This document shows, in pieces, positions 1-64,000 of a stretch of 64,000 bases of DNA. The position numbers and the translations under genes were made by a program. Every line of letters begins with the position of its first letter. Within the stretch, counting starts at the first letter, position 1. This DNA is from Owenia fusiformis (lineage: Eukaryota; Annelida; Polychaeta; Sabellida; Oweniidae), in NCBI GenBank assembly GCA_903813345.2, contig CAIIXF020000011.1, positions 25,722,166 to 25,786,165 of the forward strand, written 5' to 3'. The notes below the pieces were generated by a model, which searched no databases, had not been told where the DNA came from, and saw nothing but the letters and a program-made list of their open reading frames with translations.

Positions 1-2014
1 CTGTCACCATGTGTTAGTAAGCTTGTACAGTCCTAACTAACCTTTTTATATTTTTTATTTTACATTAGGTTACGGCTTTTTAGCGTCCATTTCAAACATT
101 ATGTAAGGTTATGTAATACTTTATACAATTATGTAAGACAATGTAAACGAATTTATACTATTGTTAATTTGTGTAATATTATGTAATGTTAGGAAATTGA
201 TTATGTAATGTTTTATGTAAAAATAATAAATCAAAATAGATGGCCACAGGATGGCTCTTGACACACCAAATTATACTTGTCAGTTTATTAATTCCCCGAT
301 AGAGCGGGCGGGAAGTATAAATAATGTTAGGGAGGATGAGTTGTAAGGCATACTATGTCATGTTAGATCATGATCTATACTATTTTTATTTCAATTTACC
401 AGTTACACTTTCTCCATGCTAGGTTCTGTTATAACTTTTCTTCCATTTTCTATGGCATCCGTGCTTTATACATTTACATTCACAATGGTCCCTTCCTGGT
501 ATATTTTTTTAGGTTTTATGACTGTTAAATTCTATAGTCTTGTTAAGACCACTTTATAAACAGGTTTATTATTACTTTTATGACTGTTAAATTATATAAT
601 CTAGTTAACACCACTTTATAAACAGGTTTATTATTACTGGTGTAACTAACACAAGGAAAAAAAATATAATTAATTTATTTGATTTTATATAACATGAAAT
701 TATTTTTTCTTTTCGATAAAACATTGCTTATTAGAAATATATTTAGTTGAAAACTTAGAGTAAACAATCAGTTCTTCTATCACAAAGTTTATTTTGGTTC
801 AGTAGATTTTCCTATACATTATTTTTATGTCACCACCACTAGTGATTGGGTGACATATTGTAATAGCTTCGAACGTTTATCTTGACACTGTTCAGTAGTT
901 AATGTGTACTGTATACTTAACAAGGTGTGGTGACATTTTGCATGTTTCTGCATCGTCACTACTATTGAAAGCTTATGTTGATATTGTAGCAGTGTTTTTT
1001 AAGTTCTTTTTGTTGGCACAATTAGTGTCCAAACCCTCTACTTATATCGATCTGACACACAGTTTTAGTGCAGGTTTAAGTGATTTTTGTTGATTATTAA
1101 ACGCGAAGAGCACAAGTGTCTCGAACTCGCAACATTGTGGATACATAGCCCATTCACATAGTTTGACATACTGGTGCTCTGAACCAGCTCGTTAGTTAAT
1201 ATCTGACTAAGAGACAGCTTGCTTTCCCGATGAAGAAACTTATCTGCAGCTTTTATGAGTACTATAGTATCTACAACTATTTTTGATCTTATGAGTATTT
1301 GATATCATTATTTTCAATTTTTCTTCAACATGTATTTTAATGACCTCAGTATGAATGGAATGTCCCTCGGAGTTGTGGTCGTTGATGAGGAACTGTCATT
1401 GAACGGTGTGGATGCTGTTTATTCCCATATTATTAGATTATTGTCTTGGGATATTCAGGTTTGAGTTTTGTTTGCCAGTTTTACACTTTACAGTTTGCTT
1501 TTCCCACTAGGTTGCTTTACACTTTTTTCCTTTCTCATTTGTCATTTTTGTTTATATTTAGTAAGGATATGATACGCAGGTCTCTCCTTCTGTGTGATCA
1601 CCTGTCCAGAAGATAATTCAACTGCATGAAGAACATTTCGTTGGCATGATGCACAGTGAAAGGTTTTCCACACATTTACATTTTCTTTTAAAAGAGCTTT
1701 AATTCCGTTATATACTCAGATCAAGGCCAATTTAGCATACATTTCGCTCTCAAAAATCGCTGTGCAATAATGGATTTCAAAGAAATGTTTGACGTTTTCA
1801 ATAATCTTTTTTATTTTTGATGAAATGTAGTTATTTATTCTAAAAATGCCCATGTTTCTATCAATATAAAATATGATATCATACACCAAATATGCATTTA
1901 TGTCATATTATGTGGTTTAAAATACAGAAAAATACATTCTCCTTAGAATACTACCTTGTGTAACCCCACTTTACTGCCTTTTGCCCCTGTTTATATCAAT
2001 ATAAAAGGTAGCAT
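1..2014. other. AT-rich region, no gene recognised
   Basis: I see no convincing exon here. Bases 60-235 contain a loose run of the short motif TATGTAA. Bases 516-576 and 577-637 are a tandem duplication of about 61 bases, sharing 'TTTATGACTGTTAAATT' and 'CCACTTTATAAACAGG'. The few short open frames have the low-complexity composition expected of chance frames in AT-rich DNA. Confidence 0.5.
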
Positions 2015-3120
2015 GTAACCTTCCTTGTAACATGTGTAAAAGTTTCAAGAAAATCAGTAAAGTGGTTTTCCTGGAATCACAATGACAAGATTTATCCGAA
2101 AAACTTCCAAGATGGCCGCCAGAATGCAAGATGGCCACCGAAAGGTTAATTAGCTCTAGAACTTCTTACCATGTAATATTGTGAAAATTTGAAGTAAATC
2201 CGTTTGGTTTTCCTGAAATCGTGATGACAAGATTTATCTTTAAACTTCCAAGATGGCTGCCAGAATGCAAGATGGCCACCGAAAAAATAATAAGGTCTAG
2301 GACTTTTTACCATGTTACATGTGTGAACATTTGAAGTACATCTGTTATGTGGTTTTTGTGGAATCGCGATGACAATATTTATCTGAAAAAAATCCAAGAT
2401 GGCCGCCACAATGCAAGATGGCCGCTGCAAAGTTAATCAGCTCTAGAACTTCTTACCATGTAACATGTGTGAAAATTTGAAGTAAATCCGTTTGGTTTTC
2501 CTGAAATTGTGATGACAAGATTAATCTTTAAACTTCCACGATGGCTGCCAGAATGCAAGATGGCCAACGAAAAAATAATGAGGTCTAGGACTTTTTATCA
2601 TGTTACATGTGTGAACATTTGAAGAACATCTGTTATGTGTTTTTTGTGGAATCGCGATGACAATATTTATCTGAAAAAAATTCCAAGATGGCCGCCAGAA
2701 TGCAAGATGGCCGCCGCAAAGTTAATCAGCTCTAGAACTTCTTACCATGTAACATGTGTGAAAATTTGAAGTAAATCCGTTTGGTTTTCCTGAAATCGTG
2801 ATGACAAGATTTATCTTTAAACTTCCAAGATGGCTGACAGAATGCAAGATGGCCAGCGAAAAAAATAATGAGGCCTAGGACTTTTTACCATGTTACATGT
2901 GTGAACATTTGAAGTACATCTGTTATGTGGTTTTTGTGGAATCGCGATGACAATATTTATCTGAAAAAAATTCCAAGATGGCCGCCAGAATGCAAGATGG
3001 CCGCCGCAAAGTTAATCAGCTCTAGAACTTCTTACCATGTAACATGTGTAAAAATTTGAAGTAAATCCGTCTAATGGTTTACCTGGAATCATGATGACAA
3101 GAAAGTGAGACTTCAGAATG
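2015..3120. repeat. 288-bp tandem satellite with AAGATGG motifs
   Basis: The marker 'AGCTCTAGAACTTCTTACC' recurs at about 2152, 2439, 2728 and 3018, a period of 287-290 bases. Each unit is itself two related halves of about 144 bases: one half carries 'GGTTTTCCTGAAATCGTGATGACAA' -like sequence and the other 'GTGGTTTTTGTGGAATCGCGATGACAA' -like sequence. Each half ends in a pair of AAGATGGCC/T boxes, giving about 13 AAGATGG motifs in the array. AAGATGG is the core of the known YY1 binding site, so regulatory activity is possible but untested. The open frames across this block on the minus strand follow from the repeat and are not genes. Confidence 0.8.
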
Positions 3121-4520
3121 CCACCCTGTCTAACCCCGTTTTGGTGCCTTTTGCCCCTGTTTACATCAATAGAAGAGGTGTTTTCTTTAAGAGGGAAGTC
3201 TGGTCCCTCAAACGGTACTATCATTTTATGTGGGAAAGTACCGGACAACAAAACCCCCTTTCTAGAGCCCTTTTGGAAATCAGATCAGGGACTATGAAGG
3301 AACATATCAATTATTTGTTGAATAAAGTTAGCAAATTCAATTGCCTGCCTACTGTAACTCGTATTTTTGCAAGGACTCGGATTGATGGATATTCTGTCAT
3401 ATGACTTACGGCAAACCTACCATTACCCATTGGTTAACATGGGAATGTCGATTTTCCAAAATTCATCAAAATCATCAATGTTCGACTTATTGTAATTGAG
3501 GAAAAAATTGTGAAAATTTGGAGGTTTTGGAAATAAAGTTGAATTACGTTTCCATCAATAGTATAAGTATTTCATCGTAGGTTAAGTAAATAAAAATTCA
3601 AAGGTAAAGAGGCTTTAACACGTAGTTCAATGGGGGAGCTAAGGTTGCCAAACTTATGGAGGGGAGTGTATGGACCAACTCTAACACATGATTTGATGTG
3701 ATTGAGGTGCATTTTCATTAAGAAATTTGACCTTTTTGACCTGCCTCCATCTGTCAAAATCAGAGTGACAATTTTTGACATTTTCTATAGATGGCGTATT
3801 CAACAGGTGAGATCTTTTGATTTTCGTTGGGAGTTTTGGTTCAAACTTTTTTAAATGACAGAGGACATATTGGGGTATGATGGCATGATAGCAAAACATG
3901 TCCACAAATCCTAGTTTTCTTTGAAAGACAAATCATTTAGATTGGAATACGCATGTTATAGCATTTGGTTGTGTTAGGCCTCGCGTGCTCGCCACGCGGC
4001 GCAAGTACACCTTGTCAAAAATACATTTTTACTTTCAGCGATCCTTTTCATCGATTCGTTTCTTGTTGAAATCCTCGCAGCTCTGTGTATCCAATAGATG
4101 CTCTGATTGATATCGATGTAAATTTTGGCCAGCTTAATCACAAAGACCTTTTTGAGCTCTGAATAAGTAAAATTTTCAAGGTCAAAGGTCATCAAACTAG
4201 GTCACACAACAGCGCTATCTAAGTTTCTCAAGGTTCGAGACTACAAATTCAAATCAATATTTTTGTTTGAAAGTCAGGAACATTCTTCTGAAGGTTCCAA
4301 ACTGTGTGAGCACAGGACCGTGGGTCCTATTTTTAAGAATAGCACTGCTCAGTCAGAGCATTTATCATAAATTAAATTAGATGCACCGCAAGGCATTTTC
4401 GTGCATATACCAATAAATAAAACGCACCGAAATGTTCTAAGCTGATTAGCTAAGAAACACTTGGTATGTCTGAATATCCAAAATTGCAAATTTGTTTATC
4501 CTCTTTTATACTTCGCCAAT
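3120..4520. other. No gene recognised
   Basis: The first 80 bases repeat part of a segment near 1960-2040 ('TTTTGCCCCTGTTTA.ATCAATA'), so satellite-related sequence continues a little beyond the array. The rest is AT-rich with only short open frames. A short motif near 4335 (AATAG, then ACTGCTCAGTC) recurs near 60311 in the window, which suggests a dispersed repeat remnant. Confidence 0.4.
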
Positions 4521-4523
4521 GTA

Positions 4524-6078
4524 CAGGGTTAGCCAAAAAACCACCCCCCTAGACATTATTCCTGATAAATATTTATTTTTTAACATGTACACCAACAATG
4601 ATATATCATTTTAAAGATAATTTAATTTGCAACAAAATGATATATGATAGCACCATTTTCAACAACCCTATATAGAAATATAACCAATTATGTGACATGT
4701 GGGTCAAAAAACACCTTTTCAATTTTCATCGATTTTGCGAACAATAGCCTATTTCTACCAAATTTTACTGTTCAGTTAAGAATTGCAACATTGTCATGAG
4801 TCTTTCATAATTGGATATTATATATTGTTTTCATTCAGTTTTTGAACCATGCATGCTCAATAAACATGTGTATGCTTATAAAACAAATTAATTTCTTCTT
4901 CAGTCTGTCCAAATATGTCTCAATAGACCCACCCCCCGGACCCATCCTCTGATCAGATTATTCGCTTAAAGACGTGGGGAAGCCATTGTTTGATGGCATA
5001 ATTGATCGATGTATGCGGAAGTACCATTCGACTGCTAGTTATTCTTTCTTTTAGTTCCTCTATATCCATGATAGGCTGGGTATCTTTAAATACCAACTGT
5101 TCTAGATGCCCCAGGTATGGTAATCAACATTATTGGCATCTGGACTGTCAGTAAGCCATTTGTCCAGACTAGAGATGGTGTCATTTCGAATCTCCAAAAA
5201 CTCCAGGGTAGCATTGGACCTGTGTGATGAAGCACTTTCCTATCAGAAAATGAAATTTCTTTCACATGTTTTTATATCCTTGAGAAGTCCTTTTTAACAC
5301 CTCATGTCATTAAGATTCAGAGTATATATTTGTTCCTGTGCAGGGCCTGTACTGTCTTTCCTTTTTGGGAAACACCGAGTGGACACCAGTACCCTTTCAG
5401 AAAAATGTCACCTCGATTTGAGTAGCCTTTTATCGCAAATGTCCCTATTCTTGCTTACTGATATATAGAGTCTATCCTGTTGATTACATGTATAGTACTT
5501 GGGGCATTTAGAACAGTTGGTCTATGAAGATCACAAGCCTATCAGGGATGTAGACAAACTGAAAGAATGGATAATTAGGAGTTCGATGGTACTTCCGCAG
5601 AGATCCATTAATTATACCAATGGCTTCGCGTCTTTAGCGAATAATCCGATCAGAGGATGGGTCCGGGGGATGGGTCTATTGAGACATATTTGGACAGACT
5701 CAAGAAGAAATTAATTTGTTTTATAAGCATACACATGTTTATTGAGCAGGCATGGTTCAAAAACTGAATGAATACAATATATTATATCCAATTATGAAAG
5801 ACTCATGACAATGTTACAATCTTTAACTGAACAGTAAAATTTGGTAGAAATAGGCTATTGTTCGCAAAATCGATGAAAATTGAAAAGGTGTTTTTTGACC
5901 CCCATGTCCCATAAATGGTTATATCTCGAGCCAGGGTTGTTGAAAATTGTTCTATTATATATCATTTTGTTGCAAATTAAATTATCTTCAAAATGATATA
6001 TCATTGTTGGTGTACATGTTAAAAAATGAATATTTATCAGGAATATCGCCTAGGGGGTGGTTTTTTTGGCCCACCCTG
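4524..6078. mobile_element. Palindromic Tc1/mariner element, TA target site
   Basis: The ends read CAGGGTTAGCCAAAAAA on the left and the reverse complement of CAGGGTGGGCCAAAAAAA on the right, each followed by TA (4522-4523 and 6079-6080), as in Tc1/mariner (IS630) elements. The inverted arms are very long (roughly 550-600 bases). Both arms contain the C-terminal end of a transposase pointing outwards: the right arm on the plus strand around 5490-5700 (HLEQLVYEDHKPI, then LPQRSINYT), and the left arm on the minus strand around 5110-4920 (HLEQLVFKDTQPI, then LPHTSINYA). The minus-strand reading also continues inwards past 5130. The two copies differ by many substitutions, so the arms are not a recent mirror copy. 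No full transposase remains, so the element is non-autonomous. Confidence 0.85.
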
Positions 6079-6286
6079 TAGTATTGGATCACGGTTTTCA
6101 GACAAATATTTTACCTTATTACGGAAAGTCAAGTACTTTACTTATAGTCCTAAACCCAAACATATATAATATACCAACAAGGAGGTGCTGCAACCTATTA
6201 ATTAAATTTCACACTAAACACAATATTGGATTATACTTGTAACGACTGTTATCTAACGCTAAGGTATTAATTCACATAACCATACT

Positions 6287-6722
6287 ATCACACCAAATTA
6301 GTTTTCACTACGTTCTCGAAAACGGGCTTCAACTGTGTACGAACGGACTTGACGTACTTAGATTAAGAACGTATTAAGACTGCTTATGAACGAGTTAGCA
6401 AAAATAGCTATCACACCAAACAAGTTGCCACTGCGTTCTTCAAAACTGGTTTTAAACTGTGTGCGAACGGAATGAACGTAGCTGCAACTTTATAAGGTCT
6501 ATTTACGAACTTCATGAACGTTCTCAGACGGGAAGGTGATTTTAGAATTTTGGATCGATTCAAAATTCGATGGCGACCATACACTTCTGTAATCAGGTCA
6601 CGATGACCTTCTAGACTAAAGGACGCGTTATACGACGTTGCACACCGACGCGATGCGACCTGAACGAACTGCGAATGAGACGGACGTATTGAGGACTGTT
6701 TATGAACGAAGTAGCTAATTAT
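6287..6722. repeat. Imperfect 123-bp tandem repeat
   Basis: 'ATCACACCAAA' followed by similar sequence (CACT.CGTTCT, then CTGTG.GCGAACGGA-like) begins at 6287 and again at 6410, giving a 123-base period. The unit's tail ('CGTATTAAGACTGCTTATGAA') recurs in altered form near 6687 with extra sequence between. No reading frame with protein-like composition is kept across units. No other feature is seen in this block. Confidence 0.55.
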
Positions 6723-7546
6723 TTTAGACAAATTTCCCGTTTTTTGTGTGGACCAAGAGAAATGCTGCCAGAACTACAAGCATTGCCACCTTCAAACAAG
6801 GCCTTTGAGGAAACATGCTCATCTACAAACATCCCTGTGTAAACATGCAGCCCAACTCTTACCTCCTAGACTCAGTGCTAAAGATGGTACATTGTACGCG
6901 TGAAAAGTGTGCCAGTAATGATATCATTTGTGGTATAGATTGTTGTCTGTGCTGTAAGACTACTTTAATTTGTCCTGCAGTATATTTTGCCTTTGCAAAG
7001 GAGAGTGTTGCATAAACATACCAGACTAATGGTCACAGTCACCAATGAAACAAATGATGATGATCTTGATGATGGAATTGTTCTGAAAGCTTTCCAAGAA
7101 GTACTGGATAAAGAGACCAAAAATGATACCCTTGATAATGGAATAAAAGCTGACACTCAATGAGCTACAATATCTTTGACAAAGGATGGTAAATTAATTT
7201 ATCAATGATTGATATGAACAGTATTTCAAACCCTTTCATCATCCAGTAACTATCTAGCCTAGCCTGTATGAAGTTAATAAATATTCCATGTTAACATCTA
7301 CTCAATGGCAGAATGTCCGGTATATACCCCCCCCCCCGCCCCCCTTCAAACATGGTGTGACCATGGGTTTTACTAAACAATTAGTACTCAATCTTTGATT
7401 TCTGTTCTCTTGTGTTAAAAGTAAAATAGTTACTTCATAAAATAAAATGTATTTAAATCCATGATGGTGTTAAGGATAATTTAGTCAAAATAGACTTTTG
7501 AATGTAACTTTTACACAAATTGCATATCGTTGAATATAAGGATATA
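6723..7546. other. No gene recognised; poly-C tract
   Basis: Short open frames on both strands (for example 6815-7015 plus and 7156-6965 minus) have no recognisable similarity and overlap each other. A run of C residues occurs near 7328-7345. I cannot support a gene here. Confidence 0.4.
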
Positions 7547-8637
7547 CAGGGTGGTCCAAAAAATGGGACACTCGTATTTCAAAAATAAATAATGTTTTTC
7601 TTGATGAAAACATGTCATATTATATACCAGTGGATAGGGAATTTACTTATCTTTAATTTGGTGTATCATAAGTTCAAATTTATTATAATGTCTGTCAACC
7701 AGCGTCCAATATATAAATGACGTCACTTTAGTTTCAAAACGGGTTCTCCAAAACTTGCAAAAAACAAGTTTTTTGTCAACTTTTTTTACAAAATCATACG
7801 TTCAATATGTCCATCATTTTGATCAATTATAGCTCTCAATTTTGGCCTTAACTGGTCAAAAACATCATTGATATTCTGTTGAGACAATAAATTCCATTTC
7901 TCAACAAGTCTATCCTTAATAAGGGACTGAGTAGATGTAAGGGGTTCATGGTAAACCAATTCTGTTCGTTCTCCCAATACGGGTTAGTCACAGACGTTGA
8001 CATCGCATTATCCAATTATGTTGTTTGTAGACCCTGGTATGAGCTCATTCTCGAATCATTACATTTTCCAACAAGATGGGGCTCCAAGCAATAGATCTCA
8101 GAAGAGTTTCAAATGTTTAAAAGAAAATGTGCCTATATTCATCTCCCTAATCACTGCCTCTCCCAGATCATACAATCAACCAACATCTGCGACTACCACG
8201 TATGGGGAGAACTAACAGAATTGGTGTACCATGAACCCCTTACATCTATTCAGTCTCTTGAGGACAGAATTGAATTAATGACAAGTGAAATTCATTGCCT
8301 TTAACAGCATATCAATAATGGTATTGGCCAGTTTAGGCCAAAATTGAGGGGTACAATTGATCAAAATGGTGGACATATTGATCGTCTGTTTATGTAAATA
8401 AAGTTGACAATAAAACTTGCTTTTGCAAGTTTTGGAAAACCCGTTTTGAAATGAAAATGACGTCATTTACATTATGGACGCTGGTTGACAGACATTACAA
8501 TAAATTTGAACTTATGATATACCAAACTAAAGATAAGTAAATTCCCTATCCATTGGTATATAATATGACATGTTTTCATCAAGAAAATCAATATTTATTT
8601 TTGAAATACGAGTGTCCCATTTTTTTGGACCACCCTG
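7547..8637. mobile_element. Second palindromic Tc1/mariner element
   Basis: The ends are CAGGGTGGTCCAAAAAATGG and its inverse (GGACCACCCTG), flanked by TA at 7545-7546 and 8638-8639. The outer arms match for about 200 bases. Inside, the right half codes on the plus strand for transposase pieces: FQQDGAP near 8068 (the second catalytic Asp region of IS630/Tc1/mariner transposases), VWGELTELVYHEPLTS near 8200, and FRPKLRGTIDQNGGHID near 8334-8386. The left half carries the same C-terminal end on the minus strand (7977-7786: ELVYHEPLTSTQSL, then LRPKLRAIIDQNDGHIERM). It therefore has the same head-to-head layout as the element at 4524-6078, from a related but distinct family. Reading frames are interrupted, so it is not active. 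Confidence 0.88.
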
Positions 8638-8639
8638 TA

Positions 8640-10710
8640 CTGTAATAACAAATAATTTTTTACTCTTAAAATATGTGAGACAGAAGCTTTTTATTTTAAC
8701 ACCATCCCAAACATGTATCAAGTAATATCTATGAATAATGTAAGATCACAATTATGCTTTGTTCCAATTTTATGCCCTTAAAACATAGTGACCCCTTGGG
8801 AAATATGTGATATCAGGGTGGATAAATGACCAGTACTATGTAAATATGAGATTTTAGGTAAGGAAAAAATAGAACAGCTATTAAGGATATATAACAGGTT
8901 ATACTAGGTGGCTTGAGTTAAAGACTCTGCTCAAGATCATTTTAAACAAATTCCTTAATTAAAAGGGTATTTCATAGGGGGCGCAACCTATACAAAGCTG
9001 TAAAAATATTTGCCCACCAGTGCCAAACTGGCACAGTTCTGATTTTGAAAGTCAATTACATATAGATGAAGAAAATACAAAGACATAGCATACATCCTAG
9101 AAAGCAACCAGCTCCATCAATTCCGCAGGACTATAACTAGCAAAGTGTTTAGGGCTAGCCCATGATTGGATAATTTTTCCCCAAGTGTGTTTTTTCCATG
9201 GTATGAAATCTCTAGGACGTCTTATAAAGGAGCTGGTAGCACACTATAGCACAGCGATATTTGACCAAACATTAACATACCTATATATGTTCCCTAATAA
9301 ATTTGATTATAACCGTTTAATATACTTCCGGCTTTTAGGCTGAATTATGCCTGCCATTAACAGAGGTCAAAAAATTAACAAAAAATAAAATCCCAATTTT
9401 TCTAAATTTTGAGTACATAATGCAACAGAAAATAATACAAAATGATTTTAGACATATGATTTAGGTTTCTAAGCTATAAGTTTGAGGTTATTTTTCTTAT
9501 CAATACCAAAATCAGTGTATCGACATTTTGTATTGTTGCGCATGTATTAATAAGATAAATGCTACAAATAAAACACTTTTATATCAAAATGACAAATGCT
9601 TAAATTATGCTAGTTTTTCACAAAATGGGTCTCAATACGTTTTGCGATATGGACTTTTATTCTGTGGTGAGCATTATAAATAAAGGAGGGCCTATTGCTC
9701 TTCCTTGACTAATTGGGACTACTGCTTAAATTCTATGTATCGTAGTTAGATACAGCTCAGTTGTTTATAAAACAACCATCAAGACTTGGTAGAATTCATG
9801 AATAATTGAGAAAAAGCCTTATCATTATCTTCCTAAATTTGTATATATCCAGCGGTAAGGTCAAAAAAGAAACAACCATCAGAAAACTTGATGATAACCA
9901 GCAGTAACGCCGAGGAAGAATTGTAAGGCGTTCGACTGCACGTGACTCTAATTGATTATTAGACATGCCCTTGGGATATATGAACATTCCAATACCTCTG
10001 TAACATTTAATAAGATATAATCTTTCCTATTTGTTATTGTATTGTTTTATAAAACATGAACAATAATTTGTTGTTTGACCCCTTGCGATTATATGGCAAA
10101 GATTGAGGTAATAAAATGTTCTAAATGGTAAGAAAACTAATATGTTCCCTATCGTAAATTACTTAATATTCCAAACAATTTTGTTGAATCTGCTTGGCTC
10201 ATAATTGAAAAATCAAACAAAATCTGAAAAACACATTTGCGTAATTACACTAATTAAACACCGACATCTACAGTAAAATTATAGTATATTTTTACATTAT
10301 GATAATCTATTTTTTGTTCGTATGCTTAGAATAACGGCCTGTGTCTTATAAAATGTATAAAGGTTCGAATCAAAATATTTACGTTTTTTGACCCCTTGTG
10401 ATGAAAGACATTTTCGACCTGAAAGCCGGAAACTTTCAGCTAATGGTATTTTAAAAGAATCAAGACTTAAGCACCTCCATAAATATTGCTTCAAATGTTG
10501 CTGTGCTATAGTGTGCTACGGATCCTTCATATTCAGAAGTCATACCATGGACTATAGGGTCAACATTAAAGTTGTTGGGAAATTCAAATATAACATGTTT
10601 AGAAAGTATATCACCCTTGTCATTACGTCTCAGTTGTAATATAACACATAAGGTTGACTGGAATTTTTAGTCTGTGAATGGAGGCTACGGACACTACATT
10701 AGTGCAATTT
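8640..10710. other. AT-rich region, no gene recognised
   Basis: No exon, transposase or tandem array was recognised. The open frames are short and lack motifs. Bases 10631-10712 lead directly into the truncated 5' end of a LINE. Confidence 0.4.
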
Positions 10711-10712
10711 GA

Positions 10713-12686
10713 TTGTATGAACTGAGTGATTATAAGATTTTGACTTTTACTTTAGCAAATAGACTACATAGTGTTTTACCTAAACTTGTTCGTAAAGACC
10801 AATCCTCATACATAAAAGGCAGATATATAGGAAATAATGCCAGACTTTTGTTAGATCTAATTGATTACTCTAATTTTGAAAATATAGATGCATTGCTTTT
10901 GTGTTTAGATTATAAAAAGGCATTTGATAGTATTAATTGGGCATTCATGTTCAAGGTACTAGAAACACTGAACTTTGGCAAAAATTTTATAAAATGGATA
11001 AAAGCTCTTTATAATGATCCAAAACTTAAAATCAAAAACAATGGGCATATTTCTAATGAAGTAAAAATAAAAAGGTATACGTCAGGGATGTCCAGCATCT
11101 GCTTTGATTTTCATAATATGTACTGAAATAATGGCAAATAAGCTGAGAAGAAATGACAAAATTAAAGGAACTTAAATTGACAAAAAAGAAATAAAAGTAA
11201 TTCAACATGCAGATGATACCACTCTCACATTGTCAACTAAAGAATCTATTCACGAAGCACTTAAAGAAATAAATAATTTTTCTGAAATATTTGGACTTAA
11301 TTTAAATATGGACAAAACTGAGGTAATATGGTTAGGTAACTTAAAAGGTAATGGACATAAATATGAAAATATTCATTTTGGAGTAGAACCTGTAAAATGT
11401 CTGGGAATATATATTGGAAATGACAAAACTTTGTGCAAAGAAAAAAAACTGGGACAACAAGATTAACAATTTTGAAAAACTTTTTGAATCATGGAAAAAA
11501 AGAAAACTGACCCTCTTTGGCAAAGCACATGTTATTAACACTCTTGGAATTTCAAAATTAGTGTACAATTTAAGTATTCTAGATGTACCCGATGATATTG
11601 TTAAAAGAATCGATAAAATTATTTTCGGTTTTCTATGGAAAAAGGATTGGGTAAAACGAAATACTTTAATTGGAAATATACTTGATGGGGGGATTAATCT
11701 GGTAGACATTCAATGTAAAATTGATGCTTTAAAAGCTGCATGGGCACCTCGTATAAAAACAACAAACACATCGGTTAAAATAATTCCAGAATTTATCATA
11801 AATAAGCTTGGTTTTACAATAAACGATTTTTACAAAACAAATTTTGACGAAAATGTTAAGATTTTAGATCACTATAAGTTCTACAAACATGTCTTTTGTG
11901 CATACAATAGATGTAAGGAAATAGAGAAAAATAAACATCCTGGAACAGAAGTTTATGGCTAAACAAACGGTTTTTATGTAGGAAAGAAACTTTATACATG
12001 ACAAATTGGATAAATGCAGGTTTTATTTATGTCAAGGACTTTTTTGACGAGAGAAATAATCTCAATGATGAAAATACTGTTTTGGTAAGATTAAAGAATA
12101 AGCAAAATTGGATGACTGAATATTTGAAAATAAGACTTGCTTTGCACAATATTAAATATGAGAGTAAACAAAGTATGAAATATACTAACAAAAGGCATTC
12201 AAACTCTTTCCTATTTAGAAATGACAAATATGAAAACCTTAAGAAATTAAGTTCAAAGTTCTTTTATAAAATCCTATTGAAAGATACATTTATTAGACCA
12301 AAGGTGGAAGCAGATTGGACAAAATCGTTCAATATTCAGAACGATAGAATCACTTTTAGAAATATATATAAAAACAAGATAAAAGATATTGAATGCCAAA
12401 GGTTATCAGAATTTAACTTTAAACTATTACACAATTTCTTAGCCTGTGGAAAACTGGTAAATAAGTGGAATATGAATGTACCAACAGAATGTAGTGAATA
12501 TAATGTTGGTGTTGTTTTGATAGAGTTTATATAATGCTGTGTAAATCCTATTTTACTATTGTAAAAATTCTAATCCAGGATATAATGTATATAACCGTTT
12601 TGCATAGTTTTATTGATTCAAGTATTGTTTTGTGTTAATTACTTTGCGTTTATGTTTTTGAATAAATAATTTTACAAGAAAAAACT
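10713..12686 (+). mobile_element. 5'-truncated LINE, L1/Tx1-type reverse transcriptase
   Basis: The sequence begins inside the reverse transcriptase domain (LSDYKILTFTLANRLHSVLP; then KDQSSYIKGRYIGNN; LCLDYKKAFDSINW with the first catalytic Asp). It continues through the second catalytic block near 11200, where the usual YADD box reads HADD (VIQHADDTTLTL), and through GLNLNMDKTEVIWLG and KCLGIYIG. The thumb region follows, then a C-terminal part ending around LSEFNFKLLHNFLACGK near 12460. These blocks match the L1/Tx1-like LINEs common in marine invertebrates. A tail with AATAAA at about 12661 followed by an A-rich end near 12680 marks the 3' terminus. Several frame changes and stops break the frame (for example after 11126, 11460 and 11962), and the endonuclease and 5' part are missing. 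It is a dead-on-arrival or decayed copy. Confidence 0.9.
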
Positions 12687-12689
12687 GAG

Positions 12690-14590
12690 TGGGAAAGGCA
12701 ATCATACCTCTTGTAAAGAACCAGGTTTAACACGGCAAGTGATTTTGGACACCTGTATTTTCGGTCACGGGTATTTCCTGACAATACATTGAGCATTTTA
12801 TATTAAAACAATATCTTGACTTCAACAAAAATGCATGAGAAAAAAATCTCATTTTGATAATGATAGTAGCCATGGATTCGTAAGCCATCTTCTCATTTTT
12901 CAATAATATAGACTGTATTACTGAAAAAGATGACCATGATTTTCAATATTTTTTTGCAATATACGAAGCCCGATCGGAAAGTTTCTTACCGAGTGTTTTT
13001 TGTTTCTTGAGATTTTGAATTGAAATTTTCACAGGATATACATACGCCCTTGCTTGTAAAATGACATAAATTATTTATTAATTGAATGAGATTTACAAAA
13101 ATACTGATGTTTCTGGATTTGAAATTAGCTAGGGTGGAGCAGCTGTCACTGTCTGTAATAATAGCGATTTCACGCCATTCCTTGATACTCGTATGGGTCA
13201 TAATGGAGAGTCTTTACATGCCTCACATGCCTTCAAAATAATCTTTCCCGAATGAGATACACTTCCTGCATTTGGTGACATGATCTCTGAATACACGAAG
13301 GAGATTTTCAATGGAATCACATATTCTAAGAGGCTGCTATAAAGACTGACTTAAGATTGAACTCATAATATTATGAGCAATTAGGTGGTGACATTTTTGT
13401 CATGATAATGCCTTGTGTGGGATTTGTTGTTGTACCTAATAAGGTTAACTTGATCATACAGTGCACTATAGATTCAGGTTTAAGATATATGACACCTCTC
13501 ATGACCCAACATTAAAAGTGTTTAGAAGTACTGGAATAGCAGTGATTAAATCTGTACTAAGTTTGTGTCAGATGATAAGGTAATAATAGAAATTATGTTG
13601 CAAATATAAGTAAAAATATTTAAGTTCTACGGCTAAAGTACTGACTGCTCTTCTTGACTCTTCTTACTCATCGAGGATTCAGTCGGTCTTCTTAACATCT
13701 CACAGTTCAAAGGTAATGGCCTAAGATCCAAGATTTCACTATGTTGCCCTCTGAAATAAGGTTAATTATATTATCAAAACCTATTGAAAACTAAGTAAAA
13801 ACTTGTTATTCCCTCTTGACCGGGGTGGTTAATGACCACTATGATCTGCCACTACGGCTCCACCTATTGCTCAAGTCAGTATGTACAAGCCTTCTAAACG
13901 ACAGTAGTATCAATACCCCGAGAACAGGCCTCGCAATGGTGATAGTTGTAATTATTGGTCATAGATATTTTTAGACTCTACAACTGCCTCGTCAAATTAG
14001 ACTAAGATATTACACATGTAAGGACTCTATTATCACTCACTTGACTTTTTAAATATTAGTCTCTTTATCACAATTTCTTCCTTATGCCACGTTCATTGAT
14101 ATTTCTGAAGCAGAGTGGGCTGTTATTAGGGGGTAGATGCCTGTAGCATTGATTCCATTACCTTTATCTTGAAGGAAATTACTATAAAGGGCATCATCAG
14201 GCATATATTTAGCTGAGGTATGCATCAAACCAATTTACTATACAAGATACAAGGATTTTCTTTAAATACCATTTCATGTACAAAATTGTTTAAAGTTGGT
14301 TGACAGTCAGTGGATCTCGGCCAATATCAATATTGCTAATTCACTGGAATATGGGTAGACTTCCAAACAAATTAGTATATTTGAGATGTTTATTTGGCAC
14401 TTTCATCAAGTATATTTTGTGATGCTTTTCCTCATTTTGAAATGTTCTGTCTCTATGAGTGACAGAGTCACTGTGATGTAATTGATATTGGCTGCTGTTT
14501 GGAGATTGATCACTTTAATTGTACTTCATTCTCGAGGCAGATATTGGACAAGTTTCTGATTTCCCATCCAACATTTAATCATCACAAAAG
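12690..14590. other. AT-rich region, no gene recognised
   Basis: I found no exon with protein-like composition and no inverted or tandem repeat of note between the LINE end and the foldback element. Confidence 0.4.
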
Positions 14591-14593
14591 GGC

Positions 14594-15896
14594 GTCTACA
14601 AAACTAAGACCTAAGACCTACAAAACTAAGCCCCCACGTTATAAAACTAAGACTCTGTTATAAAACTAAGACCCCCCACGTAATAAAACTAAGACCCTGT
14701 TATAAAACTAAGACCCCCCACGTAATAAAACTAAGACCCTGTTATAAAACTAAGACCCCCCACGTAATAAAACTAAGACCCTGTTATAAAACTAAGACCC
14801 CCCACGTAATAAAACTAAGACCCTGTTATAAAACTAAGACCCCCCACGTTATAAAACTAAGACCCCCTACGTAATAAAACTAAGACCCTGTTATAAAACT
14901 AAGACCCCCACGTTATAAAACTAAGACCCTGTTATAAAACTAAGACCCCCCACGTAATAAAACTAAGACCCTGTTATAAAACTAAGACCCCCCGCGTTAT
15001 AAAACTAAGACCCTGTTATAAAACTAAGACCCCCCCACGTTATAAAACTAAGACCCTGTTATAAAACTAAGACCCCCCACGTTATAAAACTAAGACCCTG
15101 TTATAAAACTAAGACCCCCCACGTTATAAAACTAAGACCCTGTTATAAAACTAAGACCCCGACGTTATAAAACTAAGACCCTGTTATAAAACTAAGACCC
15201 CCCACGTTATAAAACTAAGACCCCCCACGTAAAAAACTAAGACCCCCACGTTATAAAACTAAGACCCTGTTATAAAACTAAGACCCCCCACGTTATAAAA
15301 CTAAGACCCTGTTATAAAACTAAGAATCAATCATCGTGCCTCGCTCTGCTCGCGAGGTAGTCTTGCCTCTGGCACATGTGTTCCCCAGTAACATATATGT
15401 GTATGTTACTAGGGAAAACAAGGGTCGGTGGCAAGACTACCATATGTGTATGTTACTAGGGTAAACAAGGGCCAGAGGCAAGACTACCATGTGTAGATTC
15501 TGTATGTGAGAAGGGAACACAAGGACAAGAAGCAAGACTACCTTTTGTAGAATCTTTATGTTAGTGGGGAGAATCTGTATGTTAGAAGGGAACACAAGGA
15601 CCAGAAGCAAGACTACCTTTTGTAGAATCTTTATGTTAGTGGGGAGAATCTGTATATTAGAAGGGAACACAAGGACCAGAAGCAAGACTATCTTTTGTAG
15701 AATCTGTCACTGGGGAACACAAGGCCCAGAGGCAAGACTGCCTTGTGGCGAGCAGAGCAAGGCACGGTGACTGATTCTTATAACAGGGTCTTAGTTTTAT
15801 AACGTGGGAGGTCTTAGTTTTATAACAGGGTCTTAGTTTTATAACGTGGGGGGTCTTAGTTTTATAACAGGGTCTTAGTTTTATTACGTGGGGGGT
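14594..15896. mobile_element. Foldback-like element with minisatellite arms
   Basis: The left arm (about 14594-15325) is a tandem array with a 42-base unit made of two related parts: CTAAGACCCTGTTATAAAA (19 bases) and a 23-base part with CTAAGACCCCCCACG then TAATAAAA or TTATAAAA. The right arm (15776-15896) is the same array in the opposite orientation, about three units long. Between them the unique sequences at 15326-15372 and 15731-15775 are also inverted copies (AATCAATCATCGTGCCTCGC versus GGCACGGTGACTGATT). The centre (about 15375-15720) holds imperfect direct repeats of about 60-80 bases around 'AAGGGAACACAAGGACCAGA' and 'GCAAGACTACC'. Long inverted arms built of short tandem repeats are the hallmark of foldback (FB-type) transposons. 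No transposase is visible and I could not define a target duplication. Confidence 0.7.
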
Positions 15897-15899
15897 AAG

Positions 15900-16940
15900 G
15901 TAAATCAAATTCTGATAACTTAAAGTTAAAACATTTTTTAATTACTCTGTAAAGCTACTTTAAGTACTTAAGTCGTAAATAAAGTCCTTAACTTTGGTTT
16001 TGAATTAACCATATCTTGTCATCTATTTTTATAATCAGTCAAAAGATATTTGTAGAAATGTTAAGCTTACTGACCGCAGAAATGATAAATCGTACGGTCG
16101 CTGGAGCAATTGTGACTAGGACATAAGTTCTTTTGCAAAGATAAAACTTTTGGAAAATATATAATGCGATTTCTCACAAATGGGAAGCATGTCGTTAGTC
16201 ACGTACACTAAAAGTAGTCCCGACACCATCCTCAGTACATATGTAATTAATCACTTCAAAGTCATTTCAAAACTTAAAATAATGGCCAAGAGAGGTTTGC
16301 ATGACATTTGTAACAGTTTGAATATCTTGCTGTGAAATAACCATTTGTCAAGACAAATATGTGGGATGAGTCTATATAAAGATCCTTGTACTGAATAATA
16401 TGTATAAATACATGTAAGATTAGATTAACCCTCACCGCTCCACTTTCAGAGAGCAATTAGAACTTCTAGAGAAATATCATAACCATATCACAATGAGTAT
16501 AGAAATCGAAAAAAATTAAATAAAAAAAATGCCAATGGTATAACGTCTCTTAAGACGAAATATTTAACCACTGTACTGTATTGTAAAATTGTTAAATGTA
16601 GGTTTACCATGTAACTGTACTGTAATTGTTTATTGCAATTGCTTTAACATGCTTATTCTTTGAAATAAAAAAATTATAAAAAAATAAATAAAAAAAAACA
16701 TAAAAATAAAAAAATAAAAATAAAACAAAAAAAAAATCGATATTTTTTAAACTCACTAAATCCCAGTATAATACTTTCTCCATGGAGTAATACCCCGTTT
16801 TCGACTTCCAAGGTTTTATAAGACAAGTTGGAAGTGAAGTGAAGTTGGAGCAACTGAAACCTTGTGAATCTAGATGGCAATGCCCCCAAACCCTCATTTA
16901 CAAACACATCATGCTAAAATTGGGGTACCATACAACTTTA
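15900..16940. other. No gene recognised; A-rich tract
   Basis: The stretch 16660-16735 is an A-rich low-complexity run. Bases around 16846-16880 (AGTTGGAGCAACT.AAACCTT) resemble 51731-51760, pointing to a dispersed repeat. No exon is supported. Confidence 0.4.
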
Positions 16941-16941
16941 G

Positions 16942-17087
16942 TAATGCCTGGGTCACATTTGCTCCAATCCATCGGCCGGCGCCCGGCCGATTGAGTATTT
17001 TGCTCAATATTGTATTCAACTTTGAACAAAACACTCAATCGGCCGGGCGCCGTAGTGAAAATCGGAGCAAATGTGACCAAGGCATTA
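16942..17087. mobile_element. Small foldback element (MITE), 146 bp
   Basis: The segment is an imperfect inverted repeat: TAATGCCTGGGTCACATTTG at the left end pairs with CAAATGTGACCAAGGCATTA at the right end, and the arms continue through CGGCCGG..CCCGGCCGATTGAGT and its inverse CACTCAATCGGCCGGGCGCC. The loop is about 30 bases. The GC-rich arms stand out from the AT-rich surroundings. There is no coding capacity. I see no clear target duplication, so the superfamily is unassigned. Confidence 0.75.
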
Positions 17088-17089
17088 GG

Positions 17090-20000
17090 GCCATTGATTC
17101 TAGGTAAACAGTTTTTGTGATCAGTCCAAAAGCTTGAAAATGTTGTTGTGAATCTTAAAGGGGACATGCCATTAAGAGGCCATTCTCTGACTTAGTCATT
17201 TTTTCAAAAGTGTGAAAATAAAAAAAATCATGAAAAGTTCTTAAAATATTCTGAATAACAAGTTGAATATATATATTTAATGATGGCACAAGCAAAAGTC
17301 TGAAAATTAACATGAAATGAAGGGTTTTGACAGATGCAAAAGATGGTAGATTTGTGATGAAGAAATAGAGGTTTTTGCAGTAACAACACAATTACTCTGT
17401 TATGAGAGGCTGAGGACTAAACTTGACATAATTTTCAATCTCAGATTATCAGTAGTATCTAACTTAAGCCGGACAGCCACTCAAAATGTATATGGAGCCC
17501 ATAAGATTCATTTTTCTCAATTGAAGTCACTATTTCTGTTTTTAGCTTCAGAGGATAGGAGGTACATGAACATGCTAAGTTTACCTAGATCACAAGCCTT
17601 ACCACAAATATAAAGTATATAGGAATAGAGTTAATATGTGTGAAAACCTTAAACTTCCCATTTTATTGGGGATGGAACTTGTGGACCATGTATATTTCTA
17701 ACTTCTTCACATGTGCATGGATCTAAAATTGTGGCAGCCATCTTGGATTTGTCATATTATGTGGACATGGTTTTGGTTGTGCTGAATTTGTTTCAAAATA
17801 ACATTTCTTGTATACCTTCGATAAGTGAGATAGGCATTTGAAATTAAATACAGATAGTATACTTGACATTTAATGCAGTAAACAGTAATACAATTCATTC
17901 TTACATGATAAGTGAGTCCAGACAAAAAGTTGTTACTGTGTTAGTTTAACTGGGCATAAATTACACTCATTGGCCTTGGTTTTCTTAATTGGCTTGGATA
18001 AAATGTTGTTCTGTTTTTTCAGAAAAGGAGTATAGTTCAATATACAAGTTCACATTCGTCCCATCCTCTTGTAGAAATGAATCTCATATTATTTCATCTC
18101 AAATATAGAACACAAAAATATAATAAAAAACAAGTTTCTATTGATTGCAAAAGTTAGCTTCTATGTCATGACTGAGTTTGGGTTCCGCTTCTAGGGAAAA
18201 AATATCCATCTGGAAATATTGTATTGACCATTGCTATACACTCCATATTTAATCCTCCCAGTAAATAACATTGATATACAGTATAATGACATCGAGGATC
18301 TGGGGTTTGGGTAATGTGAGACATGAGGCCACTTGTCTTTTTGAATCTCATATTCAATATTCTTTCTTTAAACCCCCATATTTAATATTTTTAGAGTGGT
18401 AATTCAATTATGTACCTATTTTTTATTCTTTATCCCATAGTTGAACTCTGTTCTGCTCTGTTAGGTAACATGAAAACATATTTATGATATTTTGCAAATG
18501 CGTGGAAAAAGTGATATCTGTGGAATACAGAAAATATTTCACAGATATCACCTTTTTGCAGGGATTTGAAAACTACCACCAATATGATGTGTTTTGTTAC
18601 ATAGTGATTTCATGACATCACGGGGATGAATGAATGAATGGATGTTGTTTTGATATGCTTTGTTTAGTTTTAGAGGTGAACTATGGGAAAAATAGAACAT
18701 CCTATGAATTTTCGTGATATTGTGTTAATCCAACTTATTGATATCAATATCTGTGCTACTTCGCTATGCTAACTTGGCAAGATATTGATATCAACTCGGA
18801 GATAAACATAAAATCATTTAAAATCATATGATATCCTTTACTGTGCCACAACTTTCTCATATGTTATATATTTTGGCACAGGCCATCATTTATTTTCCTT
18901 GAATTCATGCTTTTGTTCCTCATTTTAGAAATGAGAGGAAATCTTTGATTTTCCTTGTATTTAAGTTGCTTAAATGTTGCCCTGTGATGTTGATAAAAGT
19001 CAATAGTAATCCATTGCAGTCACAGTTGAAATGTACCCATTGCTAGCCCAGAACCTACCAAAATAGCATTTGCATTTTGTCAATATTGCCCTATGTGCTT
19101 TTCCATGAAAATAATTTTAATCGTATCTTTTCTTCAGTATTTCATATATTACATTTTAATATATTTAAATTGGTTAATATTTATATACTATTTACTTAGA
19201 CAACAATAAATAAAGAATTTTTTGTAAAAACACCAAAAATGGTATATGATCTTTAAATGACTGTTGTGTGAACATCAAAGGTCAAAATTTGCTGAAATTG
19301 TATTTTTATAAAGCACAAATGATTTTTCTTCAATATGATATGCATTATTATCAGATATCTTTGGGGGCTAAAAAGGGCCTTTAATGACACCCGTCCTTTA
19401 TTTGAGAAAATCTTTGACGAACTGTAATGTTCAAATTAATCAATAGGAAAGATATCTATGAACCCCTCATGGACAAAATCATGCAGCTTTTGCCATTTGG
19501 AGCACTTTTTAAGGATTTTTGGGCCAAAACTGTCAAATTCCCCCCCCCATCTGATTTTTTTTAAACCTGTGCCCCCTTGACAAAAGCTGGCTTAGGGCCT
19601 GCTATGTTTCTGAAATTGAATTGTAGCATATAAGCAGTGATGGAATGAGGGACATGTGAAGTAGTCCATTCGTCAACACAGTTACACTCACCCATAAACT
19701 CTCTTTCAAATGAAATGTCAGAATTTCTAGAATTTGAAGTGGAATGATGAAAATGCTGTCTTCCCATGCTTATTTTATTCAATTTCCCTCTGATTTTCGT
19801 GCATTTCAATGATAGACATTTACCTAATCAACGACGAGAATCCGTCAAAATCGAAGTTGAAGACCTTTAACTATCCAAAATTAGAACCTATTGGTAATTT
19901 AGGAAATGGTCATGATCACCAAAAATAATGCTTCGAGTAAAAACGTTAACATTGTGTTATTTTTATTATGATCTGTTCGCCTCTATCTTCAATGTATTTT

Positions 20001-20236
20001 TAAATGATACTTTAGATATTGAGATATATATATTCAAGTGCAATTGATTTTAAGTAACATTTTAGAAACAATGAAAAGAGGCTATCAAAGATAATAAACG
20101 AGATAATTGCATGTATGATGCGCATCAATTTCTGTATTCTTATCAGATAAGTGATACGCAGACAATACACTTAAACATTTGATTAACATCCCGATACATA
20201 TCTTTATGACATTATAATTGTACTTTTAATGTTACA
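17090..20236. other. AT-rich region with two short inverted repeats
   Basis: No gene is recognised over about 3 kb. Two short inverted repeats stand out. At 18503-18560, GTGATATCTGTG and CACAGATATCAC face each other about 20 bases apart. At 18738-18794, TTGATATCAATATCT and AGATATTGATATCAA face each other 27 bases apart. Both centre on GATATC-like cores. They could be small MITE remnants or dyad binding sites, and nothing further can be said from sequence alone. Confidence 0.45.
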
Positions 20237-20238
20237 TA

Positions 20239-21151
20239 CGAGGTCGTTCAATAAGTTCATGGAAGAAATGCTCTCATTTCAACGATTTTTGATACTTTCT
20301 CATGAAATTTTCAGACAATGTATAAACAATGTTTTCTGATTGATTCTTAAAATATCAGCATCTCTTATTTGATTGGTCAAAATTAAGAGTTACTATGGTA
20401 ACTTGACTTTTGGGTTGGTGGGCACTTTTAACGTCACATTATTCATTAGGAAAACAACAAAATAGTAGGCAAGTTATGAGTATATCACATGAATTTCTTC
20501 TCAACTTTTTACTTGTACATGATATGACTTAATGTAATCATTACAACTATTGCATTCAACTCGTTGACGATACAGTGCTCTGAAGCCATTTCGAAAACTT
20601 GTTTGAATGGCAATCTTGCAGTCAGTAGTTGCATTGTTCCCTAGAGTGCACCTCTTAGCTGATCCGTTCATCCTAGTTAAAAGGCAAAATCAAGGATTGT
20701 CTCATCTAGAGAGTATGTAACTTGGGGCAGCTTTGCCATTTATTTTGCCAGTCATTTGTGATGGTTTCCTGCACAATATTAGCAGTGTGATCGGCTGCAT
20801 TATCCCGATGGAAAAAATTAGAGTTAGGCTGAATGGTTAAGTTTTAATGAACTTACCATAGCATAACTCTTTGTTGATTTTCTTGTCCACGGGTACAGCA
20901 TTGACTAGCACGATTGCAGAAATGCTCGTGATAACAATGTACATCAATCTTTGCTAAAAAGTGCCCCGCCTACCCAAAAGTCAAGTTACCGTAGTAGCCC
21001 TTATTTTGACCAATCAAATTAGAGATGCTGATATTTTAAGAATCAATCAGAAAGTATTGTTTGCACATTGTACATGTATGAAAATTTTATGGGAAAATAT
21101 CAAGAATCTTTGAGATGAGAGCCTTTTTTGTGAATTTATTGGACGACCTGG
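20239..21151 (-). mobile_element. Decayed mariner element with transposase relic
   Basis: Terminal inverted repeats begin CGAGGTCGTTCAATAAGTTC on the left and CCAGGTCGTCCAATAAATTC (reverse complement) on the right, with TA on both outer sides (20237-20238 and 21152-21153). The arms match for about 190 bases. Between them the minus strand retains transposase pieces: FFHRDNAADHTANIVQETI near 20821-20765, which corresponds to the HDNA.HTA block containing the second catalytic Asp of mariner transposases. Downstream frames resemble the LAP.DF.LFP..K region, but in disrupted form. The N-terminal DNA-binding half is missing. The element is dead. Confidence 0.85.
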
Positions 21152-21236
21152 TATTTCAAATCAACTGCATCTATAATAGAATTTTGAAATGAGTGAACAT
21201 TAGTACCCCACACATAATTTTGTCGCCTACTTCAAT

Positions 21237-21978
21237 GTGTTGTAGAAAAATGTCCAACAAGAATTGGCTCGTGAAATTTTGCAAACCCAAACTTGAGACA
21301 ATTTGTAACACTCAACTGTTTTGTTTGGATATTGAAGTAATATTGACGAAAAAATATTAATATATTTAATACTTATGTTTCACCAAAATTCAACAAAAAG
21401 TTCCAGTTACGCGGTTTCGAAGAGAGTTTTAAATGTTTTGATCACAAATTTATTGCATTATATATCGGTTCCCCAATGATATTGTTACTGTGGAGATGTT
21501 TTAACTCCTTAATATGAAAGTATGTTTTTATTTCCATTGAAGACCCCCATGTCACATATCAGATGGCCATAATCATTCAATAATGGCTCACCAAGTGGAC
21601 ACCAATGGCATACATTTTGTTGGAAAGCATTGCCTTTAAATGGTTCACATGGATTTAACATGTGGCCTTTCAGTGGTAACTTTCACTCCCATCTTGCTTC
21701 AGTTTGGGCTTTAGTCGTGAATAATAGTGCTGTTTGATGGGATTTTCTGATCGACCAGGATAAACAAGTTGTTTTTCTGATTCAATTTGCTCCAAATTGT
21801 CACAAATTTAAGCTCAATTTAGGTCATATTTATGAATGGGTAGCAATATAGAAACCAATGTCAAATTGCGATGAAAACATATTATCCCAAACAAAAAAAT
21901 GAGTGTTACAAATTGTTTGAAGTTAAGGTATGCAAAATTTTATGAGCAAACTCTGACTGGATATTTTTCGACAGCACA
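21237..21978. mobile_element. Non-autonomous element with about 110-bp inverted arms
   Basis: The left arm (21237-21345) contains TGTTGTAGAAAAATGTCC, then AATTTTGCA, CAATTTGTAACACTCA and TTTGTTTGG. The right arm (about 21880-21978) carries the same blocks inverted (TGAGTGTTACAAATTG, TGCAAAATTTTATGAGC, GGATATTTTTCGACAGCACA). The 530-base interior shows no transposase. A target duplication is not obvious, so the superfamily is unassigned. Confidence 0.65.
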
Positions 21979-22602
21979 TCTGTTTTCTGAGGATTTAAAC
22001 AGGTGCATATGTTAGGCTAATGCATTAATTGCTGGAAAAGTACTCAAAGAGATGATAAAATAGTTTGAACTTTGAGACAGGGAAAGTGCAAAGAACCCGC
22101 CCACATGTTTCATCTGAAGTGTTGTCCTGGTTTTTAACCCCTCCCACCCCTGCTTTTCAATTACTGTTACATCAATATGTTGCGTTTTGAGACACCTATA
22201 TCCCTGTTCTCCTATTGTTGGTTGTTTTACAGACAACTGAGCGATATCTAACTACTGGCAAAACCATTTTAACCTTACCACAAGGAGACCTCTGAGGATG
22301 ACAGTTCATATCTCAAAACTTATTTAGACCTATTTTGTTGAAAACTCAAACTATATTAAGATCAGTCATTCTAATTTAAAAAGATTTTATAATACAGTTT
22401 ACTTCACGAATATTTATAAGACAGGCAATACATACCAATTTATGGCATAATTACTAATTACATGTCCGTGTAGTTTTGAGAAAAATAACCTTATAATAAC
22501 ATGATTCTCTGCACTAGTATTATGTACGTCAAGCTGTGAACAATACCCAGAGTGAACAGTATTAAACCCTTGAATAGGGACGGGAAATCCAAAATGGCCG
22601 CC

Positions 22603-23055
22603 GGCTTGTAACATACCATGTCACTCACTGTTATATCTTGTAACATACCCTGTCAGTCACTGTCATACCTTGAGGCATACCTTGTCAGTCACTGTCATAT
22701 CTTGTAACAAATCCTGTCAGTCTCTGTCATACCTTGTAGCATACCATGTCACTTACTGTCATAGCTTGTAAAATACCCTGTCACTCACTGTTGTATCTTG
22801 TAACATACCATGTCACTCACTGTCATACCCTGTAGCATACCATGTCACTTACTTTCATAGCTTGTTACATACCATGTTACTCACTGTAATATCGTGTAAC
22901 ATACCCTGTCACTCACTGTTGTATCTTGTAACATACCATGTCACTCACTGTCATACCCTGTAGCATACCATGTCACTTACTTTCATAGCTTGTTACATAC
23001 CATGTTACTCACTGTAATATCGTGTAACATACCCTGTCACTCACTGTTACATCTT
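22603..23055. repeat. 32-bp minisatellite array
   Basis: About 14 imperfect units of 32 bases follow the pattern CTTGTAACATACC.TGTCA then CTCACTGT.ATA. The block positions 22621, 22653, 22685 and 22717 show the 32-base step. Some units alternate in larger blocks: the stretch around 22800-22905 recurs around 22925-23030. No coding function is apparent. Confidence 0.85.
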
Positions 23056-23214
23056 ATATCTCATTTTATTGCTGACAGTCAAGTGTGTAACAATTGTTAT
23101 ATTTGTAACATTTTGCAGGTGTTGACATTTTGTCATGTTAACATTAATGCATTGTTATCTGACAATATGATATAATGTTTTTAATATATATTTTTATTGA
23201 TTTAATCAGGTCCT

Positions 23215-23600
23215 AAGAAATGTACAGCAAACAATAAGGATGATATAGAAAACCAGATGGCATGAGGAAATCGCCATAATACTCCACCAGTATGTGAAAA
23301 ACAACATTTCTTTAATTTACTGGAAGGAGCTGTTGACATATGAACAATTAGGATGATGAATGATGAGATGGCTTGAGGAATGACCACATTACTTCACCAG
23401 GATTTATATACATACAGTGCAAATCATTTTCAAGACTGATAAATATCCGCTGCTTGTAAAATAGAAAGACCTATTCAACAATAAGCATAATAAATGATAC
23501 CGATACAGGATGGCTTGTGCAATGACCACAATACTTCACAAGGATTTATGTACATACAGTGCAAATCATTTTCAAGACTGATAAATGATACCAAATGGAA
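23215..23600. repeat. Imperfect 141-bp direct repeats
   Basis: GGATTTAT.TACATACAGTGC followed by AAATCATTTTCAAGACTGAT occurs at 23400 and at 23541, and a related GATGGC.TGAGGAA box precedes each unit and an earlier, more diverged unit near 23256. A C-run follows at about 23622. There is no protein-like frame. Confidence 0.6.
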
Positions 23601-24784
23601 TGAGGAATTGTGTAGAGATACCCCCCCCCCCCCCAACATAAACGTAAACACCTTGAATCAAGTGTGTAGATGCCACCCCTCCCAATAAACTTTAGCAATA
23701 TTTCAAAATAAAAGACTGATGTTGATGTAACTCAGTACAAAAAGGTCATGAAAAATGAGAATTTTTGCAAGGGTAGTATGGTATGGTAATATCATAGAGA
23801 TGTGTGATGGCTTGATAGCATATACTTTGATCAGGCATTAGTCTAGTTCTGAAATCACTTTATCCCTCAGCGCTAGGATAAGTCACGTCACAAATAATTT
23901 TATCCCAGCATTTTTAAAGCAGAATTACGGGACAGTGTGTTTTGAAAAGTGACCATCCCGCGGCTCAAGTGCTACATAGTGCTACAACGGGATAAAGATG
24001 TTTCTAAATATGTCACCCCGAGAGTCCTATAAAATTACGTGACAAAATATCTGAGATTCATTTTATCACTTAAAGTGTCTGAAAATGTGTGGAATCGGGA
24101 CAATTAATCAGATCTTGATTGGGCCTTGGGAAAAGCTTTAACAATGAAAACTGAATAATACCTAGCAGCTCTTCGAAGACGGGGAACCTTTTCAAAAACC
24201 TCTTGCTGCAAATATTCATATATGTTTGCAAACGGCAGTGAGACTATAGCAGATTAAGGTGCCGTGGTAGTTAACAGGAAATGACGAAACAGGAAGTGAC
24301 AAATCCATGCTTGATTTCAAAATTTTTTGAACCAAGATATCAGAGTTCTTTTCTGATCTCCAGTCAGTTTAACTAGTTCTACATATCATTTACATGACCA
24401 GGATCACGATGGCCATGGTCAAAATGACCCTAAACATGATGAAATAACTTTTTCAGCCCTCTGAAAATGTGACTTGTGTGAATATATAAATAGCTTAACA
24501 ATGTTTCAGGATGATTAGACAAATGTCCAATGACTAATTTAATGGTTTTAGACATTATTTTTAAGTACGTGACGGTTAAACGACATGGAATAACAGTATT
24601 ACATTGTATGTCAATAAAATATTATTTTAGCAAAGTTCACGACATGTCCAAGGACATTTTTTACCAGAAAATATAGTCCGGAATGAAGGTTAAAGAGACC
24701 TTAATTTGGTATGTATAGTCCACCCCGGACATCAAATTCTAGCGAATGGACTAAAATACCTAAGAAAATATAGTCCATCGGCTA
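23600..24784. other. No gene recognised
   Basis: The region is AT-rich with short open frames only. The phrase TATAGTCC recurs at about 24673, 24716, 24769 and, beyond the neighbouring MITE, near 25660. The MITE may therefore have landed inside an older repeat. Confidence 0.4.
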
Positions 24785-24785
24785 A

Positions 24786-25637
24786 GGCATTATTTTTGCT
24801 TCTTTATTCGTTAAATTCAAATATATTCGATATATGGAATATTTATGTTCGCTAAATCAATTTTCCGTTCGGTAAAAACATTTATATATTTGTTACAGCG
24901 AATTAAGTTTTCAAAATAGCCAATGGCTTAAATCCCTTAATACTATGTGCATTAAATTACATATTTTTTTCACTAAATGATATATGTTTTGCGTAAACTG
25001 TTATCATGGTATTCCTTAAGAGTAATACATATATGCGTAATGCCGAATTCCTATTTGAACCCTTACCGAAATAAGTTTGTCTATATTTGCCAAATGATTT
25101 ATTTTTCAATAACATAGTTAATGCTTTTTACCGAAAGCTAATTTGCTATTCACCGAATGCAATAATTAAAATTAAAGCAATATTCGATAAGTTTCGTTGT
25201 TGTTCGATATTTTGTCACATGACCTCGAGTTTTGCAAAATGGCCGCGCGGCTATTCAACATCGTTTTCTTATATCACGTGACTGAAAGTCTCGTGAAGTA
25301 TCGAAAAATAACGATATTTATCGAATGTGGCATTCGGTATTTACCAAATATAAATAAGTTAAATACCGAATGTATAAATAATCAATTGAATTATACGTGC
25401 GCTAAGGGAAACAAATTGAATCGCTGCATCACACAAATACATGTATAGATATCAAAAGTAAATGCCAACATAAAGAACAAGTGAAACTGTTCAGCGAATA
25501 TAAATTGTATCGATTATTATATTCGATAAAATAAAAAAAACATTCGATAGATTGAGTAAAGGTTTGGTAAATTGTTTGTTTTATTTGGTATGTATGGAAT
25601 ATTTAATGTACCGAATAAAGAAGCAGTCAAAACACCA
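24786..25637 (+). mobile_element. MITE family A, copy 1
   Basis: This is an uninterrupted copy of a repeat of about 850 bases present three times in the window. Ends are GGCATTATTTTTGCTTCTTT on the left and the inverse of TGGTGTTT(T)GACTGCTTCTTT on the right. The other copies show TA directly outside TGG..., which indicates a TA target site as in Tc1/mariner-type MITEs. The interior has recurring A/TTTCGATAA and ATTCGGTA words, the block CACGTGACTGAAAGTCTCGT (here ATCACGTGACTG) and CACATGACCTCGAGTTTTGC around an AAAATGGCCGCGCGGC core. It has no coding capacity. Confidence 0.8.
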
Positions 25638-26379
25638 TTATCGGCCTTGTTATTCTAGATATAGTCCCGGACTTTTTCCAGAACTTATAATCCAGCGGAC
25701 CATATAAAGCACGGTCCATATTTACGTTGTCACCGGTGTGAAGTGATAATGAACATGAAACAGCAGAAAACACTGGGGGGTATCGTGATGCAACAACACC
25801 GTGTTGTTGCATCAAGATGGCCAGACTTCCGGTGATAGATTTTCGTACGATGTTTTGTTTTCCCAATTTACACCCATTTCTAGGACGAGTTGCTCAATAA
25901 TCATACACATGCAGTTAGCGCATGATCTATATCTTAAAAAACTGTCATTGGTATACATGTAGCATCATCAAGAAGCGATAAATTCGTGGTTTTAATTCCT
26001 CACAATTGATGCAACAACACCACTCTGTTTCTTATCGATGATGCAACAACACCAATGTACTGATGCAAAAACGCCAATATAATGTATCATTGAACAACAA
26101 GAGAAACTGTTTTATGTTCTGTTTAGAGGACATGAATAAAACGCGTGAACGAAACGTATTTTGTTTGGTTTCTTTGTCTATATCAAAGTTAAAAGGATAT
26201 ACAAGGCAAACTAAATAAAGTACTGAATCCCCGGGAGGCAATCTCATTTAATATTGTATCCGAAAAATAAAGATTATACATCTTCTAGATTAAATGCCCT
26301 TGATTTACCGTATGCAAATTGTTTACAAATAACTAATATAATTTTGGAAAGACAACAGATATCAGTCATTTTGTGTTGT

Positions 26380-27530
26380 TAGTACCTCAATTGAAATACT
26401 CAATTCTGATTGGTTGATGAGCGGTCAACAAAATGTATTGTTAGTACCTCAACTGAAATACTCGATTCTGATTGGTTGATTAGCGATCAATATTATGTAT
26501 TGTTGACCGCTACTAGGTACTGTTGACCGCTACTTCTGAAAAACGTTTCATGATGTCACAAAAAAACATGGAAGACGGACATTTTGTAAACGTTGATGAA
26601 AATGACTTTACTAGGCGACGAGTATAGCAAAAATACAAATAGAAACTTAAAATTAACATTAATTCACTAACGAGTACGCCGTGATGTGCCAAATACAGAG
26701 TTAAGCTACATGCACTGTCTCCAGATTTTCTAAAAAAATATTGCTAACGTGGTTCGGAGAAAAGGTTGTGAAATGAAGCCATGCCGATTGATGATTGTCG
26801 TCTATATGTGTATTATTAGTTTACTTGGACTAACAAAACAATTGTAGACCTTTCCATTCGATCAACCGTCAAAATCATATACGGTCTCTGTCAACAGTAG
26901 TTTTTCGGTTTACAGTCTCGGTATACAATTTTGCCGGTTGACCTCTGGGGAGGTCAACAATTGTAAACTGTTGACCACTATTAGGTACTGTTGACCGCTA
27001 TTTTTGAAAAATTGTTTTTTAATGTTGAAATTTTTTTAATTTTGAAAAGACAAGTTGTGTATAAAATTACAAGTATTCGACGGTTTGGGGGATTTTTTGC
27101 TAAAATATGATACCTTTACTATATTCGATTATATATTCGTCCAATTATTGTATTATTTGGACTAACAGAACAATTGTTAACCTCTCTTTTCGGTCAACTG
27201 GCAAAAGTGTCCTCGACCTCTGGTCTTGATCAACAGTACTTTCAAGGTTTACAGTATCGGTATACAATTTTGCCAGTTGACCTTAAGAGAGGTCTACAAT
27301 TGTATATTATATCCTTCAAATTATTATATTCTTCGGACTAACAAACAATTGTTAACCTCTTTATTCGGTCAACTGGCCAAAGTGTATACCTCAACAGTAA
27401 ACCCTGAGAGTACTGTTGACCTCGACCTCCGAACTTTCAAGGATTACAGTATCGGTATACAATTTTGCCAGTTGACCTCAAGTGAGGTCTACAATTGTAT
27501 ATCCTTTGTTATCCCACCCAAAGTATGATG
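26380..27530. repeat. Complex of TTGACCGC and GGTCAAC repeats
   Basis: A 58-base tandem pair (GTTAGTACCTCAA.TGAAATACTC, then ATTCTGATTGGTTGAT) lies at about 26378-26500. It is followed by copies of TACTGTTGACCGCTA. Three related longer units start with GGACTAAC at about 26827, 27159 and 27335. Each contains GTATACAATTTTGCC.GTTGAC and GAGGTC.ACAATTGTA. The family recurs in inverted form near 62940-63060, so it is dispersed. The open frame at 27226-27528 follows from the repeat and is not supported as a gene. Confidence 0.6.
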
Positions 27531-28270
27531 TCTGTCATATATCAAGTTGAAGAGTTGTATACGCTGCTCAGGAGTTTACGCTATCCAGGAGTTATACATC
27601 GTTCTCAAGAGGTGTATAGGATGAGTGTTGGTTTAATGATATTGCAGTTATACAATGCTATTATATAAAGGTTATTTACTGAGAGGCATTCAATATTGGT
27701 TTTATTCCGAGAGACAATATGATATTTCCCGAGGGCCCGGGATATCTGGGATAACTGTACCCCTATCAATTTACCTTTTGGGCCCTTAATCTGATCACTT
27801 TTGTTTACCTTTTTACTCAGTCGGAGAGAAGGAATCCAAAGAGAGCAATAATTCTACATGTGCGTCGTGCAAGATTTCCATTAAACGTGTAACTAAACGG
27901 CCTCTCTAATAAAGTCAATTAGACGTTTTTACACGTTGGCTCTCCAAATTGGAGGAATAAAGAATCATATCATATTATATCATAGATGAAGCAATCATCC
28001 CATCAACATAAGCTCACGAATGTCACAGTTAAACTGTTTTAGTTATAATTTGATAAACAGTGGTAACGTACATCTACTAGTTTATCACTGTTCCACAGAT
28101 GGATGACATATAATTTCCAATAGCTCGTCATGTTTACCGAGAACGAAAGATGTTTGTCCACCATTTTGTATGATACTAACTGGAGTCAGGGTCATCAAGC
28201 TATGGAACAGTGGTTTATGAAAATAGATTGGGTTACTAAAGCTTGCCATGTTAAAGGCGATTGAACTATA

Positions 28271-29262
28271 CAGTGTGTCTCAAAAAAAATGTTACACTTA
28301 CAAAAAGTTCAATATCTTTCATGATTTTGACTTTTACCCTAAAATATACTTAGATACCAAAAGGCCAGCCTTTTTAGAATAAATCCACACCATCAGATTC
28401 AAAATCCGTCCATGATTGGCTGCACAGGACTGATTTTATAGACGCATGTGAAATCTGATTTGCGCCAATTTCTCAGTGGTTGGACATCTGGCGGTCAATT
28501 CTTTTTTGGTGTGAATGCTGTTGACAGTGATATCTTGATATGATCAATGATTCAATTGTTTCTTTCCTGGATAGAAATACAACATTTCATTGTCAAAGGT
28601 TCAATTTCGTTACGTATGATGGCAACAGGATAGTGCAAAGGCCTGTGGCAGATCATTTGGTAGAACTGTTTGGAAATCAGAAGATAGCATTGAATTACCC
28701 AATTGATTGGCCCCCAGGGTCATCCCACTTTACACCCTTGATTTTTTGAAGGGCCTCTGAAAGCACTTTACATCATCACAAACTAACCTAAATGAACTTC
28801 TACAAAAATAATTGATGGAATCAGTGTGGTATTACAATGCATGTTCGTATGGGCAAGGGTACCTCAGATCCTCAGATTTGATTTCACATTCAACCTGTTG
28901 AGGGGACCACATGTTTGTGTGGATAGGCCTAATGACCATATGTAAGACAAATAGGAAAATTACAGAATGACTCAGTTAAAGGTCAAGCTTCTGCTCAGAA
29001 GAAAGTTAAATGTTTAAGAAACTGTTCCTCTTTTGTCATTTGGTCCATCCAATCACTTAGAAGTTGGCGCAAGTCAGATTTTACTATGGGACACTAAAAG
29101 CTGTCCTGTGGAGTCAATCAAGGACAGATTTTGAATCTGATGGTGTCAAATTATTCGAGAAAGATTTTTCTTTTGGTATCCAAAGTATATTTTAGGGGGA
29201 AAGTCAAAATTCTGAAAGATATTGAACTTTTTGTAAGTGTAACATTTTTTTTGAGACACTCT
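28271..29262 (+). mobile_element. Decayed Tc1/mariner element
   Basis: Terminal inverted repeats start CAGTGTGTCTCAAAAAAAAT and continue ACACTTACAAAAAGTTCAAT; the right end carries the inverse with one base lost at its tip. TA lies at the left boundary (28269-28270) and a TA at the right. The plus strand around 28540-28760 encodes transposase remnants: HLVELFGNQKIALN followed by WPPGSSHFTPLIF, which corresponds to the W.P.SPDL.PLDFF region of these transposases, then GP.LKALY in a shifted frame. It is non-functional. The element lies inside the 4-kb element at 25771-29771, so it inserted later. Confidence 0.85.
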
Positions 29263-30051
29263 TATAGAACAACGTCCAGTACATTATAATATCTAAAAGT
29301 ATAAATTTTTGAAAATACATGTAAAGGATCTTCGCCCGCAGGACATGTATTTTGAATGCCTTGAGAAGAACGCAAATATGGGTAATGGGTAACGGTGTTG
29401 CAATAGTAGTATTTAAAAATCTGTTCCTCTCGAGATTTATGGTCTTCTGAAATTATACTATTATTTGGTGTTGCTGCATCATTGCTCAAATCTAGAGGAG
29501 TGTTGTTGCATCTTCGGTTTGGTGTTGTTGCATCAATAGTGAGGAACTAAAACCGTGAACTTATTGCTTCTTGGTGATGGTACATGTATACTAATGACAG
29601 TTTCTTTAAATATAGATCGTGCGCTAACTTCACGTGTATGGTTATTGAGCAACTCGTCCTAGAAATGGGTTTAAATTGGGGAAACAAAATATCGTTCGAA
29701 AATCTATCACCGGAAGTCTGGCCATCTTGATGCAACAACACGGTGTTGTTGCATCACGATACTCCCCAGTGAGAAAAGGTTTATTAAAGCATTTAAAGAT
29801 GGCAGCACGTTTTACTAAGGAACTACATACAGTTTATATAGATAGTTTATAAGCTCTGATTGCATTATCGTGTCTCCTAAGCCGATGCCGGCTGCTGTTA
29901 TTTTAACCTGTGACACAAAATTAACTACTTCAAACTTTTAAACTGAATTATTAACAAATGACCTATACTCTAGAAGTAATGCTACTATGCTACATGTTAC
30001 AATAAGTACTAACCAAACATTTCAAAAAGGCCAGTTAAGCTCTGATGTGCT

Positions 30052-30178
30052 GTTTAAGAACCTCTATTCTTACAATTGAAAATGGATTCTAGCAATACTA
30101 TCCAACATGAATCTACTTGTTGAGACGCGATTAACTTGAGTTCTTCTGAGAAAATGGGGATTTCAGCAATTAATCTAT
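30052..30178. mobile_element. Single arm of an intronic MITE family
   Basis: This segment (TTTAAGAACCTCTATTCTTA, then GAAAATGGATT, CAATACTATCCAACATGAAT, ACTTGTTGAGA, AGTTCTTCTGAGAAAA) matches the inverse of the right arm of the foldback element at 47975-48291. No matching second arm is seen nearby, so it is a broken copy. Confidence 0.65.
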
Positions 30179-30844
30179 TAATTTGTAACTAATTTACCCA
30201 TCGTCACCAATTTTCCCAAATTATAGCCAATTTTTCACCAAAAACGCGAGCATTTTTTATTATTTTTAGTGCAAAGTTATATCGTACCTTTGGACATGAT
30301 TCAAGCTGTAAAAGTGACAATTTAATTCCCAGCCTATTTTTATTTATTTTCCTTCATTTTTAGAAATGACAGTGACAAAACCATATGAAATACAAGGCTA
30401 ATACTTTGCTCAGTGTTATGGCTTGCCCTAAAAAAATTTAGCCGAATGAACTATGATATTAGAATGTGCTTGTTCATTCTAGGATGAATTTTCTTCATCC
30501 TAGGTTAAACCATTGTAATCAAATTGGAGTGACGAGATAATGTCAACGCATATTTCCAAGACATTTGATATAATTTGATGAAATAGAATATTGCTATTTA
30601 CTCTTTTTGATTAATGTATGCACAGGCGGTCAAAATTCACTCATTTGTCAGTTTTTCAGATTTTGACAAAATGATATACTTTGGTAGAACAGTAAGAATT
30701 TACTCTGTTGCAATGGTTTTATATTTGATGCATTGCTCATTAAACTTTGGACTCGAAGCATTCCAGCTTAATCATTTGTAATTAAGTTGCAAAGACTTCA
30801 AAAAGAAATTTAATTTATCCAGGTCCCCATTAAATCACAGGGTG

Positions 30845-32185
30845 AGTACAGGGTGAGAAATTCAAATTTAAGGCATCTAAGAGTAAAGAGGTTATCTTTC
30901 AATCTAAACACACACGAAAAGTTAAGAAACAAATTCCAGTAACAATGAATAATGAGCAAATACCTCTTGTAAATAGCCATAAACATTTAGGCATCATTTT
31001 AGACAAAAACCTTAGCTTTAAAGAACACATTAACTCAGTGATTACTAGGTGTAATAAAATGTTAAATCCATTAAAAGCACTCAAATTTTCAGTAAGATCA
31101 AAACACTTACAGACGATTTATGTGGCATTCATTCTCCCACATCTCGAATATGGCAATATTATTTTTGACAGCGCAAATCTAAACCTCTCAGCAAGTTTAG
31201 ATAGAGTCCAATATAGAGCGGGTCTTATTGTAAGTGGTTGTATCCAAGGGTCAAACTCTGAGAAGGTGATGGCATGTCTTGGATGGAGATCCTTATCCAA
31301 TCGAAGAAAAGAAAAAAACTAGTAAATAATTATAAGATGCCTTCATATGTTTCAAATGTTTTTGAACAGTATAAGAATCAGGTAAATCACCAAAGACTTC
31401 GACGTAGCAATGATTTTAAGATCCCATCCAAAGCATCTGCTAAACTTAGGAAGTTTACAGCTTCATCCAGTATTAAATTATGGGATAATTTACCTGATGA
31501 ACTGAAACAAGCACACTCACGCAACTCGTTTAAGTATAAAATTAGAGCATTTTTGAATGGGAAAAAGAGAAAATTCACAACCCCAAGATTAAACCTATCC
31601 AGAGATAAAGAAATTGTCTTAAATAAAACGGGATGTGATCTCATTTTTAGGCAGCATCTTTTTACACATAACTTCAAAAATATTCCAAATGCCAAATGTA
31701 AATCTGGTCACTCTACTGAATCAACCAAACACCTATTGCTCCATTGCCCTCTTTTTAACATTCGAAGACTCAATTTTTACAGAGAACTAGGGGGATTGCC
31801 ATCCTTTAATTTAAACTCTTTTAATAATAATAGAAAACAGGAAGACAGGGTAGACTTTCTACTTTTTGCAGATCCTTCTCTTGACACAATTACAAATAGA
31901 AAGGCTATTGAATTAACAGCCGAATTTTTACACTCTATTGTCTTCAGAAGTTAAATAGTCCAATATTCATTAATATGTACATATATCTCTGACCTGTCTT
32001 CACGTTTTCACGATTATTTTCATGTTCATAAATATGTTTTGTATCTATCATTTTTACATTGTGACCTATTTTAACCTATATTGTTACTGCTTTAACAGGG
32101 CCAATAATGCTTCGGCGTGGGCCCTGTATCTGTTTGTATGATGTATTATGAAATAAAGGAAATGTAAAAATGTTAAAAAAAACTT
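30845..32185 (+). mobile_element. CR1/Jockey-like LINE, 3' part of ORF2
   Basis: Coding similarity starts upstream of the first in-frame ATG (ASKSKEVIFQSKHTR near 30873) and runs through VNSHKHLGIILDKNLSFKEH, PLKALKFSVRSKHLQTIYVA and FILPHLEYGNIIFD to CLGWRSLSNRRK. This is the region after the reverse transcriptase catalytic core in CR1/Jockey-superfamily LINEs. A frame change near 31300 leads to a second frame (31325-31954) with SSSIKLWDNLPDEL and a CX..H..HC-like end (KCKSGHSTESTKHLLLHCPL). The 3' UTR has an inverted pair ACAGGGCC / GGCCCTGT at about 32094-32128 and ends with AATAAAGGAAATG then an A-run. Most of the reverse transcriptase and the endonuclease are missing. Confidence 0.88.
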
Positions 32186-32189
32186 ACAA

Positions 32190-34700
32190 GAATATATAAA
32201 CATTGAACAAGCTTCGTTTGTGCCAAAAATGTCTTTAAACCCATGCTGGGTGACTAGATTATTAATGTTTGTTTGGGTTACCTTTTTTGGCCCAGCTTGT
32301 ACTTAACCTGTCAACAATTCAACATGCATACACTCCCACATTTTCATTCAAGATGGCGCTGCTACGAAATACCTTTAAGGAACTATATTCACAGTTTTTT
32401 TTGTCCCTTCCAAAAGGCGGAGGGATACACTTGTGTTCTTAGACTTTATATATAGACACTGAATTTTAGTTTGCAAACACAGATATTTCCGTGGGACTGG
32501 AAACACATCGAGGAACTTCTTAGGAACGCTTGGGTTAACTAGGACATTGCATATACGGTAGACGTGTAGGGGAACAATGGCTGAACAAACATCACTCAAT
32601 AGAGATGGTAAGATGTGATATCTGTCACAATTCCGTGGTCAACAGTCTTCTTCAGGCTTGAGTCAGCAAGCCATATAATAGTTCATACCCTAGACGATTT
32701 ACATGTAACATTGACATGCGATGAAAAGCAGAAAGCATCGATATATATTTTTTGATACAAATGTAGAATGTGATTTGCTACAAGTAATCAAAAAATAATA
32801 ATTCACCTTTCAAACAATTTAATGTTTAATTGATCAAAACAAATATCTTGTTGGTACGCAATTCTGCCTGTCCACACTTTTCACGGGTTCGTATTTGATT
32901 CGATTTTCATCAATATGCATGTTAAATAGAGCACGTAGATTAAATTCATATAGTACAACAATTAATCAAAGTGTCTTTCTACTCATCATATACTTAAATA
33001 TGTTCTACCATCGAAATAAAGCCTTTAATTTTACCGCTCAAAATATGACACCGGACAACGGATACTGTAAAAGATAATCATATCTATCCTTTCTCTGTTT
33101 ATTACTTGAAAACCAGATTCCGTTGTCATTGATGATATGAAAGACGGTATAGTGTGGCGATTCACGACCACATTTGATCGAAATTGGGATTTCATATGAC
33201 ACACCATCACAAGAGCTTAATACAGGCACAAAATTAGCGACGATAACATCTCGTGAAAAAAGAAAGTGATTAAAAAGTCAAAGCGACGGTTACGTTTGCC
33301 ATTTTACCGTTGTCAGGGTGGTCCGTTAATTATGAAGATGTAAACTGAACTAAAAATTACATAATATATGATAACACAGCTGAACAATCCACACTGACAT
33401 CTGTCAAAATTAATAAATCGTGTAATATGTAATATTTTAGTATAAACTAACTTCACCTCTGAGTCCTTCAATTATTTTCCTTTATCTATATGACAATCTG
33501 GTTTAATACTAGGCCTAATGTAATACCTTTTGATTTATGTAATAGATAAACAATGAGTCGTGGGGATTGGGAAAAATAATGGCCAAGGGTCGTAACCCCG
33601 AGACCGCTACTTTTCCTAAGATCCAAGACGAACTGTTTATCTAACTTAAAGGAATATTCCTTGCCAGACCCTTTCTCTCTTGATATGGTAGCTATAATCA
33701 TATAGTTTCCATATTAAGCAAAACATGGGAAAATGTTTTAATTAAAAATCTAGTGCTTATTTCCAGTGAGTTGCCATCTTTTAAGATTTCTTGCAGGAAG
33801 TGATGTCATCAACTCTCAACTTCTATAACCTTGCCCATAACAGTATAGGAAAGTAGCACTAAAATGCTCGGAGATTAAAACTTCCGGGAAGAAGCCTATC
33901 TAAAACATCACTCTCCGTGAAACGAAAACACTAATAAAAATGCCGGTAAAATTAACCCTAAATTATGGAACAAGAGCTGATTACATATCTCTAAAGGCAT
34001 CTAAAGCACTACAGATATCACTGTATGTATAAAACTAAATAAACTACATTAATAACTCCATGAAATCTGCACCACCTGTATGCGATCTTGACAAAAATAA
34101 ATATGGAATGCAAAAAATGAAAAATAAAAAAATGAAAAATTCGTTACAGATTGTATAATATATTATATAATTTATTTTATAAGTTTATTTGCCGTCTTCC
34201 CTAGATTCGGTCTACTAAAAATCAAAGGGGAAAAAGTCGAGATGGGACAATTTGATGTCATGCACGTTCAAAGGAGATTTCATACTTAGCTTAATCGAAA
34301 GATATTAAACTCGACTACATCATTGAATATGGGCTATGGGCATTCTGGAAATACCAAATATGTTGTCATTGTACCCTAATCAATTGTTCAACGTCAAAAA
34401 ATATTTTCGGAGAAAAGAACGCTAAATGGGGCAAATTATACTACCTGGTCCCAATACATGCATAGTGGAATCTCACTAGAAATGCATAATTTTGTATATT
34501 GAAATGAAGAGAGTCTTTGTAACCCGCCATATTTCTATCAGTTTTTGTCTTCGTAAAAATAGACACAAGTCGTAAAATGTTTGCTATGTAAACAATATAA
34601 ATACATAACTTATATTTTTAAGGTTAAGTTGCAGTTGAATATAGGTAGAATAGGTCTAAATGACTTTTGTGTTCATAGTTTTGATTTTCAAGAAGATAAT
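32190..34700. other. No firm gene; dispersed repeat near 33110
   Basis: A 90-base segment at about 33110-33200 (TTCCGTTGTCATTGA.GATAT, then GTGGCGATTCACGAC) recurs inverted at about 49890-49960. It is therefore a dispersed repeat. A possible short first exon at 32577-32607 is discussed among the rejected items. The remainder is AT-rich without recognisable coding sequence. Confidence 0.4.
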
Positions 34701-35134
34701 AAGGGCCTAAAGTAGGCCTAGCCTACTGTTTTTGTTTGGGTGTCGACCTTTGGCTTGCAACCGAAGATACCTCAAGAAAAACCGGAGAATGCCGAAGAAT
34801 TTATTTGCAAACGATGTTGGCCGAGGGTACAACGAATGTGAAGAGGGCGTCTCCAGTTGGTCAAAAAGAGAGGCTCGGCATTCTCCGTCCGATTGAATCG
34901 GCAAAATTCGGTTGCATGGCTACCTTCGGCTGCATGGCCCAACCTCGATTGAATGGAAAATATGCTGTCCCGTTTTGTTTGGCTATTTCTTGGGCATCCA
35001 AGATGGCGGATGTTCGTTGGTGACGTCACAAGATGTCATTACGTCATAAATGAACTTCGGCAAATGTTGCTCCATACCAAATTTGAGGTAAATTGGATGA
35101 GGAACTAGATAATGGCAACTCCGCGGAGTAGCAA

Positions 35135-35879
35135 ATCCCAACGAACAAAATATCAATTACCAAATTCCAATCAATTATACTCATTACTTTGGTTGAAAAT
35201 GAAAAAATTAGATTTTAGAATTGCGAATTCCTGCAAAGCAGCCATTTTGAATTTTCTGAGGTACAAATCTGAAAAATAATACCATAATTGTGATCTACTC
35301 CAAAATTCCTTCAATTTGAGTATAATATAGCCATACTTTGAAGGGATCGAAAAATTATTGCGAAATCGTACATTAGACGGCCATTTTGAATTTTACGAGG
35401 CTCGAATCAGAAAAAATATACAATATTTGCAATTTACTCTTAATTGCCTTTGAGTATAATAAAGCTATACTCTAGAGAGATCTAAAAATTAGCGAAAATT
35501 TCTGTTTTCCTGTCCCCCCATACACGGCCCCTGGGGGTCAGAATGAAAAACACGGAATATATGTGAAATAGATAAATGTTGTAAATACACTACCGAAATT
35601 TCAAACAATAATATTAATTACTTTGGTTTAGAATGAAAAATTTATGATTTTTGCGAAAAAGTCCCGTCAGTTTTAAAGCGGCGGCCATCTTGAAAAAATT
35701 TTTTTTGCGTAAAACTATTCACCAATATACATCTTTCCACTAAATATGAAGAAAATCTGTCAACTAGTATTTGAGTTATCTTCCGGACAGACGGACGGAC
35801 TGACTGACTGACTGACTGACTGACGGACAGACGGACGGAGGGCTTCACTATATCCCTAACGAACTTCGTTCGTTGGGAT
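35135..35879. mobile_element. 745-bp repeat with ATCCCAACGAAC ends
   Basis: ATCCCAACGAAC at the left (35135) faces GTTCGTTGGGAT at the right (35868-35879). Just inside the right end lies a hairpin CCCTAACGAAC-TTC-GTTCGTTGGG preceded by a TGAC/GGAC-rich run (about 35791-35838). The body contains two units of about 155 bases with GCCATTTTGAATTTT.CGAGG (near 35240 and 35383). No protein is encoded; the minus-strand frame through the GACGGACGGACTGACTGAC run is spurious. Similar short repeats with GGACGGAC tracts are common in bivalve genomes, to my recollection. Confidence 0.55.
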
Positions 35880-36254
35880 AATAAAAAGGTTGTGACCAAA
35901 TTATCATATATTGAAATCACCAAATGCAACGTTTTAGATGGTAAAAATGAGCATTTTAAAATTCAAGGGAGTTCTTTTGAGCGTCTCTTACATAATAAGG
36001 AAAAGAAAATTGAATATTATTGTAACATATATTTTTCATATAGATTAACTGTGTTTTGATAGAAAACATGGTATTTTCATGTTAAAAGCATTGTTGGAGA
36101 GTCTCCCGAAAAACAGATGTACCATTTCTTGCTGGTATTTCTGTAAATGTACATGAGATCGGGACATACTATGAGTGTGTTAATGATTTTTATGAACAAA
36201 AGATAAGGAAAATGCATGAAAAAGCTCTCCCAATCCATTCTACATATCCCTCTA

Positions 36255-39164
36255 TGGTGTTTAAACTGCTTCTCTATTCGGTACATTAAATATTCCATAA
36301 ATACCAAATAAAACAAACAATTTACCAAACCTTTACCCAATCTATCGAATGTTTTTTTTATTTTATCGAATATAATAATATATACAATTTATATTCGCTA
36401 AACAATAACACTTGTTCTTTGTGTTGGTATTTGCATTGATATTTATACATGTATTTGTGCGATGCAGCGAATCAATTTGTTTTTAACGCAAGTAATTAGA
36501 CTCCAGATGAAAATCTGGAGTCTATTGTTTTTGCCTCTTTTCTTCTTATTCTTTATTCTTCTTTTACTGGTCACGTTTTTTCAACAACTATAAGGTATCT
36601 ATTCAAGACAATTATATGGTTAATTAAGGTACTTAATCTAGTTGGTGGGAAATTGGGTCAAATTTTTATCTAGGTCAAAGGTCAAGAACTAGGTCAAATC
36701 CAGTACTTTGTCACTTTTTTCGATTTTCTCGTTCGTCCTTCAATATTTTCGATCCGGTTTTTTTTCATTGTGTTCCTTATAAAAAAAAGTAGGAAAGCTA
36801 GGGTCGATTTAGTTTTTTGATATCTCAAACCGATTTCGAGATATCAGTGTCCGAAAACGAGGTCCAAAAAAAGTTCTCCGAATCAAATGTCCAGGATATT
36901 AGTCTTATAGGAAATTTTCTCAGGAATCCGAAATTTGGATCAGACTTCCGGTTCTGAAGTTATTGCGTTTTGAAAGCTCAAAAATCGCTGAAAATGGAGC
37001 CCATGTTAAGTCCATGTTAAATTTTGTATACATGTAGCCAATAGTGTGCTAATGGTGTTAGCCTTTTGCCGTCAGAAAGTATTTTGCCCCACTTTTGAGA
37101 TATGGTGTCCGAAAAGTAGGTCAAAATAAAAAATTCTCCAAATTTGACGTTTGAGTTATGAATTAAGTATAGGATTTTCTCAGGAATCCGAATCTGCAAA
37201 CCAAATTTCAATCCGACTTCTGGTTCGGAAGTTATGACATTTTGAAAGCTCAAAAATCGCTAAAGGTGCCCAATGTTATGTCAATGGGAAAAAAGTTTTT
37301 TTTTGAAGTGTAAAATACAAGATATAGACTAATTACAGCTTAAAATAATGAAAGCCTATGAAAGAAGGGGACCTCGAAAGCTACTTAACTTCAAAATTCG
37401 GACACCAAAATCCCTAGGTCAAAATCTAGGTCAAATTCAAAGTTTTTCCTTATTTTTGCGATTCTGACACTACAGATTAACCATATTCTTTGAAAGTGTG
37501 TATACATGTAGCCAAGAGTGTGCAAATAGTGTTAGCCTTTTGCCGTGAGAAAGTATTTTGACTCACTTTTGAGATATGGTGTCCGAAAAGTAGGTCAAAA
37601 TAAAAAGTTTCCAAATTTAACGTATGAGTTATGAATTAAGGATGAAATTTTCTCTGGAATCCAAATCTGCAAACCAAATTTCGATCCGACTTCCGGTTCG
37701 GAAGTTATGGCGTTTTGAAAGCTCAAAAATCGCTAAATTTGGTGCCCCATGTTATGTCAATGGGAAAAAAAATTGTGAGTGTAAAATACGAGATATAGAC
37801 TAAGTACAGCTAAACATAATGGAAGCCCATAAAAGAAGGGGACCTCAAAACCTTCTAATCTTGAAAATTTGGACAACAAAAAATGCCTAATCTCGAAAAA
37901 CCAATATGACGATATCCCTGTGCTAAGTCAATGGGAAAAATGAAAATACATGAATTGAAAAATACCAGATACAGACTGGATTCAAATAAAATTAGAAATG
38001 GACTACAATAGTTAGAGGACCAATAAAGCTAACCTAATTCAAAATTTGGACACTTGAATGCCAAGGTAAAAAATTAGGTCAAATCTATGATTTTTCTTGT
38101 TTTTACTATCTTGACACTGCACTAAATATTTCTTTTTGAAATTTAGTATACAGATAGCCAAGAGTATGCTAATAGTGTTAGCCTTTTGCCGTCGTTTAGA
38201 TTATACGCCATTTTGAAATTTCGAAAAAATCAATATATCATGGTAACCTGGTAGAAAGTCAGACGAATCGAAGAAGATATTGAAAAATTAATCCATGTAT
38301 CTATTTATTGATCCATTAATTAATTATTTATCTGTTTATTGATCTATTTAATTATCTATTTGATTACCTATTTTATCTATTTATTTTTCTCTATATATAT
38401 ATCTATTTATTTATTTTTTATTGATATATTTATCAATTTATTCATCTTATTATTCATTTATCTACTTATTCATTTATTTATCTATCTATCTAACTTTATC
38501 TATTTATTAATTATCTATAAACTAAAAACAAATCTGTTATCTGGAGTCTGAAATTGAACTTGTTCAATTTCCAAAGTCTAGTTATTTGTACATTCGGTAT
38601 TTAGATTATTCATATTCGATAAATACCGAATGCCACATTCGATAAATTTCGTTATTTTTCGATACTTTACGAGACTTTCAGTCACGTGATATATTTGAAC
38701 GATGTAGAATAGCCGAGCGGCCATTTTGCAAAACTCGAGGTCACGTGACAAAATTCGAAAAACAACGAAATTTTTCGAATATTACTTTATTGCATTCGGT
38801 AAATAGCAAATTAGCTTTCGGCAAAATGCATTAATTATGTTATAGAAAAATAAACCATTTGATAAATATAGACAAACTTATTTCGGATGTGTCCGAATAG
38901 AAATTCAATATTGTGCATATAATGTGTTACTCTTAAGGAATACCATAATAATTTACACAAAAAACATATCATTTAGCGAATAAAATATGTAATTTAATGC
39001 ACATAGTATTAACTGATTTAATCCATTGGCTATTTTGAAAGTTCAATTTGCTGTAACGAATATATAAACGTTTTTATCGAATGGAAAATTGATTTAGCGA
39101 ATATAAATGTTCCATACATCGAATGTATTTGAATTTAATGAATAAAGAAGCAAAAATAATGCCA
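36255..39164 (-). mobile_element. MITE family A, copy 2, split by an insertion
   Basis: This is copy 1 in reverse orientation: TGGTGTTTAAACTGCTTCTC at the left, and GAAGCAAAAATAATGCCA at the right. TA lies on both outer sides (36253-36254 and 39165-39166). The two halves (36255-36497 and 38582-39164) add up to about 825 bases, the length of copy 1, and align to it on either side of a 2.08-kb insert. The CACGTGA blocks and the GAGCGGCCATTTTGCAAAAC core are all present in the right half. Confidence 0.82.
36498..38581. mobile_element. Helitron-like insert with subterminal hairpins
   Basis: The insert is precisely bounded by comparison with the uninterrupted MITE copies. Its left end is a perfect hairpin, AGACTCCAGAT-GAAA-ATCTGGAGTCT. 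Near its right end TCTGGAGTCT recurs, followed by a perfect hairpin GAAATTGAAC-TT-GTTCAATTTC about ten bases before a terminal CTAG that abuts T. A 3' hairpin followed by CTRR is the signature of Helitron-type elements, and the asymmetric end repeats recall the Helentron (Helitron2) group. No target duplication is seen, as expected for that class. The body is non-coding, with imperfect repeats several hundred bases apart containing GTGTTAGCCTTTTGCCGT (about 37058, 37536 and 38178) and a CTAT/TTTAT-rich run at 38290-38515. Confidence 0.62.
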
Positions 39165-39843
39165 TACACCTCACCGTCCTTTTTAATTTTATGAAAGCAA
39201 ATTGTATAAATGTAGTTGAAGTATTATATTAGTTTTAAAACACATGGAGAAATCTTTGCTGATGTTAGAGATAACTTTCTTTGGTTTAAACCTGACTTCT
39301 TTTTACACCTCGTATTTTAAGGGATAAAATATATTAACTGTATTAATAAAAATAAAATGGATTTAGTATGGATTTTCAATCTCTTGAAAGCCAATGCAAC
39401 GACCAATCAAAATCACATTGTGATCCTCGAAGCATCTTTCTGTTTCATCTGAAACATCTCGGGGCTGAGAAGTAATGAGATGTGATGGTTTATCATGATG
39501 TCAAAATCAAAAGAAGACCATGATCAAATTCCGCCCATTAATATTAGAACAAAATGTCCATATTTTTTCAGCCGATGTATATGATAAAGACAGGACATGT
39601 ACGATTATACTGTTTTGTGACCAGATCAACACGAGTGGAAATAATGATGTCACATGCAGCAAAGGGCCTGACGATTTGTATTTACTTTCCAATATATTTT
39701 CTATTTATCCAAAACAGCATGTTACTCAAGCAAACCCATCATAATACTAGTAAGGCTAGAGTTAAACAAAATAATTTTGAAACTGAACGGGAATAAATAT
39801 GCCTCAAGAATCTAATATGTATCTATTAGTTCTGTTTTTTTAG

Positions 39844-39946
39844 GTCAATTGATGTACGCATCAAAGTTAATATTGGAGACGAGCCAGAGCTATATACATA
39901 TATCATCAAGCAGCTTCCTGGCAAGATCAGTAAAATTGAGCATAAG
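39844..39946 (+). CDS. Candidate internal exon, CS-domain-like (exon A)
   Basis: A T-rich tract ending TTTTTTTAG precedes, and AAG|GTATTG follows, so both splice signals are present. The 103-base exon is open in a frame of good protein composition, starting SIDVRIKVNIGDEPELYTYI and ending LPGKISKIEHK. It ends in phase 0, which matches the phase-0 start of the exon at 52515. Joined, the two read like the strands of a CS (p23/HSP20-like) domain ending in the VELIL.K...GLWHVLE pattern. Proteins with that domain include co-chaperones and the cytochrome b5 reductase CYB5R4, but the fragment is too short to choose. The upstream exon must end in phase 2 and was not found. Confidence 0.42.
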
Positions 39947-40098
39947 GTATTGTGGTTTTGGTTTAAATACACTATATCCTGTTGTTTATCACTTTCTGTC
40001 TATCGTGACCCCGTGATCGTGACAAGGGTTGATGTTATAGGATTATAAACTACACCATTTGACATGTATTTATTATGATACCCTGTATTATGTATTGT

Positions 40099-40216
40099 CA
40101 GGCCCGTAGCCAGAGGGGTGGGGGGTTCGAGCGACCCCCCCTGCCAAAAAGTCTGAATTTGTTTGGGCCAAATTTGTGAAAAGTGAACCCCGTGGCCAAT
40201 CCTGGCTACGGGCCTG
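40099..40216. mobile_element. 118-bp MITE with CAGGCCCGTAGCCAG ends
   Basis: The ends are perfect inverted copies over 15 bases (CAGGCCCGTAGCCAG and CTGGCTACGGGCCTG), and ATTGT is duplicated directly outside (40094-40098 and 40217-40221). The interior contains a GGTGGGGGGTTCGAG..CCCCCC segment. Elements with this GGCCCGTAGCCAGG end are widespread in invertebrate genomes to my recollection. The CAG start is compatible with hAT, but the visible duplication is five and not eight bases, so the family is left open. Confidence 0.8.
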
Positions 40217-40348
40217 ATTGTGGTATTCACGGCTAAAACTTTATCATGCTACATTTACCTTTTATCATGTCACCAATATATTGTTAAATCTACCTTATGT
40301 GACGGTTGTCGGCGTTGACGTATGTAGTATGTACCACTTTTGTAATTA

Positions 40349-40460
40349 CAGTAAAACCTGTACATCCGAAAACCTCTCTAATCAAAACACTTTTCAATGT
40401 GAACACTTTTTTTGTCCGAAATATGTCTTCGATTGACACTTGGTAATCTGAGCACTTTTG
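40349..40460 (+). mobile_element. Pogo/Tigger-like terminal fragment
   Basis: CAGTAAAACCTGTACATCCG followed by AAAACCTCTCTAATCAAAAC, GTCCGAAATATG and TTGG.AATCTGAGCAC resembles the end of a pogo/Tigger-type DNA transposon, with TA at 40347-40348 just outside. The fragment stops at the A-tail of the minus-strand LINE that follows. A 16-base inverted match to its tip lies at 52456-52471. Confidence 0.45.
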
Positions 40461-40461
40461 G

Positions 40462-41515
40462 TTTTTTTTTTTTTATTTATAGTTTATTTTATTTTCACAA
40501 AAATCAATAATTAATACAATGTCATTTGGCTAGGCTCAAAGAGCATTATGAGCCAAGTATGAATGCAGTATATAAAACCTTATAATCAAGGTAACATGTT
40601 TAAAGATTCACTCAACAGGGGCCTGGGTGATGGCTGCACACTTTTCTAGAAATATTGCACTGAGACTGAGTATGTTAATATTCAAACGTCTGGTAAGTGA
40701 TGGAGTACCATAAAAGAAAAATTGTAATTTTTCCATTTTAGTTTTAAATGTATTAAAGTACAGAAGTAACCAAAGTTTAGTTGGCAGAGTTGTACTTCAA
40801 AGTCTACTAAAAATTTCCTGAGGGGACAATTGAAAATAACATGGTGTGTGGTTTCATTATCCTGGTTGCAATAACATATAGGAGTTTGTACATTTGTAAA
40901 ATTGTGGGCGTGAAGATGTGCTTGGAAAATAAGGTCTTATCTGACTCTATTTAAAATTATTTCTTGATGCCTTGTTATATGGAAGTCATGCTAAGATTAC
41001 TTTAGGTGGAGCAATTTCTTCGAGAATAGCTTTTTTAAATAGTTTAACATTTTCTTTTTGCTTTATTTCAGGTTGGAGAGCATTCCATTCATTTAAAATT
41101 GAGATTATACACGATTTATTCAAAATATTTGATCTTTTGACCGGAAATTGATACATTGCGGTGTATCTTAGACCTTCTCTAATGGTAGGTCTGCGGAATT
41201 TAGTGAACATTTCTAAGACATATCCAGGCACTAGATTTGCCTGAACCTTAAACATCAATGACATTCTGTGAACCTTTCTCTTTATTTCAAGAGAATTCCA
41301 GTTTAAACTTCTGAGCACTTTGGTGGATAATGTACCAAATATAGCACCAGAACAGATTAGAGAAGCTTTATGATAAATCTGATCAAGTTGTTTTCAATCT
41401 CTTGCCTTTCCACATCCATAAATGATGTCATAGAAATCAAAGTGTGGCATAATAAATGAAGAAAACATCAATTTTAGATCTTTCCCTCTTAATTTATTTT
41501 TGCTTGACCCAGTGG
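40462..41515 (-). mobile_element. CR1/Jockey-like LINE tail, minus strand
   Basis: Read on the minus strand, the element starts inside ORF2 (LKLMFSSFIMPHFDFYDIIY, then CSGAIFGTLSTKVLRSLNWN). It continues through the open frame 41318-40986 (KRKVHRMSLMFKVQANLVPG, NEWNALQPEI) into a broken C-terminal part with a CYCNQDNETTHHVIFNCP-like cysteine/histidine cluster near 40850. A T-run at 40462-40474 with TTTATT just inside is the A-tail of the minus-strand copy. Several frame changes and an early stop interrupt the coding sequence, and the catalytic reverse transcriptase domain is absent. Confidence 0.82.
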
Positions 41516-41851
41516 CGTAAGGATTAGACACTGAAAGTGCCTCCAAACAAATAAAGGAAAATCCAAAATGTTCCTTTTTTGGTCATGCATTTGTGGAAAA
41601 AAGCATGTCATTTTTATAAAAACCATCAGACACATCGGTAAAACGTTTATGATATCTCTTTATTTAAACTATGAAAAACGCCATATGTACTTGACATTTT
41701 TATCATCAACGGATTTAATATACAAAAAGTCTGAGACTTGTGGCAATTTTGAAATGCTACTCAGAATACTCATCTATATTGACATAGACTATATATTACA
41801 TGAAGAGATGTACTACAACAAAATTCCCACATTTTAACCATTGCTTCAGTT

Positions 41852-43210
41852 CATAGAAATTCTATGGAATCAAGAAATGCAACACTACATTTTCAGATAA
41901 CTGAAAATACAGTACTTTGATGGTATATACAATAATTGAGACAAAATGTTATGACTCAGATATCCTTCAATGTCAGAACATACTCCATAGAAATTCTATG
42001 ACAACATTGCAAATTTTCCGCCAGATATCTCTGAGCATCTGAAAACACATGTACTCCATAGAAATTCTATAGGATATACAATAATTAAGACAAACTTTTG
42101 CTGTGATCTATTCATAGAATTCCTATGTGTCAGATGTCACTCAATGTCAGAACATACTTCATAGAAATTCTATGGCAACATTGCAAATTTTCCGCCAGAT
42201 ATCTCTGAACATCTGAAAATACATGTACTCCATAGAAATTCTATAGGATATACAATAGTATAACAAACTTTTGTCGTTGCTTTATTCATAGAATTCCTAT
42301 GTGTCAGATATCACTCGATGTCAGAATATACTTCATAGAAATTCTATGGCAACACTATGGCATTCATTTGGTCGTAGAACTGCTAAGATCATGGATATCA
42401 TGGGATATACAATACTCCATAAAATTCGATTGTATAAAAATAATTAAGACAAAATGTTATGTTTCAGATATCCCTCAATGTCAGAACATACTCCATAGAA
42501 ATTCTATGACAACATTGCAAATTTTCCGCCAGATATCTCTGAACATCTGAAAATACATGTACTCCATAGAAATTTTATAGGATATACAATAGTATAACAA
42601 ACTTTTGTCGTTGCTTTATTCATAGAATTCCTATGTGTCAGATATCACTCGATGTCAGAATATACTTCATAGAAATTCTATGACAAAACTATGGCATTCA
42701 TTTGGTTGTAGAAAGGCTAAGATCATTAAGATATAGTTATACTACAATTCCTTTTCTTTTTCCAGCTCTTTTTCGGTCACGTTTTTTTAATTAATGGAAT
42801 CTATATCTATTGCGAATTAGTGCTCACATTTCTTCGAAATTCAAAATTTTTCGAACACAAAAACATCAAAATGTGAATACATCTTAATCTAAAAATATTG
42901 AGCTGGTTCCAATGCAATTCCGATTAGACAGTTTTTCCTGTATAGGCAATCAATTTATTGTTTATGATAATTCAGATAGCTTGCCTCCATTTATAAAAAT
43001 GCTATGGTATGAGAAAATGCGAGATTGTGCAGCAGATAATTCTCAATATCTTAAAATGTACCATAGAAATTCTATGGTATGAGGAAATGCAACATTTAAA
43101 TTGTGCAGCAGATATTTCTCAAGATCTTAAAATCCTCCATAGAATTTCTATGGGATGTAGAATTATTCAGACAAAATCAATGTCAGAACATACTCCATGG
43201 AAATTCTATG
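41852..43210. repeat. 174-bp repeats carrying CATAGAAATTCTATG palindromes
   Basis: The exact 15-base palindrome CATAGAAATTCTATG starts at 41852, 41986, 42160, 42334, 42494, 42668 and 43062, with its complement form at 43138. Near-copies occur at 42057, 42113, 42231, 42287, 42565, 42621 and 43196. Between 41986 and 42682 the units are 174 bases long (one is 160) and each carries three palindromes: CATAGAAATTCTATG, CATAGAAATTCTATA and CATAGAATTCCTATG. A diverged continuation runs to about 43250. There is no coding potential worth keeping. Short open frames here follow from the repeat. Confidence 0.85.
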
Positions 43211-43324
43211 ACAAAATTGTAGCATTCAATTTGTCATAGAGATTCCGGTAAGATATCATTTAACTTTAGATTTGACAAGATATGTTCAATCCAATAAACA
43301 TATTTTTTAACCGTAAACTTCAAC

Positions 43325-46300
43325 TTAATTATTTTGAATCATAAATGAAGCTTTAGTTGAGTTGATTACTAAACATTTGTTAATATGTTCTCTAATCAAA
43401 TAATTTAATAAGAGCATGTAGTACATATACATTGCACCATAAACCACATTATGTTTAAGGAAAATGAAGCATGAAAGGGCAATAAGTGCCAATAAAATGT
43501 CGACGTTCATGATGCTAATATTAACAAGTATCAAGGCCATGATGTCTTTTGATAGATCGTAAGGCATAAATTGTCCCCAGCACACAAACTTTAAATTACT
43601 CTTTCTTGTTTTCGGCCTCCTTCTCCCATTGAGACGTGCGTTAGATACTGGAAAAATGGATAATGCAAATCATGACATGTACACGTGTATATAAAACTAC
43701 ATCAGCGGTGTTTTCATTTCAGAAGGGCATTAATGACATGGATGAATCATTCCTCCTATAAACATGTATGAAGCAATGCATAGGGAATTGCGAAAATAAT
43801 GACTTCCAATTTTACCCAATGGACTAAAGAAATATCTAATAATCATCCCTAAGTCTGCATAACTGCTTCATGCGGGGAACATAGGGTTATGTATATCTAC
43901 CTGGTTTTGAGTTTGTGCTTGCTTTCATTGCAGTCTTCTGGTTCATCTTTGGCAATCCATTCTGAGCTTTGCTATGAGGCGTAGCAGCAGAACCACTTGT
44001 GGAGGGAACTGTACCTTAAATTGCAAATTCTTCTTTACTAAAATCTACAGTTCCTTCGCTATACTACCAGGTGTAAAAGGGTAGGAGGTCCTATCAAATC
44101 ATGGTCCTACTCTCCATTGATTTATATGGTGACCTAATTACAACTCTTTCCCTTATTATCTTATACACAATCAGGGCCAGTAGGGGCTGTTAGGAAAGGG
44201 GACCATAATCCCTGGGGGACCATAATTTCTTTCACACCGGTATGTTTTGGGGGAGGGATACGACCATATGTTGATAAAAAATGCATGATAGGTTTTTTCT
44301 TGATATTCTTAGCAATCTGTTATTTCCCATGCGTCTGGCCAATGCAGACATAAATCGGACAGTGAGCAAATATGGTTATGTCAATATGAATGTCATAACC
44401 ACCATCAATATAACTTGTATTGGTGTAGTATTTTTTATGATAATGTTATTCCACGCATATATAGGTACGTGTGATATCAGAACCCAGTTAAAAACGCATG
44501 GTACTATCAAATAATGGGTACCGACTTAGTTAATAGCCAAATTAGGTAGGGACCGACGAAACTATCAATACTGTATCACTGGTCAGAATCAAGATGCGGT
44601 TAAGGCCGTTACCTTCTCATCTAAGCTGGCGGACGAAAAATATCGATTTCGATATTTTTTGGTTTTCATCGAATAAAACTACTTTATAATTGACGTAATG
44701 CTTTGTTATTTGTACTTGATAAGCCTAATATATCATGGAACATGGAGTATGACCATTTGTTCTTAAATCATACGTGGGCGCCATAATTCAACTATTTGTT
44801 ATATACACCGCTTAAGGGAAGGTAACTGAGATTTTGATTTTGCAAAATGCACTTCCAGTTACCTTCCCTTAAGCGAGGTAACATATAGTTGAATTATGGC
44901 GTCCACGTTTGATTTAAGAATAAATGGCCATACTCCAAAGTTTCCATGATTTCTTAGATTTATCAAGGTCAAATATCAAAGCATTACGTCAATTATAAAG
45001 TAGTTTAATTCGCTGAAAACAAAAAATATCGAAATCGACATTCACCGTCCGCCATCTTAGATGAGAAGGTAACGGCCGTTACCGCATCTTGATACTGACT
45101 AGTGAATATCAAGCTCAGATAAATTTTACAAATCATTAGTTTTATAAGTACCGTAAATATTTTCCTTACCACGTCTCCTCCTCTGATGATTACCCGATTC
45201 TCCTTCTTCCTGAGGTTTCTTGGTCGATTGCTGGTGCAATTTACTCTTTTTTCTCAATGGCTCTGCAACAAAATCAATTAAATATCTTACTGAGTAATTT
45301 ATCAACAAGCAAATAGAAACAGGAATTAGAAGTGGTCTATTTCTGTAACCAATATGAAGTTTAACTGAAATTCAAGCCAAGTATGAGCTTATTATGTTAC
45401 AAACATGGGTAACTGGCCATACACAATATCATTATCATATTTCCCGTTCGCTACAACAGTAAAGTTTTACCAATTTATTTTGTAGGCCAGTTTGACATAT
45501 ATTCTCTTCTGGGACAACAAACTTTTAAGGTGGCACCTTACCATCTATGTTGTCGGATTGGGGTACTGCATTTTTTCTCTTCTCTATATTTTTAGTCTTA
45601 TCTTTTGTATTCTGTTTGGCTTTACTGCAGGCACTTTTCTTACCAACCAGGATCTGTAATTTAAAAGCGTAGAACTTAATATGTGAATTACGTTAAACCA
45701 CTGGCACATTCTCAAACAAGACTATCTTACCTAAGTTTTTGCCAAATTATTCAACATAACTTATAAATACAGGACGTGGGGACCCGGGGTAATCTTTAAA
45801 TCTTGTTTACTACTTTCATTTAGATTCAAAATAACAATTGTGTAATGTTGAGTTCACGGTATACAAAGACAGTTGTCTTTGAAATAATTGCCTCACACAA
45901 TAGGGTTATCTTATATCTCTTAACCATTAATCTAATGCATTACAAAATCCAGCTGGTTACATCTTTTATTACAAGATATGATGATTATGATAAATGTATG
46001 TTTACTATTCGTGTACAGTTTTTATTGGTAGCAAAATGACCACTTTCTGTCAAATTTTGAAAATATCGAAACAGAGATATAATTTGAACACTTTTGAATC
46101 GCCCCTCGTATAACAGGTTTACAAGCAGTTGTTTGTAACAAGCAATTACTAGACTAGAGAAGGGGTTTAAAAGACTTGGTAAATCATAACATTCCACATT
46201 TTAGGTGGTCACATCTCACAATTAGGTAATGTCACATCACCATTTGACGTCCCCTTTTTGTCAGATTTCACATTTTTGGTCATTTAAAGATATAGAGATA

Positions 46301-49300
46301 TATTTGAAACAGTTGAGAACAATACCTCTGGTTCTTGTATTTCTTCATTCAGCATATTTAGGATTGCATCTGGAATGGCTGTTGGATTGCTGCTTTTTTT
46401 CGGCGACCTTTGAGTTGGTATCTGATTTAAGATCCAGGGCATTTTGTGATCATTTTGGTATTTCCTTAATTTCTCCTGAGATGACAGATACGATTTAATT
46501 CTGTTGACAAAGGAAAGCCACCACTTATATTGAGTTTCGTAGTACTGGTCACTATATAAAGGTCGTAAAAATCTTTGATTTCTCTCAATATTTGTTACTG
46601 CAAGTTTTTCAAAATTTGGTTCAACAGTATTAGGTGAGCCAGTAGGAATTGTCACAAGGAGCGAATTTGCTGGTTTCCAGGGTTGAGTGTTTAAGCCCTT
46701 ATAATATGTTCTAACGCCGTCATTGGATCTCACATATTTATAATGTAAAGGTTTAGTATGATGGGATATTGAATCAAGATGAGGTGTAATCCATGATTTA
46801 AAGTCAAAGATATGTTGTATGTAAATTGGATTTGGAAGTAGTTTTAAGAAATCATCAAACGTTTCTGCCTCATTTGTTCTGAGCGTTTCCGCAATGTTGT
46901 GAAAACAACAGTCAATGTCTTCATGTGTATGTCCCACAGGCAAAAATGACAGGTGAACCTGCAAAAAATCCATAACTACTATTCATTTGCTAAATTTGCT
47001 TACTGAAATGTTTATGCATGCTAATTAGGTTAATAATTCCTATAATATTATATATATATATAGATTCAGATTTGAAGAAACTAGTTGCAACGAAATTAAG
47101 TCATCTTGTGTTTTTATTTAAATTTTATTATATAACTCCAATAACTCAACATAACTTCAATAAACTGCCGTGTCCTCTATACCCCGTAAGCATTGTCCTC
47201 CTAGGTTTGTTTGAAATCTACACCAGTGTCATAGAGCTTGTAACCAGAGACATATATGTCTCTGTTGTAACTGACCAAACTCTTAAGAAAAGATACATAA
47301 ACAAATGGACAGACACTAATATTTGTTGTTTGTAGAATTAGTTTAAGAAAAGTATCAAAAGATCTAATGTCATACCAACCTCGGCAAATATATTCCTTTG
47401 TACTAGTAGTTCACACAAACCGAGCATATATTTATTTTTGTTTTCGCGCCAACAGTTGTCTGCCTGTAAATGTAGAACAGTCAATATGTTATGATGTATT
47501 CCCCATTCAAATGTTTGCGTGAGACCCCCAACGCGGGGCATGATGGGGATTTTGACAGAATAACAATTGGGCTGTCAAATTCCCAACATTGGGGGACAAC
47601 ATGTTCAGTCAATTTCACCACCAAATTAAATACTTTTAATTCCTACACTGCCCATTGTTTGGTAAAATCCTCTCCTCTGGGTGAAAATTACTTGACAAAT
47701 TCCCCATTCTACCCGCGCGGGGATCTCATGCGAACATTTGAATGGTGCATTAAACTCCATCCTGAGTGTGGCCCTGAAGTGAAATGGTGACAATCATTGG
47801 ATGACAAATACTTGAGCATTACTCTTACCAACACTAGCCTCTCTACCATAGTTTGTATCAGTATCCCAATAGTTATAAAATACTGAGTCAACCTGATGCG
47901 AGAAAAATCTCTCTGATAGAAAATACTGTATTAGTACCAGCAAATATTTCAAAAAGCAAGTCCAATATCCAATATAAGAACCCCTATTCTTACTATCGAA
48001 AATAGGATTCTTGAAATACTATCTAACATGAATCGCTTTGTTGAGACTCCATCAACTTGACTCTCTTACGAAAAAATAGGATTCTACTGACTCAACGTGA
48101 GGACATACATCATTGACCAATTGATTTAGCATCGGGATACCATCATATATGTCACAATGTAAAGTCAATGGCAGCCTTGCTGAAATTCTCTTTTTCTCAG
48201 AAGAACTCAGTTCTATCGAATCTCAACAAGTAGATTCATATTGGATAGTATTGATATAATCCATTTTCGAAAGTAAGAATAGGGGTTCTTAAACAGGACA
48301 TTAAAGCCTAATATAACTTTTGATATAATATATACGTTTTGAAATCTTTGTTAAGTACTATATGGATACTCAGTGAGGACACCAAATAAACTTATAAGCA
48401 AAGGCAAACATACCTGAAGGTATAGAACACGTGGTAGTCTTCTCTTCTGAAATATATAATACCGTGATCGATTTAGTTGCAAAGTTTAGTCATTTCTCCA
48501 CGTTTTCATGCTATTTTGGTCACCTTATCTGCAATTTTAATGCTATATATATCACCGAAGCCACATTTTAGTGACACTTTTACACATCTTAAGTAAAATG
48601 AAGAGAACGCTGTAGCATACCTGTGCGTTACTGCAGTATAATAATGCCCTCAAAAGGATGTTTATGGATAAATTAGAATCGTGCGGATATTCACAAGTGT
48701 CAAGGTAAGTTGAGAACGCTCTTTGGCCATGTGAAATAACTCCAGTGATGTGGGTTTTCAACAGGTCAGCTTGAGACACTGACTTTGATTTTGGTCCAAT
48801 GTGATGGGGAAGTGATGTTTTGCCTGCAAATATAACAGAAATGTCTCATTAGAGTTGTTGCAGTAATGTACTTGATCATAGCATTTCAATGTACATATTT
48901 TATTAGGTGTAGCCTTTGTTTGTATTGCCCATGTTTTGTGAACTTGACGCTTTTTGCAGTTGAACCTTTGCTTTTCTTTCGGTTTTTATGAATTTAGTTT
49001 ATTTTAGGTGAGGAATTTTACTATTTGGGGTAACATTGGAAATGTTGTGTTGTGCTCAAGTGTTACAAATGTCCCCCACGGTGTGTTATTCTAAATTTAC
49101 TCTCCCATAATAAAAACAAGGTTAATTTCTACAATACCTTGATCCATGCCATCAATTATTAGGCTAAGGAAGTCATCTGGACATTGCTTTGCTTTTTCTC
49201 GCTTAGCATAGTAATACTGACGTTCCATCCTGCAATTTCAGTGAAACATACGGAGACATGCTAATATGTTAATTAGGCCCAAATGTCATACATACAGTCA

Positions 49301-51220
49301 ATTACAAAACGTTCAAATTAACCAAATACGGTAAGATTGACCATCTAACAGTTAGTAGGACTCATTGATAAGAATTTTTACTAACTCTGATTGGGCTATA
49401 TATCACGGGGTGCCAACTATGACAATAAACGACTGTTAATTTGAATTTTAGACCTACCCGATGTTCGAAAATCAAGAATTGTGAGTCTCATACTGCACCG
49501 ATTTTCTTCAAAGTTTTATACAAAGCAAAACAAACATGCCTTTCTGTTGGTACATTATTTTGTTATACAGAATCTCTCGTTTTAGCGGCGTCTTGGTCCC
49601 AAGCTGTGAGAAGCGCTTCTCTCAGCCGGGGATCAAAATGTCGCAAAAACGAGAGACTATGTACAATAAGGCAATGTATCGACAGAAAGGCATTTTTTTG
49701 CTTTGTATAAAACAAATTTGAAGAAAATCGGTGTGAGACTCACAATCCTTGATTCTCGAACATCGGGTAGGCTAAAAATTCAAATTAACGGTCGGAGTTG
49801 GCACCGCGTGTATTTGCTAAAAAGAATTCTTCTCTATTGTACTTACATTTAGAACAAAAAATTCTCTTCATTTTGAATGGCATGAGCAATTTATCAAATA
49901 TTGTCGTGAATCGCCACAATATTCAGTCTTCCATATCGTCAATGACAACGGAAATTGAATTTCAATAAATCTAAAGAGACAGCGGGCCATGGTTATCAAT
50001 TTTTCCTTTGTCATGTGTCATACTATGATCTGTAAAATCAATGATTTTACCTCGATGTTATAAACAAGTTATATGTACGATTAGTAAACATACGCTTTGA
50101 TTTATTATTGTACAACATAAATTTAATGTAGGTACTTTATTAAGCCTGCAGTTAACGAAAATCAAATCGAATGGAGCTTTGCAGATATTGACTTAATTAA
50201 TCCAAAATACATGAACTATTTTAGAATTGTATACATGTCTCAACGATAACTATTTGCGAGAACCTACATTTGCCGTTTGTTATGCTGTCTAAGGAGCGAT
50301 TTAATTTCTCGTCTGGCATCTGGTTGTAGAGTTCGTTCCAGTCGACGATTCAGGGTCACACATTTGTCACATTTGGTGAATGAGTTGGTCTGCAAAAGAA
50401 TTGCTACCATGTAATTTAAGATGTATTTCCATGTCACCATCGAGTGTCTTAAAAATTCTTACAAATACAGTTTACATTTACTTCAAACGTTTATACTCAA
50501 ATATTATAGACATATCACAACTCCCAACATAATCTCTGTTATCAGGTGGTGATTGTCATGTAAATGTCTTAAATTGATGTATTAAAAGTGTTTTCATATT
50601 TTCACTGCTTACCTGCCTAATCTTTAAATGAGGAAACATTTCAGCCCACACATCCATGAACCTTGATTTCCTTAGAGGTATGTTAGACTCTGCCAGTTTT
50701 TCTTGCTGGTAAATGTCATAAATAGCTTCTTTTCTAGTTTTATATGGCAGAAAAAAATCATCTGAATCTGGCATTCTATCTGAATGGAATGATGCATACT
50801 CCTCAATCCATAACACAGCTTCTGTGTAGCGAGGTGTATGCCCCCGACCATTTTTATGTCCCGCAGCTACTGCTCCAACGTGATACATCTTCACAGATTC
50901 GTAATAAAAGTTTTTATCTATTCCATAAAATGTCATGAACGCCTTCTGACAAACATTATTGCCATCTTGTACCGAGAAAAGAAAGTTTGATCTTTTCATC
51001 TTTTTAGATTGTCCAATTTTTTCCAACATCCATGCCCGTCTATCTTCTGAATTCTTCGACCAAAACAAAATTCTATAATTGGCGACTTCATCTAATGATA
51101 TAAACTGTCCGCAGTCTCTGCCACAACATTTTGGCATATACTTTACTTTCAGAAGAGCTGATTTAGTGGTAAGTTTTCGGAGCATTTTTGACTGCTTTAC
51201 CCTCCTCTTTTTTCGATTAC
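43325..51220 (-). CDS. Spliced gene for a DUF7869-type, DDE-like protein (5' incomplete)
   Basis: Eleven minus-strand exons join in consistent phase with AG/GT borders: 51220-50613, 50389-50268, 49229-49138, 48823-48621, 48446-48414, 47463-47380, 46958-46326, 45653-45542, 45262-45170, 44008-43901 and 43647-43325 (stop). The product is about 800 residues. The N-part has Cys clusters (KCCGRDCGQF; later FTKCDKCVTLNRRL). The middle holds FLSLIIDGMDQ, LYLQADNCWRENKNKYML and SFLPVGHTHEDIDCCF. The last is typical of DUF7869 proteins. The acidic residues in these three blocks could be a DDE triad of an RNase H fold, so a transposase origin is an inference. The tail is Lys/Arg-rich, suggesting nuclear location. 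The first exon, ending in phase 1, was not found; the last exon is the least certain. Confidence 0.78.
44577..45104. mobile_element. Foldback element in an intron of the DUF7869 gene
   Basis: Two inverted arms of about 240 bases meet at a short centre: CACTGGTCAGAATCAAGATG at the left, and CATCTTGATACTGACTAGTG at the right. At the middle CGCTTAAGGGAAGGTAACTG faces AGTTACCTTCCCTTAAGCG around 25-30 bases of loop. It lies between the exons ending at 45170 and starting at 44008. It carries no coding sequence. The CACTG/CACTA tips recall CACTA-type elements, but no target duplication is clear. Confidence 0.8.
46326..46958 (-). CDS. Largest DUF7869 exon
   Basis: This 211-codon exon begins after TTTTTTGCAG and ends GAG|GTATTG. 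It opens VHLSFLPVGHTHEDIDCCFH and continues AETLRTNEAETFDDFLKLLP, with a later W-rich stretch (QYYETQYKWWLSF) and a basic end (TQRSPKKSS). Reading past the donor gives a stop within about 15 codons, whereas splicing to the next exon gives EPEILVGKKSACSK, the kind of continuation seen in this family. That supports the donor choice. Confidence 0.8.
47975..48291. mobile_element. 317-bp foldback element in an intron
   Basis: TAAGAACCCCTATTCTTACT at the left faces AGTAAGAATAGGGGTTCTTA at the right, with arms of about 110-120 bases (for instance AACATGAATCG..TTGTTGAGA and its inverse). It lies between the DUF7869-gene exons at 48414-48446 and 47380-47463. A single arm of the same family occurs at 30052-30178. 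Confidence 0.78.
49404..49810. mobile_element. 407-bp foldback element in an intron
   Basis: CACGGGGTGCCAACTATGAC at the left faces GTTGGCACCGCGTG at the right, with arms of about 190 bases (AGAATTGTGAGTCTCATAC.. and GTGTGAGACTCACAATCCTT; AACAAACATGCCTTTCTGT and CGACAGAAAGGCATTT). TAT lies outside both ends (49401-49403 and 49811-49813), consistent with a 3-base target duplication. It sits in the intron between the exons 50268-50389 and 49138-49229. The open frame 49441-49710 lies across the arms and is not a gene. Confidence 0.82.
50613..51220 (-). CDS. N-terminal cysteine-containing exon of the DUF7869 gene
   Basis: The exon follows TTGTGTTTTAG and ends CGGCAG|GTAAGC. The ATG seen 19 bases upstream lies in the intron side of the acceptor, so it is not the real start. 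The 202 codons are basic at first (RKKRRVKQSKMLRKL), then give KCCGRDCGQFISLDEVANYR, FLFSVQDGNNVCQKAFMTFY, and RYTEAVLWIEEYASFHSD. The order of blocks fits the N-terminal half of DUF7869 proteins as I remember them. Confidence 0.78.
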
Positions 51221-51239
51221 CTAAAACACAAGACAACAA

Positions 51240-52510
51240 CCATTTAATATTTAATATTAAAAGTATTCAATTACCCATAGTTATTATGTTAAATCAGCCA
51301 CTGATAGGACTATACGTGCTTACAATTATGATCCTGGCAATGCCAAAGCCACTTAAACGATAACCCCAAATAAAATTGCACAATTTAGCGATAATTGAGT
51401 ACTCATTCCAGTAAACATTAGTCCTTAATAAGAACAAATGACATGAGTACTGATTTATTGCATGTTTTAGTACTAAATGAGTACTCATATGATGATTGAT
51501 AAAATAGTACTAATTAAATAGATTTTTCAGTGCTCATATCATTAATTAATTGTATATTAGCGCTTATGAGCGCGCTTTTGCCAGAGTGCTAATTTAGTAC
51601 TAATTTTGTACTCATCAAAATAATAGAGTAATCCGCATATCTCCCTGTGATAACCGTTATAGTCAATGACGCTTTTTATTTATCGCCATGTCAATTGCAT
51701 CTTCGAATTCCAAGTGGTTATAACACATGGAGTTGGAGCAACTAAAACCTTCAGAATTAAGATGTGTCAATTACCCAAATGCCAGTAGGTAGTTACCAGT
51801 TTCACCACCAGGTGGCTGATTCGGGTCAATTAACATGGCAGGTATATAAGAAAGTTCCCTTGAACTTGAATATTATCAATTTAAGTGGCTCAATTTTCAT
51901 ATAACCCTTATGTGCCTGATACTTATACTAATGAAAATATGTCCAGTAAAGCAAAATATTATCTGTCCACTAAAAGAAAAGATATTTCATTTTTTGTGAT
52001 TTTATAGCATGGGGTCTATGGGTAATCTCCCCGAGCTAGAAGTCACATTTTCAAAGAAAATTAATTTTTCAAAGTTGATAAACACTTTTTAAAACCACAT
52101 TTCTAGATGTAATTTTACATGTAGATTTCAAATATGATATTTCTTTGACTGAATTTTGAATTTTTAATGACGTAAATCAAGATTATTTCTACTCGCATCT
52201 GGGTTATTGATTGTTGTGATAAGTTTTTCCATACAAAAAGTTAATTCTTTGTTAGAGTTATTGAATGGAATGGATGGGAACACTCATGCTTTCTTTTTTA
52301 GTTGATCCTACACAAAATAGTCAATTACATCATGGAGTCTATGGTAATATCGGGTGTTTATAGACTACAGTAGTTTAAAGAGGCGTTTGCAAAAAGCTAT
52401 GACTTCGACAATTTATTTACACTCTACTTTGTAATATTATTGCTTACTAATAGGTTACAGGTTTTACTGTACAACCAGGTGGTTACATTTTGACATGCTG
52501 TTGCCTCGTT
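51240..52510. other. Intronic or intergenic, no exon recognised
   Basis: The missing 5' exon of the minus-strand gene should lie here or further right, but I could not identify one. Bases 51390-51600 contain many GAGTACTCA/AGTACTAA words. The 16-base sequence TACAGGTTTTACTGTA at 52456-52471 is the exact inverse of 40347-40362. Confidence 0.35.
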
Positions 52511-52514
52511 TCAG

Positions 52515-52616
52515 ATTGTTAAGGATGGCCAAGTCGAGTTGATTCTTACGAAACAGGATTATGGGTTATGGCACGTTCTCGAAAGTAATAATAGCTTGGA
52601 GTGTGCGCATGCTTAA
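52515..52616 (+). CDS. Candidate exon, CS-domain-like end (exon B)
   Basis: GTTTCAG precedes the exon. The frame reads IVKDGQVELILTKQDYGLWH then VLESNNSLECAHA and stops at 52614-52616. A possible donor, GAAA|GTAATA at 52584, could extend the protein into another exon. The block VELIL.K.D.GLWHVLE is close to the last strand of CS (p23/HSP20-like) domains, which usually end VEI.L.K...G.W..L. Start phase 0 fits exon A at 39844-39946. Together they give about 70 residues of one domain. The two are 12.6 kb apart, and the minus-strand DUF7869 gene lies between. Confidence 0.42.
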   Translation: MVKDGQVELILTKQDYGLWHVLESNNSLECAHA

Positions 52617-53457
52617 TGATGAGAGAAATCAAATGTTAGCTTGGACAGTACGCTGCTCACACCATTGAACATTCTATCTAAACAGGAAAATGTAATTGAA
52701 AAAATCACTCGGACATTATGAAACAAATAGCTGAAAAAGCATTAAAGAAACAAATAAAATACCATATGTTCATTTTTTGATAAATAACCAATAGTAAATA
52801 TACAAAATTGTCGCTCATTCAATGTCAATCGTCATATACATAAAATGAAAAAAAATTCTCATCGAAAATATTATGTTAATGTTGTTTGATGAAATTGCCA
52901 TTGTTCGGTTGAAAGATGCTTTTCAGCTTGATTACATTTTCTTCGCTAACATTAAGATGAACTCTTCGATCATTTACTTTTTGTCCGATATCCCCGATTA
53001 AATGGCTGAATAGGTTGGTTAATACAATACTATCCAAAATTTTCATTGAAATAAAATGTTTCATTTATGTATAGAAATTCTGTAAACCTAGACATTTTTC
53101 AATTTGTTGCATTGCTGAAGTTGGCTTTTGGAGCAGAAATGTATTCTCCATAATAAGAAGTTGTTTACGAGGGAAATATTTCAAGTATCTTTTCAGAGCC
53201 TCATCATATCATCCAAATTAAACTTTTGTTCATTAGTGTCATATGTTGGGCACAACAATGGATTATATCTAGCAGCGTCCCCTATAATTCACACCACACC
53301 TCATATTGTTTATTCCCCAGTGTTCATTAAACACTTTGAGCATGGTCTCACTTAATTTATTCCCCAGTCTTCATTAAACAATTTGAGCATTGTCTCACTT
53401 AATTTATATTTAGTACAGATTATTTACTAAATGTTGAACACAAAAATTATTTGCTAA

Positions 53458-55385
53458 AATGGTCGATAACTTTCGTTGTTCGATATTTTGTCACGTGACC
53501 TCGAGTTTTTCAAAATGGCTGTGCTGCTATTCTTTATGGTTCAAATATATCACGTGACTAAAAATCTCGTAAAGTATCGAAAAATGAGGAAATTTATCGA
53601 ATGTGGCATTCGGTATTTACCGAATATAAGTACAAATAATTGATTGAATTATAGTACGTCCTTAGGGAAAACAAATTGAATCGCTGCATCGCACAAATAA
53701 ATGTATGAATAACTAATGTAAATGCCAACACAAAGAACAAGTGTTCCTATTTAGCGAATATAAATTGTATAGACGTGTCGCAAAAATGTGGCGCATTTGT
53801 TTTTTAAAGGGTGACGCATATCGTTTAGCAAATCGAACGCTCGTTTCTGGTGTTGCTCACCGTTTAGTATAAAAGGCCCGATCCCGGAATAATACTCAAG
53901 GGTTCAGAGGTTCGAGGTCGTTGTGTCAACACCTCTAACTGTTATATAGCATAAGTATATTATAGATCGTCACACATTTATAAAAGGGTGATTTTTATTT
54001 TGACAAATCAATTCCACATTTATGGGTGAAGTTTCAGGATCTTCTATTTGTGTATAATAAGGAAAAATTGGCATCTAAATTTCCCCATAACGTAATAGCA
54101 CACAGCTTGGCATATGAAATATCCTACAAATGAAACAAAGCAAGACAAACCGGTTTCTAATACAAGGATTTATATTGGCTGTTGTACATGTATTCTTTGA
54201 ACGCAATCACTCTTTGGATAACGTTTTCAAAAGCATTATAAACGGATTACTTTATCTCAAAGACAATTTCAATAAACTGGATTTTACAGAACTCCCCTTA
54301 TTTCTTAAAAATGGACTGATCCAGTTGATTCGCCTGGAGCCGTCATATTGTTTTTATACGGGATGCTAATCGGAACCCTTTAAGGGTATCGCGTGAATGT
54401 AACTTTGATTCCCCGGAATATAAGATAATATTCTAGTTAAAGTTATATATCATGTTAAAGCTGTTTCGATGAAGATTTTAGATCAACTACACTCCGTTCA
54501 CATTTTTTGCGCGTTCGTTTTTAAAAAAGAGTTTTTTACCCAAACAAAATATCCCATGTTGACACGTTACATTTTGAATTATTTTTCGTCTTTAAACGCT
54601 CATAACTCAAACAATATATGACTATTATTCTTATTTTTCGTCTTGATAAAGGTAGATGGAAGTTTTATTTCAAAGGATGAATTTTAGTAAGCGTCCCATA
54701 TTGTGACGTCATAGAGTCTGAAAAATAGAATCTGTTGACAGCGACCTTTTTTGCTCATTTTTTGGAACCTTCAACTTTTCAGGTGTACATTAAACAAAAA
54801 ATATGAGATCAATTTTTAATAAATCATACATGATTATTTTGCTCCTAAACTCTAGTTTATTAATAATTAGTTGATTTTGTTCACAAAAGTATGTGTTTTC
54901 TGTTGTATGTGGAAAAGTGGAGGACGAAAGGTTTTCAAAATTCATTAAAATAGGGCTAATTTACGCCATTCGCCTATTTTCAAGCTCAGCAACACGTATA
55001 TTTATTTCACCTAAAATATCAATTGATTCGTGTTTTATGATGCTCCTAGCCCATTAACAATATATATATGATATCAGAGTTATTCGTCTAAAATGTTTTG
55101 AGATATAGAGGTAAATGTGGAGGACGAAAGGATTTGCATGTGTGTACATTTTTCTCAAAAACGTCACATTCTATCATGTTAAAAGCGAGGATCCTCTGGA
55201 TTACGCCACAAAATGTTTAACAATGCGTGCGCGAGCTTTTTGCGACCCGTCATAGATTATTATATTCGATAAATAAAAAATATTCGATAGATTGGGTAAA
55301 GGTTTGGTAAATTGTTTGTTTTAATTGGTGTGTATGGAATATTTTAATGTACCGAATAAAGAAGCAGTTTAAACTTTAAACACCA
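53458..55385 (+). mobile_element. MITE family A, copy 3, truncated and split
   Basis: Only the right two-thirds of the family is present. It begins near TCGATAACTTTCGTTGTTCG, runs through the CACGTGACCTCGAGTTTT and ATCACGTGACTAAAAATCTC blocks and ends GAAGCAGTTTAAACTTTAAACACCA followed by TA (55386-55387). An insert (53772-55251) interrupts it at a point where copies 1 and 2 are continuous. Confidence 0.78.
53772..55251. mobile_element. 1.48-kb insert with GACG.GTCGCAAAAA ends
   Basis: Comparison with MITE copies 1 and 2 defines the borders. The ends are GACGTGTCGCAAAAA and the inverse of GACGGGTCGCAAAAA, with ATA directly outside on both sides (53769-53771 and 55252-55254), consistent with a 3-base duplication. 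Near the left end lies TATAAAAGGCCCGATCCCGG, a possible TATA-type promoter. A short frame at 54130-54369 (79 residues, starting MKQSKTNRFLIQGF) has no recognised similarity. GTGGAGGACGAAAGG occurs twice (about 54911 and 55115). No transposase is seen. Confidence 0.65.
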
Positions 55386-56289
55386 TAGTCCCCAGAGTTA
55401 GAAGGAGCATTACCCCCAGTTCATTTGAAATTTTGAATAATTGTGAAATTTGATAGTTAAAAATACTTTCAAAGGTTCAAAGGTTAAGGTCAAAATTGTC
55501 CTTAACAAAATTCTTTATCATATTTTCACATTTTATATTTTATAAATGATGATTTTGCACACAAGAATATTATGCAGATGTGCACTGACTTGACCTTTAC
55601 AAGGTCACGATGACCTCAATAACACTTAGGATGCACCTGAACACTATGCCATATTTAACTCTTTACTAAATACAATATTATATGTCATAATGGTTATGAA
55701 TGCTCTGGGGGCACTTTTTATATACTTATAGTGACGGATCCTTTCAACATGCAATGACAGAGCTATTCAACATTGTTATATTTGCATGAAATTAGTTCCC
55801 TGAGATTTTTGAATTTAATTAAGGTTCATTATCGTGTACTATACATTGGGTGCATTAATTTTTTTCTATCAAAAAGCGCCCCCTATTTTGAGCCCCATCT
55901 CATATTTCTCAATACCCAATCTTTATTGAATATTTTGAATGGAGTTTCCTTCCATTTTTGTAAATGTTGAACCCAAGAAGTTCATGTCAGTTACTTATTT
56001 TTAATATGTGTACCTGCCTCATATCTCCCCCCGAAAAATTCACATAGTTCTGGGACACGCTGTAAATATAAATTAAGTGAAACCATTCTCAAAGTGTTTT
56101 ATGGACACTTGGAAATTAATGATATGAGGTGTAGTGTGAATTGTAGTGGGTGCTGTTGGATATAATACGTTATTGTGCCCAACATATGACACTAATGAAC
56201 ATGTTTTTGTAAGTTTTTATAACAACTGAACAACCCTATATTACATAGGTGGCGCAACTTTAAATATAAAAATAAAAATAAAATATTGT

Positions 56290-56975
56290 TTCCTTCTTTG
56301 ACAAACTTAATGTGTCTTGGTCTTGCATTACCTCAACTGGTGTTGTGGGAAAGTCTTTGCTGGTCTATCCATTTAGCTACCTCTTGGAGGACCCTGTCGT
56401 GTCGAAATCTGTATCTTCCGTCACCAAGGGCTTTATGGCAGCTGTTGAGAATATGGTTAAGTGTGGCTGTCTCTTCCTTGCCCCAACATCATCTGGGATT
56501 TGATGGAGATGGTAGCAGGTCAGAGAAGGCTCTTAATAAGAAGCTGAGTCTTCTTTTGTCCATGGGCCAGACCAGATGTCCTTTCATTTCAGAGCAGGTT
56601 CCCAGTCGGTCCAACTTCCCTGCTTAGCAAAGCTTACAACCTTTAATAGTTTGTCTTCCCCTGCCTTGCCTCGTATCTGTTTCGCAATTTGGGCTCTCAT
56701 ACTCTTGCATGGTCAGCTGATGTGGACCATATTGCCCTAGTCCAAGTCTTCCCTTGCAAACAATTGCAAGCAATCTGTTGGTAACTCAGTCTGTCACTGG
56801 GTTCTGCTGCAGCATCCTGTGGTAACCACACTCTTCCGCAAGTAATGCTGTCACCAGTCTTCCGGGCTTTTGGGTCTTGTGATTGCTCTAGAGTCATGAC
56901 AGTCCTAACTTTGATGGCCTTGAACTCCTCCACAACTGATGTCACTAAAAAGAAGAGTTTGGAAGAAATGCTGTA
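56290..56975 (-). mobile_element. LINE ORF2 C-terminal fragment, minus strand
   Basis: On the minus strand the frame 56945-56697 reads VVEEFKAIKVRTVMTLEQSQ, KARKTGDSITCGRVWLPQDA, and then in shifted frames LLKVVSFAKQGSWTDWEPAL and TATLNHILNSCHKALGDGRY followed by RFRHDRVLQEVAKWI. The order (R..VR..M.L..S.DP, then KQGSW..WE, then TL.HIL..C...L..GRY.WRHD.VL) matches the C-terminal part of a group of animal LINE reverse transcriptase proteins. Stops and frame changes make it a dead fragment. The GC content is higher than that of the surroundings. No A-tail is visible. Confidence 0.75.
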
Positions 56976-56999
56976 CAGATTAACAGAGCTGAAAGAGGG

Positions 57000-58740
57000 G
57001 GCAAAAAGTAGCTAAATGGAACTACACTGTGAGCAGACGATGAAACGAAAATTTAATTGTACTTAGTCAATGATAGGATGGGTCATTGACATACATCGTA
57101 ACTTACCGTAATTTATACTCCACCCTAGCACCCCCATTGAAATATGTGTTAAAGCTACCAGTGTTTGTGACTTTATCTACAGAACCTGTGAGAAGTTTGT
57201 TACAAACATCTACTAAAAATTAGTAGATGTTTGTAACAAATGTCTCTAAAGTTATGTAAATTGTGTAAAAATTTCAGGTAATTACCTTTGCTTAAGAAAA
57301 AGATACAGCGTTTTATGAGAACTTCTGGATCGGCCTTTGTATTAGACAAACGTTATCACTAGTCAAAATTTGATGCAAATCTTTTGTTGGGGAGTGTATG
57401 CAAAATAACAATTGAAACTCATTTTATTCCAAATTAAGTACAATTTCGCCATTATAAGTGGCATAGCTTCTGCAATCGGGAGGTGGTCGGTGACCTGCAA
57501 AGAGTACAGTTATGTAACGATCTTTAGCCAACGAGGTCATATGATGAAAAAGGGCCGGTCTTAGTAGCTTCATGAAGGAAATGCTGTTCTCAGATAGGTG
57601 TAGCCAATTCTCGTGTCATTTTTCAACTAAGCATGAAATTTGATAAAAAAAGACTTGCGCCTGTGGGCCATCTTACATCTTAAATATTGAGGATTATTTT
57701 CAGATGTTTTTCAACAAAGGTGTAGGAAAAAGTCCAAAGCTAGTAATAAACCTCATTTAGCCTAAATTGGCCTCGCCTCTTATTTTTTGCCTCGCCTAGT
57801 TTTTGAAACTGGTAACGCCCCTGCCATCAAGATATCGAAAAACACTTGTAAATCGCCCTGTTGTGAAATAAAATCCCACATGTTGAGTAGGACTAATGAC
57901 TATGGTGGTAGAAAGTACAATGAACTTATATCAAATATCTAGTACTGGACGTCGTTTTATTAAAATGTATAGACCATACGCAATTCATTAGTTGAAAAAC
58001 TGGTAATTTAACAAAATTAATGATAAATTACTGAAATGCAGTTATTCTATAGGGACGACACTTGAAATTTTGATAAATTATGTGATTTGACCATGTGTTG
58101 AGGCTAGTTGTATATAACAGATGCAGAATTACTCAATAAGCTGGAACATCATATCAAAGTAGGTTGGTTGATTTTATTTTTTGTTTTTTGAATTATGATC
58201 GATTTGATAGCAAGCTGCATTTGACAATATACTGTTAACGTATGGAATTAACAGAAAAACGCCCAAAACATATTGTTACGAAAATTAATTTATCCCATAC
58301 GTGTTACAGGTACATAAAGGAGGTTTGTATATCTTATATTTCCATCAGCGGGCAGATATAGCTTTACATCCCGCTCCGAGCGGGCAGAATCTGCCCGCTA
58401 CGTCATAACCGCCGTTCGCATATCGTGGTTCATTTTTGTAACGTTCGCATAACAACCGTAAACGACAATGAAGAAAAACGCAGATCGCGATCTGTTTGAT
58501 GGTTTAAAGAAGGGGAGGATGAATATCTGATTCAGAAAGAACAGGCAAATCCGGCCACGGCAAAGAAAACAAAACTGGACAATAATGAATATTCTAAAAT
58601 GTTTCCACGGTTGGTTGGAAATTTTCTGAACTGTGGCCAATTGAAAAATGTGAACCTTATCACCAAGATTGGTATGGGATAAGCAGATCATGGGTTTAGG
58701 ACGGCCATCTGGCAGATATATTATATTGGCCTCGGGATAA
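57000..58740. other. No confirmed gene; long hairpin and a coding-like remnant
   Basis: The hairpin at 57196-57240 is listed separately. At 58460-58680 the plus strand has a coding-like stretch: an ATG-started frame MKKNADRDLFDGLKK, then one frame change, then EDEYLIQKEQANPATAKKTK and SKMFPRLVGNFLNC. I do not recognise it. It could be a retropseudogene or an exon remnant. Around 58367-58402 a GCGGGCAGA/TCTGCCCGC inverted pair occurs. Confidence 0.35.
57196..57240. repeat. Perfect 21-bp hairpin
   Basis: TTTGTTACAAACATCTACTA (57196-57215) is followed by AAAAT and then by its exact inverse TAGTAGATGTTTGTAACAAA (57221-57240). Pairing A with T inside the loop gives 21 pairs and a 3-base loop. No mismatch is present, which is unusual for AT-rich decayed DNA. 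Confidence 0.9.
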
Positions 58741-58747
58741 TCCCAAC

Positions 58748-58869
58748 CTGGGGTTCGTTTTTCGTACGATCGTAACTTACGATTCCGAGAAATCCATGTG
58801 TCTCTGTTTTAAGGAACAATGACTTGCGACCAAATCGTAAGTTACGACGGTTTCAAAAACGGACCCCAG
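58748..58869. mobile_element. 122-bp MITE
   Basis: CTGGGGTTCGTTTTTCGTAC with ATCGTAACTTACGAT at the left faces ATCGTAAGTTACGACGG, AAAAACGGACCCCAG at the right. AAC lies outside both ends (58745-58747 and 58870-58872), consistent with a 3-base duplication. It sits about 120 bases upstream of the first coding exon of the secreted-protein gene. Confidence 0.75.
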
Positions 58870-58986
58870 AACCTCATATCTATATATTGAATGCTACTGT
58901 AGCACTGAGTTGACTACGAATGTAAATGTAATTACTTTCTAACCATATTTCTTTTTCTGAATACAATTTTTACGTTATATTTTTAG

Positions 58987-61900
58987 ATTCAATATGATTT
59001 GGATTGTGTTACTTGCGGTGATACCTATGGCATGGGGTCAAAGGTATATATTAAGTTTTTTTTAGATCGAGGGAACCGTATCTAGCATTATCCCTCTTTT
59101 AAATAAACGTTTTGATATCGAAGGTGCCGTATCTAGCATTTATATACCCAATATGTAACACTAATCCTGATTGGTCAATACCTAGTCACGTGTTCCGAAA
59201 TAGATTTACTATTTCCATCGGAAAGTTATATTCCCTCAAATGTGACGTCAGCGGGAATATACATTTGAACTATTGCCCGCTGACGTCACGATTGCAACTT
59301 CTATTACCCTTGGAAACGTCTGCGCATCATCACTGCGCAGACGAAAAACAGAAAAATGGATGATGAGCACAAACACAAATCAACTCCGTTCACCATGACA
59401 GACGTGCGTGAACGATACAGTATAAGCAACGTGTATAAAGTTCCCTAAGCTCAATACGTCTGTGTAATTTCAAGTGTTATGATAATCTATTCCGCATGTT
59501 AAACGCGATTGAATTTGTCAAGTGAGAGTCTCAGTCGCAAAAATTTCTGTTGAGCATCTGATGACGTCACAGCTTATAATGCTAACAATGAACCCGGGAA
59601 GGGGGCTTTCTAAGCCTTTTTGGCCTTCGCAGAGGAAACGGGACAAGAGTCAGCATAGGGTATATAATAAAACAAATAGTGACTGCCTAATTTCGAGCAA
59701 TAGTGTAAATGATTTCCCCTTGGGAATATCCTCTACAATGTACTATTCCCTCAGCCTGCGGCTTCGGGAATAGTTCATTGTAGAGGATATTCCCTCGGGG
59801 AAATAATTTACACTATTGCCCTCAATGGCAGTCACTATTTGTATATTATTACCACCTTGCCGGGCCTGTTCTAGGGGTAATAGTACTAGTTTAGAAGGCA
59901 TTTATTTAGGCTAAGGAATAAAGAACCATGTATCATTCTATATTGGAAATATAAAAGCATGAGTGTATGTAATAATGCACGAAGGCGAAGCCTTCAGAAT
60001 GGGTTGGTACATCCACAAATATTTCCAATATAGAACTGGAATGATAGTTATGATACATGATTCTTTATTACAAAATTGTTGTCTTTGAAGAAATCAATTT
60101 TTATATCTTTTTGGACAAGTTTATTATCTATAAATACTGAATAGGGGTGTAATGTTACAATTGATATCCGTTTGAAAAATATTGAGAAGGTTTTGTTTGT
60201 CAGAATATTAATTTGATGTAATGTAAAACAATATGAAAACTTAGTTGGAAAATCATTGCATTGACTAAAATGAACACAAAGATGATATGCTGTCACCCCT
60301 TTTTAAAGAATAGTACTGCTCAGTCCGTGCAGTCCGAAAAATACTGGGCTCGGCCTCGCTCAGTATTTATTTCTCGAATAGGTATTCTGCCATATCCAGC
60401 TTCTGATCATCCAATATTTGGATAATATTGCCCTTCGAAATGACGTTATTGTACTACTATACTATCCCTCTTTTTAATAAACGTTTTTATATCGAAGGTG
60501 TCGTATTTAGCATTGTCCTTCTTTTTAACATATTAGGCTCTCGCGCCACTGATTTTTTATCAATAATTTAGATCTTTGTTACATGCATTCTAACCCGTAT
60601 TTCAATTGTTTGGTCTATGTGTAAATAAACGACTGTAGTTATAATGCAATAAATGCAAACAATGTGTAAATGCGTCTCGTTTGTTTCAGCTGCCAGTGCA
60701 GTATCTTCCAAGTTCGAAGCAGAGATGCCAACGGTATCCCTGTCGATAAATCGTCCGAACTATGGAGACTTACTGAGACTCCTGCTGGCGGATGTGCCGC
60801 GGCAGAAGTTATCAATTGCGAAAATAATTGCATTCAAACCTTCCGAAACTGGAAGGCCAACAACACAATGTATTCTATCGCCCCTGGTGTAAGTTTAGAG
60901 CTTCTTGCGTATTATCAAATGATTTGTATCTCATACTCCCTTTATATTCTAACATATTATTTTTACGACCTCAATCATGACTTATGAATGATCAGAATTC
61001 ACAAGCGGCAAATTGGCAGGATGATACATATTTTCGGTCGACCGCAATTCAAAAATTGAGGGACTTGTGACATTTATATACACATAATACTAATAGTATT
61101 CGATAGCAGCCTAGCCATGATATAAAAATGCTAAATATAGTCTATATATACCCAGACCTTGGTGACTCTGAAAGATGAATAGGTATCGCTCTTCTTAAAA
61201 TGAAATATTTGTCTGATATTTTACATAAACCCTACCCCGATCCTGAATCAAAAATAATCATCGTATAGTTCTTATTCACAGACAAATGGACGCGACTATT
61301 GCTCATATTTCTGTATATCCCTGACCCTGAATCAAAATAAAAAATAATCATCGAAGTTCTTATTCACAGACAAATGGACGTGACTATGACTCATATTTCT
61401 GTATGTCCCCGACCCTGAATCAAATGAATCATTATAGTTCTTATTCGTCACAGACAAATGGACTTGACTATGGCTCATATTTCTATATGTCCCCGACCCT
61501 GAATCAAAATAAAAAATAATCATCGTATAGTTCTTATTCACAGACAGATGGGCCTGACTATGGCTCATATTTTTGTATGTCCCCAACCCTGAATCAAATA
61601 ATCATTATTTAGTTCTTACTCACAGACAAATGGACGTGACTATGGCTCATATTTCTGTATGTCCCCGACCCTGAATCAAATGAATCATTATAGTTCTTAT
61701 TCGTCGCAGACAAATGGATGTGACTATGGCTCATATTTCTATATGTCCCCGACCCTGAATCAAAATAAAAAATAATCATCGTATAGTTCTTATTCACAGA
61801 CAAATGGACGTGACTATGGCTCATATTTCTGTATGTCCCCGACCCTGAATCAAATGAATCATTATAGTTCTTATTCGTCGCAGACAAATGGATGTGACTA

Positions 61901-62452
61901 TGGCTCATATTTATATATGTCCCCGACCCTGAATCAAAATAAAAAATAATCATCGTATAGTTCTTATTCACAGACAAATGGACGTGACTATGGCTCATAT
62001 TTCTGTATGTCCCCGACCCTGAATCAAATGAATCATTATAGTTCTTATTCGTCGCAGACAAATGGATGTGACTATGGCTCATATTTCTATATGTCCCCGA
62101 CCCTGAATCAAAATAAAAAATAATCATCGTATAGTTCTTATTCACAGACAAATGGACGTGACTATGGCTCATATTTCTGTATGTCTCCAACCCTGAATCA
62201 AATGAATCATTGTTTAGTTCTTATTCACAGACAAATGGACGTGACTATGGCTCATATTTCTGTATGTCCACCGGATCTGTCGTACCCCCTGGCTACCCGC
62301 TAGAGGCATTGCATCAGATCGTGTCCTGTTATGATTGGATCAGCTCAACTGAAGTGGATAACCGCCAGAACTTGTGTTGCAATGGTGACACTTGGAACTT
62401 CTGGGACTGTCCATATAACGAACCTACAACCGCTGCTCCATTTGACGTTTAA
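58987..62452 (+). CDS. Secreted cysteine-rich protein, three coding exons
   Basis: Coding exons are 58994-59043 (preceded by an acceptor-like TTTTTAG at 58986, so a 5' UTR exon probably lies upstream), 60690-60888 and 62231-62452 (stop TAA). Splice signals are CAAAG|GTATAT, TTTGTTTCAG|C, GGT|GTAAGT and TTATTCACAG|A, and the phases agree. The product is 156 residues. MIWIVLLAVIPMAWG is a signal peptide, followed by QSCQCSIFQVR. The mature part has ten cysteines (CQC, GGC, INCENNC, FC, SC, CC, DC), which suggests five disulfides. The end is FDV. I do not recognise the family. An ATTAAA lies about 100 bases past the stop. Intron 2 is occupied by duplicated copies of the last exon's start. Confidence 0.75.
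59661..59850. repeat. Long inverted repeat in intron 1
   Basis: ACAAATAGTGACTGCC (59672 on) faces GGCAGTCACTATTTGT (to 59842). Inside, CAATAGTGTAAATGATTTCC and GGAATATCCTCTACAATG pair with CATTGTAGAGGATATTCC and GGAAATAATTTACACTATTG. The stem is about 80 bases with few mismatches, around a centre TATTCCCTCAGCCTGCGGCT. This may be a foldback MITE. The short open frame 59522-59773 runs into it and is not supported. Confidence 0.8.
59916..60069. repeat. Second inverted repeat in intron 1
   Basis: GAATAAAGAACCATGTATCA TTCTATATTGGAAATAT at 59916-59952 faces ATATTTCCAATATAGAACTG GAATGATAGTTATGATACAT GATTCTTTA at 60019-60069, with a short insertion in the right arm. The loop contains GGCGAAGCC. It is probably a MITE remnant. 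Confidence 0.65.
61234..62230 (+). repeat. Tandem array of duplicated 3' splice sites
   Basis: Eleven copies of TTCTTATTC(A/GTCG)CAG followed by ACAAATGGACGTGACTATGG CTCATATTTCTGTATGTCC precede the true last exon of the secreted-protein gene. The copies' exon-like parts start at 61282, 61370, 61454, 61544, 61626, 61710, 61800, 61884, 61974, 62058 and 62148, and the real exon starts at 62231. Spacing alternates 84 and 90 bases, so the later part is a 174-base dimer array. The 39 exon-like bases equal the first 13 codons of the real exon. After them each copy diverges to CCGACCCTGAATCAAA. In the exon frame the 90-base type reaches TAA soon after (..PTLNQNKK), while the 84-base type stays open into the next copy. 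The long minus-strand open frames here are by-products of the array. Confidence 0.9.
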
Positions 62453-62459
62453 CATGACA

Positions 62460-64000
62460 GATGATGAAAAATTGAAATTTATTATTTGTTAAATTTTGAC
62501 AATGAAATATAAGTATTTGGTATTTGAACTTATTTTCAATTTGAAATTGGAATTAAAAGTGATTTTCGAAGAAAAATATAGCCTTACCGTTGTTGCAACT
62601 CCTAACGTTTTCGCTTTCTGTGATATTCGAAGCTTTTCTCGTTGATTGTATTATCGATTGTTATGAATATATATATGATAGTCCGAAAATCCCATGGGTT
62701 GAAAGGGGTTGCAAGGTTATATATCGAATTTTGTATATGTGTAATGTGGATCAAGATATCAGATTTTATCAAATATCTCTTCATAAATTTTAGCTATTCT
62801 GCAAAATGATTTTAAATTCTTTTTAAAATTCTTCTTTAATTTTTTGAAACTTTTATTCAAAAACTCTTTTAAATCTCTAATATTTTAAAGAGTTTTTTCA
62901 TTTTTTCAAAAGTAGCCGTCACTAGCTAGTACCTTGTACCCGTCATTAATACCTAGCGGTCAACAGTATAAAGAAGCGGCCAACAGTGCCAAGCGGCGGT
63001 CAACAGTACCTATCGTTGACTTTTAATGAACCAATCAGAATTGAGTATTTCAGCGAATGCTTTATTTTGATTTTGTGGAGACACGGCTGCAGTACGGCAT
63101 TTGAAATGATGACGCACGGTCGCCTTAGGTCGACCCTATGGCGGCTGCTACTAAGGCAAACGCAAGGCAGCCATATGGGGGGCCGTCCCGGGGAGACTGT
63201 ACGTTGACGGTACGACGACCGCAAGGCTAGTCTGACCAAAGCCCTACGTCATGACTATTCATTATCATAGTTCTACGTCGATGGTATGTAGTTTTCACGG
63301 CGACCTTATGGTCCGTAAAAACTGCAGGGATACACTGATACTCCGTAAGGTGACCACAGATTCTCTACATCGTTTCTTACGGTTGCCGTAGAGAAAATGT
63401 GACTGGGTCATTTCATTTCGGCTGCAGTACGGCATTTGAAGTCAGTTGGACGGCACATTGCCTTAACCCATCAGCTTTATGACGTGCACTTCCGCGTGGG
63501 ACTATATCTTTACAACGGGAATTTCAAGTTTTTGTCAGTGTAGACATAAAAAGTTGCGGTCCTCTTACTCGCGCAGTTTTTAATATTTTCATTTGAAACT
63601 TGCAGGAACGGTGCTTTGAATCTAGCTCTCTACTCTTTGAAAACGTCATGTAGAATCATAACAGTTGAACTATTTATTTTTTGTCGTGAAAATATTATTT
63701 TTTTAGTTTATTTTTATTTTACAACTTTTTGGGAAAAAATGTAACAAATTTTTATTTCTAGTCATATTTATCCGATATTTTGTCATCATGAAATTCGAGA
63801 TTCCTTTTAATGATGGTGCAAATTTCATAACAATTGATGAATTTTTATTATCAGTGTTATGTTTTCCAAAAACGATGTACCACTGTGCATGTTTCTTTAA
63901 TTGACGGCACATTTGCCTTTAATTGGGCGAACGTACAGTTCCCGACGCAATAAGCTTTATTTGATTTAATACACTCAAAAATAAAGTTTGCTATCAAATC
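62460..64000. other. 3' flank, dispersed repeats, no gene recognised
   Basis: Bases 62940-63060 contain CGGTCAACAGTA words and CCAATCAGAATTGAGTATTT, related (inverted) to the complex at 26380-27530. A direct repeat of CGGCTGCAGTACGGCATTTG A lies at about 63083 and 63420, 336 bases apart, around a GC-rich stretch with CGACC/GGTCG words, which may be a diverged element. From 63500 to the end I see nothing. Confidence 0.45.

Follow-up and report, generated by a model that had tools for sequence, protein, structure and literature searches.

The gene and the array in its second intron

The window analysed here, a 64,000-nucleotide stretch of the genome of the annelid Owenia fusiformis, contains an orphan gene with three coding exons and a secreted-looking product with ten cysteines. 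The spliced model 58994-59043 + 60690-60888 + 62231-62452 equals the public annotated protein P0001 letter for letter. The donor at 60888/60889 (GGT/GTAAGT, phase 0) and the acceptor at 62231 are thus as given in a preliminary description of this DNA. The features of the gene are as follows.

58994..59043, plus strand: exon 1, coding part, with the start codon and a signal-peptide-like N-terminus (MIWIVLLAVIPMAWGQ), judged by eye; fits P0001
59044..60689, plus strand: intron 1, 1646 bases, AG/GTATAT ... TTTCAG
60690..60888, plus strand: exon 2, 199 bases, phase 0 end at GGT/GTAAGT
60889..62230, plus strand: intron 2, 1342 bases, 346 before the array and then the array
61235..62269, plus strand: minisatellite that spans the boundary ("mirage"), with 12 units, each 82-90 bases long, of which the last runs into the real exon 3
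61235..61582, plus strand: units 1-4 at the 5' end, the less uniform part, each differing by 3.4-4.8% from the nearest other unit, gaps excluded
61336..61341, plus strand: AATAAA in a spacer, beginning 9 bases ahead of an in-frame stop
61508, 61764, 61938 and 62112, plus strand: AATAAA in four further spacers, each beginning 9 bases before TAA
61583..61664, plus strand: unit 5, closest to the real acceptor unit (2.4% different)
61665..62186, plus strand: units 6-11, in which B (84) and A (90) take turns and form a 174-base dimer, near-unchanged copies
62187..62269, plus strand: unit 12, with the real acceptor (62230/62231) and bases +1 to +39 of exon 3
62231..62452, plus strand: coding part of exon 3 as far as the stop, departing from the repeat at +40 (ACCGGATCTG)
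62552..62557, plus strand: ATTAAA, candidate poly(A) signal of the gene by motif only, about 100 bases past the stop

Within intron 2, its own acceptor and the opening 39 bases of exon 3 recur as 11 tandem copies, and the real acceptor is the twelfth. The first exonic bases of copies 1-6 are at 61282, 61370, 61454, 61544, 61626 and 61710, and those of copies 7-12 at 61800, 61884, 61974, 62058, 62148 and 62231, the last being the real one. Each unit combines 43-51 intronic with 39 exonic bases. TRF reports 61235-62269 as either period 84 with 12.0 copies (score 1324) or period 174 with 6.0 copies (score 1347), and no tandem array in intron 1. A 39-mer spanning the acceptor has 11 matches in the window with at most three mismatches, a cut-off for which the copy at 61544 is too divergent, versus none in 100 shuffles. 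The positions, the TRF result and the shuffle test thus uphold the 11 copies of the preliminary description. Its statement that the AG is retained was also correct: CAG is present in all 11 copies, and CAG/ACA is intact at all 12 acceptors. RNA folding of the 997-base array with its acceptor showed no excess (z = +1.0; 16 of 20 shuffles as good or better).

P0001 remains an orphan. Neither it nor its paralogue P0002 has a Pfam match, the best chain in a PDB search with the protein reached only E=0.55, a profile search (537 candidates) returned the same two Owenia proteins, and the AlphaFold model has a mean pLDDT of 41. When P0002 was searched against the window the gene under study was the sole match, and 200 kb of flanks held no match to P0002 at E 0.01 or better. 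The part of exon 3 past +39 is identical to the paralogue at 41 of 60 residues. Some of the gene model may come from ab initio prediction, and the ATTAAA at 62552 may serve as a poly(A) signal.

Reading frames and relations among the units

The successive copies are spaced by 88, 84, 90, 82, 84, 90, 84, 90, 84, 90 and 83 bases. The preliminary description took nearly all spacings to be multiples of three. This holds for 8 of 11 spacings, but only for two of the five distinct lengths, and the common phase is broken at the exceptions, 88, 82 and 83. The apparent rule is two unit lengths amplified jointly as the 174-base dimer. All 11 intronic acceptors would lead to a truncated protein of 104-134 aa, versus 156 aa for the full product; with a last spacing of 83, no intronic copy would return to the frame of exon 3. 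The tails previously predicted from the copies (PTLNQNKK followed by a stop, and linkers of the SSYSSQTNG type) are found as described, except that copy 1 ends in LTLNQNKK, copy 4 in PTLNQIIII, and copy 11 enters exon 3 out of frame. On the minus strand, a 203-aa open frame crosses the array. We rejected it as coding: its Pfam matches (Pua-like 5e-8, HigB-like 4e-5 and CSL4_N 1.4e-4), in which no stretch passes alone, are probably sums of weak periodic matches, and a frame stays open where unit lengths are divisible by three.

The units differ in their relatedness. Units 7 and 9 are identical, as are units 6 and 10, and units 6-11 lie 0-1.2% from their nearest relative, versus 3.4-4.8% for units 1-4. 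CCAACC and TTTAGTTC are found only in units 5 and 12, and from these shared variants the likeness of the two units seems to be a trace of an exchange that involved the functional boundary. Tandem arrays are common in this part of the genome: a 264-kb region contains 45 with a period of 25 or more, 7 of them with 5 or more copies. Taken together with the 84/90 unit and its dimer, the homogenised centre and the divergent 5' units, this supports the earlier suggestion that a minisatellite took in the edge of an exon. A dispersed repeat or transposon fragment is not supported: a 241-base probe had at least 6 matches in the 498-Mb assembly, a lower bound given that very common words were skipped, and 6 of 6 lie inside the array.

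We looked for signs of selection in the alignment of the units. Among gap-free columns, 9 of 11 in the acceptor are invariant versus 52 of 69 others, which is not a significant difference (Fisher p=0.49). Units compared in pairs differ on average by 0.038 over 18 acceptor columns, compared with 0.072 over the spacer and 0.069 over the exon part. The lowest diversity thus falls in the acceptor columns, the direction that selection on acceptors would give, and this leans against reading the array as passive, although the independent events are few. No constraint on the protein is visible in the exon copies, with 4 of 13 changes synonymous versus 3 (23%) expected. These tests have little power because the array is young and homogenised.

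Origin of the array and competing explanations

Based on this anatomy, we propose that the array is probably a "mirage" minisatellite, built by duplication and expansion across a functional boundary and then tolerated. It is most likely by-product DNA that the gene tolerates and not a built-in switch. A tandem duplication would have linked intron sequence at CCCCGATCCTG to the beginning of exon 3, after ...TGTCC, with the joint at a short imperfect match between CCACCGGATCTG and CCCCGATCCTG. The resulting unit, in which the 3' end of the intron and its acceptor precede 39 exonic bases, could then have expanded through unequal exchange or slippage; the latest phase would be the copying of the 174-base A-B dimer, and some exchange may have included the functional boundary unit. 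The array may be tolerated because every unit has an intact acceptor motif, so that one always stays joined to exon 3 at any copy number. Dominance of the real site most likely stems from what follows it, as 62231 alone continues past base 39 into genuine exon that is richer in GC (GC of 0.49 in exon 3 past +39 versus 0.36 in the array); the copies would instead lead back into intron-like sequence past their 39 exonic bases. Counting against this explanation, the classical proximity rule, in the form summarised in the cited part of PMC9225289, would favour the upstream acceptor copies.

The copies might nevertheless act on splicing without yielding stable decoy isoforms. The 11 intact and near-identical acceptors, each with 39 exonic bases, would bind U2AF and U2 snRNP alongside the real one and lower or delay the removal of intron 2, so that copy number sets the output of the gene. 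In 6 of 11 copies the last 14 intronic bases (-14 to -1) equal those of the real acceptor, and one more copy differs by a single base. Two 3' splice sites occupied at once inhibit or slow splicing in vitro, according to the sections of PMC5389562 cited here; this evidence comes from human globin substrates with two sites. Related precedents, each from part of the paper concerned, are an intronic VNTR in human ABCA7 that can affect splicing (PMC5954066) and the CeRep25B minisatellite, which is over-represented near alternative splicing regions of C. elegans (PMC4039745). However, the acceptor columns in Owenia show no significant excess of conservation over the others, and the mirages of amphioxus are reported, in the cited parts of PMC3087553 and PMC3902484, not to disturb splicing. 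We regard such a brake on splicing as unlikely. If it were true, minisatellite mutation would tune the output of a secreted protein fast and reversibly, and, selected or not, the gene would amount to a duplicated-acceptor competition experiment set up by nature with twelve sites.

The preliminary description also offered a decoy array that tunes isoforms; regulated use of intronic acceptors would then give truncated secreted proteins with PTLNQNKK-type tails. CAG and phase-0 reading are intact, truncated products are possible from all 11 copies, and 4 of 11 copies share tails and linkers with others because the dimer repeats them. The idea found no support in our tests: every copy would truncate and none would yield a full-length variant, the common phase is lost at the irregular spacings, the exon-copy changes look neutral, and the selection tests, weak as they are, are not significant. 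Four of the ten cysteines retained in P0002 fall beyond the truncation point of the decoy-acceptor products. Moreover, a protein search with a length range covering the truncated forms gave none among its 2 matches (17 candidates), which were the product using 62231 (P0001) and the paralogue (P0002), and the P0001 cluster has one member. We consider regulated decoy use very unlikely. In a related scheme, a copy followed by a 90-base spacer would serve as a mini last exon, with an acceptor, 21 codons, a stop and an AATAAA just before the stop. The five AATAAA motifs of the spacers fit it (5 in 1.0 kb of array versus 1.8 per kb on the plus strand of the window); yet they belong to a single A-rich stretch that was multiplied along with the array and amount to about one event, and the background is high, which leaves intronic polyadenylation highly improbable. 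The same can be said of an assembly artefact in which the array is absent or its copy number wrong. An amphioxus mirage was apparently assembled aberrantly in a draft genome, as told in part of PMC3087553. The published Owenia assembly is built from PacBio reads with an N50 of 25.75-30.75 kb and polished with Illumina data, by the cited section of PMC9977687; the contig belongs to that assembly to judge by its species, in which case many such reads would span the 1.0-kb array. The units also differ by substitutions and indels.

Comparison with boundary repeats in other animals

The closest parallels to the proposed mirage are in amphioxus, as given in the parts of the literature cited here. 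The globin mirages BflGb6 and BflGb9 have the same anatomy with splicing said to be undisturbed (PMC3087553, which also cites an Adh3 mirage of Canestro 2002), and further mirages in troponin C and PGBD5 are likewise said to leave splicing undisturbed (PMC3902484). As in BflGb6, the Owenia array is a minisatellite-like tandem duplication of the intron 3' end and the start of the following exon, and as in the amphioxus cases many copies retain the splice signal (CAG in all 11 here) and the cluster is homogenised. Regular splicing is reported to be intact in amphioxus; in Owenia it may be, as the protein in the annotation corresponds to splicing at the last acceptor. The differences are the host, an annelid and not a cephalochordate; the copy number, with 11 extra copies versus 6 and 3 units in two haplotypes of BflGb6; and the unit, 82-90 bases with a 174-base higher-order dimer versus 150-160 bases (PMC3087553). 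Amphioxus mirages are said to evolve in concert with the boundary units excluded. In Owenia the centre is homogenised, yet unit 12 shares variants with unit 5, and the real boundary unit seems to be part of the exchange.

Human examples are looser analogues, again from parts of the papers cited. The IFI6 (6-16) minisatellite carries multiple splice donor sites (Turri 1995, via PMC4526556), and, as in Owenia, a splice signal is multiplied by a tandem repeat that sits at the edge of an exon. The signals are donors and not acceptors, and downstream repeat units are described as used, giving three mRNAs (PMC4526556). In human segmental duplications, 27 intron modifications are reported for internal tandem repeats at exon-intron boundaries (PMC2812944); minisatellite expansion at an exon-intron boundary is common to both cases, but the human repeats are reported to give novel introns, mostly RNA-supported, whereas those of Owenia lie inside one intron beside the real acceptor.

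We read the array as a mirage-type element in a phylum for which our literature search, with most subscription journals outside its coverage, showed no earlier report of one. It extends boundary-spanning mirages from amphioxus, with the looser human analogues, to an annelid, and mirages may follow from abundant minisatellites and not from cephalochordate biology. It also offers a natural test of acceptor choice, as the twelve sites are closely alike in their spacer and pyrimidine tract, in the AG and in the 39 exonic bases. Whatever selects the last site must therefore lie largely past +39 or in position. Engineered substrates with a duplicated acceptor reportedly follow Reed and Maniatis 1986. 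When the proximal globin acceptor was followed by 14, 55 or 205 exonic bases, only the distal site was used in vitro, and inefficiently, in the experiments described in the cited sections of PMC5389562, a result that speaks for the proposed explanation. Those RNAs resemble the Owenia array in having tandem acceptors, with some genuine exon behind the proximal one; they are human globin constructs with two sites, whereas the Owenia gene is natural and has twelve. The array also calls for caution in annotation: a junction read can separate the real acceptor from copies 5, 7 and 9 only once it reaches exon base 40, and from copy 11 only at base 39.

Gene structure and the array in intron 2

The window comes from contig C11 (37,288,061 bases) of the 498-Mb Owenia fusiformis assembly (G000). 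The three coding exons listed below, when joined, give letter for letter an unnamed Owenia fusiformis protein already in public databases (P0001).

Coding exons and array, in window coordinates
58994-59043, plus strand: coding exon 1
60690-60888, plus strand: coding exon 2
62231-62452, plus strand: coding exon 3
61235-62269, plus strand: array of twelve units, unit 12 being the real boundary

By eye, the N-terminus of P0001 is hydrophobic and signal-peptide-like. Downstream of this start are ten cysteines, 10/10 of which are kept in the paralogue P0002 (BLAST identity 74% across 84% of the query; 67% across the whole alignment). P0001 matches no Pfam family, and two protein database searches returned no relatives beyond these two proteins (2 of 17 candidates and 2 of 537). 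Ends aside, P0001 and P0002 differ in length by a single residue, exactly at the exon 2/exon 3 junction of P0001; the difference resembles what a three-base move of a splice site would leave. Two similar stretches seen by eye in intron 1 (59060-59140 and 60460-60530; ATAAACGTTTT.ATATCGAAGGTG.CGTAT.TAGCATT) might mark the two ends of a small mobile element.

Intron 2 is 1342 bases in all, of which 346 precede the array. The preliminary description placed copies of the intron's own acceptor here, and we confirm 11 of them, with the real acceptor as the twelfth. In each unit a spacer is followed by an acceptor (TTCTTATTCACAG or TTCTTATTCGTC[AG]CAG, from which unit 5 departs by one substitution) and then by 39 bases that are identical with, or similar to, those that open exon 3. 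The acceptor spacings are, in order, 88, 84, 90, 82, 84, 90, 84, 90, 84, 90 and 83 bases. Units 6 to 11 alternate between B (84 bases) and A (90 bases), and the recent repeat unit is therefore a 174-base dimer. Unit 7 is identical to unit 9 and unit 6 to unit 10; with gaps left out, units 8 and 11 are 1.2 and 1.1% from their nearest relatives, and units 1-4 are 3.4-4.8% from theirs. The nearest relative of unit 5 is the real unit 12 (2.4% different), and CCAACC and TTTAGTTC, present in both, occur in no other unit; this suggests that exchange extended to the functional boundary. On the minus strand, a 203-aa open frame (61609-62220) runs antisense across the array because the unit lengths are divisible by three; we rejected it as real coding sequence, as its Pfam matches include no stretch that passes alone.

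Predicted coding outcome of the copies and choice of acceptor

Judged by their sequence, the copies could be usable as acceptors. From -14 to -1, six of the 11 are identical to the real acceptor, one has one mismatch and four (B type) have 4-5, and the pyrimidine count is the same in all. The protein would end prematurely from 11/11 copies, at 104 aa (five copies), 105 (one), 132 (four) or 134 (one) as against the real 156 aa. None of the 11 rejoins exon 3 in frame, because every spacer that follows a B copy contains a stop and the final spacing is 83 bases. Truncation would remove 60 residues, of which P0002 shares 41, and with them 4 of the 10 conserved cysteines. The spacings had been described as nearly all multiples of three, which holds for 8 of 11, but these eight represent two lengths that were copied as a pair, and none of the remaining three lengths (82, 83 and 88) is divisible by three, so the argument from phase is weakened. 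Five spacers contain AATAAA (at 61336, 61508, 61764, 61938 and 62112), each starting 9 bases upstream of a TAA in frame, which gives a copy and its spacer the look of a miniature last exon. This look is best read as chance, because one A-rich stretch was amplified with the array and the window has 1.8 AATAAA per kb.

Direct evidence on acceptor choice comes from the annotated protein only, and P0001 corresponds to splicing to 62231. The published Owenia annotation, probably of the assembly used here, drew on RNA-seq, splice junctions and ab initio prediction and retained 26,966 genes with 31,903 transcripts (PMC9977687). There was no truncated form among the 2 matches (17 candidates) of a protein search whose length limits admitted one. 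Published work on acceptor choice points in opposite directions. The proximity rule favours upstream acceptors (summarised in PMC9225289), whereas in a study of duplicated globin acceptors, proximal copies with 14, 55 or 205 exonic bases went unused, the distal site was spliced exclusively, though very inefficiently, and concurrent occupation of two sites slowed splicing (PMC5389562). The Owenia gene resembles the globin case, its copies carrying 39 exonic bases; GC is 0.49 in true exon 3 beyond +39 and 0.36 in the array. By this analogy, we would expect 62231 to be the acceptor in use, perhaps with slower splicing; such a slowing, if it occurs, would be the novel case.

Selection tests and origin of the array

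The preliminary description offered two readings, a decoy-acceptor array that tunes isoforms or a minisatellite that captured an exon edge. For the former, we looked for constraint on the copies. Invariant gap-free columns are 9/11 in the acceptor versus 52/69 elsewhere (p = 0.49), yet of the three parts of the unit the acceptor has the smallest mean pairwise difference (0.038, versus 0.072 in the spacer and 0.069 in the exon part). The exon copies show 13 distinct codon changes, 4 of them synonymous (23% expected without constraint; p = 0.51). That CAG is intact in all copies is unsurprising because 61/80 gap-free columns are invariant, a fraction at which three columns would all be invariant with a probability of ~0.44. 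RNA folding of the array is ordinary. With copies that are young and not independent, these tests have little power, and their outcome is a lack of support for function and not evidence against it. With every copy truncating as well, isoform control by decoy acceptors is not supported.

The anatomy instead supports the minisatellite reading, and is that of a known kind. Exon 3 diverges from the repeat at +40 (TCC-ACCGGATCTG, against TCC-CCGACCCTG in most units), the intron enters unit 1 through CCCCGATCCTG, and at the breakpoint lies a short imperfect exon/intron match, as would be expected if the array began as a tandem duplication. The unit seems not to be a dispersed repeat: a 241-base probe against the whole assembly gave 6/6 matches inside the array (counts are lower bounds). 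Using TRF (period at least 25, score at least 100) on G000:C11:25622166-25886165, the window plus 100 kb on each side (264 kb), we found 45 arrays, 7 of them with at least 5 copies, the intron 2 array included. One neighbouring minisatellite (45 x 12.7) lies ~14 kb downstream of the window.

In amphioxus, minisatellites that duplicate an intron/exon boundary are termed mirages, as in the globin gene BflGb6, with BflGb9 and Adh3 (PMC3087553) and troponin C and PGBD5 (PMC3902484) among further cases. Mirages share their anatomy with the Owenia array, which differs in phylum, copy number, its 174-base dimer and the variants common to its real boundary unit and an inner unit. We found no annelid mirage in the literature searched. 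Human analogues are a minisatellite in IFI6 that repeats a splice donor (PMC4526556) and, in segmental duplications, repeats at exon-intron boundaries (PMC2812944). Most likely, the Owenia array is passive, if elegant: with an acceptor in each of its units, it could grow or shrink while the gene stays intact.

Other features of the window

An open frame at 10713-11123 matches the reverse-transcriptase family RVT_1 (Pfam, 3.4e-11) and is LINE-like; by eye, adjoining frames at 11396-12531, which have no Pfam match, seem to continue it. On the minus strand, a long frame at 50556-51266 has no Pfam match, and another at 46284-46982 contains DUF7869 (Pfam, 5.4e-23) and perhaps derives from a transposon-related gene.
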